From the NCBI GenBank assembly GCA_900450455.1, contig UGGN01000001.1:1054001-1118000 (forward strand): DNA of 64,000 bases, in the 5' to 3' direction. Source of the DNA: [Eubacterium] infirmum. Lineage in GTDB: Bacteria > Bacillota > Clostridia > Peptostreptococcales > Anaerovoracaceae. Positions within the stretch are counted from its first letter, which is position 1. Every line of letters begins with the position of its first letter. The notes under the pieces were generated by a model that was not told the origin of the DNA, ran no database searches, and saw only the letters and a list, made by a program, of their open reading frames with translations. This document shows positions 1 through 64,000 of this stretch, piece after piece. The position numbers and the translations under genes are program-made.

Positions 1-803
1 ACAGCAACGTCAAGTACATCTGTAAATCCAAGCTCCTTAAGGGCAACCTTTAGCTGTTCCATTGTGATGCCGTTTCCGAATTGACCGGCAACAGCGGGTG
101 CAACTGCGGCATATACCGGAGCATCGCTCTTAATTGCAGTTATAGTTTGGAATAACTGTCCCTTATCTACGATAGCACCAAATGGGCAATGTGTTAGACA
201 CATTCCGCATCCTACGCACTTATCTTCGTCTATGTCTGCACGACCGTATTCATCAGAGCTGATAGCGTCCATTCCGCATACGGCTGCGCACGGTCTTTCC
301 ATTTTGATGATAGCATTATACGGACATGCAGTCACACATCTTCCACACTTAATGCACTTTTCCTGATCTATAAATGATTTACCGTTGACGATATCAACAG
401 CATCCTTAGGACAGACTTCAGTACATGGGTGAGCAATACATCCCTGACACATGTCAGTAACTTTGATTAGCTTTTCCGGGCACTGATGACATGCAAACTT
501 GATTATATTGATCAGTGGGGCCTTATAGTAGTTTTCACCCTTTACTATTTCGTCAATACCTGTTGTGATTGATATGTGCTCTCTTGCCGGCTGGATGTCC
601 AGTCCAAGAGCTGCACGAATTCTTTCTCCGAGAATAGCTCTCTCAAGGAATACGCTCTCTCTGATTGATGCGATTTCACCGGGAAGAATCTCAAATGGAA
701 TCTCTACGATTTCGCTGAGATCACGATCTTCATATGCAAGATTTGCTACTGCAGAGAAAACCTGTCGGCGCAAATTATTAACTCTTGTGTATATGTCACG
801 CAT
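1..803 (-). CDS. [FeFe] hydrogenase, group B-type, N-terminal part (runs off the window)
   Basis: The visible 267 residues start at an ATG with GGAGG nine bases upstream and continue past base 1. Reading from residue 1, an approximately 100-residue N-terminal region (MRDIYTRVNNLRRQVFSAVA) precedes a cysteine-rich section: C-x2-C at 105/108, a C-x2-C-x4-C-x3-C group at 119-131, then two ferredoxin-type 4Fe-4S motifs (KCIKCGRCVTACP and KCVGCGMCLTHCP). The last visible part, VYAAVAPAVAGQFG, is the start of the hydrogenase large domain. This arrangement matches the monomeric group B [FeFe] hydrogenases of Clostridia, which couple ferredoxin redox state to H2. The H-cluster cysteines lie outside the window, so catalytic activity is inferred from family resemblance. 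It follows the ATP synthase operon in the same direction but is 155 bases away with its own ribosome site. Confidence 0.82.
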   Translation of the reverse strand, partial: MRDIYTRVNNLRRQVFSAVANLAYEDRDLSEIVEIPFEILPGEIASIRESVFLERAILGERIRAALGLDIQPAREHISITTGIDEIVKGENYYKAPLINIIKFACHQCPEKLIKVTDMCQGCIAHPCTEVCPKDAVDIVNGKSFIDQEKCIKCGRCVTACPYNAIIKMERPCAAVCGMDAISSDEYGRADIDEDKCVGCGMCLTHCPFGAIVDKGQLFQTITAIKSDAPVYAAVAPAVAGQFGNGITMEQLKVALKELGFTDVLDVA

Positions 804-958
804 GTTTTGAAACCTCCGTTGTATAATGAATACAAATTTATTTGCAGATTAAATTTAAACCCTACATATCATACTATATTTTTATGTGTATTGGAACCCC
901 ATTTTGAATAATTATGATAGGAATTTAACAATCACAAAATTGGATTGTATAACAATGC

Positions 959-3637
<2,679 letters not shown>

Positions 3638-3645
<8 letters not shown>

Positions 3646-5152
3646 TATACTTACCTTCTTTCTTACATTCTGCTATGCCCTGTATCAAAAGTTTTTCGAT
3701 ATCAGCTGATATATCTCCTGTAACAAAAATTTCTTGAATTATCTCAGGATATTTCATTTCCATGAACTCATATAGAGTCTCTTCAAATGAGGAGATATTC
3801 TCAAGTTCTATATCATTTAGATATCCGTTTATCGCAGCATAGATTATCATTATCTGATTTTCAACAGAGATAGGGGAGTACTGTTTTTGCTTTAGTATCT
3901 CCATGAGTCTTTTACCGCTTTCAAGACGCTGAGTGGTATCTGAATCAATATCTGAGCCGAACTGGGCAAAGCTTTGAAGTTCACGGAACTGAGCCAAGAT
4001 GAGCTTCATTGTACCTGAAACCTTCTTCATTGCCTTAATCTGAGCGTTTCCACCGACACGAGATACGGAAATACCTGCGTTTACTGCCGGAATTTGACCG
4101 GAGAAGAAAAGGTTGCTCTCTAGGAATATCTGTCCATCTGTGATGGATATTACATTCGTTGGAATGTATGCCGATACGTCACCGGACTGAGTTTCAATTA
4201 TTGGAAGTGCAGTGATGGAGCCTCCTCCAAGTTCGTCTGACAGCTTTGCTGCACGCTCCAAAAGTCTGCTGTGCAGATAGAACACGTCTCCGGGATAAGC
4301 TTCACGTCCCGGTGGTCTGCGGAGCAATAGAGACATGGCTCTGTATGCCACAGCGTGCTTTGATAGATCGTCATAGACTATCAAAACATCCTTGCCCTTA
4401 TGCATGAAGTACTCTGCGATTGCACAACCCGAATACGGCGCGATGTACTGTATAGGTGCGGCTTCACTTGCGGTAGCAGATATTATGATTGTATGTGACA
4501 TTGAGTCATGGTTTTCGAGAGTCTTTGCGATTTGTGCAACAGTTGACTTTCTTTGGCCTATGGCAACATATATACATATTACGTTCTGTTTTTTTTGATT
4601 GATTATAGCATCTATGGCGATTGCAGTCTTACCTGTTTGTCTATCACCTATAATTAGTTCTCTTTGTCCTTTGCCGATTGGAATCATGGCATCTATGGCT
4701 TTGATTCCGGTTTGGAGAGGTTGGTATACCGAGCGTCTGTCGAGTACTCCGGGAGCCTTGCTTTCTAGGGGTCTGGCTTCGTTACAATTTATCTTTCCGT
4801 GATCATCAATGGCGTTTCCAAGCGGGTCGATAACCCTTCCCAACAGATCTTCGCCAACAGGAACTTCCATGGCTCTACCTGTAGGTCTGACTATATCTCC
4901 CTGCCGGATTCCACGGTCTGATCCGATGATTACAGAACCGACCATGTCGTCGTCGAGGTTCATAGCCATGCCGTAGCTGCCGTTAGGAAATTCTAAAAGT
5001 TCACCGGCAAAGCAGGACTTGAGACCGTCTATATGTGCAACGCCATCGCCAACCTCAATAACCTGACCGAAATCGGTTATCTCAAGTTCCGAGGTAAAAC
5101 TATCTATCTTGTCCTTTATATTACTTAGAATTTCATCAGTGTTAATTCTCAT
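3638..5152 (-). CDS. atpA: F1Fo ATP synthase alpha subunit
   Basis: The regulatory nucleotide-binding subunit of F1, 504 residues. Motifs are the N-terminal barrel ([16 protein letters not shown]), the P-loop GDRQTGKT near residue 170, and the typical [23 protein letters not shown] and [27 protein letters not shown] segments. I chose the ATG at 5152 because GGAG lies six bases before it and [16 protein letters not shown] lines up with the family N terminus. A TTG at 5164 and another ATG at 5158 are in frame but less well placed. It lies 12 bases after atpH and overlaps atpG by 8. Confidence 0.97.
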
Positions 5153-5164
5153 GAGCATCTCCAA

Positions 5165-5626
5165 TTACTTAGAATTTGTATTATAAGACAGGTGCAGGCG
5201 CATATCCTCCATACGCTTGCGTATCGAAGCATCTATCAGCTTATCGTCTATGGAGATAATGAAGCCGCCGATGATTTTCTCGTCTATACGATTTGTCAAA
5301 ACACAGTCCTTTTTAATAAGGGCAGAGGTCTGCACCTCCATCCTCTGAATTGTTTCACGGTCAAGAGGTATAGCCGAGTAAACTATACCTTTGATTTTAT
5401 TTTCTTCTCTTTTATCAAATAGGCTGAGCCCCTCGCTGAGGGCTTCGATAAAGGCATACATCTCCTCCTGCTCATGCAGGGTGCGCTTTTCTAAAGCGTA
5501 GGTGTGTAGGTCACGATACTCACCATTTGTATGTTTGATGAGATTGCGTAAATCTCTGAGACTATCTGTGGCTCTATCGAGCTGTTCGCAGAGAGCCTCT
5601 AAATCCTTGCTATTTTTTTGTTTCAC
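5165..5626 (-). CDS. atpH: F1Fo ATP synthase delta subunit (stator), short form
   Basis: Delta joins the peripheral stalk to the top of F1. The sequence is weakly conserved, as is usual, but the C terminus (EKIIGGFIISIDDKLIDASIRKRMEDMR) carries the family's G-x-x-I-x-I-D-D-K-L-I-D-x-S signature. The protein has 153 residues against about 175-180 in most bacteria; the shortening is in the N-terminal helical bundle. The start is GTG with AGAGG seven bases upstream, inside the last 17 bases of atpF. Position between atpF and atpA supports the call. Confidence 0.9.
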   Translation of the reverse strand: MKQKNSKDLEALCEQLDRATDSLRDLRNLIKHTNGEYRDLHTYALEKRTLHEQEEMYAFIEALSEGLSLFDKREENKIKGIVYSAIPLDRETIQRMEVQTSALIKKDCVLTNRIDEKIIGGFIISIDDKLIDASIRKRMEDMRLHLSYNTNSK

Positions 5627-6131
5627 GGTTTGCCTCTGATTTACTAATTATTTCGTCTATAACTGAAGCCTGAGCATCCTCGTCGAGTTCACTTTCCAAA
5701 ATCTTCTCAGCAAGCTGGACTGCGAGATCACCGACCTCGTTGTGGATTTCCTTTCTTGCCGCTATTTTTTCTCTCTCAATCTGAAGTCTTGATTTCTCAC
5801 GAATATCAGCTGCTTCCTTGCGGGCTTCATCTAATACTGAATTTGCTTGAAGTTTTGCATTTTCCATTGCATCAGCAATGATTACACGCTTCTCTTTTTC
5901 TGCACCTGCGAGTATTTCGTTGTATTCATCAAGTTTTTCGCGGGCTTGATTTTCGGCTTCCTCCGCCTTTTGGAATTGCTCCTCGACCTTTGCCTTGCGT
6001 TCATCCATGAACTTCTTTACCTTTTCGAAGAAAAAATGCTTTAATATCAAAATAAGTACTAAAACGGTAATAATCGAAAAGATAAGATTCCAGTTTATAG
6101 TAAGCAGGTCTTGGTGTTTATTAATATCCAA
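5610..6131 (-). CDS. atpF: F1Fo ATP synthase b subunit (peripheral stalk)
   Basis: The 173-residue b subunit has one membrane segment near residues 15-33 (NLIFSIITVLVLILILKHFFF). This is followed by a long charged helix rich in Ala, Glu and Lys (about 35-150) that forms the stalk dimer reaching to delta. The start is TTG, with a strong AAGGAGG eight bases upstream and no better ATG. It follows atpE after 27 bases and overlaps atpH by 17. Confidence 0.96.
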   Translation of the reverse strand: MDINKHQDLLTINWNLIFSIITVLVLILILKHFFFEKVKKFMDERKAKVEEQFQKAEEAENQAREKLDEYNEILAGAEKEKRVIIADAMENAKLQANSVLDEARKEAADIREKSRLQIEREKIAARKEIHNEVGDLAVQLAEKILESELDEDAQASVIDEIISKSEANRETKK

Positions 6132-6158
6132 AGTATGTGCCTCCTTCAGGAATTTAAG

Positions 6159-6374
6159 TTACAATTTGTTGCTTAGGATTATAGCAATTACAAATGTCAA
6201 AATACCTATGGTCTCCATGAGCGCCATACCTACAATCATAGCGGTCTGAATCTTGCTTGTAGCTTCAGGTTGTCTTGAAATACCTTCCAGTCCTTTGCTT
6301 AATCCGATACCCTGACCTAGGCCTATGCCAAGTGCTGCAAGTCCCATTGCTAAACCGATTCCGATAAATTCCAT
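6159..6374 (-). CDS. atpE: F1Fo ATP synthase c subunit (rotor ring)
   Basis: The 71-residue hairpin protein forms the ion-carrying rotor ring. Two membrane helices flank the polar loop RQPEA at 34-38. The essential carboxylate is Glu54. Gln21 in GLGQGIG and Thr55 next to Glu54 correspond to two of the residues that coordinate Na+ in the Ilyobacter/Propionigenium c-rings (Gln32 and Ser66). The positions matching Thr67 and Tyr70 are Ile56 and Leu59, so the Na+ site is only partly conserved. Na+ coupling is therefore possible but not proven by sequence. The start is ATG with AGGAGG-like bases upstream. Confidence 0.96.
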   Translation of the reverse strand: MEFIGIGLAMGLAALGIGLGQGIGLSKGLEGISRQPEATSKIQTAMIVGMALMETIGILTFVIAIILSNKL

Positions 6375-6385
6375 TGATTTTCCTC

Positions 6386-7132
6386 CTAAAGTTCTTCTCT
6401 ATTCTCATCATTGCTTACTGTAGCTGTAATTTTCATAGCTGCGGCAAGATTAATAACGGTCAAAATTGTAAATATAAAGGTTTGAATTGCCGGCTCTGCT
6501 ATATCAAAAATTGCATTCAGAGGCAGCACTGTAATCGCCCGTAAAAATGGCACGTCGGTAAAAAAATTGCTGAGCTTTGTCATTAGGTGCATCCATAATT
6601 CAACTATGATGTAGCCTCCTAAGATATTACCAAATATACGAAGTCCCAGCGAAATAGGAAGTGAAATTTCTTCTAAGATTTTGAGTGGCAGCATAAAGAT
6701 GTATGGTTCACACATGTGCTTCAGTCTGCCTCTAAAGCCATGAACCTTTGTAGAGTTAAAAATAATCATAGCCATTGTCATAATGGAAAGTGCAAAGGCC
6801 ACGTTTAGGTCTGCTGTTATCGGTCTGACGCCGAAAACACCCAGCGAACTGGCACAAAATACGAAGGCAAGGAGAGTGCCTATATACGGGGCAAATTTAG
6901 AATTACCCTTTCCCATATGTTTTTCTGTGAACTTATAAACCCATTCGACTATGAATTCCGCGAATACCTGTTTGCCACGCGGGACATTCTCAAGTCTACT
7001 ACCGAGCCAAATTCCCAATATGGCAAGAAAGACGGCTATCAAAATTCCGAATAGGGTACTTTCGGTAATGAAAAGTTTACCGTTGCCGAAACTGAATATT
7101 ATCCTAGCACCTAATTCATTTATGTTTAACAA
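6386..7132 (-). CDS. atpB: F1Fo ATP synthase a subunit (ion channel half-paths)
   Basis: The 248-residue polytopic Fo subunit provides the ion half-channels beside the c-ring. The essential arginine is Arg165 in SLGLRIFGNILGG, and the other membrane helices give the normal pattern of five to six segments. The start is TTG with AAAGGAGG eight bases upstream; it lies inside the last 17 bases of atpI. atpE follows after 11 bases. Confidence 0.96.
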   Translation of the reverse strand: MLNINELGARIIFSFGNGKLFITESTLFGILIAVFLAILGIWLGSRLENVPRGKQVFAEFIVEWVYKFTEKHMGKGNSKFAPYIGTLLAFVFCASSLGVFGVRPITADLNVAFALSIMTMAMIIFNSTKVHGFRGRLKHMCEPYIFMLPLKILEEISLPISLGLRIFGNILGGYIIVELWMHLMTKLSNFFTDVPFLRAITVLPLNAIFDIAEPAIQTFIFTILTVINLAAAMKITATVSNDENREEL

Positions 7133-7490
7133 AACAAAGGCCTCCTTTTAACCCAAATTCAACGAAGATAACTAAACTGAATCCTGTTATAGATGCAGCA
7201 AAGAGGAGCACGGACTGAAAGCCTATCTGCATACAGACCCAGGCCCCTAATATGTAGATGAGCAACCTAAATATCAAAACTTGTACCGCAAGAAGACGAT
7301 TGATACTAAACAACCATCTAACGGTCAAAATCAGAAGAAACCAGTTTATGAGTGCTATCAGATATCCGAAAAATACACCGCCAATCGCCTGAAGTGGTTT
7401 TGACGAAATTATCAGACACGTCATTGTACAGATAGCACAATATAGGCTGAACGGCATTAAAACACCTAAAGCATTACGATTAATATTCAT
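7116..7490 (-). CDS. atpI: ATP synthase subunit I family protein
   Basis: This 124-residue membrane protein has about four hydrophobic segments (residues 10-28, 35-58, 66-90, 95-112). It is the first gene of the ATP synthase operon, where the poorly conserved AtpI family usually sits; AtpI helps c-ring assembly or ion supply in some bacteria. The evidence is position, size and topology rather than strong motifs. Its ATG start is at 7490 and its end overlaps atpB by 17 bases. Confidence 0.75.
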   Translation of the reverse strand: MNINRNALGVLMPFSLYCAICTMTCLIISSKPLQAIGGVFFGYLIALINWFLLILTVRWLFSINRLLAVQVLIFRLLIYILGAWVCMQIGFQSVLLFAASITGFSLVIFVEFGLKGGLCFVKHK

Positions 7491-7790
7491 GTTTGATTAA
7501 TGCATCCTAATATTGAATATAGGACTCCTGAATTACTTCGATAAAAAAGTTAACTACAGAAACAACGGAATTAAATTTGTTTTTTGCGCTAAAATGATGC
7601 GCACGTTTAGAATAAAACAAGTATTAAACTCTATACAATTTTAACATAGTGAAAAAGAGGTGTAAAGAAAAAAATAATCTGAAAAGCTTGTATACATTAT
7701 GAATAATTGCTTCATGGAAAACAATTTAAATTTGTGTTAGACTATGGATGTATTTGATAGATAAGAACTTATTCAAAGAAAAGGTTTTAG
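7491..7790. other. Divergent intergenic region upstream of the atp operon
   Basis: About 300 AT-rich bases separate the atp operon (minus) from an unknown membrane-protein gene (plus). It must hold promoters in both directions, but I could not find a -35/-10 pair close to consensus on either strand. I see no coding sequence, RNA gene or strong hairpin here. Confidence 0.5.
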
Positions 7791-8813
7791 ATGGAAAGAT
7801 TAGTTTTTATTGGGTTGCTGGTTTTCTTAGCACTATTATTCATAGGCATAGCTCTTGGCTTGCGCTCATATTTGAAGAGAAACGATGTGAATGGTGTACC
7901 TATGTACGATGCGCCTGCGAATGAGCAAACCAGAACCGGCAAGCTGAGTTTGAAAGAGAACATCTTTTATATCTCGATGATCCTAATCAGTCTTGTGGTT
8001 GCTTTATTTATAATGAGCAAGTTTAGACACGGTGCAGCTCCAATTGCTTCTGCGATTGCAACGCCATCGATTATGGCCTACTTCAATGCGCGTAAGAGAA
8101 CGGGAAAATCATGGATATACATTGTTGCAGTACTTATGGTATTTGTATTTTTGATGTTTGCATACATATTGATAGGTTTACCTGACAAGGCGCCAGCTTT
8201 GATGATTAATAATACGGAGATAAAGTTATCTGAGACGAAGGTGTCGGATTTGATGGATAAGGGGTATGATATATATGTATCAAATGGTAAACAGGACTAC
8301 CCCGAGTATGATGAGCTTTTGACATCGGGAAGCTATTATAAATATCAGGGTTCCGGTGTAACAGTGCCAAACGGTTTTAAGTCATATGACTCTGCAGTCA
8401 CACGATCGACTTATCTTCTTGTAAAGAAGAATGTAGTGGTTGGCTGCATAGGTGTTTACGGGCATAAAAAGAGGTATGAGGAACTGAAGGACTGTGTAGT
8501 TACGCAGGTTTGCTTCGATTCTGAATGCACAGCTGCTGCTAAAAAATATGGAATTTCATATAATATAGATGGTATAGATTTGCTAGAGAAGCTTGATGAA
8601 AATAAGTTTAAGGAAGTATTTGGTAAAAAAATATGGCTGACTCCAAGCAATCCGAGAGGTGAATATTTGGGACATTACGGTGTGCAGTGGGGAGCAGGTA
8701 ACAATGAATTCTTTTGGAATCAATACTTTATGAACTTGGACATTGATTCGAATAATAATATAGTTAATTTTAGTTTTAAAGCTCATATTGCAGGTGAACG
8801 AGAGAAGAATTAG
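7791..8813 (+). CDS. Unknown membrane protein with C-terminal soluble domain
   Basis: I do not recognise this 340-residue protein. Hydrophobic segments lie near residues 3-24, 58-76, 82-98 (weak) and 108-130. They are followed by a soluble region of about 210 residues (131-340) containing NNTEIKLSETKVSDLMDKGYDIYV and ending in a sequence rich in aromatic residues and Asn. The first segment alone could act as a signal anchor. The ATG start has AAAAGG seven bases before it. It is followed after 18 bases by another small membrane protein, and the two probably form one transcript that ends at the hairpin at 9164-9190. The function cannot be inferred. Confidence 0.75.
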   Translation: MERLVFIGLLVFLALLFIGIALGLRSYLKRNDVNGVPMYDAPANEQTRTGKLSLKENIFYISMILISLVVALFIMSKFRHGAAPIASAIATPSIMAYFNARKRTGKSWIYIVAVLMVFVFLMFAYILIGLPDKAPALMINNTEIKLSETKVSDLMDKGYDIYVSNGKQDYPEYDELLTSGSYYKYQGSGVTVPNGFKSYDSAVTRSTYLLVKKNVVVGCIGVYGHKKRYEELKDCVVTQVCFDSECTAAAKKYGISYNIDGIDLLEKLDENKFKEVFGKKIWLTPSNPRGEYLGHYGVQWGAGNNEFFWNQYFMNLDIDSNNNIVNFSFKAHIAGEREKN

Positions 8814-8831
8814 CAAGGATAATTAGATAAA

Positions 8832-9158
8832 ATGAAAAAGAAAAAAGTACTGAGCAAGACAAAGTATGCTATTTATCTTCTGATGGTCCACCTTATATGC
8901 ATACTTTTCACTATAAGCAAAATAATGATACCTTCATGGGGACACTGGTTAGAGACGACACGCTTTCTTTGGACAAGCTTTCCTACCTACATATGCGTGT
9001 TAATAGCCGTTTTCCCAATGATATGCTTTTGGCCATATATGATCAGCCCTGATTTTAAGCCGGGTACATCAAAGACAATACTTGCGACTTTTGGCCTAAT
9101 AGTAGGTAACGTGACTCTGATTTTGATATATACGACTATTTTGCACAAGGTATTATAG
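8832..9158 (+). CDS. Unknown small membrane protein, three transmembrane segments
   Basis: A 108-residue protein with a basic N terminus (MKKKKVLSKTK) and three hydrophobic segments at about 12-34, 51-70 and 82-104. No family is recognised. The ribosome site is weak (AAGGA about 12 bases before the ATG), which suggests coupling to the preceding gene. Together with that gene it may be an uncharacterised two-protein membrane unit. Confidence 0.68.
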   Translation: MKKKKVLSKTKYAIYLLMVHLICILFTISKIMIPSWGHWLETTRFLWTSFPTYICVLIAVFPMICFWPYMISPDFKPGTSKTILATFGLIVGNVTLILIYTTILHKVL

Positions 9159-9163
9159 GTATA

Positions 9164-9190
9164 AAAAAATCCCTGTTATAGGGATTTTTT
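9164..9190. terminator. Bidirectional intrinsic terminator
   Basis: AAAAAATCCC and GGGATTTTTT form a 10-bp stem around a 7-base loop. A- and T-runs on the two sides let it work for both converging units. The minus-strand gene thrH ends inside it. Confidence 0.85.
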
Positions 9191-9775
9191 AATTGCTACA
9201 AGCAGCTCATCATATTCTTCAAATGCCGGAACATCTGGATAATCCTTCTTGATTGATTCTGTACTTCTAAATAGGAAGCCATGCTGACTCTGTTTAATCA
9301 TTCCCAGGTCGTTAAAGCTGTCACCGGATGCGATGGTCTCGCAACCTGCAAGCTGGAATGCTTTGACAGTGTTTAGCTTGGAGTCTTCCAGTCTCATCTT
9401 GATTCCTGTAATCTTACCGTCATCTGCGACATCCAAATCGTTGCAAAACAGGGTGGGGTATCCGAGTTTCTTCATCAGAGGCTTTGCGAATTCACTGAAT
9501 GTATCACTGATGATTACAACCTGTGTAAGCTCTCTGAGCTCGTTTAGGAACTCGATAGCACCCGGAAGCGGATCAATCTTCTCGATAGTATTCTGAATCT
9601 GCTCCAGTCCAAGGTTGTTTTCTGCCAAAATATCTAATCTATATTGCATGAGCTTGTCATAATCCGGCTCATCTCTCGTCGTCTTCTTAAGTTCCTCTAG
9701 CCCCGTCTCCTCAGCAAAAGCAATCCAAATCTCAGGAACGAGAACGCCTTCTAAATCTAAACAAACTAACTTCAT
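9176..9775 (-). CDS. thrH: ThrH-type HAD phosphatase (phosphoserine phosphatase / homoserine phosphotransferase)
   Basis: The 199-residue protein begins CLDLEGVLVPEIWIAFAEETG, nearly identical in pattern to Pseudomonas ThrH. HAD motifs are D7-L-E9 (nucleophile and acid), SDT near residue 90 and GDSFND near 147. Known ThrH dephosphorylates phosphoserine and can pass the phosphate to homoserine, linking serine and threonine synthesis. I chose the ATG at 9775 because AAGGAG lies nine bases upstream and the HAD motif then falls at the normal place; a longer frame upstream has a hydrophobic extension without a ribosome site. No serine or threonine pathway genes are adjacent. Confidence 0.9.
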   Translation of the reverse strand: MKLVCLDLEGVLVPEIWIAFAEETGLEELKKTTRDEPDYDKLMQYRLDILAENNLGLEQIQNTIEKIDPLPGAIEFLNELRELTQVVIISDTFSEFAKPLMKKLGYPTLFCNDLDVADDGKITGIKMRLEDSKLNTVKAFQLAGCETIASGDSFNDLGMIKQSQHGFLFRSTESIKKDYPDVPAFEEYDELLVAIKKSL

Positions 9776-9860
9776 AACTAAATTCTCCTTAGTAAATAAC
9801 AAAAATATTGTAGGAATTATAGCATAATATAAATATTTATACAAGTGGACGAGGATAGTT

Positions 9861-9891
9861 AAATAAAAAACCTCGGAATTGAATTCCGAGG
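9861..9891 (-). terminator. Intrinsic terminator of tRNA-Lys
   Basis: CCTCGGAATT-GAATTCCGAGG forms a near-perfect stem directly downstream of the tRNA. On the minus strand it is followed by TTTTTTATTT. Confidence 0.85.
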
Positions 9892-9894
9892 TTT

Positions 9895-9970
9895 TGGTGC
9901 GTCATCAGGGGTTCGAACCCTGGACACCCTGATTAAGAGTCAGGTGCTCTGCCAGCTGAGCTAATGACAC
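9895..9970 (-). tRNA. tRNA-Lys (anticodon CTT)
   Basis: The minus strand folds into a full cloverleaf. The acceptor GTGTCAT pairs with ATGACGC (one G-T pair). The D arm is GCTC/GAGC, the anticodon stem CCTGA/TCAGG has loop CTCTTAA (anticodon CTT, reading AAG), and the T arm CAGGG/CCCTG has loop TTCGAAC. Discriminator A and an encoded CCA end complete the 76 bases. It stands alone with its own terminator. Confidence 0.97.
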
Positions 9971-10154
9971 ATATTCGCTTATCTAACGCAAGGAATATAT
10001 TATCACAAGGGAATGGTGTTGTCAACGACATTGAGCAAAGTTTTTAACAAAGTTTTTGCAAATGTGGAAACTTTGTTTCTGCCTGAAGTCAACTCGAACT
10101 TTGCTCTATTAGATAGCTTGCTGTGAGAATTGCTTATTGCAACAATAGAAGGAG

Positions 10155-10206
10155 AAAAAAACAACTAATCTACATAAATTAAATAAATGATTTATATGTA
10201 GATTAG
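10155..10206 (-). terminator. Probable terminator downstream of the alanine symporter gene
   Basis: CTAATCTACATA (10165-10176) and TATGTAGATTAG (10195-10206) form a perfect 12-bp stem. On the minus strand it is followed by TTGTTTTTTT. It lies about 200 bases after the symporter stop. The rest of the non-coding stretch 9971-10404 holds AT-rich imperfect repeats of AAAGTTTTT and the relic listed separately. Confidence 0.7.
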
Positions 10207-10244
10207 CCGTTTTCTATTAGCTGTTCATTGTAATGCTTACTGTA

Positions 10245-10396
10245 TTATGTTATATCGTTCAGTTTATATACGATGCTCCGTTTCTGAAAATTTTCTTCTA
10301 ATTCTCTGTCCGGAGACTCGTAGCCCAACGGCCTGTCATACTTTGTCTTTTGATAATTGAGATATGAAAGTGTGACTGCAATCAGGCAATGACTTT
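10245..10396 (-). pseudogene. Possible C-terminal relic of a DDE transposase
   Basis: An open stretch of about 50 codons without a start runs between two stops just after the symporter gene. It reads KTKYDRPLGYESPDRELEE in its middle. The pattern aromatic-x-RPLGY-x-SP resembles the segment near the C terminus of IS3-like and related DDE transposases ((N)-x-RPH-x-x-LGY-x-x-P). No terminal repeats or other transposase parts are seen. Chance resemblance is possible, so confidence is low. Confidence 0.27.
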
Positions 10397-10404
10397 TTTA
10401 TACC

Positions 10405-11799
10405 TTATTTTGAATCTCTGTCAACAACAGGGACAGGTGTTGGATCAACATCGTCTATATTGTTAGCATATTTCTTCAGGTCTGCAACTAAAACTCCGCT
10501 TAGTAAGAATACACCGATTACGTTAGGAATAATCATAAGTCCATTAAGTATATCTGCGATATTCCATACTGTTGCAAGCTTTACTATACATCCAACAAAT
10601 GATAATACAACGAATATAACCTTATAGTATTTTATAACTTTTGATCCCAAAAGATATTCAGCACATCTCTCGCCGTAGTATGACCATCCCAAGATAGTAG
10701 AATATGCGAATAGGGCAAGCGAAATAGCAATTACCGGTTTACCTATAGTAGGTATAAGTGAAAATGCATGGAATGTAAGTACTGTTGTATCAGTATTGCT
10801 TCCTGATGCTAAAAATTCAGGATGTGCAACTGCGGAACTTACAAGGGTTATACCTGTGAGCGCGCATATTACGACAGTATCCCAAAAAGTACCTGTCATA
10901 GATACCATAGATTGTCTTACAGGGTTTCTTGTCTTTGCAGAAGCTGCAACGATAGGTGCTGAACCCATACCTGACTCGTTTGAGAATAAGCCTCTTGCAC
11001 ATCCAAAACGCAAAGCCTTAGCAACGGTAAAGCCAAACACACCGCCTGCACCTGCTTGGAAGGAAAATGCAGATTTGAAAATGAGTGCAATTGATTCACC
11101 GAGAACGCTCCTGTTCATGAAGATAACCCACAAACATCCAAGTACATAAAAAGCTGCCATGAAAGGTATAAGTTTCTCTGTAACTTTTGTTATAGACTTT
11201 ACTCCACCAATAATTACGATAGCTGTAAGTATAGCAACAACAATGCCCGCGATTTTTTCATCGACACCAAAGTTCTGCTTAAGAGCGGTAGATATAGAAT
11301 TTGCCTGTGTAAGACATCCGATACCAAATGCAGCTATACCTCCAAATAGAGCAAACAGAACTGCAAGCCATTTCGAGTGTAATCCACGTTCAAGTGCAGT
11401 GAACGCGCCACCCATCATTCTGCCATCTTTTGTCTGTTCTCTGTACTTAACTGCCATGGCAGTTTCCATGTATTTGGTTGCCATGCCGAATACTCCTGTA
11501 ATCCACATCCAGAATACTGCACCCGGACCACCGGAAGCGACTGCGGTAGCAACGCCTATAATATTACCTGTACCAATGGTTGCAGCAAGAGCTGTGGTAA
11601 GTGCTCCGAACTGCGAAACTTCTCCTTCACCGTCAGGGTCGGGAGTTACTGAAAGTCTAATTCCTTTAAACGTATGCTTTTGAACAAATCCTGTTCTGAT
11701 GGTACAAAATATGTGTGTACCCAAAAGGATAATTATAAATGGTAATCCCCATAACCAAGCATCTAAAGTTGCAACAGAGTCCGATAAAATCTTTAACAT
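10405..11799 (-). CDS. alsT: Alanine/glycine:cation symporter (AGCS family)
   Basis: The 464-residue protein has ten to eleven hydrophobic segments and the AGCS signatures: GALTTALAATIGTGNIIGVATAV near residue 65, GGPGAVFWMW, and FGCARGLFSNESGMGSAPIVAASA near 270. The family imports alanine, glycine or sometimes glutamine with Na+ or H+. The ATG start has AAGGAGG upstream, and a promoter (TTGCAT-N16-TATAAT) lies at 11851-11878. It forms a single-gene unit. The exact substrate cannot be read from sequence; the symbol follows the Bacillus name. Confidence 0.93.
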   Translation of the reverse strand: MLKILSDSVATLDAWLWGLPFIIILLGTHIFCTIRTGFVQKHTFKGIRLSVTPDPDGEGEVSQFGALTTALAATIGTGNIIGVATAVASGGPGAVFWMWITGVFGMATKYMETAMAVKYREQTKDGRMMGGAFTALERGLHSKWLAVLFALFGGIAAFGIGCLTQANSISTALKQNFGVDEKIAGIVVAILTAIVIIGGVKSITKVTEKLIPFMAAFYVLGCLWVIFMNRSVLGESIALIFKSAFSFQAGAGGVFGFTVAKALRFGCARGLFSNESGMGSAPIVAASAKTRNPVRQSMVSMTGTFWDTVVICALTGITLVSSAVAHPEFLASGSNTDTTVLTFHAFSLIPTIGKPVIAISLALFAYSTILGWSYYGERCAEYLLGSKVIKYYKVIFVVLSFVGCIVKLATVWNIADILNGLMIIPNVIGVFLLSGVLVADLKKYANNIDDVDPTPVPVVDRDSK

Positions 11800-11850
11800 A
11801 CTATGCCTCCTTACGAATGAGAATACAACAGCTAATATTTTCTTATCTAA

Positions 11851-11878
11851 ATTATAATACTATTCTGCGTAAATGCAA
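11851..11878 (-). promoter_or_regulatory. Promoter of the alanine symporter gene
   Basis: On the minus strand TTGCAT and TATAAT are separated by 16 bases and lie about 52 bases before the ATG. TTGCAT recurs as a -35 box elsewhere in the window. Confidence 0.65.
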
Positions 11879-11993
11879 TAGCCTATGTGCAAAAATTCTG
11901 AAATATAATGGATGGGTAGGTGAATAATAAGTCATTCGAAAGTTATTTTGCAAATTCTGATTAAAGTTTTTTGTGTAAATTTGTGTAAAAAGG

Positions 11994-12022
11994 TTGACAC
12001 TGCGTTCTTGGAGTATTAATAT
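11994..12022 (+). promoter_or_regulatory. Promoter of the riboflavin-transporter leader
   Basis: TTGACA and TAATAT are separated by 17 bases, with a predicted transcript start near 12029, just ahead of the FMN riboswitch. Confidence 0.8.
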
Positions 12023-12029
12023 GATTGTG

Positions 12030-12052
12030 TTGCACAGGCAATATAAGTGCAA
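12030..12052 (+). repeat. Inverted repeat at the predicted ribU transcript start
   Basis: TTGCAC (12030-12035) and GTGCAA (12047-12052) form a perfect 6-bp inverted repeat with an 11-base centre. It could be a 5' stabilising hairpin or an operator. It lies outside the FMN aptamer. Confidence 0.45.
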
Positions 12053-12074
12053 CAGTAGATAATTGAATGCAACT

Positions 12075-12235
12075 ATCTTTGAGGCAGGTGAGAGTCCTGA
12101 CCGGTGGTATAGTCCACAAACCTTTTTAGGCCGATTCGGTGAAATTCCGAAACCGACGGTATTCCAACATTTGATATCTGATTGAGCAGTTTGTGAGCAG
12201 AGATAAATAGTTGGTTAGTCCGGATGGGAAAAGAT
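12075..12235 (+). ncRNA. FMN riboswitch (RFN element)
   Basis: The conserved core is clear. P1 is ATCTTT/AAAGAT. Next come GAGGCAGGTGAGAGTCCTGA, CCGGTGGTATAGTCCAC, GGTGAAATTCCGAAACCGAC and finally GTCCGGATGGG. A long variable stem separates the last two blocks. In known cases FMN binding ends transcription or blocks translation of riboflavin genes; here a terminator follows directly and the controlled gene is ribU. Confidence 0.96.
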
Positions 12236-12264
12236 GGAATGGATAGATATATGACTTTTTGAGT

Positions 12265-12308
12265 CGGGCATCATCAATTCCATCGATTGATGGTAGCTCG
12301 GCTTTTTT
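12265..12308 (+). terminator. Terminator of the FMN riboswitch expression platform
   Basis: CATCAAT/ATTGATG (12272-12278 with 12286-12292) sits on a lower stem CGGGC/GCTCG, followed by TTTTTT at 12303-12308. It lies between the aptamer and ribU, so FMN would be expected to favour it. Confidence 0.85.
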
Positions 12309-12370
12309 ATGTTCATTTCTTGCCAATGAACCTGAAGAAACCGAAGCAATTAATTTTGGAGGTATCTAAA

Positions 12371-13009
12371 ATGGAAAGAAATGAAAATGTAATGAATCTA
12401 AGTACAAGAAAGCATAAGGTTTTTACAACTAAGAATATGATTCTTGTCGCAATGTTCGGTGCTATTAGCATGGCTCTAATGATGGTGGATTTTCCAATTC
12501 CTATCGCACCTGCTTTTATGAAGTTCGATTTTGCAGATCTGCCTGCAATGCTCGCAACTTTCATGATGGGGCCTGTAGAGGGTATTTTGGTATGCATTGT
12601 AAAGCTGGCTCTTAAGCTTATGATTAAGGGAACGGAGACTGCTTTTGTCGGCGAACTTGCCAACCTGATTGCAGCAATAGCATACATGGTTCCTGCAGCA
12701 CTGATATATCACTTTAAGAGAACCAAAAAGGGTGCAGCTGTTGCTCTAACAGTTGGAACAATAACAGTAAGCATAGTATGTGTGCTCAGCAACCTATTCT
12801 TCATATTCCCGGCTTATTCAAAGCTATACGGAATTCCAATGGAAGCAATAATCGGAATGGGACATGCAATCAACTCGCATATCAACAGCCTGTTCTCGCT
12901 TATGATGCTATCAATCCTGCCATTTAACTTAATAAAGTTCGGCGTTGTATCGATAGTAACTTTCTTGGTGTACAAGAGACTAAAGCATCTGATTTTCAAG
13001 GATGCATAA
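12371..13009 (+). CDS. ribU: Riboflavin ECF transporter, substrate-binding (S) component
   Basis: The 212-residue membrane protein has about five to six hydrophobic segments. It carries the RibU pattern of an N-terminal ILVAMFGAISMALMM helix followed by FDFADLPAMLATFMMGPVEGILVCIVK. It binds riboflavin and works with a shared ECF module (EcfA/A'/T) that is not in this window. The ATG at 12371 has TTGGAGGT upstream. The FMN riboswitch ahead of it makes flavin transport by far the most likely role. Confidence 0.95.
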   Translation: MERNENVMNLSTRKHKVFTTKNMILVAMFGAISMALMMVDFPIPIAPAFMKFDFADLPAMLATFMMGPVEGILVCIVKLALKLMIKGTETAFVGELANLIAAIAYMVPAALIYHFKRTKKGAAVALTVGTITVSIVCVLSNLFFIFPAYSKLYGIPMEAIIGMGHAINSHINSLFSLMMLSILPFNLIKFGVVSIVTFLVYKRLKHLIFKDA

Positions 13010-13100
13010 GAGATTGTAAAATCTATAGAATACTAATAAAGCTTAAGATTGCCTCCTTTTAATCTATAGCTTTAATATAAAGACTGCAATATAAAGCACT

Positions 13101-13145
13101 AAACCGATAATGCTGACGTAACTTGCGAAGGCTTATCGGTTTTCT
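13101..13145 (+). terminator. Probable terminator of ribU
   Basis: AAACCGATAA (13101-13110) pairs with TTATCGGTTT (13133-13142). The loop is long (22 bases) and the T-run short, so it is a moderate terminator. An additional hairpin TAAAGCT...AGCTTTA lies just upstream. Confidence 0.6.
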
Positions 13146-13239
13146 AATTGGAAAAATGTGAAAACCGTAAGGTTTCTATTGTAGAAAAGTCTATAATGCT
13201 ATATTATTTAAAAGGAAAATTTATCGCACGGAGGTTTTT

Positions 13240-14508
13240 ATGAGATATAGTGAGATGACAAGAGAAGAGCTGTTAAATGAAATGAACAGTCTCGAAATAA
13301 AGTTTAAGGCGCTTAAGGAAAAGAACCTTAATCTTAACATGGCAAGAGGAAAGCCGGGAAAGCGTCAGCTCGATCTCGTAAGTGGCCTTTTAGATGTTTT
13401 AGTAGATCCGGCTGATTGTAAGCTTGGGAATACGGATATAAGAAACTATGGGGAGACTTCAGGAATGCCGGAGGCCAAAAAGTATTTTTCCGAAATTCTT
13501 GGGGTTAAGGAAAGCGAATGCTTCATAGGAGGCAACGCAAGCCTTCAGTTAATGTATATGGCAATTTGTGAGGCATTTACAAGTGGTCTTCTAAATAGTG
13601 AGAAACCATGGTTTAAGCTAGATAAGATAAAGTGGATTTGCCCTGTTCCGGGATATGACAGACACTTTAAGATAACCGAAAAGCTGGGCTTTGAGATGAT
13701 CAATATTCCTATGCTTGAGACAGGTCCGGATATGGATTTAGTCGAGGAGTTGGTAAAGGATGAAAGTGTCAAAGGTATGTGGAATGTGCCTAAGTTTTCG
13801 AATCCGCAAGGCATAATATACAGCGATGAGACAGTTAGACGATTGGCGGCGCTTAAGCCTGCGGCCAAGGATTTCATGCTCATGTGGGACAATGCCTACT
13901 GTGTCCACGAATTTGATGGAGACTATGTAGAGTTTCCGGATATAATCGGACTATGCAAGGAGTACGGGAACCCAAATATGGCTTATGAGTTTGCTTCTAC
14001 ATCAAAGGTGACTTTCCCGGGTGCCGGCATATCAGTGATGGCTGCAAGTGAGGATAATATTAAATACCTTACAAAGAGCTTCGGAGTCCAGATTATAAGC
14101 TTTGATAAGGTGAATCAGATTAGGCATGTCAGGTTCCTTAAGGATAAGGCGAATACTCTAGCTTTGATGAGAGAACATGCCAAGATAATGAAGCCGAAGT
14201 TTGACACGGTTATAAAGTATTTGGAGAGGGAAATTGCTCCGCTCGGAATAGGTAGCTGGATGATTCCTAAAGGAGGATACTTTGTTAGCTATAATGCCAT
14301 GAAAAATACAGCAAAGCGTGTACTTGAGCTTGCCAAGGAGGCAGGTGTTGAGATGACGCCTGCGGGAGCGACATTCCCGTACGAAAATGATCCGGAGGAC
14401 AGTAATATTAGAATTGCACCTTCGCTTCCACCGGTCGAGGAACTTGAAGATGCTATGGATGTTTTCTGTGTTTGCGCAAGGCTTGCAGCATTAGAAAAAC
14501 TAATATAA
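13240..14508 (+). CDS. Aminotransferase, subgroup Ic aspartate aminotransferase-like
   Basis: The 422-residue PLP enzyme has an N-terminal arm (NLNMARGKPGKRQLDLVSGLL) and YGETSGMPEAKKYFSEILGV. The pyridine-contacting Asp lies in LMWDNAYCVHEF, and the Schiff-base lysine in FASTSKVTFPGAGIS. This pattern belongs to the Asp_aminotransf family (type Ic), whose studied members transaminate aspartate and 2-oxoglutarate. Substrate specificity is inferred from family only. The ATG start has GGAGG six bases upstream. It is monocistronic or leads into the damaged psiE-like gene 27 bases downstream. Confidence 0.88.
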   Translation: MRYSEMTREELLNEMNSLEIKFKALKEKNLNLNMARGKPGKRQLDLVSGLLDVLVDPADCKLGNTDIRNYGETSGMPEAKKYFSEILGVKESECFIGGNASLQLMYMAICEAFTSGLLNSEKPWFKLDKIKWICPVPGYDRHFKITEKLGFEMINIPMLETGPDMDLVEELVKDESVKGMWNVPKFSNPQGIIYSDETVRRLAALKPAAKDFMLMWDNAYCVHEFDGDYVEFPDIIGLCKEYGNPNMAYEFASTSKVTFPGAGISVMAASEDNIKYLTKSFGVQIISFDKVNQIRHVRFLKDKANTLALMREHAKIMKPKFDTVIKYLEREIAPLGIGSWMIPKGGYFVSYNAMKNTAKRVLELAKEAGVEMTPAGATFPYENDPEDSNIRIAPSLPPVEELEDAMDVFCVCARLAALEKLI

Positions 14509-14535
14509 TATTTTATCGAATTTGAGAGGAGTATA

Positions 14536-14982
14536 ATGAATTACAAACAAGTAAGATCAAAGTTTGATATACTTATTACAAAGGTATCGTCTTTTGTATA
14601 GGTTCTTGCGGCAATTATAATAGTAATTGTAGCAGCGGGAATGCTTATAAGAATTTGCCTAGGTCTGATAACAGACGGGGGTTTAACGAAGATAACTACA
14701 GATGAGTTTAACAGTTTGCTTAGCGACCTTCTGGTAGTATCTGTAGGTATAGAGTTTGTAAAACTCTTGATAAGACACAGACTTGAGGATGTAATAGATG
14801 TTATGATGCTAGCTATTGCAAGACAGATGGTGGTTGAACATTTATCAATGCTTTCAATGCTTATAGCAGTTGCTGCAATTGGAGTGCTGTTTGCAATAAG
14901 AAGGTTCTTGTTCACTTGCAGCGGTTTGCCTGTAATTAATAAGAAGAAATCAAAAAAGCTTGAGGAAGAACAAGAAAAATAA
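14536..14982 (+). pseudogene. PsiE-like membrane protein gene interrupted by an in-frame TAG
   Basis: The frame from the ATG at 14536 (GAGAGGAG upstream) reads MNYKQVRSKFDILITKVSSFV. It hits TAG at codon 22 (14599-14601) and continues without a break for 126 more codons. The downstream part has about three to four membrane helices and the PsiE-like pattern LLSDLLVVSVGIEFVKLLIRH...IDVMMLAIARQMVV. Both sides of the TAG read as parts of one protein, since the first helix (VLAAIIIVIVAAGMLI) begins right after it. A single base change from GAG or CAG would restore it. A shorter product from the ATG at 14641 would lose the first helix. Other genes here use TAG as a normal stop (for example 8813 and 27345), so stop-codon reassignment is unlikely. 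It may be a recent pseudogene or a sequencing error. Confidence 0.75.
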
Positions 14983-15003
14983 GCGTAATCGTAATAAAGA
15001 TAG

Positions 15004-15036
15004 GGCCTGACAGCAAAGAAGCTACAGGCCTTTTTT
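15004..15036 (+). terminator. Intrinsic terminator
   Basis: GGCCTG (15004-15009) pairs with CAGGCC (15025-15030), with an inner AGC/GCT pair, then TTTTTT. It ends the plus-strand unit; the converging alaX-type gene stops at 15040. Confidence 0.85.
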
Positions 15037-15039
15037 GTT

Positions 15040-16236
15040 CTATTCATTTATATTATCAATAAATTTCACAGCCTTTTCAGCACTAGGAAAGACAGCGCGT
15101 GCAAAGTTCCTGCCGCCTCCTCCTTTGCCGTCAAGTTTAGGTGCATTTTCTTTTACCAGTTTTCCGCAGTCGATACTGTTTGAAAATAGAAATACCGTGT
15201 TTGTAAGGTCGTCGATGAGGCAAAGTGTATTGTTTATTTCAGGGCTTAGTGCGTTTCCTATCTCCATTATATCGTTAGAATCAAGGCAGCTGTAGTGCCT
15301 AACTCTGTCGCTACATTCTCTTAAATCTGCAATCTCTCTCTTTATGAGTTCTTTACTCAGGTGGTAGAGTCTGTCCTTTACCTGTTTAGCTTTTTCTTTT
15401 TGTATCTCATACTTTGATATAAGGTTTGTATAGCTTGCAGATAAGTCGTTTTCAAGCTTCGTCATTATATCAAAGCGCATATCGTAGTGGGCGAGAGCCC
15501 TTTGTCCGGCTTCAAAGAAGATGCGAAACATACCCTTGTTTGGTTCAATTTTGTAAATCTTGACCATTCCAACTTGACCGGCAGTTGAAGGGTGAGTTCC
15601 GCAGCAGGCAACGGAGTCTGCAGGATTTGAAATATCCCCGATAGTAACAATGGATATATCCTTTTCCAGGTTCAAAGCCTTCCTAAGAGGCATTTTCTCG
15701 GCCTCTGCCTTGGTATCAAAGCGATAGACTGAGACAGGTGTATTTTCCCATATAACTTTGTTTGTCTCAAGCTCTGCCTGCATGGCCATATCCCAATTGA
15801 TTTCAGTGTATCTTTCGTCAGCCTCCAAACTCATATCTATGGTCATGTAATCCTCTCCCATATGGAAACCGCGATTGACACCACCGAACAGTTTAAAGAA
15901 AATCCCGGAAAGGATGTGCTCGCCACAGTGTCTTTGCATGTTATCAAAACGTCTTCCCCAATCAATCTCAAGGCTCACCGTATCTCCGAGCTGTATGGCG
16001 CTATCGCATCCCTCCAAGATGTGGTATAGGGTATCATCTTTTTCAAAAACGTCTACTACTTTTATTCCGTTTATAGTCCCAAGGTCGCAGCTTTGACCAC
16101 CGCCGGTAGGAAAGAAAACCGTTTGATCTAAAACGATGCTGATGCTATTGTGAGCCACATTCCTATCTATACTAGAAACGATTGCTTCCGTACTACGTTT
16201 ATATACATCACTTTGAAAAAGTTTGATGGTTTTCAT
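15040..16236 (-). CDS. Alanyl-tRNA editing protein (AlaX-type with DHHA1 domain)
   Basis: The 398-residue protein is a free-standing editing domain that hydrolyses Ser- or Gly-tRNA(Ala). The Zn site is visible as H103-x3-H107 in QRHCGEHIL and C211-x3-H215 in CCGTHPS. The N-terminal part (TVFFPTGGGQSCD) matches the AlaRS second domain. The C-terminal part (about 250-398) ends in GKGGGGRNFARA, typical of the DHHA1 domain of AlaRS. Length fits the long AlaX class. The ATG start has AGAAAGG seven bases before it. Its upstream region holds the DnaA-box cluster. Confidence 0.92.
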   Translation of the reverse strand: MKTIKLFQSDVYKRSTEAIVSSIDRNVAHNSISIVLDQTVFFPTGGGQSCDLGTINGIKVVDVFEKDDTLYHILEGCDSAIQLGDTVSLEIDWGRRFDNMQRHCGEHILSGIFFKLFGGVNRGFHMGEDYMTIDMSLEADERYTEINWDMAMQAELETNKVIWENTPVSVYRFDTKAEAEKMPLRKALNLEKDISIVTIGDISNPADSVACCGTHPSTAGQVGMVKIYKIEPNKGMFRIFFEAGQRALAHYDMRFDIMTKLENDLSASYTNLISKYEIQKEKAKQVKDRLYHLSKELIKREIADLRECSDRVRHYSCLDSNDIMEIGNALSPEINNTLCLIDDLTNTVFLFSNSIDCGKLVKENAPKLDGKGGGGRNFARAVFPSAEKAVKFIDNINE

Positions 16237-16608
16237 AAAAATACCTTTCTTTTTGTCTAGATAATTTATGTTTTTCGACTGTCTGTTTTATATATTATGA
16301 ACGCTCTACCATTTTTTTCCTAAAGAACAAAACTCTTATTTTTTTAACAACAAAATCTGTGGATAACTTGCTATTGACAAATTATAAAAACAGGATACAT
16401 GTTGGAATATAGCGATTTAGCACTAATAACTTATCCACAGAGGCTAAAGGACAAAATTGTATACGATTTTTGCGTTTTCTGTGGATAAGTACCTATGTTG
16501 TTGAAAAATATGGATTTACTTATGTTGAAAACCTTTGATGGAAAAACGAACAAAGGTTGACATAAAACATATTCGAGGTATCGGACAAGTTTTTTTAAAA
16601 AAACAGTA
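16237..16608. other. Non-coding block with three perfect DnaA boxes: candidate replication origin
   Basis: Three exact copies of the 9-base DnaA box TTATCCACA lie within 131 bases: 16358-16366 (minus), 16431-16439 (plus) and 16480-16488 (minus). The block is otherwise AT-rich and has no open frame. Most genes to the left run on the minus strand and almost all to the right on the plus strand, as expected around a bidirectional origin. dnaA, dnaN, rpmH and other usual origin neighbours are not seen here. A DnaA-titration or regulatory site is the main alternative. Confidence 0.6.
16589..16604. repeat. Perfect A/T palindrome
   Basis: GTTTTTTTAAAAAAAC is a 16-base palindrome between the DnaA boxes and the stop of the minus-strand gene at 16609. 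It could act as an easily melted element next to an origin; on the minus strand it lies just downstream of that gene. Confidence 0.4.
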
Positions 16609-17859
16609 TTATCCTTTATAAAATTCTATAAACTCCCTGAAATTATCCATGCCGCTATCGATGAATGGACCGATGATTTTATCATCAAATTTGAACCTCT
16701 CGACATTACCAATATTACCGTTTTTACTAAAGCAGTCCGATAATAAAAGTGCTTTTGCAATTATATCTGTATCACTAGGATCAGCTGAGCAAACTATCGC
16801 TTCCTTTTCGTCGATAAAGAAGACGCTTCCGATGAGATCGGCATCGAGTCTATAGTGAGGACTGCACACATGGTCATTGTTATTCCTATATATCATGTAG
16901 AGCATGCCATTTTCGTGTGAGTGGGAGTTCACTGTGTGAAATGTCTTGCTAACAAGTTTGGAAAACTCTTCTTGGGTGCAACTACATTCGGCGGTTAGAA
17001 CATAGTCTATACGGCGAAGTTGCATAGCAGACTCCCATACAGTTATTTCCATGCAGGAAATGACTGTTGCGGATTTAACCACATCCTTTACAACTCGAAC
17101 CTCACTTACAATGAGAAAAAAATTTCCATCGTCTTCCACCAGTGACTTACACAAGTACTTCCGGGGACCAATTTTTTCAATATCATTCTTGAAAAGTGTT
17201 GATGGGTTATTTATCTTAAGCCCACGTGAGAATTTATCATATTGCGAAGTTTCGGTGCCTGTGTTATCGAGGAAACACTCGGAACATAGTATGCTGAGAG
17301 GGGTATTGTCCTTGCCTACGCAGCGCATGATGAAGTAGTTGACCAGCTCATTATCTGATCTGAGCTTAATGCATACCTTTGATAGGGCAGATCTATATAC
17401 TTCTGTATCTTCGTCAGCATCCTTTATTGCCTCGCGAAACTGCATGTAGTCCTCAGGAAATTCGACACCATATTCTTCGTTGATTCTATCTGCAGCTGCG
17501 ATGAGTGCCCAGCTTTCTTCGGCAGTTATATCTACCCATTCGCCACCGAGAGCGCCGAACATAGTGTCTGCGTGTGATTCGATTTCCTCTTCGGAATCCG
17601 TAAAGAGTCCCACGTAATCAGCAACTCCGTACTCCTCATAGTCGAGGATAAAGAGCTGCGTAAAACGGTGCCCCAGCATATTATATGAAAGCATCAGCCC
17701 TACTACTCCCATGAGTCTGGTATTTGTCGCTTTTATCTCAAAGCAACTATTTTTGAGCGATGCCCTGAGCTCATCAATTAAAGTAGGAGACTTTGTTTTC
17801 AAACCACCTTCAATGACGGAAAATCTGGATTGTTTACTGTTTATATTATCTCTTTTCAA
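16609..17859 (-). CDS. Unknown protein, 416 residues
   Basis: I do not recognise this protein. It appears soluble and acidic, without a signal peptide or clear membrane helix. Recognisable stretches are LMGVVGLMLSYNMLGHRF near residue 50 and a run of acidic residues (TDSEEEIESHAD) near 90. A middle segment has several cysteines (SILCSECFLDNTG). A C-terminal half looks like mixed alpha/beta. The start is TTG with AGAGGT five bases upstream, and a promoter (TTGCAT-N17-TATAAT) lies at 17883-17911. It is a single gene between the DnaA-box block and the cobalamin riboswitch. Confidence 0.7.
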   Translation of the reverse strand: MKRDNINSKQSRFSVIEGGLKTKSPTLIDELRASLKNSCFEIKATNTRLMGVVGLMLSYNMLGHRFTQLFILDYEEYGVADYVGLFTDSEEEIESHADTMFGALGGEWVDITAEESWALIAAADRINEEYGVEFPEDYMQFREAIKDADEDTEVYRSALSKVCIKLRSDNELVNYFIMRCVGKDNTPLSILCSECFLDNTGTETSQYDKFSRGLKINNPSTLFKNDIEKIGPRKYLCKSLVEDDGNFFLIVSEVRVVKDVVKSATVISCMEITVWESAMQLRRIDYVLTAECSCTQEEFSKLVSKTFHTVNSHSHENGMLYMIYRNNNDHVCSPHYRLDADLIGSVFFIDEKEAIVCSADPSDTDIIAKALLLSDCFSKNGNIGNVERFKFDDKIIGPFIDSGMDNFREFIEFYKG

Positions 17860-17882
17860 AAAATACCTCTTGTTTTTATATA

Positions 17883-17911
17883 ATTATAATCGCTTAAAGG
17901 TCAAAATGCAA
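17883..17911 (-). promoter_or_regulatory. Promoter of the unknown 416-residue protein gene
   Basis: On the minus strand TTGCAT-N17-TATAAT lies about 24 bases before the TTG start, giving a very short leader. Confidence 0.6.
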
Positions 17912-17982
17912 AGGAGGAATGTAGTTTAAAATCAAGTGTTAAATATAAAAGAAAATCAAGCAGTAATATAGAAAATACAGGT

Positions 17983-18011
17983 TTGACCGACATTGTGAAT
18001 TATGATAAAAT
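17983..18011 (+). promoter_or_regulatory. Promoter of the cobalamin-riboswitch transcript
   Basis: TTGACC-N17-TAAAAT precedes the riboswitch. The -10 region lies within the palindrome GATAAAATTTTATC (18004-18017). Confidence 0.6.
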
Positions 18012-18049
18012 TTTATCGATGTATATTGTGAGTTCTATCATTAAGGGTT

Positions 18050-18250
18050 TGAGATTGTACCTTAATACTTGATAGCTAAGAGGGAACTCGGTGTAAATCC
18101 GAGACGGATTCCGCCACTGTAAATGAAGAGCAGCATTGGGCAAGCGCAACCATTGGATTTATCCGAGAAGGTTAATGCTGTATTGAGGCATAAGTCAGGA
18201 GACCTGCTCATAATACGGACGAAAGTGTAGGAAAGCACGGAGTCTATCTT
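18050..18250 (+). ncRNA. Cobalamin (B12) riboswitch
   Basis: The conserved core AGGGAACTCGGTGTAAATCC, followed by GACGGATTCCGCCACTGTAA, lies at about 18079-18123. The B12 box AAGTCAGGAGACCTGC lies at 18192-18207. An upstream stem TTAAGG/CCTTAA matches the P2 region. The boundaries are approximate. A terminator follows, so bound cobalamin would be expected to stop transcription of the downstream surface-protein gene. Confidence 0.95.
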
Positions 18251-18265
18251 TTTGCAGAAAAAACG

Positions 18266-18300
18266 GACTGCAGTTGTTTATATGTGCTGCGGTCTATTTT
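18266..18300 (+). terminator. Terminator of the cobalamin riboswitch
   Basis: GACTGCAG (18266-18273) pairs with CTGCGGTC (18287-18294) with one G-T pair, then TATTTTATT. It lies 26 bases before the start codon. Confidence 0.75.
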
Positions 18301-18325
18301 ATTGCAGCGGAAAGGATTTTTATAG

Positions 18326-21300
18326 ATGTCATACAAAAAGTATGGATCGAAGAGAATATTGGCATTACTGCTGACTTTCCTTATGATCCTATCACTCGTT
18401 CCGGCTTCTGCATTTGCAGATGGACCTGACGAAGACGATTATCCGAAAAAAACGATCGAAGTTCAATTTACCTTATCACATGATGATAACTTCGTCGTTG
18501 CGGAAAAGCATGGCGGTGTATCAAAAAAGCCAATTGCAAGGGAGAAATTTGAACTTAAATACTTTGACCTAAAAAATTACGGTCTGGAAAAGTTCTATTT
18601 CAAAAGCAAGAAATATAATCAGGGTGATAATTTGGTGGGAACGCCGGAAACTGCAAGAAATCATCTCACCGTCCTGCATCTGTATATATATGTAGCGGAA
18701 GTCTATTACTTAGGAATAGATCCGAAGGATGTAGGTAAGGGAGCACTGAAGGAAAAATTCGGAACGGATTTGTTCAGCTATAGCGGTTCGCCGGGCTCTA
18801 TGTTCTTCAATAAAATTTTTAACTTTGATTACAATCTCAATTATTATGTCAATGGTAGATATCCATTAGCCTCGTCAGGCTGGGGGGCAACCGCAGATCA
18901 AATAGAGCTGTTTGATGGCGATGAAGTTCAGTTAGGTCATTTTTCAGATATGGGGTTCTACGGCGATAAAGATGCCGGCTTCCACATGATGACAAGCCGT
19001 GATAATGTAGATGCGGGAGAGACGATAAAAGTCGATGTAGACCGTTATTTCGGAATGTCGGGTGAGACAAAGCGCTATGAAACTAAAGCTTCTAAGCTAT
19101 ATGTAATAAAAAAATCTAACTTTACAGAAGAGGACCCACGTAAATGCATTGTTGACAGGGTGATAGAAAAAAACTCTGACGGTAAATTCATGTTTGATAC
19201 AACAGGCTTGGCGGCAGGTAAATACTATATAGCTGTTCCGGGTCAAAAGGGTGAAAAGAGCGATGCCATAGTCTCAACACCTGCAGTAACGATTGTGAAT
19301 GTCAGATCTACAGAGCAGCCTGAGGAAAAATTCCCGATTTCAATAAAAGGCTTGCATTCAAGGCAGATTAAGAGTGGAAAACTCTACACTTTCAAAAATG
19401 GTGTTAAGGGCGACAAAAACCTTCTGGAGGGCATCGACACATCTCCGGATAACTGGGCTTTACAGTATAAGACGGAGCTTCCGGCAGGAGACTACTGGTT
19501 CGAAGGCTATGGTCCTAACGATGAGCTGAACGGTGGCATAAAGCTGAGTTTTACAAAAGAAAATAACAGTGTAACTCTGCATAGAATCTGGGACTTTAAT
19601 ATAGGAAACTCAGGATGGGTGCAGGATAAAGACTATAAGCTTGATGTCAAGGTGAGCGGAAGTGATGGAACTCTCAGAACTATAAGCTTTGGTAAAAATG
19701 AGAATAATAAGCTTTCATTCCTATATATGGATAGGGATACAGTAGAGGCAACCCTGACACCTATAGGAGATAAGGCGAAAACTCATACTAGTATTAAGGT
19801 CGTAAAGACAGCAAACGAGACAAACAGCAACACCGATATAAGGGCTACCATGCCTGAAATCGTGAACCTGACGATTACGGCACCTAAGGGTTCAAAGATA
19901 TCGGCAGGCTACGGTGACGATAGAAACTACTATAAGTACAACTTCGTAGAGCCTGAGATTACAGAGACATCGGATGGTGTTATTGCAAAATTCAAGATGG
20001 CAAAAGACCAGAGCAAGTATTTCTATCGTGTGCAGAATCCTAAGGGAGTCACATATTGGGCCTTCCCAAAGGATTTTAATGTAACGGAACCTATTAAGGT
20101 GACGGAGAAGGATTTGCATATAGGTGACAGCAGCTACAAAAAGAACACCATCTACAGATTTGACAAAAACGTATATGACATGGCAAATGTCTATATGAAC
20201 ATCAACCAAAAGGGATTCCTTGAGATGGCAGAGGGTGGAAGCTATGAACTCAATTGTGTGAGAAACTGGCAGCCTATTGAAAACTTCATGAATAGTAAGA
20301 TTGCTATTCCGGATTTTCACTACGAGGTAATAGACGAGAACGGAAATGCTTCAGATGTAGTATCAGTAACAGCAGATAAGAACAATTCGGCTGTAGCAAA
20401 GATCAAAGCAAATCATAGCGGAACAGCAATTGTACTCGTAAAATACGATGCAGTAATACACTCAGAAGCTCAAGGAGGAACTGACTTCTCAGCAATTTGG
20501 CCGGAACTGACAGGTGTATTTATGGTGAAGGTTGGCGATAATGATTCGTCAATACAGACAAATATGAATATCAACCGCGGTAATAAGATGATGCCAATCG
20601 ATTCTGAACATGACACCATCTACTACCTAAAGGGTGAAGACGGCGCAAACTATTCATTTAAACCTGAGGCAGGAAGTAAGGTAAGCGTTAACAGAAGTGT
20701 GGTAGGTGAAACTTTAAAGTACAGTGGATTCACCACAGACGGTGTTAATACAGAAGAAAACGGAGAGGTTACAGTATCAAAGCTAACAAGCGGAAGACAT
20801 ATAATCAAAGTTGAAAAGGATGGCAAGGTAACATATCAGATTATCAACGCTAGAGAGATGAGCTACGAAATCCTTGATACAAATGGACAGAAGATAACCG
20901 ATACAACAAAACTAAAGGCCGGAGATAAGATCAATATCCAGTTCAAGGGACTTCTAAATCCGGTTGAAAAACTGGCAGGAGTATATAATAGGAATACGAC
21001 TATTTCATATAAGGATAAGAGTGGAAACGCATATAAATCCGTCCCTGGAAGCCCTTTCGGTGTTTACGATTTCAGCGGAAATCCTAAGCAGCAGCTAGTT
21101 TCTTTAACCATTCCGGAAAACTTGGAAGGCGATGAATTGGAACTGGTTGACGGATGCCTCGAAAGCAATGGTTTCGGAAGCAATCCGGGGTCACACAGAA
21201 ATCTGACATATTCACAGGGATTAAATCCTAATTTGAATGCGGATACAGTCTCAGGAAATTTAAGCAGCTTGCCAAATATTAAAATAAAGCTGGCAAAGAA

Positions 21301-22945
21301 ATGCAAGGTAGAGTTTGTTGGAAGCGGTATAAAGGATATAGAGGGGGAAAACCCAAGATATTGCTCAGCGGGAAGCGAACTGAAATTCAAAATCAACAAG
21401 AAGGAACTTTACAAGTATACTGTAAGTGTAAATGGTACAGAGATTAAGCCTGATGAGAATGGTGTATATTTGCTTGCAGGCAAGCTTACAAAAGATGAGA
21501 CCCTAAATGTAACGGTTGAAAAGACAATTGACGAGGAGGCTCTGAACAAGAAGATTGCCGACATAGAAAAAGGTAAGGCGGATGCAGAGTTAAAGGCAGC
21601 AGAGGCAGAGAAGGCTCAAAAGGCAGCAGAGGCAAAGGCAGCAGAGGCAGAAAAAGCAAAGAATATGGCTGAAGAGAAGGCTGCAAAGGCTGAGGAAACC
21701 AGGAAACAGGCAGAGAAGAAGCTTGCTCAGGCTGAGAGCGAAAAGAAGCAGGCTCAGGACAAGCTTGTAGCTGCAGAGGCTGAAAAGGATAAGGCGGTAA
21801 CGAAGGCTGAAAAGGCAGAAGCAGAGAAGAAACTGGCTCTAGCAAAGGCTGAAAAAGCCGAGGCTGACAAGAAGGCTGCTCTAGCAAGAGCTGAAAAAGC
21901 TGAAGCCGATAAGAAGGCTGCTGAAGCGAGAGCTGAGAAGGCAGAGGCAGAGCTGAACAATGCTCTGGCAAAAGCTGAAAAAGCTGAAGCTGATAAGAGA
22001 GCTGCGGAGGCAAAGATTAAGGAACTCGCTGAAGAGGTAGAGCGACTGAAGAACGAGAAAGAAAAGGGTATTGAAAGGATTGCCGGAGATACTCGTTTTG
22101 AGACATCAATGGCAATAGCCGACAAGCTCAAGGAAAAGCTTGGTGTAGAAAAATTCGATAACATTGTTATCGCTAACGGTGAAAATTTTGCGGATGCTCT
22201 TTCAGCTACATATCTGGCAAAGGTTAAGCATGCTCCTATTTTGATAGTAAATAAGTCAAGTGCTAAGGACATCAGCGCCTACGTGAAGAAGAACGCATCT
22301 GAGAATGTAAATGTTTATATCATAGGTGGAGAGGATGTTGTATCAAAAGAAATTGCCGATATGATTCCGGGTAAGAAGCATAGGCTTGAAGGTGAGACAA
22401 GATTTGAGACAAACCTGAAGGTGTTAAATGCGGCCGGTGTTCAGGGAGAGGATATCGCACTTTGCAACGCGTATAACTTTGCGGATGCTCTCTCAGCTTC
22501 AGCAGCAGGAAAGCCTATAATGTTAGTCGGCAATAAGTTGAGCGATGCTCAGACAGCGTACTTAAAGACTCTCAACAGCAAGAAGTTCTACCTAATTGGT
22601 GGAAGCGATGTTGTAAGTAAAAATGTAGAAAATACTGTGTCAAAGCTTGGTAAGGTAGAGCGATTGGAAGGCGCAGACAGATTTGCAACTTCTAGGATTG
22701 TGGCTGAAAAGTTCTTTGCCGGAGAGCATCGAAAGGCCTATCTAACATATGGTCTAAACTTCCCTGACGGACTTTGCGCAGGAGTTTTATGCACGGTAGA
22801 TAACAGTCCGCTTTTGCTAGTAAGCAATACCAACATGACTGAGGCCGGTGCATATATTAAAAAAGCTAAGGTACAAAAGTGTTTTGTCCTAGGTGGAGCT
22901 GATTTGATTTCGAACGAATCAGCTAATAATCTACTTAAGAAATAA
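18326..22945 (+). CDS. Secreted cell-wall-bound protein: transcobalamin-like (DUF4430) domain, coiled coil and three CWB2 repeats
   Basis: This 1539-residue protein has, in order: a signal peptide (cut near ASAFA-DG, residue 31); an N-terminal domain with YYVNGRYPLASSGWGATADQ and ELFDGDEV near residues 172-205, the DUF4430 pattern related to the transcobalamin C-terminal domain; several beta-rich Ig-like stretches (about 220-1065); an Ala/Glu/Lys coiled coil (about 1068-1247) with five 14-residue repeats; and three CWB2 repeats (about 1248-1539) beginning RIAGDTRFETS, RLEGETRFETN and RLEGADRFATS. CWB2 repeats bind anionic wall polymers, so no sortase signal is needed. The gene is under a cobalamin riboswitch. 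I infer a corrinoid-capturing surface protein that hands B12 to a transporter; no transporter gene is adjacent. The binding function is inference from regulation plus domain. Confidence 0.9.
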   Translation: MSYKKYGSKRILALLLTFLMILSLVPASAFADGPDEDDYPKKTIEVQFTLSHDDNFVVAEKHGGVSKKPIAREKFELKYFDLKNYGLEKFYFKSKKYNQGDNLVGTPETARNHLTVLHLYIYVAEVYYLGIDPKDVGKGALKEKFGTDLFSYSGSPGSMFFNKIFNFDYNLNYYVNGRYPLASSGWGATADQIELFDGDEVQLGHFSDMGFYGDKDAGFHMMTSRDNVDAGETIKVDVDRYFGMSGETKRYETKASKLYVIKKSNFTEEDPRKCIVDRVIEKNSDGKFMFDTTGLAAGKYYIAVPGQKGEKSDAIVSTPAVTIVNVRSTEQPEEKFPISIKGLHSRQIKSGKLYTFKNGVKGDKNLLEGIDTSPDNWALQYKTELPAGDYWFEGYGPNDELNGGIKLSFTKENNSVTLHRIWDFNIGNSGWVQDKDYKLDVKVSGSDGTLRTISFGKNENNKLSFLYMDRDTVEATLTPIGDKAKTHTSIKVVKTANETNSNTDIRATMPEIVNLTITAPKGSKISAGYGDDRNYYKYNFVEPEITETSDGVIAKFKMAKDQSKYFYRVQNPKGVTYWAFPKDFNVTEPIKVTEKDLHIGDSSYKKNTIYRFDKNVYDMANVYMNINQKGFLEMAEGGSYELNCVRNWQPIENFMNSKIAIPDFHYEVIDENGNASDVVSVTADKNNSAVAKIKANHSGTAIVLVKYDAVIHSEAQGGTDFSAIWPELTGVFMVKVGDNDSSIQTNMNINRGNKMMPIDSEHDTIYYLKGEDGANYSFKPEAGSKVSVNRSVVGETLKYSGFTTDGVNTEENGEVTVSKLTSGRHIIKVEKDGKVTYQIINAREMSYEILDTNGQKITDTTKLKAGDKINIQFKGLLNPVEKLAGVYNRNTTISYKDKSGNAYKSVPGSPFGVYDFSGNPKQQLVSLTIPENLEGDELELVDGCLESNGFGSNPGSHRNLTYSQGLNPNLNADTVSGNLSSLPNIKIKLAKKCKVEFVGSGIKDIEGENPRYCSAGSELKFKINKKELYKYTVSVNGTEIKPDENGVYLLAGKLTKDETLNVTVEKTIDEEALNKKIADIEKGKADAELKAAEAEKAQKAAEAKAAEAEKAKNMAEEKAAKAEETRKQAEKKLAQAESEKKQAQDKLVAAEAEKDKAVTKAEKAEAEKKLALAKAEKAEADKKAALARAEKAEADKKAAEARAEKAEAELNNALAKAEKAEADKRAAEAKIKELAEEVERLKNEKEKGIERIAGDTRFETSMAIADKLKEKLGVEKFDNIVIANGENFADALSATYLAKVKHAPILIVNKSSAKDISAYVKKNASENVNVYIIGGEDVVSKEIADMIPGKKHRLEGETRFETNLKVLNAAGVQGEDIALCNAYNFADALSASAAGKPIMLVGNKLSDAQTAYLKTLNSKKFYLIGGSDVVSKNVENTVSKLGKVERLEGADRFATSRIVAEKFFAGEHRKAYLTYGLNFPDGLCAGVLCTVDNSPLLLVSNTNMTEAGAYIKKAKVQKCFVLGGADLISNESANNLLKK
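21803..22012 (+). repeat. Five tandem 42-bp repeats in the coiled coil
   Basis: Units start at 21803, 21845, 21887, 21929 and 21971. Each encodes 14 residues of the form (K/R)AEKAEADKKAALA, two heptads. Unit number could vary between strains by slippage, changing how far the N-terminal domains stand off the wall. Confidence 0.85.
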
Positions 22946-22972
22946 AATTTATCCTAAATATTTTAATCGTGA

Positions 22973-23012
22973 GCGTTTTACAAGAGGTATCTTCCTGATA
23001 TTTGTAAAGCGC
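22973..23012 (+). terminator. Hairpin after the surface-protein gene
   Basis: GCGTTTTACAA (22973-22983) pairs with TTGTAAAGCGC (23002-23012), one G-T pair, but no T-run follows. It lies directly before the stronger terminator and may protect the 3' end. Confidence 0.5.
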
Positions 23013-23016
23013 CTAG

Positions 23017-23063
23017 GTAAAAGAGGGGCGAAAGATAAAATTTGCCCTTCTTTTACTTTTTTT
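23017..23063 (+). terminator. Intrinsic terminator of the surface-protein gene
   Basis: GTAAAAGAGGGGC (23017-23029) pairs with GCCCTTCTTTTAC (23044-23056), followed by a run of T bases. Confidence 0.9.
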
Positions 23064-23098
23064 AGATACTTAAGGCTTTAAATTTTCCTTGCTTTGCC

Positions 23099-23126
23099 TT
23101 GACAATTTTATTAAAAGTTGTATACT
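23099..23126 (+). promoter_or_regulatory. Promoter of the SAM riboswitch-metK unit
   Basis: TTGACA-N16-TATACT, with a transcript start expected just before the riboswitch. Confidence 0.75.
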
Positions 23127-23136
23127 TTGGGTATAA

Positions 23137-23245
23137 TCCTTATCAAGAGCGGCGGAGGGAATAGGCCCTGCGATGCCCGGCAACCTATGTGCTGATAGGC
23201 ACGGAAAGGTGCTACATCCTACAGATATATTCTGAAAGATGAGGA
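23137..23245 (+). ncRNA. SAM-I riboswitch (S-box)
   Basis: P1 is CCTTATC/GATGAGG. Inside it are AAGAGCGGCGGAGGGA, GGCCCTGCGATGCCCGGCAACC, a variable hairpin with GGTGCTACATCC and the closing TGAAAGATGAGG, all typical of the S-box. SAM binding would favour the terminator that follows and shut down metK. Confidence 0.96.
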
Positions 23246-23260
23246 ATGAATTGCGAGTTC

Positions 23261-23297
23261 AAACCTTTTCTTCATATTAGGAAAGGTTTTTTCTTTT
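23261..23297 (+). terminator. Terminator of the SAM-I riboswitch
   Basis: AAACCTTTTC pairs with GGAAAGGTTT, followed by TTTTCTTTT, between the aptamer and metK. Confidence 0.88.
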
Positions 23298-23321
23298 GAT
23301 AAGGTGAGGAAAGGAGAGGAA

Positions 23322-24500
23322 ATGAAAAAGTTATTTACTTCAGAATCTGTAACAGAGGGACATCCTGATAAAATCTGTGATCAAATTTCAGATGCGATTT
23401 TGGATGCAATTATGGAACAGGATCCACACGGAAGAGTTGCCTGTGAAACTACTACAACAACAGGATACGCTATGGTAATGGGCGAGATAAGCACAAACTG
23501 CTATATCGATATTCCTAAAATTGTTAGAGGAGTAATCAACGATATAGGGTATAACAAAGGCGAGTATGGTTTTGACGGAAACACATGTGCGGTTCTGTCA
23601 GCTATTGATGAGCAGTCATCAGATATCGCTATGGGAGTTGACCATGCGCTTGAATACAAGGAGGGAAGCCTTAACGACCAGATTGAGCAGGTTGGTGCAG
23701 GAGACCAGGGACTTATGTTCGGATACGCTTGTAACGAGACGCCGGAACTCATGCCTATGCCGATTTCACTTGCGCACAAGCTGGCGCTTAAGCTGACAGA
23801 GGTGAGAAAGAGCGGAGAACTTTCATATTTAAGACCTGACGGAAAGAGTCAGGTTACAGTAGAGTACGATGGACATAAGGTTAAGAGAATAGACACTGTT
23901 TTGATATCAACACAGCACGATCCTGATGTTAGTCAGGAGCAGATTCGCAAGGACATTATCGAGAAGGTAATAAAGACATCAATTCCTGCAGAGCTTCTTG
24001 ACGATGAGACAAAGTATTTCGTAAACCCTACAGGTAGGTTTGTAATCGGTGGTCCTCACGGAGATTCGGGACTTACAGGTCGTAAGATTATCGTAGACAC
24101 ATATGGAGGATTTGCCAGACATGGTGGCGGTGCATTCTCGGGTAAGGATCCAACAAAGGTTGACCGTTCAGCTTCATACGCAGCGCGCTATGCAGCTAAG
24201 AACGTAGTTGCAGCAGGACTCGCAGAGCGCTGTGAGATTCAGCTTGCATATGCCATAGGTGTTGCTAAGCCTGTTTCCATCATGGTTGACACGTTCGGAA
24301 CAGGAAAGCTGGACGATGAGGAGATTGCAAAGATTGTAGAAAAGAACTTCGACTTCCGTCCGGCAGCAATAATCAGGGATTTGAATCTAAGGAGACCTAT
24401 CTATAGAAAGATTGCCGCGTATGGACATTTCGGAAGAACGGATGTTGATTTACCTTGGGAAAGACTGGACAAGGTGGATGCACTAAAGGCAGAACTATAA
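23322..24500 (+). CDS. metK: S-adenosylmethionine synthase
   Basis: This 392-residue cytosolic enzyme makes SAM from methionine and ATP. Signatures are [21 protein letters not shown] at the N terminus, the [12 protein letters not shown] motif near residue 117 and [17 protein letters not shown] near 260. The start is the ATG at 23322, with GGAGAGG directly upstream; an in-frame GTG at 23304 has no suitable ribosome site. The SAM-I riboswitch ahead of it gives feedback by its product. Confidence 0.98.
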
Positions 24501-24540
24501 TTTAATTGACAAAGCAAGCAAATTGACAGAGTAAAAAAGT

Positions 24541-24582
24541 TCGATATATGGGTATTTTGCTCATATATCGAGCTATTTTATT
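24541..24582 (+). terminator. Terminator of metK
   Basis: TCGATATATG (24541-24550) pairs with CATATATCGA (24562-24571), followed by GCTATTTTATTT. Confidence 0.75.
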
Positions 24583-24609
24583 TGCATTGAGAATTGTTTT
24601 TGATATAAT
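24582..24609 (+). promoter_or_regulatory. Promoter of the aspartate kinase unit
   Basis: TTGCAT-N16-TATAAT, 47 bases before the start codon and directly after the metK terminator. Confidence 0.65.
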
Positions 24610-24655
24610 ATAAAGATAGCTTAAAATTGGCTTATCAGTAAGGAGAATTTCACAC

Positions 24656-25972
24656 ATGGGAGTAAAGGTAGCTAAGTTCGGCGGCTCTTCCGTTGCCGAC
24701 AAGTTTCAAATCGAAAAATTAAGTGAGATAGTTAAATCGGACAAGGACAGAAGATACATCATCGTCTCAGCTCCGGGCAAACGTTTTGATAAAGATACAA
24801 AGATAACGGACATCCTATATCTTTGTCATACGCACAGAGAGCATAACTTCCCATATAACCAGCTACTTCAGGTTGTTGAGGACAGATTCACTGCCACTGC
24901 TGCAAACCTGGACACAAAGGTGAATATATCCAAGGAGTTCGATACCATAAGGGAGAATTTGGAGAATGGCTGTACACCGGACTATATTGCAAGCCGCGGT
25001 GAGTATTTGAGCGCATTGCTTACAGCTGACTTTCTCGGTTACGATTTTGTTGATACGCAGGAACTCATTTTGTTTGCAGATAACGGCAAGCTGCTCGAGG
25101 AGGAAACTAACAAGGCGATTAAAGAATGCCTTGCCAAGCACGAATACGCTGTGCTTCCCGGTTTCTACGGTTCATATAAGTCATCGGGTAATGTTAAGAC
25201 GTTCTCAAGAGGCGGTTCCGACATCACAGGTTCTGTAGTAGCTAGAGCCATCGGTGCAGATGTATATGAAAACTGGACAGACGTTTCGGGTTTCTTGATG
25301 GCAGATCCTCATGTGGTTGATAATCCAAGAAGAATTGATAGAATTTCATATAAGGAACTGAGAGAACTTTCTTACATGGGCGCTTCGGTTCTTCACGAGG
25401 ACGCAATTTATCCTGTTAGAGTTGCAAATATTCCAATCAACATCAGAAATACAAACTTTCCGCAGGATTACGGCACAATGATTACGGCTGAGCCTGAGGA
25501 TATGGGTGATGGAGATGTGATTACAGGTATAGCCGGAAAGAAAGACTTTACGGTTATTGCACTCTACAAGCACATGATGAGCACAGAGCGTGGTTTTGTC
25601 AGAAGAATCCTTGCCATACTTGAAGATTTTGATTGCAACTTTGAGCATATACCGAGTGGAATAGATACGGTGTCCGTAGTAATTTCAAACAGCTCTATCA
25701 AAGGCAGATTGGATGAGATGGTTGATGCATTCAGAAAGCAGCTTGAACCTGACGGAATCGAGTGCTTTGAGAATATGGCACTCATTGCTACTGTAGGTCA
25801 CGGAATGAACAGACGTAAGGGTGTATCGGCAAAACTTTTCAGTGCACTTGCTGATGCTAATGTAAACCTGAGGATGATAGAGCAGGGATCGAGTGAGATT
25901 AACATTATAGTAGGTGTAGAGAATAAAGATTTTGAGACTGCTATCAGAGCAATTTACAACGCTTTTGCATAG
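24656..25972 (+). CDS. lysC: Aspartate kinase
   Basis: This 438-residue kinase phosphorylates aspartate, the first step towards lysine, threonine and methionine. The N-terminal KVAKFGGSSVAD is the ATP-binding signature, and SRGEYLSALL and FSRGGSDITGSVVARA complete the catalytic domain (1-290). Two ACT-type regions (about 300-438) probably bind the feedback amino acid, the second containing MNRRKGVSAKLFSALADANVNLRMIEQGSSEINIIVGV. Which amino acid inhibits it cannot be read. The ATG has AAGGAG ten bases before it. The symbol marks the enzyme class; other paralogue names are possible. Confidence 0.93.
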   Translation: MGVKVAKFGGSSVADKFQIEKLSEIVKSDKDRRYIIVSAPGKRFDKDTKITDILYLCHTHREHNFPYNQLLQVVEDRFTATAANLDTKVNISKEFDTIRENLENGCTPDYIASRGEYLSALLTADFLGYDFVDTQELILFADNGKLLEEETNKAIKECLAKHEYAVLPGFYGSYKSSGNVKTFSRGGSDITGSVVARAIGADVYENWTDVSGFLMADPHVVDNPRRIDRISYKELRELSYMGASVLHEDAIYPVRVANIPINIRNTNFPQDYGTMITAEPEDMGDGDVITGIAGKKDFTVIALYKHMMSTERGFVRRILAILEDFDCNFEHIPSGIDTVSVVISNSSIKGRLDEMVDAFRKQLEPDGIECFENMALIATVGHGMNRRKGVSAKLFSALADANVNLRMIEQGSSEINIIVGVENKDFETAIRAIYNAFA

Positions 25973-25998
25973 CTGATGGAGGGAATGTAGGGATCCAA

Positions 25999-27345
25999 AT
26001 GAATATAGCGATTATAGGAGTAGGAAAATTAGGTGTCAAAGTATGCGAGGCGTTAGTAGGTGGAGATTATTCAATCACTCTTGTGGACACTAACGATGCC
26101 TTGCTCGATAGACTTTCGCAGCAGTTTGACGTTATGACTGTTAACGAGGATGCAAGAGATATCAATGTACTGAAAGAAATAGGAATAAATAAGTTCCAGT
26201 ATGTGCTGGTGGCAACGGGCAGGGACGAGAATAACCTCGTCATAGGTAGCTTTGCTAAGAAGCTCGGATGCCATAGGGTCATCGTTAGAGTCAGAGATCC
26301 GGAGTACATGAAGCATTTCGAATTCATCAGAACGTCCATGTGTATTGACTACATTGTAAACCCTGATTTTGCTATTACCATGGAGATATACAAGTATCTC
26401 TCCGAAAAATATACGTTGAACAATGGAGTTTTTACAAGTGGAAGAATTGCTCTTATCGAGTTTAAGGCTAAGCGCAAGAATGAGCTTATCGGTCTTAAGA
26501 TGCCTGAGGTCAGAAGGCTTATGCCGGATATGCTTATTGCCGCTATATCGAGAAACGGTAAGGTTATAATTCCTCATGGTGATGATGAAATCCGCGAGGA
26601 TGATGCTGTCTACGTTGTAGGCGAAAAGAACGAGATTATGGAGCTGAACAAAAAAGTTCATGTAAAGGGCAAGTATACAGACCTTCAAAAGGTAATGATT
26701 ATCGGTGGAGGAAAGACCGGATACTATCTGGCTCAGAGACTTGCGGACTTTGGAGCCTCAGTTAAGCTCGTAGAGCAGAGCAAGGAGAGATGTCAGTATC
26801 TTTCAACGAGAATTCCAAACGTAATGATTCTTCACGGCGATGGAACGGATATGGACATGCTGGAAGAGGAGAATATCGATGAGATGGATGCTTTCGTTAC
26901 GGCGACCGGATATGACGAACAAAATCTTTTGCTTGCGTTAACTGCAAAGCAGAAAGGCATAGAGGACGTAATCTCCAAAATTAGCAGAGAAAGTTATTCA
27001 GGACTGATTGAAGAGATGGGTGTTGACATGGTTCTAAATCCACTCGATATTACATCAGCATACATATTCAGCATTATTCAAGGTGAGAAAAGAGTAATCT
27101 CGTCCATGCTCGTTCAGGGTCAGGCTGAGATTATTGAGGTTGTAGCAACCCCTGGAATGATGATGGTTGGGGATACACTCAAAAACCTTAAACTGCCTAA
27201 GGGCGTTCTCGTAGCTTCTATTTATCGTCAGGGAGAGGTTATAATACCTAACGGAGATGCTAGAATCAAGAATGGAGACAGGGTGATAATATTCTCACTG
27301 CTCTCTGATATCGCTGACCTGGAGAAACTTATGAAAAGTAGATAG
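25999..27345 (+). CDS. trkA: Trk potassium-uptake regulatory subunit TrkA
   Basis: The 448-residue cytosolic gating ring protein has two RCK halves. Each has a Rossmann NAD-binding domain (NIAIIGVGKLGVKVCEAL at 1-20 and KVMIIGGGKTGYYLAQRL near 233) followed by an RCK-C domain (RRLMPDMLIAAISRNGKVIIPHGD and LPKGVLVASIYRQGEVIIPNGD). It binds nucleotides and opens the TrkH pore. It starts 26 bases after the aspartate kinase gene and is followed after 11 bases by two trkH genes, so one TrkA ring may serve two pores. Confidence 0.96.
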   Translation: MNIAIIGVGKLGVKVCEALVGGDYSITLVDTNDALLDRLSQQFDVMTVNEDARDINVLKEIGINKFQYVLVATGRDENNLVIGSFAKKLGCHRVIVRVRDPEYMKHFEFIRTSMCIDYIVNPDFAITMEIYKYLSEKYTLNNGVFTSGRIALIEFKAKRKNELIGLKMPEVRRLMPDMLIAAISRNGKVIIPHGDDEIREDDAVYVVGEKNEIMELNKKVHVKGKYTDLQKVMIIGGGKTGYYLAQRLADFGASVKLVEQSKERCQYLSTRIPNVMILHGDGTDMDMLEEENIDEMDAFVTATGYDEQNLLLALTAKQKGIEDVISKISRESYSGLIEEMGVDMVLNPLDITSAYIFSIIQGEKRVISSMLVQGQAEIIEVVATPGMMMVGDTLKNLKLPKGVLVASIYRQGEVIIPNGDARIKNGDRVIIFSLLSDIADLEKLMKSR

Positions 27346-27356
27346 TGGAGAGTTAG

Positions 27357-28826
27357 ATGTCATCTAGAAATCACAGTGCGTTACTGAGAATGATGGGGGT
27401 GCTATTTGCGGTGCTTGGTATTTCTTTTATACCGACTGTAGTAATTGCCCTTATCTATGGTGAATATTTTGAGGGACTTTGCTTTGGCGCTACAATGGCA
27501 GTGTGCGGCATAGTAGGGCTTCTTTTGATGAAATTTTTCAATCCTAGTGACCTTAAACTTAAGCAGAGAGACGGTTTTTTAATAGTTAGCATGATTTGGA
27601 TTATGAGCTCTATAGTCGGAGCGGTACCCATGGTTATTACGGGTGCTATACCTAATCCGATTAACGCTTTCTTTGAGCTTTGCTCAGGATTTTCGACGAC
27701 GGGAGCGACAATAATGACAGATATAGAGTCACAGGCTAAGTCTGTACTCTTTTGGCGTTCTTTTACTCACTGGCTAGGTGGGATGGGTATTGTGGTTCTT
27801 GCGACGGCGCTTCTTCCATCTATAGGAATAGGAGGACAAAACGTTGCATCGGCAGAAACTCCGGGACACACTCTAACAAAGGTGACTGCAAGATTTTCAG
27901 ATAACTCAAAGACTCTATACGTACTATACATAGGCTTTTCAGTGGCAGAGTTTATTCTGCTGGTAATTGGAGGAATGAGTGCTTATGATTCAGCTATTCA
28001 TACTTTCGGAACAGTTGGCACCGGAGGCTTCTCAAGTTATGGTGATAGCATAGCGCACTTTACGAGTCCGTATATTCAATGGGTTATAATCATATTCATG
28101 ATGCTTTGTGGAATCAATTTTAACCTTTACTTCTTTATTCCTCGAAAGAGATTTAGGGAATTCTTTGCAGACGAAGAACTCAGGCTATATCTTGGAATGA
28201 TTTTTATTTTTTCATTTGCATCGGCATTCATTTTGCTTACGCAGGGTGACTATGCCAGCATATCAAAGGCAATAAGAGATTCTTTCTTTCACATAGTTTC
28301 CGTCATGACTACGACCGGATATGCAACGGCTGACTTTGACCTGTGGCCTGCCTTCTGTAAGATGCTGATATTTATTGTTATGATAACAGGTGCATGTTCA
28401 TCGTCCACGGGCGGTGGCGTAAAAATCATTAGAGTCCTTGCGGCTATCAAATTTGTTAAACGCGGATTTTTCCAAAAACTGCACCCAAACAGAGTTATAA
28501 ATATGACGATAAATAAGATACCTGTACAACAGTCTGTAGTTACGAATATAGTTAATTTCATTTTTCTTTATATAGCAGTGCTATTTGTAGGAACCTTACT
28601 CGTTGCCCTGGATGGGAAGGACTTAGTAACAAGTTTTTCTGCGGTTCTCACATGCCTAAGTAATGTGGGCCCGGGCTTTAACGGTGTAGGTCCTACTATG
28701 AATTTCAGCGGTTTTTCCGATTATGCGACATTACTACTGTCATTTTTGATGATTGCAGGAAGACTTGAGCTATTTACTTTGCTTGTTCTGTTTTCGCCTA
28801 GATATTGGAACAGCAACAGGGTGTAA
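27357..28826 (+). CDS. trkH: Trk potassium-uptake pore TrkH (canonical filter)
   Basis: This 489-residue membrane protein has the four-fold M1-P-M2 pore architecture. The four filter segments each carry a glycine: STTGAT (Gly116), TVGTGGFS, TTTGYAT and SNVGPGF. This is the normal K+-selective pattern. The intramembrane loop segment GACSSSTGGGVKIIRVL, which gates the pore, is present. The gene follows trkA after 11 bases and precedes its paralogue after 11 bases. The ATG has GGAG about ten bases upstream. Confidence 0.96.
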   Translation: MSSRNHSALLRMMGVLFAVLGISFIPTVVIALIYGEYFEGLCFGATMAVCGIVGLLLMKFFNPSDLKLKQRDGFLIVSMIWIMSSIVGAVPMVITGAIPNPINAFFELCSGFSTTGATIMTDIESQAKSVLFWRSFTHWLGGMGIVVLATALLPSIGIGGQNVASAETPGHTLTKVTARFSDNSKTLYVLYIGFSVAEFILLVIGGMSAYDSAIHTFGTVGTGGFSSYGDSIAHFTSPYIQWVIIIFMMLCGINFNLYFFIPRKRFREFFADEELRLYLGMIFIFSFASAFILLTQGDYASISKAIRDSFFHIVSVMTTTGYATADFDLWPAFCKMLIFIVMITGACSSSTGGGVKIIRVLAAIKFVKRGFFQKLHPNRVINMTINKIPVQQSVVTNIVNFIFLYIAVLFVGTLLVALDGKDLVTSFSAVLTCLSNVGPGFNGVGPTMNFSGFSDYATLLLSFLMIAGRLELFTLLVLFSPRYWNSNRV

Positions 28827-28837
28827 GGAGGTAGAAT

Positions 28838-30304
28838 TTGTCATTTAATCATAAATTGATACTTAGAACAATCTCTACGCTGCTGTTGCTGGAGAGTGCG
28901 ACCATGGTTCCATCTTTTCTGTGTGCAGCAATGGACCATGATGTTAAGTCTCTCAAGGCTATGACTCTTTCTATAGGAATATTGGCTTTGTTAGGACTTC
29001 TTGGACTGTTTATGACAAAGAAACAGACGGGCAAGGTCATAAAATCAAGAGAGAGTTATTTCGTGGTATTGGTATGTTGGTTGACCGTGATCTTTGGCGG
29101 AATTCTTCCATATATCTTTGCCGGACAGGGATTCACCGTTGTAGATGCAATATTCGAATCAGTCGCTTCGTGGACAACAAGCAGCTCATGGGTTATAGAT
29201 CCCAATCTTATGCCTAGAGGAATTCTCCTTTGGAAGGCAACCTCAAGCTGGCTTGGTGGAATGGGAGTAATACTGCTTGCCATAATAGTTATGTCTTCGC
29301 TTGGAAATAGCGGCAAGAAGCTTGCGGCTGCTGAGCTTCCCGGACCTGAGCTGCTGCAAGGAAGCGCAAGAATTATGGAAACTGCATATCTTTGCTATGG
29401 TATCTATGCGGGAATATCTGTGATTGAGCTGATATTTTTGATGCTCGGTAAGATGCCTTTCTTTGAAGCTATGGTAAATACTATGACATCTATATGCACA
29501 GCTGGAATCATAGATTATCACGGCACCGTTGAAATGTACTTTACAACTTATGTGAAGATGGTAATTGCAATCTTTTCTATCGTCTCATCACTGAACTTCC
29601 TCGTATATATAAATATATACCAGGGAAGGATTAAGCATCTGATTAAGGATATAGAAAGTAGAGCATTTCTCACAATAATTGCAGTAGCAACGCTGCTAAC
29701 CGCGGGAGGACTCCTTATAACAGGAGAAAGTACAGGCATCAAGGACTCGCTTTCAAACGCTTTCTATGCTGTGGTTTCATTTGCTTGTACAAGCGGTTTC
29801 CTATTTACAAATGTTGGTGCTTGGCCAACGGTTTGCAAGGTTGTTTTGATAGCTGTCTGCTTGATAGGGGGATGCGCAAATTCGACCTGTGGCGGAATCA
29901 AAGTAATAAGATTTGTGGTATTCCTCAAATTAATTTCGAGAGGCGTATACAAGAGGATTCATCCAAAGTCAATTAAAGCCGTTACGATTCAGGGCAAGCC
30001 TGTTTCAGCAAGCAAGGCTTCAACTGTATCGACATTCATATTGCTTTTTATGGCTGTCTATCTAATTTCGGCACTTGTGCTTTCCTTTGAAAATTTGGAC
30101 ATGGAGACGACGCTCACGGCACCTATCTCTCTATTCACAAATGTTGGCGCAGGATTTGGAAAGATTGTCAACGCAGATTATAGAATTTTTTCTGCACCGG
30201 GTAAACTCGTTTGTTCGGTGATAATGCTACTCGGCAGGTTAGAGTTGTATGCTATATTGATACTGTTTTCCAGATCTTTCTGGGATTCGGACAAGGCAAG
30301 GTAA
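28838..30304 (+). CDS. TrkH paralogue with Ser-Gly-Gly-Gly selectivity filter
   Basis: This 488-residue TrkH-type pore lies directly behind the canonical trkH. The architecture is the same, but the first filter segment reads SWTTSSSWVI, so Ser116 replaces the first filter glycine. The other three keep it: CTAG (Gly223), CTSG (Gly320) and TNVG (Gly437). In the related plant HKT transporters a Ser in the first loop (S-G-G-G) goes with Na+ selectivity and Gly with K+. Na+ or mixed transport is therefore an inference. The gating-loop segment GGCANSTCGGIKVIRF is kept. The start is TTG with a perfect AAGGAGG six bases before it. It ends just ahead of a terminator. Confidence 0.92.
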   Translation: MSFNHKLILRTISTLLLLESATMVPSFLCAAMDHDVKSLKAMTLSIGILALLGLLGLFMTKKQTGKVIKSRESYFVVLVCWLTVIFGGILPYIFAGQGFTVVDAIFESVASWTTSSSWVIDPNLMPRGILLWKATSSWLGGMGVILLAIIVMSSLGNSGKKLAAAELPGPELLQGSARIMETAYLCYGIYAGISVIELIFLMLGKMPFFEAMVNTMTSICTAGIIDYHGTVEMYFTTYVKMVIAIFSIVSSLNFLVYINIYQGRIKHLIKDIESRAFLTIIAVATLLTAGGLLITGESTGIKDSLSNAFYAVVSFACTSGFLFTNVGAWPTVCKVVLIAVCLIGGCANSTCGGIKVIRFVVFLKLISRGVYKRIHPKSIKAVTIQGKPVSASKASTVSTFILLFMAVYLISALVLSFENLDMETTLTAPISLFTNVGAGFGKIVNADYRIFSAPGKLVCSVIMLLGRLELYAILILFSRSFWDSDKAR

Positions 30305-30314
30305 GTTTGGTATC

Positions 30315-30346
30315 AAAGCTCTTTGGTTATCCAAGGAGCTTTTTTC
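30315..30346 (+). terminator. Terminator of the aspartate kinase-trk unit
   Basis: AAGCTCTTTGG (30316-30326) pairs with CCAAGGAGCTT (30331-30341) around a 4-base loop, followed by TTTTTC. Confidence 0.9.
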
Positions 30347-30359
30347 TTATTAAAAACAC

Positions 30360-30387
30360 TTGCATCGAAATACTTTCGTGATATAAT
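30360..30387 (+). promoter_or_regulatory. Promoter of the marR-ABC exporter operon
   Basis: TTGCAT-N16-TATAAT, ending 63 bases before the marR start. Confidence 0.7.
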
Positions 30388-30389
30388 AA

Positions 30390-30402
30390 TTAACATAGTT
30401 AA
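30390..30402 (+). promoter_or_regulatory. Candidate MarR operator
   Basis: The palindrome TTAAC-ATA-GTTAA lies two bases after the -10 box, at the expected transcript start. This is a typical place for MarR autorepression. The assignment is by position and symmetry only. Confidence 0.5.
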
Positions 30403-30450
30403 ACATTAACAAAGGTAAATGCTTTGATAAACAAAGAAGAGGAAAAAAGA

Positions 30451-30936
30451 ATGAATTTTGATTGTGGCAATCTTAATACGGATAATATGAGCTATTCTCA
30501 GAAGTTTGCAGCTATAATCGCAAGGTTGCACAAGCTGAAGTTTGGGAATATGCTTACCGGTGTTAGCGAAATTGAATTTAAGACCATGTCTGCAATATCA
30601 AGAATATCAAAGAGCGGAGATGTAAAGGTCAGTGATATAGCCAAATATCTTGAACTTTCAGCGCCTGCGGTTTCAAGAACTATGAAGTCTCTTGAGGAAA
30701 AGGAATATATAGAGAGACACACAGATAAACAGGACAGGAGAAATACAATTGTCAAGCTTACATCCAAGGGAGAAGAACGGCAAAAGATCTGGATGAAGGA
30801 ATTTGAGGAGTTCTCGGAGGCAATTTTCACAAGGCTTGGTAAGGCAAAGTCAAATCAACTGATAGAGGATCTGGAGGCATTTGTTCAGGCCAGCAAGGAT
30901 GAAATGAAATCAAGAAAAGATGCAAATAAAAAGTAG
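30451..30936 (+). CDS. MarR-family transcriptional regulator
   Basis: The 161-residue winged-helix regulator has recognition and wing sequences VSDIAKYLELSAPAVSRTMKSLEEK and ERHTDKQDRRNTIVKLTSKGEE, the latter containing the MarR DxR wing motif. I chose the ATG at 30451 (GAGG eight bases upstream) over a TTG at 30424 that lacks a ribosome site. It is the first gene of an operon with two ABC exporter halves nine bases downstream. It probably represses them and itself until a ligand, perhaps an exported drug or metabolite, is bound. Confidence 0.94.
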   Translation: MNFDCGNLNTDNMSYSQKFAAIIARLHKLKFGNMLTGVSEIEFKTMSAISRISKSGDVKVSDIAKYLELSAPAVSRTMKSLEEKEYIERHTDKQDRRNTIVKLTSKGEERQKIWMKEFEEFSEAIFTRLGKAKSNQLIEDLEAFVQASKDEMKSRKDANKK

Positions 30937-30945
30937 GGGAAAACA

Positions 30946-33168
30946 GTGAGAAACGTATTTAGAAATTTTTTACCGTATAAGAGGACGGTGCTTATGATAA
31001 TGATTTTACTTGTGGTTCAGGCATATTGCATGCTTTCACTGCCACAGTATACTTCGGATATCATAGATACCGGAATACAAAATAAGGGGCAGGAACACAT
31101 TGTTCCAAGCAAGATAAGGGCGGATGATTTTGAGAAGGCTAAACTCTTTATGAGCGACAAGGAGCTTAAGCTTTGGAAGTCGGCATACCAAAAGTCGGAT
31201 GATGGCAAGATATACGAGCTTAGGGCAAGTGAGGATGAACTGTCAAAGCTTGATGATGAGCTTATAGTCCCACTTGCAATAAGTTATCAGTTTGAAAAGC
31301 AGCAGAAAAAGAGTGGTGTAATTGCAGGCAAGAGCTCTGAAAAAGGTCAAAATACAGATGCAAAAGCCGGTGCAACCGCAGGTTCAAGCCCTCAGGAGGC
31401 AGAAGCTGCGGCGCTTAAGAAGCAGATAGATAAGGCGCGCAATAAGCTTGAGGAAACCATAGATAAAGTGGGAGAAAAGACTGTGAAATCCATGGGCATG
31501 GCATATGCGGTGGATGCACAGAGAAAAGCCGGAGTCGATATAGATGCAATGCAGAAATCTTATCTTTGGTCAGCGGGCTTTAGAATGATAGTATTTTCAC
31601 TGCTTATGCTGATTGTATCGATAACTGTTGCATATCTTGCATCCGGCGTAGGTGCGGGAATTGGCAGAGACCTTAGAGCAAAGATTTACAAAAATGTAAT
31701 CGGCTTTTCAAACGCTGAGATGGATAGATTCTCCACGGCTTCACTGATAACACGAAGTACAAACGATGTTCAGCAGATTCAACAGGTCAGCGTCATGATG
31801 CTGAGGATGGCACTCTTTGCACCTATCATGGGACTAGGCGGAGTATATAAAGTAACCAAGACGGGTGCTCATATGGGTTGGGTTATCGCAATTGCGCTAG
31901 CTGTAATATTTTTGATAATCGCTTTGCTTGTCGTTGTGGCAATGCCTAAGTTCAAAAAGATGCAGGTGCTGGTAGATGATGTAAATCTCGTTTCTAGAGA
32001 AATACTGACAGGACTATCGGTTATCAGAGCCTTCGGTAGAGAAGAAGAGGAAGAGAAACGATTTGATGTAGCAAATCAAAAGTTAAAGAGAAATCAGCTA
32101 TTTACAAATAGAGTTATGACATTCATGCTTCCTACGATGATACTTATTATGGACGTTCTCGTTATCGGAATTACATGGGTAAGTGCAAATCGCATAGACA
32201 TGGGAACGCTCAGAGTTGGTGCGATGACAGCGTTTATAAGTTATTCGATTCAAATAGTAATGTCGTTTATAATGCTGACGGTAATGTCCATCATACTCCC
32301 AAGAGCCAGCGTTGCGGCCGATAGAATAGACGAGGTTATAAGATCAAAATCTTCAATACTGAATCCGGATAAGCCTAAGCGCCTGCCAATAAATGGTGAA
32401 GAAGGCGTAGAAAACGGAGTTCTTGAGTTTGACAATGTGAGCTTTAGATTTCCCGGGGCAGAAAACGATGCGATTGAGGACATAAGCTTTACGCTTAAGC
32501 CTGGCACGGTCACTGCGATGATAGGAAGTACGGGATCGGGAAAGAGCACTATAGTTAATTTGATTCCAAGGTTCTACGATGTGACAGGGGGCACCATAAA
32601 GCTGAACGGCGTGGACCTGAGAGAACTGGATCTTGGGGAACTCAGAAGCCAGATAGGCCTTGTGCCGCAGAAGGCAACGCTGTTCTCCGGAACAATAGCC
32701 AGCAACCTTCGCTTTGGAAACCACGATGCGGATAAAAATGATCTTAGGAAAGCGGCAGAAATAGCACAGGCACTTGAATTCATAGAAGAAAAGGCTGATG
32801 GCTTTGATTCTTCAATTGCGCAAGGGGGAAGCAATGTCTCGGGCGGACAAAAGCAAAGGCTCGCAATCGCAAGGGCGATAGCTAAGAATCCTAGCGTCTA
32901 TGTCTTTGATGACAGCTTTTCCGCACTTGATATGAAGACCGATGCAAAGCTGAGAAAAGCGCTTAGTGAAAAGACTAAGAATGCTTCAGTTCTGATTGTG
33001 GCACAGAGAATAAGCACCATTATAAATGCAGATAATATCTTGGTTTTAGACGAAGGCAGAATAGTTTCGTCAGGAAGGCACGAGGAGCTCCTAAAGACAT
33101 GTGATGTATACGCGCAGATTGCAAGCTCTCAGCTTTCTAACAGAGAACTTGGAATAGAGGAGGCGTAG
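30946..33168 (+). CDS. ABC exporter half-transporter A (degenerate Walker B, long outer loop)
   Basis: This 740-residue protein joins a six-helix exporter domain and an ATPase domain. Between helix 1 and helix 2 lies a hydrophilic insertion of about 165 residues (about 40-205) rich in Lys, Glu and Ala, predicted to be outside. This insertion is typical of MarR-linked clostridial exporter pairs. ATPase motifs are Walker A GSTGSGKS (about 526), signature NVSGGQKQR (about 630) and Walker B VYVFDDSF (about 651), where Asp stands in place of the catalytic Glu. The start is GTG with AGGGG upstream. With the next gene, two bases downstream, it should form a heterodimer with one weak and one active ATP site. 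Confidence 0.94.
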   Translation: MRNVFRNFLPYKRTVLMIMILLVVQAYCMLSLPQYTSDIIDTGIQNKGQEHIVPSKIRADDFEKAKLFMSDKELKLWKSAYQKSDDGKIYELRASEDELSKLDDELIVPLAISYQFEKQQKKSGVIAGKSSEKGQNTDAKAGATAGSSPQEAEAAALKKQIDKARNKLEETIDKVGEKTVKSMGMAYAVDAQRKAGVDIDAMQKSYLWSAGFRMIVFSLLMLIVSITVAYLASGVGAGIGRDLRAKIYKNVIGFSNAEMDRFSTASLITRSTNDVQQIQQVSVMMLRMALFAPIMGLGGVYKVTKTGAHMGWVIAIALAVIFLIIALLVVVAMPKFKKMQVLVDDVNLVSREILTGLSVIRAFGREEEEEKRFDVANQKLKRNQLFTNRVMTFMLPTMILIMDVLVIGITWVSANRIDMGTLRVGAMTAFISYSIQIVMSFIMLTVMSIILPRASVAADRIDEVIRSKSSILNPDKPKRLPINGEEGVENGVLEFDNVSFRFPGAENDAIEDISFTLKPGTVTAMIGSTGSGKSTIVNLIPRFYDVTGGTIKLNGVDLRELDLGELRSQIGLVPQKATLFSGTIASNLRFGNHDADKNDLRKAAEIAQALEFIEEKADGFDSSIAQGGSNVSGGQKQRLAIARAIAKNPSVYVFDDSFSALDMKTDAKLRKALSEKTKNASVLIVAQRISTIINADNILVLDEGRIVSSGRHEELLKTCDVYAQIASSQLSNRELGIEEA

Positions 33169-33170
33169 AT

Positions 33171-35006
33171 ATGGAAAATAAGAATAATAAGCGTGCGCCT
33201 CGCGGCAGAATGGGAAGAGGTATGCCGGGCGAAAAGCCTAAGAATTTTAGGAAGTCACTCGGTAAGCTGTTTAAATACATGGGTCGTTACAAGTACGCAA
33301 TATTCGCAGTAATGGTTATGGCAGCCATTTCAACAGTGTTTTCTGTTGCCGGCCCTAAGGTAATGGGTAAGGCAACTACGGAGCTTGCAAATGGCCTTAT
33401 GAAGAAGGTTAACGGAACCGGCGGAATTGACTTTACTTTGATAGGGAAGATACTTCTGTTTACTCTGGCTTTGTATGTGACAAGCGTTGCATTTAGCTTT
33501 ATTCAGGGATGGATAATGACAGGAATCACTCAAAAACTTGCCTACAGGATGAGGCGCGAGATATCGGAGAAAATAGACCGCATGCCTATGAAGTACTTTG
33601 AGAGCAGGCCATATGGTGATGTTCTTTCGCGTATAACAAACGATGTAGATACGCTTGGTACAGGGCTGAATCAAAGCTTTACTATGATTATAACTTCCTT
33701 TGCAACCATCATAGGAACCATAATCATGATGTTGACGATTTCACCTTTGATGACACTGATTACATTTTGTATTTTGCCGATTTCTTCAATACTTCTTGGA
33801 ACCATTATAAAGAAGTCCCAGAAGCATTTCAGCACTCAGCAGAAATACCTGGGAAAGATTAATGGAATGGTTGAGGAAAATTATGCGGGTCAGCTGGTTA
33901 TAAAAGCCTTCAACAAGGAGGCTGAAACAATTGAGGCCTTTGATGAGACAAATGAAGTGCTTTTTAAGAGTGCAAAGAAGTCGCAGTTTCTGTCAGGAAT
34001 TATGATGCCGCTTATGAGCTTTGTCGGGAATCTGGGTTACGTGGGCGTGGCTATATCAGGTGGTTTTTTGGCCATTAAAGGACGAATCGGGATAGGCGAT
34101 ATTCAGGCTTTCATCCAGTATGTAAGAAATTTAACTGAGCCTATGCAACAGGTTGCTCAGGTTGTAAATCAGGTGCAGTCCATGACTGCGGCTGCAGAAA
34201 GAGTTTTTGAGTTCCTTGAGGAAGATGAGGAAGAACCTACGCGAGATGCGGTTACCATAAATGACGAATTAACAGGAGCTGTCGATTTTGAACATGTAAG
34301 ATTCGGATACAAGGCAGACATGCCTGTAATAAAGGATTTCACAGTTCACGTTGAGCCTGGTCAAAAGATTGCAATAGTCGGACCTACAGGTGCCGGAAAG
34401 ACTACGATAGTAAAGCTTCTCATGAGGTTTTATGATGTGGACTTCGGAACAATTAAGCTGGATGGAATAAATATAAATCAAATAGATAGACGCGAGCTCA
34501 GAAAGAACTTCGGCATGGTCGTTCAGGATACGTGGTTATTTAAAGGCAGTATCATGGAAAACATCAGATACGGAAGACTTGATGCTACGGATGAAGAAGT
34601 AATTGAAGCGGCAAAGGCGGCTTATGCTGATAAGTTTATCAGAACGCTTCCCGGTGGATATGGGATGGAGTTAAACGAGGACGCATCAAATGTTTCACAG
34701 GGGCAGAAGCAACTTTTGACAATAGCAAGAACCATACTTGCTAATAAGAAGCTGATGATTCTGGATGAGGCTACTTCTTCTGTTGATACAAGAACCGAGG
34801 TGATGATACAAAAAGCAATGGACCAGCTTATGCAGGGGCGCACCAGCTTTATTATCGCACATAGGCTCTCAACTATCAAAAATGCCGACATAATCCTAGT
34901 CATGAAGGACGGTGATATCATTGAACAGGGCAACCATGAGGAACTTCTTGAATCAAAGGGATTTTATGCAGATTTATATAACTCCCAATTTGAAGAGCTG
35001 GAGTAA
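33171..35006 (+). CDS. ABC exporter half-transporter B (active Walker B, degenerate signature)
   Basis: This 611-residue partner of the preceding gene has six membrane helices (about 35-320) and an ATPase domain. It has Walker A GPTGAGKT (about 404), Walker B LMILDEATSSVD with the catalytic Glu, and an altered signature NVSQGQKQL where VSGGQ would be normal. Its altered signature faces the Asp-bearing site of partner A, while its own Walker motifs face A's normal signature. The pair thus has one consensus site and one degenerate site, as in BmrCD/TM287-288-type exporters. The substrate is unknown; multidrug or peptide export is likely. Confidence 0.94.
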   Translation: MENKNNKRAPRGRMGRGMPGEKPKNFRKSLGKLFKYMGRYKYAIFAVMVMAAISTVFSVAGPKVMGKATTELANGLMKKVNGTGGIDFTLIGKILLFTLALYVTSVAFSFIQGWIMTGITQKLAYRMRREISEKIDRMPMKYFESRPYGDVLSRITNDVDTLGTGLNQSFTMIITSFATIIGTIIMMLTISPLMTLITFCILPISSILLGTIIKKSQKHFSTQQKYLGKINGMVEENYAGQLVIKAFNKEAETIEAFDETNEVLFKSAKKSQFLSGIMMPLMSFVGNLGYVGVAISGGFLAIKGRIGIGDIQAFIQYVRNLTEPMQQVAQVVNQVQSMTAAAERVFEFLEEDEEEPTRDAVTINDELTGAVDFEHVRFGYKADMPVIKDFTVHVEPGQKIAIVGPTGAGKTTIVKLLMRFYDVDFGTIKLDGININQIDRRELRKNFGMVVQDTWLFKGSIMENIRYGRLDATDEEVIEAAKAAYADKFIRTLPGGYGMELNEDASNVSQGQKQLLTIARTILANKKLMILDEATSSVDTRTEVMIQKAMDQLMQGRTSFIIAHRLSTIKNADIILVMKDGDIIEQGNHEELLESKGFYADLYNSQFEELE

Positions 35007-35013
35007 GATATGG

Positions 35014-35042
35014 TTCACATAAGCGTTCAAATGGTATATAAT
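35014..35042 (+). promoter_or_regulatory. Promoter of the cytidylate kinase-like gene
   Basis: TTCACA-N17-TATAAT, with the -10 box 48 bases before the start codon. Confidence 0.5.
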
Positions 35043-35090
35043 ATATAAATAACATTGTAATGGCATACAGCCTGACTGAGAGGTGGTTTT

Positions 35091-35705
35091 ATGGGAAACC
35101 TGATTACCATAAGCAGAGAATATGGCAGCGGCGGAAGAATGATAGGTCGTTTGGTAGCTGATAAGCTAAATATTCCTCTATATGACAAGGAGCTTATTGA
35201 ACTTGCATCCGAAAAGAGCGGACTTTCTCCTGAGATAATAGAGAAAGCAGAGCTGAGGGCGAAGAACAGCTTGTCATATACATTTGCATCAGCTATGACT
35301 TTTGGGGAAGCCTTTGCAGCAGAGCCGGTGTCAGTAGATGAAAAACTCTTTGTAGCACAATCGGAGGTCATCAGACAGATTGCAAATACAGGGGAGGGCG
35401 TCATTGTCGGCAGATGTGCAGATTACATTCTCGAGGATGTTAGCGGTGTAACGAATGTCTTTATATATGCTGAGATGGATGACAAGATCAAGCGTTGTGT
35501 AGAGATGTATGGCGAGGATCCATCCAAGGTGAAAAAACTTATCACTGACTACGGAAAGGCAAGGGTTAACTACTACAGTTTTCATACCGGAAAGAAGTGG
35601 GGTAACTACGATAACTATAATCTGGCCATAAATACCAGCTATATAAGTGATGAGGAAGCAGCAAACCTTATTGTCGAATATGTAAAGAGAAGATTGTACA
35701 AATAA
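35091..35705 (+). CDS. Cytidylate kinase-like family protein
   Basis: This 204-residue P-loop protein has an N-terminal nucleotide-binding loop SREYGSGGRMIGRLVADKL and a later GEGVIVGRCADYIL segment, the pattern of the cytidylate kinase-2 family. The family is common in Clostridia, often as a stand-alone gene with no proven substrate. The region YGEDPSKVKKLITDYGKARVNYY corresponds to its lid. The ATG has GAGAGGTGG upstream. A small membrane protein gene follows after 7 bases. Confidence 0.85.
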   Translation: MGNLITISREYGSGGRMIGRLVADKLNIPLYDKELIELASEKSGLSPEIIEKAELRAKNSLSYTFASAMTFGEAFAAEPVSVDEKLFVAQSEVIRQIANTGEGVIVGRCADYILEDVSGVTNVFIYAEMDDKIKRCVEMYGEDPSKVKKLITDYGKARVNYYSFHTGKKWGNYDNYNLAINTSYISDEEAANLIVEYVKRRLYK

Positions 35706-35712
35706 GGAGGAT

Positions 35713-35934
35713 ATGAAATTGAAGAAGAGTAAGAGGACAGAAAAAGTTAAGAAAAGCAGCAAGGCTAAGAAAGCGCTTAAGACAAGCCTATTTGTTTTGG
35801 GCTTCGGTGCGGCAGCAGGTGCTACTATTGTTGTAGGCCTTGATAGAGTAATGAAGAAGATATTCGTAAACGAGGACTGGCCGGCAGAAGAGTGGTCGAA
35901 TGACGACTGGGCTGAGGAAGAACTGGACTCATAA
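35713..35934 (+). CDS. Small single-pass membrane protein, basic N terminus and acidic tail
   Basis: This 73-residue protein of unknown function has a Lys-rich start (MKLKKSKRTEKVKKSSKAKK), one hydrophobic segment at about 25-45 (SLFVLGFGAAAGATIVVGL) and an acidic, Trp-rich tail (DWPAEEWSNDDWAEEELDS). A clear AGGAGG lies upstream, and the gene is probably co-transcribed with the cytidylate kinase-like gene. The charge layout predicts the N terminus inside and the tail outside. Confidence 0.75.
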   Translation: MKLKKSKRTEKVKKSSKAKKALKTSLFVLGFGAAAGATIVVGLDRVMKKIFVNEDWPAEEWSNDDWAEEELDS

Positions 35935-35951
35935 TTAAACTGTATATTTAT

Positions 35952-35988
35952 AGCGGCGCGCACCAATATATTGCGCTGCCGTTTTTTT
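35952..35988 (+). terminator. Intrinsic terminator
   Basis: AGCGGCGCGC pairs with GCGCTGCCG (one bulge), followed by seven T bases, between the small membrane protein gene and metG. Confidence 0.85.
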
Positions 35989-36033
35989 AAGCTTGAATAA
36001 ATTGCGAAGCCCATGCTTTGGAAAGGAAGATAG

Positions 36034-37953
36034 ATGAGCACAAATAATAAGGGTACATATTACATAACAACGCCGATATACTATCCCAGCTCGGATCTAC
36101 ATATCGGACATACATACTGTACGGTTATGGCGGATGCCATGGCCAGATTTAAGAGGCTGCAGGGCTATGATGTGAGATTTCAGACCGGTACGGACGAACA
36201 CGGTCAGAAGATACAGAAGAAGGCAGAGGCAAATGGAGTTACGCCACAAGCCTATGTTGACGATGTCGTAAGCAGAATCCTAAAGCTTTGGGAAACTATG
36301 GAGATTTCCTACGATGACTTCGTTAGGACAACGGAACCAAGACACACCAAGCGTGTTCAGGAAATCTTTATGAAGATGTACGAGAAGGGCGATATATATA
36401 AGTCACAGTATGAGGGACTTTATTGTACTGACTGCGAAGCTTTTTGGACAGAGAGCCAGCTCGTTGACGGGAAATGTCCTGATTGCGGAAGGGCGGTTGA
36501 GCCGGCTCACGAAGAGGCTTATTTCTTTAAGCTCTCAAAGTATGGAGACAAGCTCCTAAAGTTATACGATGAAAGACCTGAGTTTTTGGAGCCGGAATCG
36601 AGGAGAAACGAGATGAGAGCTTTCATAAATCAAGGCCTTGAAGATTTGTGTATTTCAAGAACCAGCTTTGATTGGGGAATACCGGTGCCTATAGACGAAA
36701 AGCATGTAATTTACGTATGGCTTGATGCGCTCAGTAACTATATAACAACTCTAGGATATCCGGATGACAAAGCGGAGTATAATAAGTACTGGCCTGCAGA
36801 TGTTCATCTGGTTGGTAAGGAGATCGTGAGATTTCACAGCATCATCTGGCCGGCTATGCTGATGTCCATGGATGAGCCGCTTCCTAAGCAGGTTCTCGGA
36901 CACGGATGGCTTTTGATAGATGGTGGAAAGATGAGTAAATCAAAGGGCAATGTAGTTGACCCCGTAATGCTCATAGAAAGATACGGAATCGATGCCTTGA
37001 AATACTTCTTGCTCAGAGAGTACACCTTCGGGCAAGATGGTATATTTACAAACGAAATTATGCTAAAGCGCATGAATTACGACCTTGCAAACGACCTGGG
37101 AAATCTGGTTTCCAGAACGGTTTCCATGATAGAGAAGTACTGCGGCGGCGTTATTCCTTCCGCAGCCGGCAAGGATGAATTTGACGAAGACCTTGAGAAT
37201 ATCGCCGTTCAGACAGCTGATAAGGTCAATGCCCAGATGGATAAGTTTTCATTCAGCAATGCGCTTGAGGAGATTTGGGTTCTCGTAAGACGTGCAAACA
37301 AGTACGTAGACGAGAAGATGCCATGGGTTTTGGCTAAGGATGAAAGCAAGATCAATTCACTGAATACATGTATGCACCATCTTGCAGAGGCGCTTAGAGT
37401 CGTTTCGATTTTGATTTATCCGTTCATGCACTCGACAACAGTAAAGATTAGAGAGCAGATAGGTATTGATGGAGCCATAGTTTGGGAGGATGCATATCGC
37501 TTTGATATGATGGGCGGACTCAAAGTTCGCAAGGGTGATGCCATATTCCCTAGACTTGATATAGACAAGGAGCTTGCTGAGCTGGAGGCGCTTAAGCCTA
37601 CACCTGCAGAGGTAGAGGAAAAGCTCGAGCTAAAGCCTGAGATTGAGTTCGATGACTTTGATAAAATCGACATGAGGGTTGGAACAATTCTTGAGGCGAC
37701 TAAGCATAAGGACGCTAAGAAACTTCTGGTTTTCAAGGTTAAACTTGGAACGGAGACGAGACAGATAGTTTCAGGTGTAGCAGAGCATTATAAACCTGAA
37801 GAGCTCGTGGGAAAGAAAGTAATAGTAGTGGCAAATTTGAAACCTCGTAAGATTAGGGGTGAGGAGTCAAACGGAATGATTATCTTCGCAGATGGAGATA
37901 AGAAGCTTGAGCTGGTAACATCAGAGGCTCCTGACGGAAATCCTGTTTGCTAG
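36034..37953 (+). CDS. metG: Methionyl-tRNA synthetase
   Basis: This 639-residue class I synthetase charges tRNA-Met. It has the HIGH motif as DLHIGHTY near residue 27, a zinc knuckle with CTDC and CPDC near 130-150, KMSKSKGNVVDP near 300, an anticodon-binding helical domain, and a C-terminal EMAP/Trbp111-type tRNA-binding domain (about 530-639, FDDFDKIDMRVGTILEATKH). Length is normal for the dimeric type. The ATG has AAAGGA upstream. tatD begins 44 bases downstream. Confidence 0.98.
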   Translation: MSTNNKGTYYITTPIYYPSSDLHIGHTYCTVMADAMARFKRLQGYDVRFQTGTDEHGQKIQKKAEANGVTPQAYVDDVVSRILKLWETMEISYDDFVRTTEPRHTKRVQEIFMKMYEKGDIYKSQYEGLYCTDCEAFWTESQLVDGKCPDCGRAVEPAHEEAYFFKLSKYGDKLLKLYDERPEFLEPESRRNEMRAFINQGLEDLCISRTSFDWGIPVPIDEKHVIYVWLDALSNYITTLGYPDDKAEYNKYWPADVHLVGKEIVRFHSIIWPAMLMSMDEPLPKQVLGHGWLLIDGGKMSKSKGNVVDPVMLIERYGIDALKYFLLREYTFGQDGIFTNEIMLKRMNYDLANDLGNLVSRTVSMIEKYCGGVIPSAAGKDEFDEDLENIAVQTADKVNAQMDKFSFSNALEEIWVLVRRANKYVDEKMPWVLAKDESKINSLNTCMHHLAEALRVVSILIYPFMHSTTVKIREQIGIDGAIVWEDAYRFDMMGGLKVRKGDAIFPRLDIDKELAELEALKPTPAEVEEKLELKPEIEFDDFDKIDMRVGTILEATKHKDAKKLLVFKVKLGTETRQIVSGVAEHYKPEELVGKKVIVVANLKPRKIRGEESNGMIIFADGDKKLELVTSEAPDGNPVC

Positions 37954-37997
37954 TAAAATTTAAAAGATGCCTATTAGAACATATGGAGGAGCAAAAC

Positions 37998-38843
37998 ATG
38001 TTATTTGACTCACATACACATCTAAATGAAGATTCCTTCTCTAGTGAGGAGAGAAAGCTTTTGTTGGATGGAATAAAGGATAGCGAGCTGCTCAAATATG
38101 TAGCTGATATAGGTTATGACCTAAAGTCGTCAAAGCTTGCGGCAAAGCACGCCGCGGAAAATCCGTGGTGTGTGGCTGCTGTGGGAGTTCATCCTCATGA
38201 CAGCGGCTCTATGACAGAGACGATTTACAATGAGATAAAGGAACTCGCTGCGCAGGAGGGTGTTCGAGCCATCGGTGAGATAGGCCTGGACTATCACTAC
38301 ATGCGTTCCGGCAAGGAGGATCAGAGGTACTGGTTCAGAAGGCAGATAAGGCTCGCAAACGAGCTTAAGATGCCTATAGTTATTCACTCGCGTGAAGCTG
38401 ATCAAGAGACCATGAATATTTTGATTGAAGAAGGAGCACTTTGCAAGGAGAGGGCTGAAATGTTTCCGCCGAGGGTGAGGGAGGATGGCAAAGAGACCCT
38501 CGACTGCAGGGTTGATATACACTGTTTCTCGGGAAGCAGTGAACTGGCCAAACAATATGTTGAGCTGGGTGCTACAATAGGAATATGTGGCCCAATAACC
38601 TTCAAGAACAATAAGAAAACTGTCAAGGTAGCCAAGGAAATCCCTCTAGAGTATATTATGGTTGAGACGGATGCTCCATTTTTGACACCGGAGCCATATA
38701 GAGGAAGACCTAACAAACCTTGGTATGTTGAACACACAGCTGCAAAAATTGCAGAGATAAAGGGGATAAGTTTTGAGGAGGTTGCCCAGAAGACCTTCGA
38801 AAACGCTGTGAGATTTTACGGATTGAAGTATGAAACAAGGTGA
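37998..38843 (+). CDS. tatD: TatD-family metal-dependent hydrolase
   Basis: The 281-residue TIM-barrel hydrolase has metal ligands in FDSHTHL (N terminus), AIGEIGLDYHY, PIVIHSREAD, DIHCFSG and VETDAPFL. Family members are 3'-5' DNA exonucleases or quality-control deoxyribonucleases. I chose the ATG at 37998 (GGAGGAG upstream); upstream in-frame codons lack a ribosome site. A short insertion (about 150-170, CKERAEMFPPRVREDGKETLD) is unusual for the family. It overlaps tilS by 14 bases; metG-tatD neighbourhoods are common in Firmicutes. Confidence 0.95.
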   Translation: MLFDSHTHLNEDSFSSEERKLLLDGIKDSELLKYVADIGYDLKSSKLAAKHAAENPWCVAAVGVHPHDSGSMTETIYNEIKELAAQEGVRAIGEIGLDYHYMRSGKEDQRYWFRRQIRLANELKMPIVIHSREADQETMNILIEEGALCKERAEMFPPRVREDGKETLDCRVDIHCFSGSSELAKQYVELGATIGICGPITFKNNKKTVKVAKEIPLEYIMVETDAPFLTPEPYRGRPNKPWYVEHTAAKIAEIKGISFEEVAQKTFENAVRFYGLKYETR

Positions 38844-40290
38844 AAATAATATTGTTTACGGAAGCGTCCTAAGGACTATTTCCGAATACAATTTAATAAG
38901 CGAAAACGAGCACATTGTAATCGGTCTCTCGGGAGGGGCTGATTCTTTGTGCCTTTTTGATATATTGTGTAGACTTTCAGATAGCATGAATCTAAAGCTT
39001 TATCCGGTTCACATAAACCATGGACTTAGAGAAGAGGCTTGTGAGGATGAGAAATTTTGCACAAAGCTTTGCGCAGATAAAAATATTGAATGCAGGGTGT
39101 ACGGCTTTGACTGTGAGGAATATGCGAGAGAGAAGAATATTTCAACAGAGGAGGCCGGTCGTATACTTAGATATACGGCTTTTGCAGAGGTCTTCGATGA
39201 GATTGCTGAAGGTGGTACGCCTCGTGAGAAGATTAAGATTGCCGTTGCCCAAAATGCAGATGATAGGGCGGAGACTGTTTTGTTCAGGATTATGAGGGGA
39301 ACGGGAACCGATGGTCTTGTAGGGATAAAGCACATGAGATGCGATGAACAGGGTAGGCAGATTATAAGACCACTGCTTGACACATATAAGTCGGATATAA
39401 ACGAATACTGCGAATTGCAGGGGCTGAACCCCAAAATTGATAAGACGAATTTTGAGGAAATATATAATAGGAACAGAATTAGGCTTTCTCTTATTCCTCT
39501 GATTGAGGAGAAGTATAATCCTGAGTTTAAGAAGGCACTGAACAGGCTTGCCTTAAGTGCTGAAGAGGACAGACTTTTCTTAGAGAATCTTGCTTGTGAT
39601 GAGCTTGAGAAAATTACGAAAAACTTTAGTAAAGAGGCGAATAAAATCATCCTTTCCGGTGTAGATATATCTGAGCTGGACCCTAGTATCAGGAGAAGAG
39701 TCATAGCGCAAGCACTGAAAAAAATCGGTATGATTGCAGATATGGGATTTGCACACTATAAGGCTTGCGATGATATTATCTTAAGCACGCTTCCGTCAGT
39801 TAGCGTAAATCTACCGAATGGATATGTAATTTGCAAAGAATACGAAGACATCGCTTTGTTGAAGGCGGATACATCGGGTGCAGACGCATACCTGGGGCGT
39901 ATATCTGTTAGAAATAGAAGTGCGGATAATCCGAGTACAAAGAATGACTCAGTTCAACTACTTTTGCTGGATGCAGATAAGCTTAAGGCAGAGTATGGAG
40001 AGAATGCCTTAGCATCGATTAAAGTGAGAAAGAGAAGACCCGGTGACATAATGGCATTTCCCTTTGGACACAAGAAGCTGCAGAATCTTTTTGTTGATAG
40101 AAAGATACCTAAATTTGACAGAGACCGGATTATAATTTTGGCAATAGGAAGCGAGGTTTTGGGGTACTTTCTTGTTGACGAAAACAGTTCGGCATCTGTC
40201 GAAACAAAATATACGCAAGTATCCGATGTTTTAAGGCTCGACGACGATACAAAAACATATATATCGGTTGAACTGACTGTGTCGGTATGA
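38830..40290 (+). CDS. tilS: tRNA(Ile)-lysidine synthetase
   Basis: This 486-residue PP-loop ATPase converts C34 of tRNA-Ile(CAU) to lysidine. It has the PP-loop SGGADS at 34-39, NHGLREEACEDEKFC and AVAQNADDRAETVLFRIMRGTG of the N-domain, and a C-terminal domain with RKRRPGDIMAFPFGHKKLQNLFVDRKIP. It overlaps the end of tatD, which implies coupling, and precedes ftsH by 85 bases, the usual order in Firmicutes except that hpt is absent. Confidence 0.96.
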   Translation: MKQGENNIVYGSVLRTISEYNLISENEHIVIGLSGGADSLCLFDILCRLSDSMNLKLYPVHINHGLREEACEDEKFCTKLCADKNIECRVYGFDCEEYAREKNISTEEAGRILRYTAFAEVFDEIAEGGTPREKIKIAVAQNADDRAETVLFRIMRGTGTDGLVGIKHMRCDEQGRQIIRPLLDTYKSDINEYCELQGLNPKIDKTNFEEIYNRNRIRLSLIPLIEEKYNPEFKKALNRLALSAEEDRLFLENLACDELEKITKNFSKEANKIILSGVDISELDPSIRRRVIAQALKKIGMIADMGFAHYKACDDIILSTLPSVSVNLPNGYVICKEYEDIALLKADTSGADAYLGRISVRNRSADNPSTKNDSVQLLLLDADKLKAEYGENALASIKVRKRRPGDIMAFPFGHKKLQNLFVDRKIPKFDRDRIIILAIGSEVLGYFLVDENSSASVETKYTQVSDVLRLDDDTKTYISVELTVSV

Positions 40291-40375
40291 TAAAATATAA
40301 GGGCTATTTTGTTAGTGAAAACAAATTTTGAGAAATCAAAGTATACATACTAGTTATTACAGGAGGAAATATTAA

Positions 40376-42388
40376 TTGAAGAAGTTTAGAAAGAATTTTA
40401 CCGTATATCTGCTTATCTTCGCAATCATCCTGGGAGTCGCATATTTTTATAAGGGTGGCGACACTGATCAGGTAAAGAAGGTAAAATATTCGACATTTGC
40501 TAACGACCTCAAGAATGAGAAGTTCAGTGAGGTGAATATTACAAACACTAAGATGACCGGTTTACTGAAGACAAAGGTAAACGGTAAGAAGCAGTATGTG
40601 TACACATACGCTCCATATATTACAGAGATAGACCATCTTGAGAAGGAATATATATATCCACAGATGAAAAAAGGCAAGCTCAAGGTTGAGACAGATGACC
40701 CAAGCTCGGCTTCATCTATGTTAATTAACATACTTCCAAGTGTAATCATGATAGTTTCGCTCGGATTCCTGGTTTATCTCATGATGAATCAGGGCGGTAA
40801 TGGTAAGGCCTTTTCCTTTGGAAAGAGCAAAGCCAGGCTATACCGCGGTGAGGGACGCAAGATAACCTTTGATGATGTAGCCGGCCTCAAGGAGGAAAAG
40901 GAAGAACTTCAGGAGATTGTAGACTTCCTGAGAGATCCGAGAAAGTATCAGGAGGTAGGTGCAAGAATACCTAAGGGTGTTCTTTTGGTAGGCCCTCCGG
41001 GAACAGGTAAGACATATGTTTCGAGAGCTACAGCAGGAGAAGCAGGTGTACCGTTCTTTACAATAAGCGGTTCAGATTTCGTAGAGATGTTCGTCGGTGT
41101 AGGTGCTTCCAGAGTAAGAGACCTATTTGAACAGGCTAAGAGAAGTGCACCTTGTATCGTATTTATAGATGAGATTGATGCGGTAGGACGTAAGCGTGGA
41201 GCAGGACTTGGCGGCGGAAACGATGAGAGAGAGCAGACCCTTAACCAGCTGCTTGTTGAGATGGACGGTTTCGGTGAGAACTCGGGAATCATCATAATCG
41301 CTGCGACTAATAGACCCGATGTACTTGACCCGGCACTACTTAGACCAGGTCGTTTTGACAGACAGGTTGTAATCGGAAGACCTGACGTTAAGGGAAGAGA
41401 AGAGATAATCAAAGTTCACTCCAAGACAAAGCCGCTTTCTGATGAGGTTTCACCGGCAATTATCGCAAGAAGAACTCCGGGATTTACACCTGCAGACTTA
41501 GAGAACCTGCTGAACGAGGCTGCTTTGATTACAGCCAGAAGAAACGGTAGATTCATTAGAATGGCCGAAATTGAGGAGGCGACAACAAAGGTTATCGCAG
41601 GTCCTGCTAAGAAGAGCAGAGTTATCACAGAGAAAGAGCGCAAGCTCACAGCTTACCATGAGGCCGGTCATGCAATCGTTATGAGAAGCATACCGGAATC
41701 AGATCCTGTACATCAGATTACAATAATACCTCGCGGAGGAGCCGGCGGATTCACAATGCAGCTTCCTGAGGAGGATAAGCAGTATGTAACAAAGGGCATG
41801 ATGCTAAACGATATCAAACACTTGCTCGGCGGAAGAGTGGCAGAGCTTTTGACACTCGATGATATAAGTACAGGTGCAAGCAACGATATTCAGCGTGCTA
41901 CAGATGTAGCCAGAGCTATGGTTACAAAGTATGGATTTTCGGATAAGCTTGGACCTGTGAACTACGCAGAATCTGAAGAAGTTTTTCTCGGCAACGATTT
42001 TTCAAGTAAGAAGTCATATTCTGAGGAAGTTGCAGCAGAGATTGATCACGAGATTAGAAGAATAGTTGAAGAGGCATTCGAGGATACTAAGAAGATAATT
42101 TCTGAGAATCTCGATAAGCTGGAGCGCGTAGCTCAGGCACTGCTTGCTGTTGAAACTCTTGACGGGCAGCAGTTTGAACAACTCTACACAGGGGAGAAGA
42201 GCGCTGAGGATATCGAAAACGATGTAATGGAAAAGGAAGCCGAGATAAGAAAGGTAAATGCTCAAGAGGCTGAGGAAAGCGAAAGACTGAGAACCGAAGC
42301 TGAGGAGCGTCTAAGGGAAGAAATAGAGAGACTCAGAAATCAGTACGTGAGTGCAGACGGTACAACACATCGCAGAGATGAGGAATAG
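40376..42388 (+). CDS. ftsH: ATP-dependent zinc metalloprotease FtsH
   Basis: The 670-residue membrane-anchored AAA protease has two membrane segments (about 8-24 and 115-137), an AAA domain with GPPGTGKT and [16 protein letters not shown], and a second region of homology [20 protein letters not shown]. The protease domain has the zinc site HEAGH near 423. The C-terminal tail is a long charged helix. It degrades misassembled membrane proteins and short-lived regulators. The start is TTG with AGGAGG nine bases upstream. Confidence 0.97.
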
Positions 42389-42436
42389 TTAATAGCTATA
42401 ATACAAGCATAAAGATTACTTTTTAAGGGGACCTGT

Positions 42437-44017
42437 ATGAAGATTACTGTCAAAGATTGTCTAGAACTAGATGTATTTAGAAACTGTAAAATCGTTGCGG
42501 GAAAACGAAATTTGGAAAATGGAGTACGCACTGTTTCCGTTATGGACGCTGCAGATGTGGATACTGCAGTTGCAAATAACGGCGTCAGGGAGCAGATTGT
42601 TCTAACTTCATTTTATGCAATGAAAAACGACTCGCTAAAGCAGGCACAGACCGTAAAAGGGCTTGCTGCTTGCGGGATAGCGGCATTGGTTGTGTTCCAT
42701 GTTAAGGATATGGAAGGTGTGGATTATGAGCAGACCATAGAGATAGCTGAGGCTATGGGAACACCTTTGATATTCATTCCGGAAGAAAGCGATTACGGAT
42801 ATGCCGATGTTATAGAGCAGGTCATGGATAAGCTTCTACTGGGAGCGACGTTTAATAACAATTTAATAAATAATACGATATATCATCTTTTGGACTTTGA
42901 GAAACATAAGACCTTTCAGGCAGCCATCAAAGAAGCAGCGGTAAGCAATGATTTTCAGATAGGGCTGATATCCAAGGACTTCAATCCTATTCTAGTGGTT
43001 GAGACAAGAAACAATGTGACGGTTGCGGACGCTATAAGAATCCTTCAGAAGAAGTCTAGCGGTGAAGCCGGGGCGATGTACTCGATGACGAATCTCAATG
43101 GCGTTATAACATATTGGGGTGCTGTCAACATCGGAGATGAAAAGTACTTCCTCCTCATCGTAGATAACGATGATAGATACTCCAGCGTTGAGATAACAAA
43201 GCTTGCAGAGATTATCGAACTCGCTATGGGAATGTGGAAATACACGCCTGAGCGTGACGTTAAGGCTGAGTTTATCAAAGCTTTGATAAGAGGAAACAAG
43301 AGTCTTGCATATTCGCTTAAGGATGCGATGGGCATCAAAGCAGATAGCATTTTGAGTGTATTCTATGCTAAGGGAGTGAACACTTCAGATGCGCGCAAGA
43401 AGATGGCAAGCTATGAAGAACGTAGTGGAAATGAGGTTCTAAGCATACAGGATGGAGTTGAGACATATGGACTTGTACTTTTGGACAAGCCAAAAGATGA
43501 ACATTCCGGCACAAAATTTAGCTGTATAGAACTCTACGATAGCCTCAAGGAATTAGGTAAAGGCGTTAGAATATTCCATACAACGGGAATTGATGGACTT
43601 GAGGGAGCAGGAGACGGATTTAGGCTTATAAGTGAGACATGGACTCTGGTTGAGAGCGTATTTCCTTTTAAGAGAGTTTTCTCCAAGTATGAGATGGTAC
43701 TTGTTTCAAACTGTATAAACATTCAAGTGCAAGGTGGCTATATAAAAAAGAACTATCTCGATTTGCTTGAGGCATTCAATAAAGAGATGGGCGAAAATAA
43801 AGCGAAGCAGCTTTTAGAAACGCTGGAAACATTTGTTATAGACGCGGGAATGAACAGTGGCAAGACATCGCAGTTCATGGGAATACATACAAATACGGTG
43901 CAGTATAGACTTAAGAAGATAAACGAGGTTCTCGGGGCGGATATAACCGGAAATCGAGTAATTCCGGGACTTACGATTGCACTTGCACTCAAGAGATTAG
44001 AGAAAGTAATAAACTAG
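42437..44017 (+). CDS. PucR-family transcriptional regulator
   Basis: This 526-residue regulator has an N-terminal PucR (purine catabolism-type) ligand domain (KITVKDCLELDVFRNCKIVAGKRNLE...) and a central variable region. A C-terminal helix-turn-helix (DAGMNSGKTSQFMGIHTNTVQYRLKKINEVLG) is of the HTH_30 type. Its ligand and targets are unknown; neighbours are ftsH and coaX rather than catabolic genes. A second, shorter PucR-type regulator is at 49089. The ATG has AAGGGG upstream. Confidence 0.9.
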   Translation: MKITVKDCLELDVFRNCKIVAGKRNLENGVRTVSVMDAADVDTAVANNGVREQIVLTSFYAMKNDSLKQAQTVKGLAACGIAALVVFHVKDMEGVDYEQTIEIAEAMGTPLIFIPEESDYGYADVIEQVMDKLLLGATFNNNLINNTIYHLLDFEKHKTFQAAIKEAAVSNDFQIGLISKDFNPILVVETRNNVTVADAIRILQKKSSGEAGAMYSMTNLNGVITYWGAVNIGDEKYFLLIVDNDDRYSSVEITKLAEIIELAMGMWKYTPERDVKAEFIKALIRGNKSLAYSLKDAMGIKADSILSVFYAKGVNTSDARKKMASYEERSGNEVLSIQDGVETYGLVLLDKPKDEHSGTKFSCIELYDSLKELGKGVRIFHTTGIDGLEGAGDGFRLISETWTLVESVFPFKRVFSKYEMVLVSNCINIQVQGGYIKKNYLDLLEAFNKEMGENKAKQLLETLETFVIDAGMNSGKTSQFMGIHTNTVQYRLKKINEVLGADITGNRVIPGLTIALALKRLEKVIN

Positions 44018-44070
44018 CACTAGAATGAGCTAAATTTTCAATTAGCATTATAGATTGAGGAGAACAGAAC

Positions 44071-44898
44071 ATGCTTTTAGCCTTTGACGTAGGCAACAGT
44101 AATACGGTCCTTGGAGTATTTAAGGACGGAGAGCTGTTAACAAACTGGCGTATAGAGACGGATACACGCAAGAGTGCTGACGAGTACGGCATGTTGCTAA
44201 AGCAACTATTCGATTATGAGAAAATAGACATGAGCGAAATCGACGATATGATTATTTCGACAGTAGTTCCATCGGTGCTATTTACTCTTCAGCATATGGC
44301 GGTAAAATACTTCGGGAAACAGGCGATTGTAGTAGCTTCAGGCGTTAAAACAGGGCTGATTGTTAAGTATGACAACCCTAAACAGGTCGGAGCAGACAGA
44401 ATAGTAAATGCGGTTGCCGCTATCCATAAATACGGTGGACCGCTCATTCTTATAGACCTTGGAACGGCGACTACTTTCTGCGCGATAACCGATAAGGGAG
44501 AGTACCTTGGAGGTACTATCGCACCCGGACTTAAGATTTCATCAGAGGCACTTTTTGAGAAGACATCAAAGCTACCTAAGGTGGAAATCGAAGAACCGGG
44601 AAAAACTATTTGCAGAAATACGGTAGAAAGTATGCAATCCGGGTTAGTTTACGGTCATATGGGTATATGTGATTATATAGTGCGAAAGATGAAGAAGGAG
44701 ATGCAGGAGTATGTCGGCGACAAGAAGATAACTGTCGTAGCGACCGGAGGTTTCTCTGCACTGATTGATAGCGGTGTTGGATGCATCGACTATGTGGACA
44801 AGCTTTTGACACTGGAGGGCCTTGAAATCATATATCAGAAGAACAAAAGAATCCCGAGACATAATTGTCCCAAGGTGGGAGAGGCAGTAAATGAGTAA
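44071..44898 (+). CDS. coaX: Type III pantothenate kinase
   Basis: This 275-residue ASKHA-fold kinase makes the first step of coenzyme A synthesis and is not inhibited by CoA. It has FDVGNSNTVLGVF at the N terminus, GADRIVNAVAA near 110, and LIDLGTATTFCAI and GGTIAPGLKIS near 130-155. Length is normal. The ATG has GAGGAG eight bases upstream. It overlaps the next gene by 8 bases. Confidence 0.96.
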   Translation: MLLAFDVGNSNTVLGVFKDGELLTNWRIETDTRKSADEYGMLLKQLFDYEKIDMSEIDDMIISTVVPSVLFTLQHMAVKYFGKQAIVVASGVKTGLIVKYDNPKQVGADRIVNAVAAIHKYGGPLILIDLGTATTFCAITDKGEYLGGTIAPGLKISSEALFEKTSKLPKVEIEEPGKTICRNTVESMQSGLVYGHMGICDYIVRKMKKEMQEYVGDKKITVVATGGFSALIDSGVGCIDYVDKLLTLEGLEIIYQKNKRIPRHNCPKVGEAVNE

Positions 44899-45850
44899 TG
44901 GTAACATGTTTCAAATTCAGGATTTAGAATTTGAAACACCATTTTTTCTTGCGCCTATGGCAGGGTTCACTGATAAGGTATACAGAATGCTTTGTGCAGA
45001 AATGGGTGCTTCCATGGTATATACCGAGATGGTGAGCGCTAAAGGGCTGTGCTATGGCGATAGAAAGACACCAAAGCTTCTAGATATGGAAGGAGAGACG
45101 GTTCCTGTTGCAGTGCAGATATTTGGATCAGAGCCTGATATCATGGCAAGAGCAACATCTATGTTAAACGAGCTTCCAAATGTAATACTGGATGTTAACA
45201 TGGGTTGCCCGGTACCTAAAATCGTAAAGAACGGCGAGGGCTCTGCACTTTTAAGAAATCCTGAGCTGATTTATCGCATAATAAGGGCGATGACAGCAGA
45301 GACAAACAAACCTGTTTCTGCTAAAATAAGAATAGGCATACAAGGGGCTTCGGAAAATGCTGCAGTAGAAGCAGCTCAGGCCATAGAGACCGGCGGTGGA
45401 AGTGCAGTAGCCGTTCACGGTAGAACGCGTGAACAGTACTATAGTGGGGAAGCTGACCTTGAGCAGATTTCAAGGGTTAAGAAGTCTGTATCAATTCCCG
45501 TAATCGGAAACGGGGATGTTTGTTCATATAAAGATGCCAAGAATATGTTTGATAAAACAGGATGTGACTTCATAATGACAGGAAGAGCATCGCTTGGAAA
45601 TCCTTGGATTTTTAGAGAACTTAGTCAGGGCTATATGGAGCCTGTAAGCCTTGATAAAATAAAATCCATGGTTAAAAGACATCTGATAGAGCTTTGTGAG
45701 TATAAGGGTGAGTATATTGCAGTCAGAGAGATGCGCAAATTCACAGCAAAGTATCTTAAGGGGATTAAGGGAAGCTCTGCGGTAAGAGCAAAGATCAACT
45801 CAGTAGATACGAAAGAACAATTTTGTAGTATTATTGAAGAACTAATTTAA
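44891..45850 (+). CDS. dus: tRNA-dihydrouridine synthase (DusB type)
   Basis: This 319-residue FMN enzyme reduces uridines in the tRNA D-loop. It has an N-terminal FFLAPMAGFTDKVYR, the catalytic Cys in DVNMGCPVPKIVKNGEGSALL, VHGRTREQYYSG and GNGDVCSYKDA, and a C-terminal helical domain. The ATG overlaps coaX by 8 bases. coaX-dus pairs are frequent in Clostridia. Confidence 0.96.
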   Translation: MSNGNMFQIQDLEFETPFFLAPMAGFTDKVYRMLCAEMGASMVYTEMVSAKGLCYGDRKTPKLLDMEGETVPVAVQIFGSEPDIMARATSMLNELPNVILDVNMGCPVPKIVKNGEGSALLRNPELIYRIIRAMTAETNKPVSAKIRIGIQGASENAAVEAAQAIETGGGSAVAVHGRTREQYYSGEADLEQISRVKKSVSIPVIGNGDVCSYKDAKNMFDKTGCDFIMTGRASLGNPWIFRELSQGYMEPVSLDKIKSMVKRHLIELCEYKGEYIAVREMRKFTAKYLKGIKGSSAVRAKINSVDTKEQFCSIIEELI

Positions 45851-45892
45851 TGGATAAAGTTTTGAGTGATTGTTTAACTAGGAGGTTATTTA

Positions 45893-47086
45893 ATGAGTAA
45901 AAGAGTAACGGACAAAGTGACATGGGTCGGTAAGATTGACTGGGAACTAAAGAAATTCCATGGGGATGAGCTTTCAACAATGGAAGGATCATCATATAAC
46001 TCATATCTTATTCGCGATAAGAAAACTGTATTGATGGACACTGTTTGGGGTCCATACGACACCGAATTTGTAAAGAGACTAAAGGAGGAAATCAATCTTA
46101 ATGAGATTGACTACATTGTAATGAATCACAATGAGTCAGATCACAGCGGAACACTTCCTGCTTTGATGAGAGAAATTCCGGATACACCTATCTACTGCAC
46201 AAAGAAAGGTGAGTCAATCCTAAGAGGTCTGTACCATCAGGATTGGAACTATGTAAATGTTAAAACCGGCGATGAATTGGATATAGGTGATAGCAAGCTT
46301 ATTTTCGTTGAAGCCTCAATGCTTCACTGGCCGGATACAATGATGACATACATGACAGGAGATAATATTCTCTTCAGTAACGACGTATTCGGTCAACACT
46401 ATGCATCAGAGATGCTTTACGATGATATGGATGATATTTCAAAGCTGATTCACGAGGCAGAAAAATACTATACAAATATAATCAATCCATTTAGCACATT
46501 CGTAACTAAGAAACTCGCAGAGGTTCAGGGAATGAACCTGAAGCTTGATTTAGTTGCACCTAGCCACGGAGTTATATGGCGTAAGAATATCGGTCTGATA
46601 ATGGATTTATATGCTAGGTGGGCTAATAGCTATCAGGAAGATCAGATTACCCTCATCTACGATACAATGTGGCAGTCAACAAGAAAGATGGCAGAGGCTA
46701 TTGCTGAGGGGATTCAGCAGGCAAGTCCAAATACTACAATTAAGATTCTTAGTGTTGTAAAGAACGACAAGAATGACATTCTGGTCGAGGTATTCAAATC
46801 AAAAGCTATCCTTGTTGGATCACCTACAATAAACAATGGTTTTTCATACGCAATCGCAGGTATTCTTGAGATGATCAAGGGACTTAAATTCAAGAACAAG
46901 AAGGCTGCATCATTCGGAAGCTACGGCTGGAGTGGAGAAGCGGCTAAGATGATTAAGGAATTCCTTGAGGAATCAAAGTTCGCTATCGTAAACGACGGCA
47001 TACGTGTAAACTGGGCACCGGATCAGGAAACAATTGAAAAACTCAGAGAATATGGACGTAATTTCGTAGCAGAGATCGCTGAGTAA
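45893..47086 (+). CDS. fprA: A-type flavodiiron protein
   Basis: The 397-residue protein joins a beta-lactamase-like diiron domain (1-250) and a flavodoxin domain (about 253-397). Metal ligands are His79, Glu81, Asp83 and His84 in NHNESDHSG, His145 in LHWPDTM, Asp164 in SNDVFG and a His in PSHGVIW. The FMN loop is DTMWQSTRKMAEAI. It reduces O2 to water (or NO to N2O), protecting an anaerobe; electrons usually come from rubredoxin or coenzyme F420, neither seen nearby. A strong AGGAGG precedes the ATG, and a bidirectional terminator follows. Confidence 0.97.
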   Translation: MSKRVTDKVTWVGKIDWELKKFHGDELSTMEGSSYNSYLIRDKKTVLMDTVWGPYDTEFVKRLKEEINLNEIDYIVMNHNESDHSGTLPALMREIPDTPIYCTKKGESILRGLYHQDWNYVNVKTGDELDIGDSKLIFVEASMLHWPDTMMTYMTGDNILFSNDVFGQHYASEMLYDDMDDISKLIHEAEKYYTNIINPFSTFVTKKLAEVQGMNLKLDLVAPSHGVIWRKNIGLIMDLYARWANSYQEDQITLIYDTMWQSTRKMAEAIAEGIQQASPNTTIKILSVVKNDKNDILVEVFKSKAILVGSPTINNGFSYAIAGILEMIKGLKFKNKKAASFGSYGWSGEAAKMIKEFLEESKFAIVNDGIRVNWAPDQETIEKLREYGRNFVAEIAE

Positions 47087-47106
47087 TTTAAGAATCAAAG
47101 CAAATA

Positions 47107-47140
47107 AAAACCGCTGAATGCATCTGTGTTCAGCGGTTTT
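47107..47140. terminator. Bidirectional terminator
   Basis: AAAACCGCTGAA (47107-47118) and TTCAGCGGTTTT (47129-47140) form a perfect 12-bp stem between the converging fprA and niaR genes. Confidence 0.92.
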
Positions 47141-47149
47141 GTCGTCTCG

Positions 47150-47662
47150 CTACTCAATCAATATTTTTTTTTCACGAAGTGATTTTCTTATGAGTTCAAA
47201 AATTTCCTTATCTCTACAGCCTATGCGGTGCTCATGGATTCCATCAGAAAGTCTGCTAAGTGGTTGGTCTGCCTCGTTAATCTTACTCATGAAGACATCG
47301 GCATCATATCTGGATGAAATATCTAACTGTGCTGTAATTTCACCGTAGATGCTATGATCTATCTTAACATCTATACAGGTGCCGCCGAAATCTACAATAG
47401 TATAAAGTTCATCGAGCATATTATCTGAGTAATGTTTACAGGCAATAGTGCCGATATATGGAAAGAGATCTGTCTTATGAGTTAGGATATATCCTCTTGG
47501 CGTGGACTTAATCTCCATTCCCTCTGCTCTCATAAGTGCTATATCCCCAACTATTACCTGTCTGCTGACATTGAGTTTCTCGGCAAGCTTAGCGGCTGAA
47601 ACCGTTGCGTCGCTCGCTAAAAGTATGTTTTTTATCTCATCGCGTCTCTCTACTGCGTTCAT
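47150..47662 (-). CDS. niaR: NAD-biosynthesis repressor NiaR (HTH_11 plus 3H domain)
   Basis: This 170-residue regulator has an N-terminal winged helix (SAAKLAEKLNVSRQVIVGDIALMRAEGMEI) and a 3H domain with its histidines in IACKHYSDNML, KIDHSIYG and GIHEHRIG, which bind metal and nicotinic acid. NiaR represses NAD synthesis and niacin-uptake genes when niacin is present. The ATG at 47662 has a ribosome site of moderate strength. It is divergent from a PTS IIC-like permease. A palindrome between its -10 box and start codon is a candidate operator. Confidence 0.92.
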   Translation of the reverse strand: MNAVERRDEIKNILLASDATVSAAKLAEKLNVSRQVIVGDIALMRAEGMEIKSTPRGYILTHKTDLFPYIGTIACKHYSDNMLDELYTIVDFGGTCIDVKIDHSIYGEITAQLDISSRYDADVFMSKINEADQPLSRLSDGIHEHRIGCRDKEIFELIRKSLREKKILIE

Positions 47663-47685
47663 AAATTACTCCTATATAAGCAGTT

Positions 47686-47702
47686 TGATACAGTGTGTAT
47701 CA
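47686..47702. promoter_or_regulatory. Candidate NiaR operator
   Basis: TGATAC-AGTGT-GTATCA is a perfect 6-bp inverted repeat in the niaR leader, 24 bases before the start codon. A second symmetric element, TGTC-TT-GACA, overlaps the -35 box of the divergent promoter at 47771-47780. The link to NiaR is by position. Confidence 0.55.
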
Positions 47703-47723
47703 CTAATTCCATAGATTTAGTCT

Positions 47724-47752
47724 ATTATAGCACGCTGTAGTAGCGATTACAA
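47724..47752 (-). promoter_or_regulatory. niaR promoter with extended -10
   Basis: On the minus strand TTGTAA-N17-TATAAT with TGC directly before the -10 box (TG-n-TATAAT). Confidence 0.6.
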
Positions 47753-47774
47753 ATACAATGAATTGATAGGTGTC

Positions 47775-47803
47775 TTGACAATAGACTATACAATATATAT
47801 AAT
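47775..47803 (+). promoter_or_regulatory. Consensus promoter of the PTS IIC-like permease gene
   Basis: TTGACA-N17-TATAAT, a perfect sigma-70 type promoter. The transcript starts near 47810, which rules out the in-frame TTG at 47809 as translation start. A promoter this strong usually needs a repressor. Confidence 0.8.
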
Positions 47804-47844
47804 GTTCCTTGTCAAATATTTTTACGTTGAATATGGAGAAGGAC

Positions 47845-48930
47845 ATGACGGAAATAAGCAATACGGTAGATAATGCAAAGGGTAGTAACGAAAGAGGATT
47901 TAGAGCCTTCCTGAAGAGGAAGGATATTGAGTTTAGCAGCAAGAGATATCTTCAGGATGCGCTTTCTGCGATGGCGATGGGACTTTTCTGTTCGCTTTTA
48001 GTAGGTCTAATTTTAAAGACAATAGGACAGCAGTCGATTAACCTATTTGGTGAGACAACAGTAGCTAACACGCTGATAACAATAGGCGGTAAGGCTATGG
48101 AACTTATGGGAGCGGCTATTGGTGTTGCGGTAGCATTTGGACTTAAGGCGCCTGCACTTGTGATGATAAGCTGTAGCGTGACCGGTATGATGGGTGCTGC
48201 TGCAGGTGGCCCTGCAGGAGCTTTCATTGCCGCTGCTGCGGGAGCAGAGATCGGTAAGCTTGTATCAAAGGAAACAAAGGTCGATATTATCGTAACGCCT
48301 GCATTGACATTGCTCAGCGGTGGAGTTGTGGCAATTCTTGTCGGTCCGGCCATCGGAAAATTGATGAACGGTCTTGGAAGCGTGATTATGACAGCAACGG
48401 AGTGGCAACCGTTTGCATTCGGTATTGTTATTTCAGTTATAGTAGGGCTTGCTCTCACAGCCCCTATTTCGAGCGCTGCGCTTTGCATGATGCTGGGGCT
48501 GTCAGGCTTGGCCGCCGGCGCAGCAACCGCAGGCTGCTGCGCGCAGATGATAGGCTTTGCCGTCATCAGCTTCCGTGATAACGGAGTCGGCGGCCTGGTG
48601 GCACAGGGAGTAGGAACTTCAATGCTACAGATATCAAATATAATTAAGAATCCGTATATACTCGTGCCACCGACCCTCGCGGGGGCGATAACGGGGCCTT
48701 TGAGCACAGTGGTATTCAAGATGACAAATAGTCCGCTCGGAGCAGGAATGGGTACATCGGGTCTAGTTGGACAGATTGGAACCTTTACCACTATGGGAGG
48801 AAACTTCCACACGATTGCGGGAGTTGCAGTTTTGCACTTCGTACTTCCTGCAGTGCTGGCTTTGATCTTTGACAGAGTGCTGCGCAAGATGGGAAAAATA
48901 AAGGACGGAGATTACAAGCTGAATATATAG
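47845..48930 (+). CDS. PTS IIC-like membrane permease (PTS_EIIC_2 family)
   Basis: This 361-residue, Ala/Gly-rich membrane protein has about nine to ten hydrophobic segments. Its motifs are DALSAMAMGLFCSLLVGLILKTIG, GAAAGGPAGAFIAAAAGAEIGK and VGTSMLQISNIIKNPYILVPPTLA, matching the PF13303-type group named after PTS IIC. No IIA, IIB or phosphorylation site is present, so it probably does not work as a sugar PTS. The start at 47845 has GGAG six bases upstream; an ATG at 47833 is also possible. It is divergent from niaR, which makes niacin or a related compound a candidate substrate (inference). Confidence 0.82.
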   Translation: MTEISNTVDNAKGSNERGFRAFLKRKDIEFSSKRYLQDALSAMAMGLFCSLLVGLILKTIGQQSINLFGETTVANTLITIGGKAMELMGAAIGVAVAFGLKAPALVMISCSVTGMMGAAAGGPAGAFIAAAAGAEIGKLVSKETKVDIIVTPALTLLSGGVVAILVGPAIGKLMNGLGSVIMTATEWQPFAFGIVISVIVGLALTAPISSAALCMMLGLSGLAAGAATAGCCAQMIGFAVISFRDNGVGGLVAQGVGTSMLQISNIIKNPYILVPPTLAGAITGPLSTVVFKMTNSPLGAGMGTSGLVGQIGTFTTMGGNFHTIAGVAVLHFVLPAVLALIFDRVLRKMGKIKDGDYKLNI

Positions 48931-48934
48931 TATA

Positions 48935-48943
48935 TGTGGATAA
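48935..48943 (-). other. Isolated exact DnaA-box 9-mer
   Basis: TGTGGATAA lies just after the stop of the permease gene. It stands alone, unlike the cluster at 16.4 kb, so it may be chance. Confidence 0.3.
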
Positions 48944-49008
48944 ATCCATCTAAACAAGTTGTTTGAATCAAGAGATATAAAGGGCTAAACTCAAACATTC
49001 AACGAAAA

Positions 49009-49058
49009 AAGGTGATGAGCAGAATAGAATCACCTATTCTGCAACATCACCTTAATTT
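49009..49058. terminator. Terminator between converging genes
   Basis: AAGGTGATG (49009-49017) pairs with CATCACCTT (49045-49053), with an inner CAGAATA/TATTCTG stem (49020-49026 with 49035-49041), followed by AATTTTT. It serves the permease gene and probably the converging regulator gene. Confidence 0.88.
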
Positions 49059-49088
49059 TTATATTATATATTGACGTATAAATCATAT

Positions 49089-50312
49089 CTAATATCCATT
49101 TTCTAGTCTCCAAACTGCTATAGCAGAGTAAAGCTCATGACAAAATGGCCAACTGGATATATCTTCATTAAGTATGATACTTGACTTTTTTATTCTATAA
49201 AGAATTGTATTTCTATGAACATACATTATCTCTGCAGCGCGTTTCACTTCAAAATTAGCATCTAACATAAATGTTGCAAGCGTTTCTATGATTTCATTGT
49301 AACTATTTGACATGAGAGGTTCTAGAATGCTTGTTATAGATATTTTGTTATGAAATAAATCTTTGCACTGTAGAGAAAACCTTAAATGTGATGGTAATAT
49401 CAATTTCTTTTGAGGAAAAATTGTGAAGAGATCGCTTTTCACTTTGGACATAAGTCTATAGTCGTGACCATAATCTTCAATATCAGTAATATTTTCAAAT
49501 AAAAAAATTACGATATCACATGCAGTTTCAAAAATTTTATGTATATTTTCTATATGTTCGTTCAACCATGATTTATCAATGAAATCATTAATATTACTTG
49601 TTGCATCAAGATGGAATTTCATATTTCGCAATATTATAATTATGTTTCCATCTTTGACATCTGCAATATGAGAAATTCCAGCTTGATTTAGATATTTTTT
49701 TACATATGCGCACTGCTCTAAAGTAAAAATAGAAGAGCTATTTCGATGAGATATAATAAGCATAGAATTAAAATCGCTTGTAGATGGCATGATATTTCTT
49801 GTAAATTTATCTTCTTCATTGAATTTATTATCAAGAACATAAGTTATTAGATTCTTTTCCCACGAATAACCATCTTTAAATTTAACGTCTAAATCTTTTC
49901 CTAGCTGTCTATCAGTTATGATTGCTTCCATGATATCTGCAATTACATCACTGTAGACAAGCCCCATGTCGTTTCCCTGAAGAACAATTATTGGGAAATT
50001 GCATTCATCAGCTGTTTGTATGAGTCTATTGTTGATTCCTCTTAGAATTACATCTGAATAAAAGAGTATTAAGGCTACATCACCATTATTTTTGCAGTGT
50101 CTTATTATCTTACATTGTTCATCTACATTATTTTTTGCACAGTAAAAAGATGTGATAATTATCTCATTAGGTATGTAGAAGTTATCTTCGTAATCATCAA
50201 ATTCAAGAACTGATACACTCGTTACGATACTATCTAGTCCTTTCTCGCCTGCGACTACTTTTCCTGAGTTTAGAGAGGGAAGAGAAAGACAATCTCTTAC
50301 TGTTATACTCAT
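49089..50312 (-). CDS. PucR-type transcriptional regulator of the AT-rich cassette
   Basis: This 407-residue regulator begins MSITVRDCLSLPSLNSGKVVAGEKGL, closely parallel to the PucR-type protein at 42437. It ends in a helix-turn-helix (FEVKRAAEIMYVHRNTILYRIKKSS). I prefer the ATG at 50312 by alignment with that paralogue; a GTG at 50324 is in frame. It is divergent from an NCS1 permease and a DUF917 gene, which it very likely controls through TTGTGCA sites in the shared upstream region. The base composition is clearly richer in A and T (AAA, GAA and ATA codons) than in the flanking genes, which suggests transfer of the whole cassette. Confidence 0.88.
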   Translation of the reverse strand: MSITVRDCLSLPSLNSGKVVAGEKGLDSIVTSVSVLEFDDYEDNFYIPNEIIITSFYCAKNNVDEQCKIIRHCKNNGDVALILFYSDVILRGINNRLIQTADECNFPIIVLQGNDMGLVYSDVIADIMEAIITDRQLGKDLDVKFKDGYSWEKNLITYVLDNKFNEEDKFTRNIMPSTSDFNSMLIISHRNSSSIFTLEQCAYVKKYLNQAGISHIADVKDGNIIIILRNMKFHLDATSNINDFIDKSWLNEHIENIHKIFETACDIVIFLFENITDIEDYGHDYRLMSKVKSDLFTIFPQKKLILPSHLRFSLQCKDLFHNKISITSILEPLMSNSYNEIIETLATFMLDANFEVKRAAEIMYVHRNTILYRIKKSSIILNEDISSWPFCHELYSAIAVWRLENGY

Positions 50313-50369
50313 ACTGAAATCCACCCCATTTCCCTGTCTTTAATTGTATCTTATAAATTCTTGATATTA

Positions 50370-50398
50370 ATTTTACTATATACATAGTGTAATAGCAA
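50370..50398 (-). promoter_or_regulatory. Promoter of the cassette regulator gene
   Basis: On the minus strand TTGCTA-N17-TAAAAT. The inverted-repeat operator at 50402-50421 touches its upstream edge. Confidence 0.5.
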
Positions 50399-50401
50399 TA
50401 T

Positions 50402-50421
50402 AATTGTGCATGTGCACAATT
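50402..50421. promoter_or_regulatory. Candidate PucR operator (inverted repeat)
   Basis: AATTGTGCA-TG-TGCACAATT is a perfect 9-bp inverted repeat midway between the two divergent promoters. A third half-site, TGCACAA, lies at 50444-50450 inside the spacer of the permease promoter. Confidence 0.65.
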
Positions 50422-50434
50422 TATAAAGAGTTTT

Positions 50435-50462
50435 TTGTATAGATGCACAAAGATTTTATAAT
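50435..50462 (+). promoter_or_regulatory. Promoter of the NCS1 permease-DUF917 unit
   Basis: TTGTAT-N16-TATAAT. The half-site TGCACAA sits between the two boxes. The leader to the start codon is about 95 bases. Confidence 0.55.
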
Positions 50463-50562
50463 AATACTCTGATAATATTAAATTAAAAATATAGGCCCTA
50501 TATACATTATTGTAATTATTAAAAACACTCGTAGTAAGAGTTAATTTACAAGGAGGTATTTT

Positions 50563-51843
50563 ATGAGCAGTAATCAAGTAGAATCAAATGCATTGACTGC
50601 AAAGACAGGGGAACAGCGTCAAAGTTGGTTATCTCTAGCATTTGTCCAAGCAGGTATTTGTGTATGTATTCCATCGTTCCTTGAAGGTGCAATTCTAGCA
50701 GGCAAGATGCCTTTTTGGGAGGCGATAGCGTCAGGAACAGTTGGATATATTATAGTTGTTGTTATAATGTCAATTCTAGGATTCATGGGCAGTGATTTAG
50801 GCTTGGCTTCATGTTCACTTGCAGAATCAACTTTTGGAAAAAAGGGAGCTAGATATATTATAAGTGTGATATATGCGATTAATTTAGTAGGTTGGTTTGG
50901 CATAAATAATCAAGAGTGTGCACAATCGTTTTCTAACTTCATGAAATCTTCTTTTAATATCAATATACCTGTAGCTGTATCAGCTATTGGATGGGGATTT
51001 ATAATGTTAATTACCGCTGTATTTGGGATGGCAGCAATAGAAAAACTTAATGTAATCTCGATACCTTTGCTACTTGCAGTTATGTTTGCAGGTACTATAA
51101 TGGCAATAAAACAGTACGGACTAGCAGCTCTTGACAAAGAAGTTACACGTAGCATGAGTTTCATGGGTGGTGTAGCTTTGTCATTTGATTTTTATGCAGT
51201 AGGTACAATAACAGCTGCTGATGTAACACGATTTCAAAAGTCACGTAAGGACACAGTAAAATCAACTGTTCTAGGTGTTTTCCCAATGGGTGTTATAACT
51301 TTAGTATTAGGTGCTATGCTCACAAAAATGACAGATGATTATGATATTAGTTCTGTATTGATAACAATTGGATTGCCATTATTAGGAGTAATCTCTCTGA
51401 TATTATCAGCATGGACAACAAATGTGTCAAATGCCTACAGTGCGGGATTGAATTTTGTTATGGCTTTTAATACTCCAGACAATAGGCGAAGGGAAGTTAC
51501 AATCGTCGCGGGAGCGATAGGCATAATACTAGGACTCTGTGGTATTTTAACAAGGATAGAAGATGTATTGAGCATGCTCGCATACTTAGTATGTCCTGTT
51601 GGTGGAATAATGTTCGTAGATTATTTTCTAATTGGAAAAGGAAAGCCTCAAAATTGGCACCCTATAGAAGGATGGAATTTTGTGGGTGTAATTGCATGGT
51701 TTATTTCCGTTATAATTTCTTTTGTTTTACAAATAGATTACTTAGGAATTATAGCATCAGCAATTATATATGCTGTAATTGAGCACTTTGTACCATCACT
51801 TTCGAGAGAAAACATATTATACGAGGAGGCAGGAGATGAATAA
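50563..51843 (+). CDS. NCS1-family permease (cytosine/purine permease-like)
   Basis: This 426-residue protein has about twelve hydrophobic segments and the CodB-type pattern AFVQAGICVCIPSFLEGAILAGKM and INLVGWFGINNQECAQSF. It also has SFDFYAVGTITAADVTRFQKSRKD and AWTTNVSNAYSAGLNF. NCS1 transporters import nucleobases, hydantoins, allantoin or thiamine precursors with H+ or Na+. Which of these applies cannot be read, but the partner genes suggest a ring compound used as nitrogen source. The ATG has AAGGAGG upstream. It overlaps the DUF917 gene by 8 bases and shares its high AT content. Confidence 0.92.
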   Translation: MSSNQVESNALTAKTGEQRQSWLSLAFVQAGICVCIPSFLEGAILAGKMPFWEAIASGTVGYIIVVVIMSILGFMGSDLGLASCSLAESTFGKKGARYIISVIYAINLVGWFGINNQECAQSFSNFMKSSFNINIPVAVSAIGWGFIMLITAVFGMAAIEKLNVISIPLLLAVMFAGTIMAIKQYGLAALDKEVTRSMSFMGGVALSFDFYAVGTITAADVTRFQKSRKDTVKSTVLGVFPMGVITLVLGAMLTKMTDDYDISSVLITIGLPLLGVISLILSAWTTNVSNAYSAGLNFVMAFNTPDNRRREVTIVAGAIGIILGLCGILTRIEDVLSMLAYLVCPVGGIMFVDYFLIGKGKPQNWHPIEGWNFVGVIAWFISVIISFVLQIDYLGIIASAIIYAVIEHFVPSLSRENILYEEAGDE

Positions 51844-52942
51844 ACTTACAAAACAACAGATTAGTGACCTTTTACATGGATGTGCAGTATTAGGTACAGG
51901 TGGTGGGGGAAGTCTAGAAAAGGGTTTAGAACTTGTAAATAAAGATATAGAAAATGGCAAGACTTTTAATATAATATCCATATCTGAACTTCCTGATGAG
52001 GGATATATAGCAACGCCTTATGGTTGTGGCGCACCTAAAGAAGATAAAGAAGAATTGGATATTGATTCTAACTTTAAATATTTACCTCAATTAGAAGATT
52101 CATCTGCAGTGTTAGCATTTAAGCAACTTGAAAAATATATGGGTAAGAAATTCTGTGCTGTATCATCTACAGAACTTGGTGGTGAAAATACTGCTGAGGC
52201 ATTGCATATCGCTGCAATACTTAATCTACCTATAGTTGATGCTGATCCAGCGGGTAGGGCGGTACCTGAACTACAACATTCAACATATTTTATAGAAAAT
52301 ATGCCTATATATCCTCTTTCGGTTGCAACGAAATTTGGTGAATCAATTATATTCGAAAATGTTTGTAATGATTTTCGAGCAGAAGAAATGATAAGAGCAA
52401 TTGCAGTGGCGAGTGATAATGAGGTTGGGGTTACTGATCATCCAATGACAGGAAAACAATATAAGAAATCAATAATTCCAGGAATGCTAAGTTATGCGCT
52501 TGAAGTAGGACAAACATTGAGGTTATCAGAAGGTAATGGAGCACTTGCAGCCAAAAGCATTTCAGAGAAATACGATGGAAAAGTTCTGTTCCATGGTGAG
52601 GTTACATATATGCCTTGGAAAACAGAAGATGGATTCAATATTGGAGAAATTAACATGAAAGGGATTGGAGAGTATGAGTCTGAAACATATCGTATTATAA
52701 TAAAAAATGAAAATATGGTTGCATATAGAAATAATAAGGTAAATATCATGATTCCTGATCTTATATGTATGATTGGGGAGGATAGTGGAGTTATAACTAC
52801 GCCCAATTTTAGCGTTGGAAAGAAGATGTATATAGTTGGTCTGCCTTCACCAGAAATATGGACTACTTCAAAAGGCTTAGATGTATTTGGGCCAAAACCA
52901 TTAGGTTTTGAAATGGAATATGTTCCGTTTAAGCAACTATGA
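51836..52942 (+). CDS. DUF917 (S-methyl thiohydantoin desulfurase-like) protein
   Basis: This 368-residue protein has the DUF917 pattern: N-terminal GCAVLGTGGGGSLEKGLEL, ATPYGCGAPKED, SSTELGGENTAEALHIAA and PIVDADPAGRAVPELQHS, then a C-terminal beta-rich domain. The family has been linked to S-methyl thiohydantoin desulfurase and often neighbours hydantoinases; its general reaction is poorly known. The ATG at 51836 has GGAGGCAGGAG before it and overlaps the permease gene, so import and use of the substrate are probably coupled. No hydantoinase is adjacent. Confidence 0.88.
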   Translation: MNKLTKQQISDLLHGCAVLGTGGGGSLEKGLELVNKDIENGKTFNIISISELPDEGYIATPYGCGAPKEDKEELDIDSNFKYLPQLEDSSAVLAFKQLEKYMGKKFCAVSSTELGGENTAEALHIAAILNLPIVDADPAGRAVPELQHSTYFIENMPIYPLSVATKFGESIIFENVCNDFRAEEMIRAIAVASDNEVGVTDHPMTGKQYKKSIIPGMLSYALEVGQTLRLSEGNGALAAKSISEKYDGKVLFHGEVTYMPWKTEDGFNIGEINMKGIGEYESETYRIIIKNENMVAYRNNKVNIMIPDLICMIGEDSGVITTPNFSVGKKMYIVGLPSPEIWTTSKGLDVFGPKPLGFEMEYVPFKQL

Positions 52943-52969
52943 TTAAAAACAAGAAAAACACATTAAATC

Positions 52970-53020
52970 AAATTGCTAGCTAGAATATTTATCTATAAGG
53001 CAAGTCTACCTTAGCAATTT
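52970..53020 (+). terminator. Weak hairpin after the DUF917 gene
   Basis: AAATTGCTA (52970-52978) can pair with TAGCAATTT (53012-53020) across a 33-base loop. It may end the cassette transcript, but the loop is long and the T-run short. Confidence 0.3.
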
Positions 53021-53069
53021 TACATAAGAAATACATTAATAGCGAAGATTACACTTAGCCCGACATTTC

Positions 53070-53098
53070 TTGCGAGTTTTTTTTAAGTATAGTATAAT
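53070..53098 (+). promoter_or_regulatory. Promoter of the nfu gene
   Basis: TTGCGA-N17-TATAAT, with the -10 box 64 bases before the ATG. Confidence 0.6.
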
Positions 53099-53161
53099 AT
53101 TACTTAACTTTTTATAAGTGAATTCAACACATTACACATTTGATATAGAAAGAGGAAGAGT

Positions 53162-53386
53162 ATGGAAAAGAAGGTAGAAGCAGCACTTGCTCAAATTAGA
53201 CCGATTTTGCAAAGAGATGGTGGAGATATCGAGCTTGTAAAAATCACAGAGGACAATGTAGTTCAGGTTAGACTTAAGGGGCACTGTGCAGGATGCCCGG
53301 GTGCAAGAATGACGCTTTCGAATATAGTGCAGCAGGTTCTGATGAGCAGCATTCCTGAGGTTAAGGGTGTAGAGGCTGTTGACTAG
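53162..53386 (+). CDS. NifU-like (NFU) iron-sulfur carrier domain protein
   Basis: This 74-residue stand-alone NFU domain has the cluster-binding C42-x2-C45 in KGHCAGCPGARMTLSNIV and the DGGDIELVKI signature. It carries and passes on Fe-S clusters, bridging a cluster between two monomers. AGAGGAAG precedes the ATG. It lies 61 bases before pepV and marks the return to normal base composition after the AT-rich cassette. Confidence 0.93.
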   Translation: MEKKVEAALAQIRPILQRDGGDIELVKITEDNVVQVRLKGHCAGCPGARMTLSNIVQQVLMSSIPEVKGVEAVD

Positions 53387-53447
53387 GGTATAGATTGATC
53401 GGCGCAGGACGTGTAATCGCAACGTCTAATTTGATTAGGAGAAGAAA

Positions 53448-54902
53448 ATGCAGGATTATATCAAAATAATCGAAGATGATATGCCTGAACAGATTCGTTT
53501 TTTGCAGGATTTGATCAGGATAAACAGTGAAGGTAGCGATGCAGTAACGGCACATGACGGAAGCGTATATCCTTTCGGACAGGGCGTTCAGGATGCTCTT
53601 GAGATGGTGCTCAAGGCTTGCGAGGAGATGGGATTTAAGACTCGTAATGCTGACAACTACGGAGCTCATGCAGAGTTTGGAGATGAGGGCAAGATAATGG
53701 GTATCTTGGGACATCTCGACGTTGTACCGGCAGGTGACGGATGGAGCTTTGCACCTTACAGCGGTGATGTAGCTGACGGATATATTTATGGCCGCGGAAC
53801 TACCGACGATAAAGGACCTGTAGTAGCAGCTTTGTTTGCGATGAGGGCTCTTAAGAAAGCAGGCTATGAGCCGGGTGCAAGAATCAGATTAATACTGGGT
53901 TTAGATGAAGAAACCAATTGGATAGGTATGGATAAATATCTGGAGAAGATTGGACCGGCTGACTACGGATTTACTCCTGATGGAGACTTTCCTGTTGTTC
54001 ACGCTGAAAAGGGCATCTTGACATTTAATCTGGTGAGAAAGTTCACTGAGCGCGCTACTAAGGGACTTCAGCTCAGAAGTCTTGAGGGTGGTGCAGCAGC
54101 AAACATGGTTGCGGAGAAAGCTCGTGCGGTAATCAATTCGCAGGATACAGCCGTTTATGATGCAATAAAGGATAGGGTGTCTGAGTATAGAGAGGCACAC
54201 AAGGAGATAAACGGTATTCCGGCTAAGATAAATTGCAAGGGTGTAGGCAAGAGTCTTGAGATAAGCGTAGAGGGAAAGTCTGCACACGGCGCTTCACCAT
54301 CTAAGGGACTCAGTGCAATTTCCATTTTGATGGATTTCCTCGGAGGACTTAACTTTGCTGATGAGCAGATTAACGATATCATTGGATTCTATAACGACCA
54401 CATCGGCTTTGACCTGGGCGGTGAGAAAATGGGGTGTGAGATGAGTGACGATGTATCGGGAGCGCTTACTTTCAATGTTGGAGTTTTGAACTTTGATAGA
54501 AAGGCTTTGAGCCTTACGATAAACGTAAGATATCCGGTTAAGTGTTCAGAAGATGCCGTTTACAAAGGTATTACCGAGACCATAGAAAAATATGATATCG
54601 GACTTGTGAAGAAGAGTGCACAGGAGCCTATCTTCTTTGATGTGGATACTCCTATGATTAAGACCTTTATGGATGTATATCAGGAGTTTACCGGCGATAT
54701 GGATACTCCTCCTATGGCAATCGGCGGTGGCACCTACGCACGCTCAATGAAGAACCACGTAGCCTTTGGAGCTTTGTTCCCGGGAGATCCGGATGTTATG
54801 CATCAGAGGGACGAAAGGCTTGCTCTTGATAGATTCGAGACAATGACCAAGATTTATGCAAAAGCAATATATAGGCTTTCACAGAAGGATTTTTCGATTT
54901 GA
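53448..54902 (+). CDS. pepV: Dipeptidase PepV (M20 metallopeptidase)
   Basis: This 484-residue cytosolic dizinc dipeptidase has metal and catalytic motifs GHLDVVPAGDGW, GRGTTDDKGPVVA, LGLDEETNWIGM, TPDGDFPVVHAEKG and the C-terminal His in PGDPDVMHQRDE. The lid domain (about 190-385) is of the PepV type. It splits Xaa-dipeptides taken up as nutrients. The ATG has TAGGAG upstream. Its stop shares one base with the start of tsaE. Confidence 0.96.
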   Translation: MQDYIKIIEDDMPEQIRFLQDLIRINSEGSDAVTAHDGSVYPFGQGVQDALEMVLKACEEMGFKTRNADNYGAHAEFGDEGKIMGILGHLDVVPAGDGWSFAPYSGDVADGYIYGRGTTDDKGPVVAALFAMRALKKAGYEPGARIRLILGLDEETNWIGMDKYLEKIGPADYGFTPDGDFPVVHAEKGILTFNLVRKFTERATKGLQLRSLEGGAAANMVAEKARAVINSQDTAVYDAIKDRVSEYREAHKEINGIPAKINCKGVGKSLEISVEGKSAHGASPSKGLSAISILMDFLGGLNFADEQINDIIGFYNDHIGFDLGGEKMGCEMSDDVSGALTFNVGVLNFDRKALSLTINVRYPVKCSEDAVYKGITETIEKYDIGLVKKSAQEPIFFDVDTPMIKTFMDVYQEFTGDMDTPPMAIGGGTYARSMKNHVAFGALFPGDPDVMHQRDERLALDRFETMTKIYAKAIYRLSQKDFSI

Positions 54903-55318
54903 TGGAATATGTAATTCATGGTGAAAGAGAGACTGAGGAGTTTGGACTAAGCCTGGCTGAGAAGTTAGAGGCCGGTGATGTAATTGCTCTTATCGGTGAC
55001 CTCGGCACGGGCAAGACAACTTTAACGAAATCAATAGCAAAGGGGCTTGGCATCGGAGAGATGATTACAAGCCCTACTTTTACTATTGTGAGTGAGTACT
55101 TTAGCGGAAAACTTCCATTATTTCACTTTGATGTGTATAGGCTCAGCGGAGAGGATGAAGCTTTTGAGGCCGGGCTTGAGGAGTACTTTGATAGAGGTGG
55201 TGTTTGCATCATAGAATGGGCTGACATCATAGAGGGACTTTTACCGGAAAATACTAAGTACATATTTTTGGATTATGGTAAAGCCGAAGGAGAGAGGGTT
55301 TACAGATGTTCATTTTAG
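54902..55318 (+). CDS. tsaE: tRNA t6A synthesis ATPase TsaE
   Basis: This 138-residue P-loop protein has Walker A GDLGTGKTTL near residue 34 and the typical SPTFTIVSEY and FDVYRLSGEDEAF motifs. It energises the TsaB-TsaD complex that adds threonylcarbamoyl to A37 of ANN-reading tRNAs. It starts at ATG overlapping the pepV stop by one base (TGATG); a TTG three bases earlier is an alternative. It overlaps tsaB by 13 bases. Confidence 0.96.
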   Translation: MEYVIHGERETEEFGLSLAEKLEAGDVIALIGDLGTGKTTLTKSIAKGLGIGEMITSPTFTIVSEYFSGKLPLFHFDVYRLSGEDEAFEAGLEEYFDRGGVCIIEWADIIEGLLPENTKYIFLDYGKAEGERVYRCSF

Positions 55319-56016
55319 GCATAGAGACGACGGGAAGGGTCGGTTCTGTCGCTATTATTGATGAGAGTGGCAAGATTGTTAACAGAGTGACTACAGATAG
55401 CATGAGTCATCTACGCGAGCTTGTGCCTATGATTAAGGAGCTTGTAGACGAGTTAGGTATTTCACTTAAGGGACTTGATGCCATAGCGGTATCGGTCGGC
55501 CCCGGCTCATTTACGGGGATTCGCATAGGGCTTGCTACAGCGAGAACTCTTGCACAGACTCTAGATAAAAAATGCATCTCGGTGAACTCACTGGAGATTT
55601 TTAGAGAAAAGGCAGATGACGAAAACAAGGTTGCTGTAATATACAATGCCAGGCGAGGTCAGGTCTACGGAGCAATTTACGGAAACGTGGGGAATGAGCT
55701 TCTTGCCCCCGGTCCTTACATGCTCGATGAGGTGCTTGCAGTATCAAAAGCATACGATGATATCAAATGGTATGGAGATGGAGTTATCGCTTACGCAGAT
55801 AGACTTGTCGGTATGAATATCGCAGAACCTGAGGAGATATATCAAAGTGCAGACATGGTCTGCAGATGTGCATGTCAGAAGCTAAAGCGCGGTGAGATTT
55901 TAGACTTTGCTCAACTTGAACCGGAGTACATGAGGCTTCCTGAGGCTGAGCAAAAGTTAAAGGACGGAAGACTTGCTGAGGAGATGGCGAGGAAGATGGA
56001 GCGATACAAGAATTGA
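55306..56016 (+). CDS. tsaB: tRNA t6A synthesis protein TsaB
   Basis: This 236-residue inactive ASKHA-fold partner of TsaD has ILGIETTGRVGSVAIIDE at the N terminus and AIAVSVGPGSFTGIRIGLATARTLA near 65-90, both family signatures. The ATG has GGAGAGAGG upstream. It ends in TTGA, shared with the rimI start. Confidence 0.96.
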   Translation: MFILGIETTGRVGSVAIIDESGKIVNRVTTDSMSHLRELVPMIKELVDELGISLKGLDAIAVSVGPGSFTGIRIGLATARTLAQTLDKKCISVNSLEIFREKADDENKVAVIYNARRGQVYGAIYGNVGNELLAPGPYMLDEVLAVSKAYDDIKWYGDGVIAYADRLVGMNIAEPEEIYQSADMVCRCACQKLKRGEILDFAQLEPEYMRLPEAEQKLKDGRLAEEMARKMERYKN

Positions 56017-56462
56017 TTATCAGAGCTGCAGAGCAAATGGATATAGATGCTATTGTAAGTGTAGAGAATGCATGTTTCAGTACACCGTGGAGCATTGATG
56101 CGATAAAACACGAGATTTGTGAAAACAAACTTGCAGATTTTACGATTGCCTGCGATGAAGAAAATAATATCATCGGATATATAGGAATATGGACTCTGCT
56201 GGATGAGTGCCAGATTAATAAGATTGCCGTTATGCCTGAGAAGAGAAAAATTGGTATTGGAAAGACTATTTTAAACCATGTCATTGAGCTTACGCGAGAC
56301 ATGGGCGTTAAGAGTTGGTATCTGGAGGTTAGGGAGAGCAATACAGCAGCGCAGGCTCTGTATAGGAGCGCAGGGTTTTCGAGTGTAGGAACCAGAAAGA
56401 ATTATTATATAAACCCCGTTGAGGATGCAGTGCTTATGAGTTTGGAGGAAGCAGATGCCTAA
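56013..56462 (+). CDS. rimI: Ribosomal protein S18 alanine N-acetyltransferase RimI
   Basis: This 149-residue GNAT acetyltransferase has the acetyl-CoA loop PEKRKIGIGKTILNHVI and the C-terminal YRSAGFSSVGTRKNYY, both typical of RimI. It acetylates the N terminus of S18 and perhaps other proteins. The start is TTG overlapping the tsaB stop by four bases, and its end overlaps tsaD by eight. The tsaE-tsaB-rimI-tsaD order is common in Firmicutes. Confidence 0.95.
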   Translation: MIIRAAEQMDIDAIVSVENACFSTPWSIDAIKHEICENKLADFTIACDEENNIIGYIGIWTLLDECQINKIAVMPEKRKIGIGKTILNHVIELTRDMGVKSWYLEVRESNTAAQALYRSAGFSSVGTRKNYYINPVEDAVLMSLEEADA

Positions 56463-57489
56463 GGATATGAACTGTAAGGGCGAAAAATTTTTGACATTAT
56501 CCATAGAATCAAGTTGTGATGAGACGGCCGCGGCTGTGCTTGCAAACGGAAGAGAATTGTTGTCAAATGTGATAAGCACTCAGATAGAGACACATAAGCT
56601 CTACGGTGGTGTTGTTCCAGAGATTGCATCACGACAGCATTTGATGAACATAAATAGTGTTATTGCAAAGGCACTTGATGATGCAGGCGTTACGATTTCT
56701 GACATAGATTTGATAGCGGTAACCTATGGTCCCGGGCTTATAGGCGCCTTGGTTATAGGTGTTGCAGCAGCTAAAGCACTTGCACTTGCTAATGATATTC
56801 CTCTAGTAGGTGTAAATCACATGCATGGCCATATCAGCAGCAACTACATAAGTTATCCTGAGCTTGAGCCACCTTTCGTAAGTCTTGTCATCTCAGGAGG
56901 ACACACTAACTTGATAAATGTAAAGGATTATACCGGCTTTGAGGTTATCGGAAGTACAAGAGATGATGCTGTAGGCGAGGCATACGATAAGGTTGCACGC
57001 GTAATCGGACTGGGTTATCCGGGAGGTCCCAAGATTGATAATATCGCAAAGAACGGGAATGCTGAGGCAGTTCATTTCAAGAGAGTTTATCTCGATAAGG
57101 ATAGCTTAGATTTCAGTTTTAGCGGCATCAAGACAGCCGTGTTGAACTACGTAAATACGGAAAGACAAGCAAACAGAGAACTTGACATAAGCAATATTGC
57201 GGCAGGTTTTCAGGAAGCCATAGTTGATGTGCTGGTTGACAAGAGTATGCAAGCTGTTAGGCAGTATGGTAATGGAAGACTTGTACTTGCCGGTGGTGTT
57301 GCAGCAAACAGCAGAATAAGAGAGGCGATTACAATGCGTTGCGAGAAAGAAGGCATCAAGTTATATCTTCCTGAGAAAAAGCTTTGTACGGATAATGCAG
57401 CTATGATTGGATGTGCGGGCTACTATAAGTACCTTAAGTGCGGAGCGGATTCCCTACATCTGGATGCGACGGCAAATCTGCCTTTCTAA
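56455..57489 (+). CDS. tsaD: tRNA t6A synthesis threonylcarbamoyltransferase TsaD
   Basis: This 344-residue catalytic ASKHA protein has LSIESSCDETAAAVL at the N terminus and metal-binding His residues in VNHMHGHISSNY. SGGHTNLI, GYPGGPKIDNIA and LVLAGGVAANSRIR complete the pattern. It transfers the threonylcarbamoyl group to A37. The ATG has TTGGAGGAA upstream. An ABC-F gene follows after 15 bases. Confidence 0.97.
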   Translation: MPKDMNCKGEKFLTLSIESSCDETAAAVLANGRELLSNVISTQIETHKLYGGVVPEIASRQHLMNINSVIAKALDDAGVTISDIDLIAVTYGPGLIGALVIGVAAAKALALANDIPLVGVNHMHGHISSNYISYPELEPPFVSLVISGGHTNLINVKDYTGFEVIGSTRDDAVGEAYDKVARVIGLGYPGGPKIDNIAKNGNAEAVHFKRVYLDKDSLDFSFSGIKTAVLNYVNTERQANRELDISNIAAGFQEAIVDVLVDKSMQAVRQYGNGRLVLAGGVAANSRIREAITMRCEKEGIKLYLPEKKLCTDNAAMIGCAGYYKYLKCGADSLHLDATANLPF

Positions 57490-57504
57490 AAATTTGGAGG
57501 AAAG

Positions 57505-59433
57505 ATGATAATTTTATCAGCTTCTGATATTTGTAAGAGCTACGGAACAGAAGTTATATTAGAGAACATTTCATTTCATATAAATGCAGGAGATAGGGTC
57601 GGGATTGTAGGTGCGAACGGTGCCGGAAAGTCGACTCTGCTTAACATAATTTCAGGCCAGATGAAGGCTGATTCAGGCAACTGCTTTGTTGGAAAGGATA
57701 CAAGCATCGGATATCTCAGGCAGAGGGATAACTTTGATGATAACCTCACAGTTATTGAGGAAGTAAACAATATATTCACCGATATGCTTGCCATGGAGAA
57801 CGAAATTCAACACCTGAACGAGGAGATAGCTAAGGAGACTAATCCTGATGCAGCAAAGCCTCTTTGGAACAGACTTAATGCGCTTCAACATGAGTTTGAA
57901 ATCAAGGGGGGTTACACATATAAGAGCGAAATCTCCGGTGTACTAACCAGCATGGCCTTCGGTGAGGAGTACTATAATCAAAATACCGGCTCGCTTTCGG
58001 GCGGTGAGAGAACCAGACTTGCGCTCGCCTGCCTTTTGCTTAGAAAGCCGGATATACTATTTCTTGATGAGCCGACAAACCATCTTGATATAGGGACATT
58101 AAAGTGGCTTGAGCAGTACTTAAAGGCTTATAAGGGAACCATTGTGGTAATATCACACGATAGGTACTTCCTGGATCAGACAGTGAATCACATATTTGAG
58201 ATTCATAACCATCACATAGATTGCTACAGCGGTAACTACTCCGAGTATATTGTAAAAAAACATGCAGCTAGAGATGCCCAACTTAAGGCTTATGAAAATC
58301 AGCAGACCAAGATAAGGCGCGAGGAAGACCTAATTAGAAGGTTCAAGGAGCGTGGCACTGAGAAGCTTGCAAAGAGAGCTGCATCAAGAGAAAAAAGACT
58401 TGCACATCTCGATTTAATAAATAGACCGGAAAGCGAAAAAAAGCCTATAAAGATTGACTTTAATCAGAATTTAAAGAGTGGTAACGACGTTCTCTTTGCA
58501 GAAAATCTTGCGGCAGGATACGATAATAGAAGGCTGTTTGAACACCTTGACTTTGATATAAAACGCGGTGAAAAAATTTGTGTTGTAGGTGCTAACGGAG
58601 TTGGAAAGTCGACATTACTAAAGATAATAATGGAGGAAATCGCCCCAAAGGACGGTTTTCTAAAGATAGGGCACAATGTTGAGATAGGCTACTACGATCA
58701 GGGGCAGCAGCTTCTTGATGATGGCCTTACTGTGATAGATGAGATTCACAATACATTTAGAGGATATAAGGATGGAGAGCTTAGAGGACTTCTCGGAAGG
58801 TTCTTATTCACTGACGATATGGTTTTCAGAAATGTTGGCTCGCTTTCCGGTGGGGAGAAGGCAAGATTGTCTTTGCTAAAACTCATGCTTTCGGGAGCAA
58901 ATCTTCTACTCCTCGATGAACCTACAAACCATCTTGATATAGAGTCTAAGGAGGCGTTCGAGGAGGCATTGATGGACTATCCCGGAACGGTTATTACGGT
59001 GACTCACGACAGGTATTTTCTGAATAGGATTCCTGATAGAATCTTTGAGCTTGAACCAAACGGTATAAAGAACTATCTTGGAAAGTACGACTACTACATG
59101 GAGAAAAAGGCTGAGATTGATTCATCAAAAGCTTATCTCCGAAACATTCTCAGAAGTGATGATGAGAGGGCAGCAAAGGCAGGAACTTTAAGTTCTGCTG
59201 AGGAACGCGAACTCAAGAAGAAGAAAGAAGCAGAGGATAGACGTAGAGCCAGGGAAAAGGAAAGACTTGAGAATTTGATAGAAACGCTTGAGTCACGCAT
59301 CACTAATCTCGAAGCAAAGATGTGTGAGCCTGAATATCTTAGCGACCATGTGAAGCTTGCTGAGATGAGTAGGCAACTTAGCGACATGAAAGCAGAGCTG
59401 GATGATACATATGATAAGTGGGCGGAGCTATAG
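57505..59433 (+). CDS. ABC-F family ATPase
   Basis: This 642-residue soluble protein has two ABC domains. The first has Walker A GANGAGKS near 36, signature LSGGERTRLAL and Walker B DILFLDEPTNHLD. The second has GANGVGKS near 362, LSGGEKARLSL and NLLLLDEPTNHLD. The interdomain linker is charged (ABC_tran_Xtn type), and a C-terminal coiled coil (about 555-642) is rich in Glu, Lys and Arg. ABC-F proteins act on the ribosome; this layout resembles YdiF/Uup-type housekeeping members more than antibiotic-resistance members, which is inference. The ATG has TTGGAGGAA upstream. Confidence 0.94.
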   Translation: MIILSASDICKSYGTEVILENISFHINAGDRVGIVGANGAGKSTLLNIISGQMKADSGNCFVGKDTSIGYLRQRDNFDDNLTVIEEVNNIFTDMLAMENEIQHLNEEIAKETNPDAAKPLWNRLNALQHEFEIKGGYTYKSEISGVLTSMAFGEEYYNQNTGSLSGGERTRLALACLLLRKPDILFLDEPTNHLDIGTLKWLEQYLKAYKGTIVVISHDRYFLDQTVNHIFEIHNHHIDCYSGNYSEYIVKKHAARDAQLKAYENQQTKIRREEDLIRRFKERGTEKLAKRAASREKRLAHLDLINRPESEKKPIKIDFNQNLKSGNDVLFAENLAAGYDNRRLFEHLDFDIKRGEKICVVGANGVGKSTLLKIIMEEIAPKDGFLKIGHNVEIGYYDQGQQLLDDGLTVIDEIHNTFRGYKDGELRGLLGRFLFTDDMVFRNVGSLSGGEKARLSLLKLMLSGANLLLLDEPTNHLDIESKEAFEEALMDYPGTVITVTHDRYFLNRIPDRIFELEPNGIKNYLGKYDYYMEKKAEIDSSKAYLRNILRSDDERAAKAGTLSSAEERELKKKKEAEDRRRAREKERLENLIETLESRITNLEAKMCEPEYLSDHVKLAEMSRQLSDMKAELDDTYDKWAEL

Positions 59434-59492
59434 AAAATTCAAGTAATATATTAGAATATAAAATAACTACATATATAAATATTAAAAATGTG

Positions 59493-59521
59493 TTGCATTG
59501 GAATAGAGTGCAAGCTATAAT
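59493..59521 (+). promoter_or_regulatory. acpP upstream promoter (P1)
   Basis: TTGCAT-N17-TATAAT, about 62 bases before the acpP start. Confidence 0.6.
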
Positions 59522-59533
59522 AAGTTCTGTGAT

Positions 59534-59562
59534 TTGGCAAAGTGAAAATTTTATATTATAAT
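59534..59562 (+). promoter_or_regulatory. acpP downstream promoter (P2)
   Basis: TTGGCA-N17-TATAAT directly after P1. Its transcript would start near 59569, 15 bases before the ATG, just leaving room for the GGAGGG ribosome site. Confidence 0.6.
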
Positions 59563-59583
59563 TATATCAATCGGAGGGTAACA

Positions 59584-59814
59584 ATGGTTTTTAACAAGGT
59601 AAGAGATATAATCGTAGATCAGCTTAGCGTAGATGAATCAATGGTAGCAATGGATACAAATTTGATGAAGGATCTCGAGGCTGATTCTCTTGATGCAGTA
59701 GAAATTATAATGGCTATCGAGGAAGAATACGGAATTGAAATTCCTGATGAAGAGGCTGAAAAGTTCCAGGTAGTCGGCGATTTGGTAAGATACGTAGAAG
59801 AACAGACAGAATAA
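59584..59814 (+). CDS. acpP: Acyl carrier protein
   Basis: This 76-residue acidic carrier protein has the phosphopantetheine attachment site Ser35 in [25 protein letters not shown]. It carries growing acyl chains in fatty-acid synthesis. The ATG at 59584 has CGGAGGG upstream; the frame remains open further upstream without a ribosome site. No fab genes are adjacent. Two tandem promoters fit its usually high expression. Confidence 0.97.
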
Positions 59815-59821
59815 TTTTTAC

Positions 59822-59844
59822 CCGCCGTTTAAGGCGGTTTTTTT
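59822..59844 (+). terminator. acpP terminator
   Basis: CCGCC-GTTTAA-GGCGG followed by seven T bases. Confidence 0.92.
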
Positions 59845-59888
59845 GGCTAACAAAGGCTGAAATTTAAGATATGTAGAAAGGATTGTCC

Positions 59889-60554
59889 ATGAAGAACGCA
59901 AAAATTTCAAATGCAGTTATCAACAGATTACCTCGATATAGGCGCTACCTTATCGAACTCGAGAAGAAGGGTGTGGAAAAAATCTCATCCAAGGAATTCA
60001 GTAATCTTATAGGCTATACTGCTTCGCAGATAAGACAGGATTTGAATAATTTTGGTGGTTTTGGTCAACAGGGATATGGATATAGCATAGAAGTGCTAAG
60101 AAGTGAAATAGATGCCATTTTGGGACTCGACAAAGAATACCGTATGGTCATCATAGGTGCAGGTAATCTTGGAAATGCGATTACAAAATATACTCATACA
60201 TTTAAGCGTGGCTTCAAACTTTGTGGTGTGTTCGAAATACGTAAAGACTTGATTGGAAAAAATCTTGATGGAACAGAAATCTACGACTACGAAAATATAG
60301 TTGATTTTGTAGAAAAAGAAAGTATAGATATAGGCATTATTTGTGTAAACCGTGAGAATGCTCAAGAGGTCGCAGATAAGCTTACATTTGCCGGTGTTAG
60401 CGGGATTTGGAATTTCGCACGTACGGATATCGAGGTACCAAGACATGTCGCAGTTGAAAACGTCCAGTTATCGGACAGCCTTCACTCACTCGCATATCAT
60501 ATGAACGATATCAAGAAGAAGGAAGCAAAGGAAGCGAGCAAGAATCATAAATAA
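59889..60554 (+). CDS. rex: Redox-sensing repressor Rex
   Basis: This 221-residue NADH/NAD+ sensor has an N-terminal winged helix (NAVINRLPRYRRYLIEL...SSKEFSNLIGYTASQIRQDLNNFGGFGQQGYGY) and a Rossmann domain with VIIGAGNLGNAI near residue 87. The C-terminal swapped helix follows. It represses fermentation and hydrogen genes when NAD+ is high and lets go when NADH rises. The ATG at 59889 has AAAGGA six bases upstream. A bidirectional terminator separates it from a converging ferredoxin gene. Confidence 0.97.
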   Translation: MKNAKISNAVINRLPRYRRYLIELEKKGVEKISSKEFSNLIGYTASQIRQDLNNFGGFGQQGYGYSIEVLRSEIDAILGLDKEYRMVIIGAGNLGNAITKYTHTFKRGFKLCGVFEIRKDLIGKNLDGTEIYDYENIVDFVEKESIDIGIICVNRENAQEVADKLTFAGVSGIWNFARTDIEVPRHVAVENVQLSDSLHSLAYHMNDIKKKEAKEASKNHK

Positions 60555-60586
60555 AAAAAGAGGTTGTCGTAAGACAACCTCATTTT
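60553..60586. terminator. Bidirectional terminator between rex and ferredoxin
   Basis: GAGGTTGTC (60560-60568) and GACAACCTC (60573-60581) form a perfect stem with loop GTAA. It has an A-run on the left and ATTTT on the right, so it works well for the minus-strand ferredoxin gene too. Confidence 0.9.
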
Positions 60587-60599
60587 GGATTGCGTGTAA

Positions 60600-60770
60600 T
60601 TACTCAGCAGCTGGAGCATCTACAGGGCAAACCTCAGCACATGTTCCGCAATCGATGCACTTATCTCCATCGATCTCGTACTGGCTGCTGCCTTCTGTGA
60701 TAGCTTCTACTGGGCAATCTGCTGCACAAGCACCACAGCTGATGCAAGCATCTGAAATTTTGTAAGCCAT
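60600..60770 (-). CDS. 2[4Fe-4S] ferredoxin (clostridial type)
   Basis: This 56-residue protein begins MAYKISDACISCGACAADCP. Cysteines at 9, 12, 15, 19 and at 38, 41, 44, 48 form two C-x2-C-x2-C-x3-C motifs for two 4Fe-4S clusters. It is the main low-potential electron carrier for hydrogenase and ferredoxin-dependent enzymes in clostridia. The ATG has AAGGAGG eight bases upstream. It is one of the few minus-strand genes in the right part of the window. Confidence 0.96.
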   Translation of the reverse strand: MAYKISDACISCGACAADCPVEAITEGSSQYEIDGDKCIDCGTCAEVCPVDAPAAE

Positions 60771-60808
60771 TATTAAATCCTCCTTAAATATCTCTACAAT
60801 TCATAAGT

Positions 60809-60837
60809 ATTATAACAGAAGGACATAAATAAGTAAA
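60809..60837 (-). promoter_or_regulatory. Ferredoxin gene promoter with extended -10
   Basis: On the minus strand TG-T-TATAAT with a poor -35 box (TTTACT, 17-base spacer), about 39 bases before the ATG. Confidence 0.5.
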
Positions 60838-60838
60838 G

Positions 60839-61678
60839 ATGAAAGTTTATTCTTTAACAGGAAAAAGTGGAACGGGAAAATCCTATCAGGCACAGGCTCT
60901 ATGCATGGAAAAGGGAATCTCGGCAATAATTGATGACGGACTGTTTATTTACAAAGACAGCGTTGTTTGTGGTGTATCCGCAAAGCGCCAAAGTACGCGA
61001 GTTGGAGCAATAAAAGCTGCACTATTTAAGAATGACGAAATAGCTAAAGAAACACGGAAAAAGATAAAGAAAATCATGCCTAAAAAAATCTTAATCTTGG
61101 GAACATCAGATAAAATGGCGGATAAGATAGCAGCCAGACTTGAACTTCCGGAGGTTAGCGAGAGAATCTACATAGAGGATATAACGACCGATGATGAGCG
61201 AAAGATTGCTCAGAAACAGAGGCTCGTAGAGGGCAAGCATGTAATTCCGGTACCGACCTTGCAGTTAAAGAGAGATTTTGCCGGGTACTTCCTTGATCCT
61301 ATGAAACTATGGAGGAGTGCAAAGGGGGTTACAGAAAAGTTTACCGATGGCGGACGCATGGGAGATGGAAAACTGGTAAATAAATCGGTTGTAAGACCTA
61401 CATTCAGCTATTTGGGTGAGTTTTTCATATCCGACAGGGTTTTGACAGATATTGCTGAGTGTGTCGGACTTGCTACAGACGGTGTTGCCTCGGTAGATTG
61501 GGTATTTGAAAATACGGAACCTGACAATCTCAATCTGACCGCTTCAATAAAGGTGCAAAGAGGAATGTCGGTATTTGATACAGCAAAGAGATATCAGAGA
61601 AATTTGGTTAAAGAGGTAGAGGCGATGACTGCGTTTAATGTGGTCAGAGCAGATGTTGAGGTTAACGAAGTAGTTTAG
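60839..61678 (+). CDS. P-loop NTPase domain fused to an Asp23-like domain
   Basis: This 279-residue protein starts MKVYSLTGKSGTGKSYQAQA, with a Walker A loop GKSGTGKS at 8-15, followed by a nucleotide kinase-like region to about 135. The C-terminal part (about 185-279) contains TASIKVQRGMSVFDTAKRYQRNLVKEVEAMTAFNVVRADVEVNEVV, like the Asp23/Gls24 fold. Asp23 proteins are wall- or membrane-associated stress proteins. The combined function is unknown to me; the domain call for the C-terminal part is by pattern. The ribosome site is weak. It is followed by a DNA glycosylase gene after about 14 bases. Confidence 0.75.
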   Translation: MKVYSLTGKSGTGKSYQAQALCMEKGISAIIDDGLFIYKDSVVCGVSAKRQSTRVGAIKAALFKNDEIAKETRKKIKKIMPKKILILGTSDKMADKIAARLELPEVSERIYIEDITTDDERKIAQKQRLVEGKHVIPVPTLQLKRDFAGYFLDPMKLWRSAKGVTEKFTDGGRMGDGKLVNKSVVRPTFSYLGEFFISDRVLTDIAECVGLATDGVASVDWVFENTEPDNLNLTASIKVQRGMSVFDTAKRYQRNLVKEVEAMTAFNVVRADVEVNEVV

Positions 61679-61692
61679 GAGTTATGACATAT

Positions 61693-62586
61693 ATGAAAAG
61701 CTTTGATATAGAGGTACATGATTTCGATTTAGATCACATATTTGACTGCGGGCAGTGTTTCAGATGGAGAAAACAAAGGGATGGATCCTATACAGGGATC
61801 GCATATAGACGCATAGTCAACATGAATTTTCAACCATTTGAGAAATCTAAATTTGATGGAATGCTTAGAATAACAAATCTTGGGAATTATTCGGAGGATG
61901 ATCTTGAGAAAATATGGATCCCCTATCTTGATATAGATAGAGATTATAGAAAAATAAAATTGACTCTATCTCAAAATGATGAGACCATTCGAGATGCGAT
62001 AAGCTACGGAGCCGGTATAAGGATACTGAAGCAGGAACTTTGGGAGACTATAGTTTCCTTTATAATATCTCAGAATAACAATATTCCCCGAATCAAAGGA
62101 TGTATAGAAAATCTGTCACGCGAGTTCGGTGAAAAAATAAATTTGAAATCTGCTTCTTGGCAAAGCGAAAATACCGAAAAGTTGACAAAGCTTGAGCCAT
62201 ATACGATTCCGAGTGCAGAGAAACTGGCAAGCTTGACTCAGGATGATCTCGCGAGCATAAAGCTCGGATACAGATCGAGATATCTAATAGAGAGCGCAAA
62301 GACCGTATGTGAAAATGGTCTACCTGTAAACTTTGAGGAACTAAGTAAACTTTGTGGGGTAGGACCTAAGGTTGCAAACTGTATAAGTCTGTTCGGTATG
62401 AATGATACTGAAAGTTTTCCTATAGATGTATGGGTAAAGAGAGTTATGGCGAGGCTTTATGGCTTTGATGAAAATGATATTAAGGGGATGCAAAGTTTTG
62501 CCGGTGAAAAGTTCGGTAAGCTTTCCGGATTTGCTCAGCAATATCTGTTCTATTACATCAGAAATTTGGATGAAAACAAGAAATAG
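61693..62586 (+). CDS. OGG1/AlkA-type DNA glycosylase
   Basis: This 297-residue base-excision enzyme has an N-terminal domain (DCGQCFRWRKQRDGSYTGIA) and a helix-hairpin-helix (LCGVGPKVANCISLFG). The Schiff-base lysine is Lys226 and the activating aspartate is Asp245 in FPIDVWVKR, spaced 19 apart as in human OGG1 (249 and 268). It therefore should be bifunctional and remove 8-oxoguanine. AGGAG lies 11 bases before the ATG at 61693; an ATG at 61684 is only two bases from it and less likely. Confidence 0.92.
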   Translation: MKSFDIEVHDFDLDHIFDCGQCFRWRKQRDGSYTGIAYRRIVNMNFQPFEKSKFDGMLRITNLGNYSEDDLEKIWIPYLDIDRDYRKIKLTLSQNDETIRDAISYGAGIRILKQELWETIVSFIISQNNNIPRIKGCIENLSREFGEKINLKSASWQSENTEKLTKLEPYTIPSAEKLASLTQDDLASIKLGYRSRYLIESAKTVCENGLPVNFEELSKLCGVGPKVANCISLFGMNDTESFPIDVWVKRVMARLYGFDENDIKGMQSFAGEKFGKLSGFAQQYLFYYIRNLDENKK

Positions 62587-62668
62587 AAATCTATTTTTAT
62601 TAAAATATCACCATAAAAATTATAATGTAGTGCATTTGTGTACTTCAGCTGAAAATTCGAAAAAACCA

Positions 62669-62697
62669 TTGACATTGTATGGGGAAAGTCATACAAT
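62669..62697 (+). promoter_or_regulatory. groESL promoter
   Basis: TTGACA-N17-TACAAT, eleven bases before the CIRCE element. Confidence 0.85.
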
Positions 62698-62707
62698 AAA
62701 ATACGGG

Positions 62708-62734
62708 TTAGCACTCTAGCACAACAAGTGCTAA
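62708..62734 (+). promoter_or_regulatory. CIRCE element (HrcA operator)
   Basis: TTAGCACTC-N9-AAGTGCTAA matches the 9-9-9 CIRCE consensus with one change (A for G at the first base of the right arm). HrcA binds it and represses groESL until heat stress. hrcA is not in the window. Confidence 0.95.
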
Positions 62735-62776
62735 CAAATTTAAAGCGTTTAATTTTTATGAATATAGGAGGTAGTT

Positions 62777-63055
62777 ATGAGTGTAGGAATTAAGCCGCTT
62801 GGCGCAAGAGTTTTAATCAAAAAGTTAGAGGCGGAAGAGAAGACCTCTGGTGGAATTATATTGACAAGCTCAGCAAAGGAAAAACCTCAGATGGCTGAGG
62901 TTTTAGAGGTAGGTCCGGGTACTAAGGACGAAGCTATGGAGCTAAGAGTAGGAGATAAAGTTATATTTGCAAAGTATGCAGGTACAGATGTCAAATTCGA
63001 TGGAGAAGAGTACACACTTATGAACCAGTCGGATATTTTGGCAACAGTAAAATAG
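62777..63055 (+). CDS. groES: Co-chaperonin GroES
   Basis: This 92-residue lid of the GroEL cage has IKPLGARVLIKKLEAEEKTSGGIILTSSAKEKPQ, including the mobile loop with its hydrophobic IIL tripeptide, and a C-terminal GEEYTLMNQSDILA. AGGAGG lies upstream of the ATG. It is under the CIRCE/HrcA promoter and is followed by groEL after 35 bases. Confidence 0.98.
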   Translation: MSVGIKPLGARVLIKKLEAEEKTSGGIILTSSAKEKPQMAEVLEVGPGTKDEAMELRVGDKVIFAKYAGTDVKFDGEEYTLMNQSDILATVK

Positions 63056-63081
63056 TAAATTTATAAATAAGATATGGATAG

Positions 63082-64000
<919 letters not shown>

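Follow-up and report, generated by a model that had tools for sequence, protein, structure and literature searches.

The window, by which we mean the whole 64,000-nucleotide stretch of [Eubacterium] infirmum DNA analysed here, contains, as the original prediction had claimed, a cobalamin riboswitch: it matches the covariance model of family RF00174, to which it was also aligned, with 87.5 bits against a curated cut-off of 31.5. The 3' end of the aptamer lies 111 bases from the ATG of one large ORF, and the features of both are detailed in Table 1. Folding of the RNA from 18214 to 18345 (-36 kcal/mol, z -3.2) gave a 10-bp hairpin (18265–18295) with a loop of 11, followed by UAUUUUAUU; RNA folding also placed this hairpin within a longer helix that pairs with most of the Shine–Dalgarno sequence (18309–18315). 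A terminator had been claimed for this region, which agrees with the folded hairpin and its U-rich tail; a simple terminator scan of the riboswitch region was negative, because its loop limit of 8 is smaller than the loop of the hairpin. Given this nesting, control by termination and control by ribosome-site blocking are both possible.

The promoter-like site upstream is weak, as five such sites were found on the two strands of a 601-base region where 2.4 were expected. Since the downstream neighbour is preceded by a SAM riboswitch of its own (23137–23245), the transcription unit is most simply a single gene. Together with an FMN riboswitch (12071–12239) there are three cofactor riboswitches within about 11 kb of the window; and a divergent ORF of 416 amino acids (16609–17859, minus strand), which has no Pfam match at E ≤ 0.01, adjoins the cobalamin riboswitch.

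Table 1. Features of the locus (window coordinates) and the other riboswitch-linked surface-type proteins of the source genome (contigs C1 and C2)
Feature	Position	Strand	Basis
Promoter-like site TTGACC-17-TAAAAT, TG before -10	17983..18011	+	Consensus scan, 10/12
Cobalamin riboswitch aptamer, RF00174	18026..18214	+	87.5 bits, E 3.2e-20
Expression platform: 10-bp hairpin 18265-18295 with U-rich tail, inside longer helix	18248..18314	+	RNA fold
Surface protein gene, 1539 aa	18326..22945	+	ORF; ortholog behind riboswitch in second species of genus
Putative signal peptide, residues 1-31	18326..18418	+	By eye: KR, hydrophobic core, AFA|DG
Transcobalamin-beta-like domain, residues 41-213	18446..18964	+	Predicted fold
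Ig-like domain, residues about 211-332	18956..19321	+	AlphaFold2 model, VIA-align matches
Middle module, residues 340-780	19343..20665	+	Protein search
Residues 781-1060, without confident family	20666..21505	+	Pfam: none above cut-off
Ala/Glu/Lys-rich coiled-coil-like stalk, residues about 1061-1248	21506..22069	+	Sequence; sub-threshold SMC/TolA
Three CWB2 wall-binding repeats, residues about 1249-1539	22070..22945	+	PF04122, E 3e-48, 3 stretches
Riboswitch-linked surface-type proteins besides the window	C2:525511; C2:155798; C1:6998; C2:1040177; C2:480200		
Riboswitch-linked surface-type proteins (continued)	C2:1150682; C2:760707; C2:914861; C2:578598; C2:1170708 (330 aa) + 1171767 (1198 aa)		

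The single large protein and the three CWB2 repeats that had been described were both recovered. The stalk, read from the sequence, is rich in Ala, Glu and Lys and has SMC- and TolA-type matches below threshold; and the protein is predicted to be secreted or surface-located, as had also been claimed, from its CWB2 repeats by Pfam and a signal-peptide-like start recognized by eye. The middle module occurred in 3480 of 7988 scored proteins and, among the matches listed, some carry PF14478 and PF00432; the window protein itself has no match to the PF00432 toroid at E ≤ 10. By comparison with database relatives P0003–P0006, the beta-like domain is 61–64% identical, the Ig-like part 43% and residues 336–560 92–97%; for P0007 and P0053 the values are 72% for residues 336–560 and 93% for residues 561–780. 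The front cassette (residues 33–335) diverges faster than the module behind it, a pattern that could reflect a shift in ligand choice, an exchange of cassettes or evasion of phages or antibodies.

Predicted fold of the N-terminal domain

An AlphaFold2 model of 313 amino acids of the N-terminal part had a pLDDT of 91.4. Ig-like matches from VIA-align span model positions 184–305 and swamped the fold search with the full model, and residues 41–215 were therefore predicted alone. In fold comparison the nearest solved folds to this shorter model are cobalamin carriers, with 6–14% identity to the animal carriers over the aligned part; Foldseek alone gave weak matches, a viral structure library yielded nothing convincing for the same model, and a sequence profile of the module run against solved structures found no cobalamin carrier. 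In the structural comparison proposed in the original prediction, made here with models, residues 41–213 are predicted to adopt the beta-grasp fold of the transcobalamin beta domain. After the helix the model shows two strands (110–113 and 120–124), a candidate for the beta-hairpin insert of the transcobalamin-like clade.

The Pfam label under which this domain was introduced, DUF4430 (PF14478), is wrong: there is no match in the window protein at E ≤ 10 and none at E ≤ 1 in any of 39 module sequences (the window and 38 of the 46 relative loci, which make up alignments A2 and A3). At about 175 amino acids the module is larger than canonical DUF4430 domains, and it is invisible to the PF14478 profile. 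An hhalign comparison with a DUF4430 set brought a motif region (YxVNG...L.DGD) into alignment, which the two may share. The predicted fold nonetheless suggests a domain of the kind that the label had implied.

In principle the ligand could be a small molecule other than a corrinoid under the same control, for instance cobalt, a porphyrin or a free lower-ligand base. This we regard as improbable, with cobalamin carriers leading the fold rows and with B12 and cobalt transporters both described under cobalamin riboswitches in the part of the source cited (PMC3766115), which makes a corrinoid the more direct ligand, with cobalt still conceivable.

Linkage of the module to B12 riboswitches in Clostridia

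A module profile (A1, built from 12 of 17 fragments and the window) was found at 66 places in 46 genomes; these genomes were picked for holding the module, several loci come from close relatives and two places can share one protein. The set combines 46 loci in 41 genomes from one search, mostly MAGs from the ruminant gut under the names Oscillospiraceae, Lachnospiraceae, Clostridia or Eubacterium and including one Blautia, with 5 of 61 relatives, the source genome among them. The linkage counts are lower bounds, with 165 of 174 RF00174 matches used and stricter filters in the relatives that lose weak ones. A same-strand riboswitch match ends upstream of the module within 1 kb at at least 34 of the 66 places, within 3 kb at at least 45 and within 10 kb at at least 53, where chance would give 0.2 places within 3 kb and 0.68 within 10 kb; at least 38 of the 46 genomes contain one or more places with such a link within 3 kb. 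Among the matches listed, none of the 66 places has a riboswitch on the opposite strand or downstream within 3 kb, and 13 places have none within 10 kb. The linkage of module and riboswitch across Clostridia is strong. At three loci, clusters of three same-strand cobalamin riboswitch matches lie upstream of the module gene (G077:C3:37833-39220, G087:C48:29696-31083 and G085:C3:28311-29217).

The middle module was present in 10 of 391 genomes drawn from the class, including the source genome and a second species of the genus (G008). In the other eight genomes, one of which (G460, unlinked) looks identical to G061, a riboswitch lies within 3 kb upstream at four of nine middle-module places, against 0 in the control. 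The second species carries an ortholog of the window protein behind a riboswitch, 82% identical over 1548 amino acids; and of its 12 riboswitch matches, 11 were inspected and six lie in front of large surface proteins that have orthologs among those of the source genome. A general structural protein of the wall with an incidental riboswitch is hence very hard to uphold, given at least 45 linked places against 0.2 expected and conservation in the second species, even though CWB2 occurs in proteins of S-layer type, NCBIfam gives a sub-threshold match to SlpA and the window protein has neither a toroid nor a transporter beside it.

In a search for riboswitch-linked DUF4430 genes in Clostridia, also proposed earlier, 19 of 90 canonical DUF4430 rows lie within 3 kb of a riboswitch, against 7 of 90 in the control (34 genomes searched; two rows repeat because G061 and G460 look like one genome), so that the tie of the window-type module is the tighter one.

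Among the 46 fetched loci, 15 ORFs, many of them mutually close relatives, hold the module and a toroid-like domain in one chain. The typical order, seen in L067, L078, L080 and L071, is module–toroid protein, DUF4430 protein, EcfT and EcfA; in three of these EcfA is truncated where the stretch ends, and all four are riboswitch-linked places. An S component is present in L082 and L039, with a fragment in L071; in L039 (the Blautia) the module gene has the ECF genes on its upstream side and no riboswitch near. The earlier statement that no transporter is adjacent is true of the window, whereas in some relatives the gene run holds a DUF4430 protein and ECF genes. The toroid label rests on sub-threshold Pfam matches and on the family profile, which among solved structures hits squalene cyclases at E 2.4e-9 and prenyltransferases less strongly; this profile search gave no transcobalamin match, and one relative has a sub-threshold match to Pfam Cobalamin_bind (E 0.048).

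Cobalamin-controlled genes of the source genome

The source genome has 15 RF00174 matches, 13 of them above the cut-off, and 11 of the 15 precede large surface-type proteins (Table 1), as judged from signal-like starts, C-termini and Pfam domains; the matches at 578563 and 1170444 are below the cut-off, which leaves 9 of 13. Within this group, four proteins have DUF4430 by Pfam (C2:1040177 below the cut-off) and a toroid-like domain is present in one; the module occurs in the window protein and in one other. CWB2 repeats close the chain in four, counting the window protein, and several others finish in an NTGD-type motif and a membrane helix, which resembles a sortase-type ending. Genome-wide, four DUF4430 proteins score above the Pfam cut-off and three of these are behind B12 riboswitch matches, one of the three matches being below the Rfam cut-off. 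Toroid-like domains sit on other proteins of this genome, apart from the window protein.

The remaining four riboswitches precede a TIM-barrel protein, a methyltransferase with an ABC operon of peptide/nickel type behind it (named by eye), a cbi operon, and a NEAT-like protein with BtuFCD-like genes (operon C1:30865-35007). The first of these scores highest of all B12 riboswitches in the genome (105.5 bits) and its xylose-isomerase-like protein (C2:531759-532975, L023) is not an obvious B12 gene. At the last (C1:30523-35007, L027), a secreted-looking protein of 269 amino acids, NEAT-like by eye and with no Pfam NEAT match at E ≤ 1, comes before the BtuFCD-like genes; a second small protein, beside cbiK (C2:234052-234693, L025), has a sub-threshold NEAT match (E 0.0051). 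These two proteins may be corrin-binding relatives of the heme-binding NEAT domains. An ECF operon (C2:565423-572422) has genes for a double ABC ATPase, an S component (PF07155) and an EcfT-like protein whose CbiQ score of 24.7 bits falls slightly short of the cut-off of 25. It also encodes a DUF4430 protein, a further protein that matches DUF4430 below threshold (E 0.055) and a lipoprotein of toroid-like type (C2:571331) that has no Pfam match; the genome-wide RF00174 search found no match in front of the operon. Nothing convincing came out when the small DUF4430 protein and the NEAT-like one were run as sequence profiles against solved structures.

The cbi operon holds cbiK, D, F, G, H, J, ET, A, B, P and C with an aminotransferase (CbiK and CbiG below NCBIfam cut-offs), and the strain may therefore make corrinoids. 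Most of a cobalamin-synthesis operon is thus present, which weakens the idea of an auxotroph and makes scavenging by an auxotroph at best part of the explanation; one control could serve both synthesis and salvage, with the need for capture then less plain. A gene for a 1017-amino-acid antigen I/II and GbpC-type adhesin (C2:246875-249928; L091:8376-11429) comes directly at the end of the operon.

It is conceivable, if rather unlikely, that the window protein is instead an adhesin induced by low B12, with adhesive beta-grasp and Ig domains for attachment to corrinoid-producing neighbours or host surfaces. Several riboswitch-linked proteins of the genome carry domains of adhesin or matrix type, namely LRR_5, SHIRT, CarboxypepD_reg or GLUG, and the adhesin gene at the end of the cbi operon would be in keeping with such a role; the nearest solved folds of the domain are however cobalamin carriers, and relatives fuse it to a toroid-like domain beside ECF transporter genes.

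Probable corrinoid capture and known systems

As the gene is directly behind a cobalamin riboswitch and its product has a predicted transcobalamin beta-domain fold, the protein, with its predicted wall anchor, is probably a surface trap for corrinoids that is used when they are scarce in the cell. This part of the original prediction is supported by two independent lines, the predicted fold and the riboswitch linkage across Clostridia, and loses the DUF4430 label; the lack of a toroid in the window protein, the lack of an adjacent transporter and the cbi operon of the strain speak against it. If the riboswitch is an OFF switch, as we infer, low intracellular cobalamin would leave it open and the protein would be secreted and kept in the wall by CWB2, with the stalk raising the binding part off the wall and the beta-like domain holding the corrinoid. 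An alpha-toroid on a separate protein may join, candidates being the ECF-operon lipoprotein and the riboswitch-linked CWB2 protein of 1311 amino acids at C2:525511; the ligand would then pass to the ECF transporter (C2:565423-568930) or the BtuFCD-like system (C1:31607-35007).

More speculatively, and with rather less confidence, we envisage a B12-riboswitch-controlled surface coat of Gram-positive cells, about a dozen giant proteins per genome, in which beta-like domain and alpha-toroid, the two halves of a transcobalamin, sit on separate anchored proteins, enclose a corrinoid between them and hand it to a transporter of ECF or Btu type. Such a coat might play the part that BtuG/BtuH play in Bacteroides and be related to the bacterial pool behind animal intrinsic factor and transcobalamin, and its fast-changing beta-like cassette could tune cobamide choice.

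The surface binders of Bacteroides have been the subject of direct study, whereas much less is understood of how Gram-positive gut and oral bacteria catch corrinoids outside the membrane. A module with a predicted fold like that of the animal carriers, linked to B12 riboswitches across dozens of Clostridia, offers a concrete set of proteins for purification. In titles and the starts of abstracts, with most subscription papers and preprints outside this scope, B12-riboswitch-controlled transcobalamin-like surface proteins of Gram-positives were not recognized. Within the scope of this analysis and as far as shown, what is new is a Pfam-invisible module of the transcobalamin-beta fold class with a quantified B12-riboswitch tie, together with CWB2 anchoring and many surface genes in one cobalamin regulon. 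The part of a C. difficile review considered here gives three cobalamin riboswitches before transport and biosynthesis operons and none before a surface protein (PMC11477304).

In the sections drawn on here, Burroughs et al. (2007; PMC1796856) assigned secreted proteins of low-GC Gram-positives to one group with the transcobalamin beta domain, described their fusions to toroids and their operons with CbiO/CbiQ, and already proposed a role in B12 scavenging and transfer to animals, a descent of the animal carriers on which the module bears; the word riboswitch does not occur in the main text. The window module shares with this transcobalamin-like SLBB clade the predicted beta-grasp fold, the surface-type setting, the role predicted for it (scavenging of B12) and, in relatives, toroid fusions and CbiO/CbiQ-like (ECF) genes, and differs in having no Pfam DUF4430 match, a CWB2 anchor and the riboswitch tie. 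The source strain keeps a cbi operon, whereas bacteria of the clade, according to the same sections, usually lack key biosynthesis enzymes (PMC1796856). Animal transcobalamin, haptocorrin and intrinsic factor are two-domain chains, in contrast to the separate toroid-like and beta-like proteins here, and differ from the window protein in its predicted wall anchor and by the low identity given above (6–14%); in the portion of the study cited, the isolated human transcobalamin beta domain binds cobalamin at lowered affinity (PMC5599065). The likeness to BtuG and BtuH of Bacteroides, surface proteins in B12-riboswitch-regulated loci that would catch B12 for uptake (PMC6143338; see also PMC8941943), is one of function and no homology is claimed: BtuG2 is a seven-bladed beta-propeller (PMC6143338), and the Bacteroides proteins work with BtuB at a Gram-negative outer membrane, whereas the window protein is predicted to belong to a Gram-positive wall.
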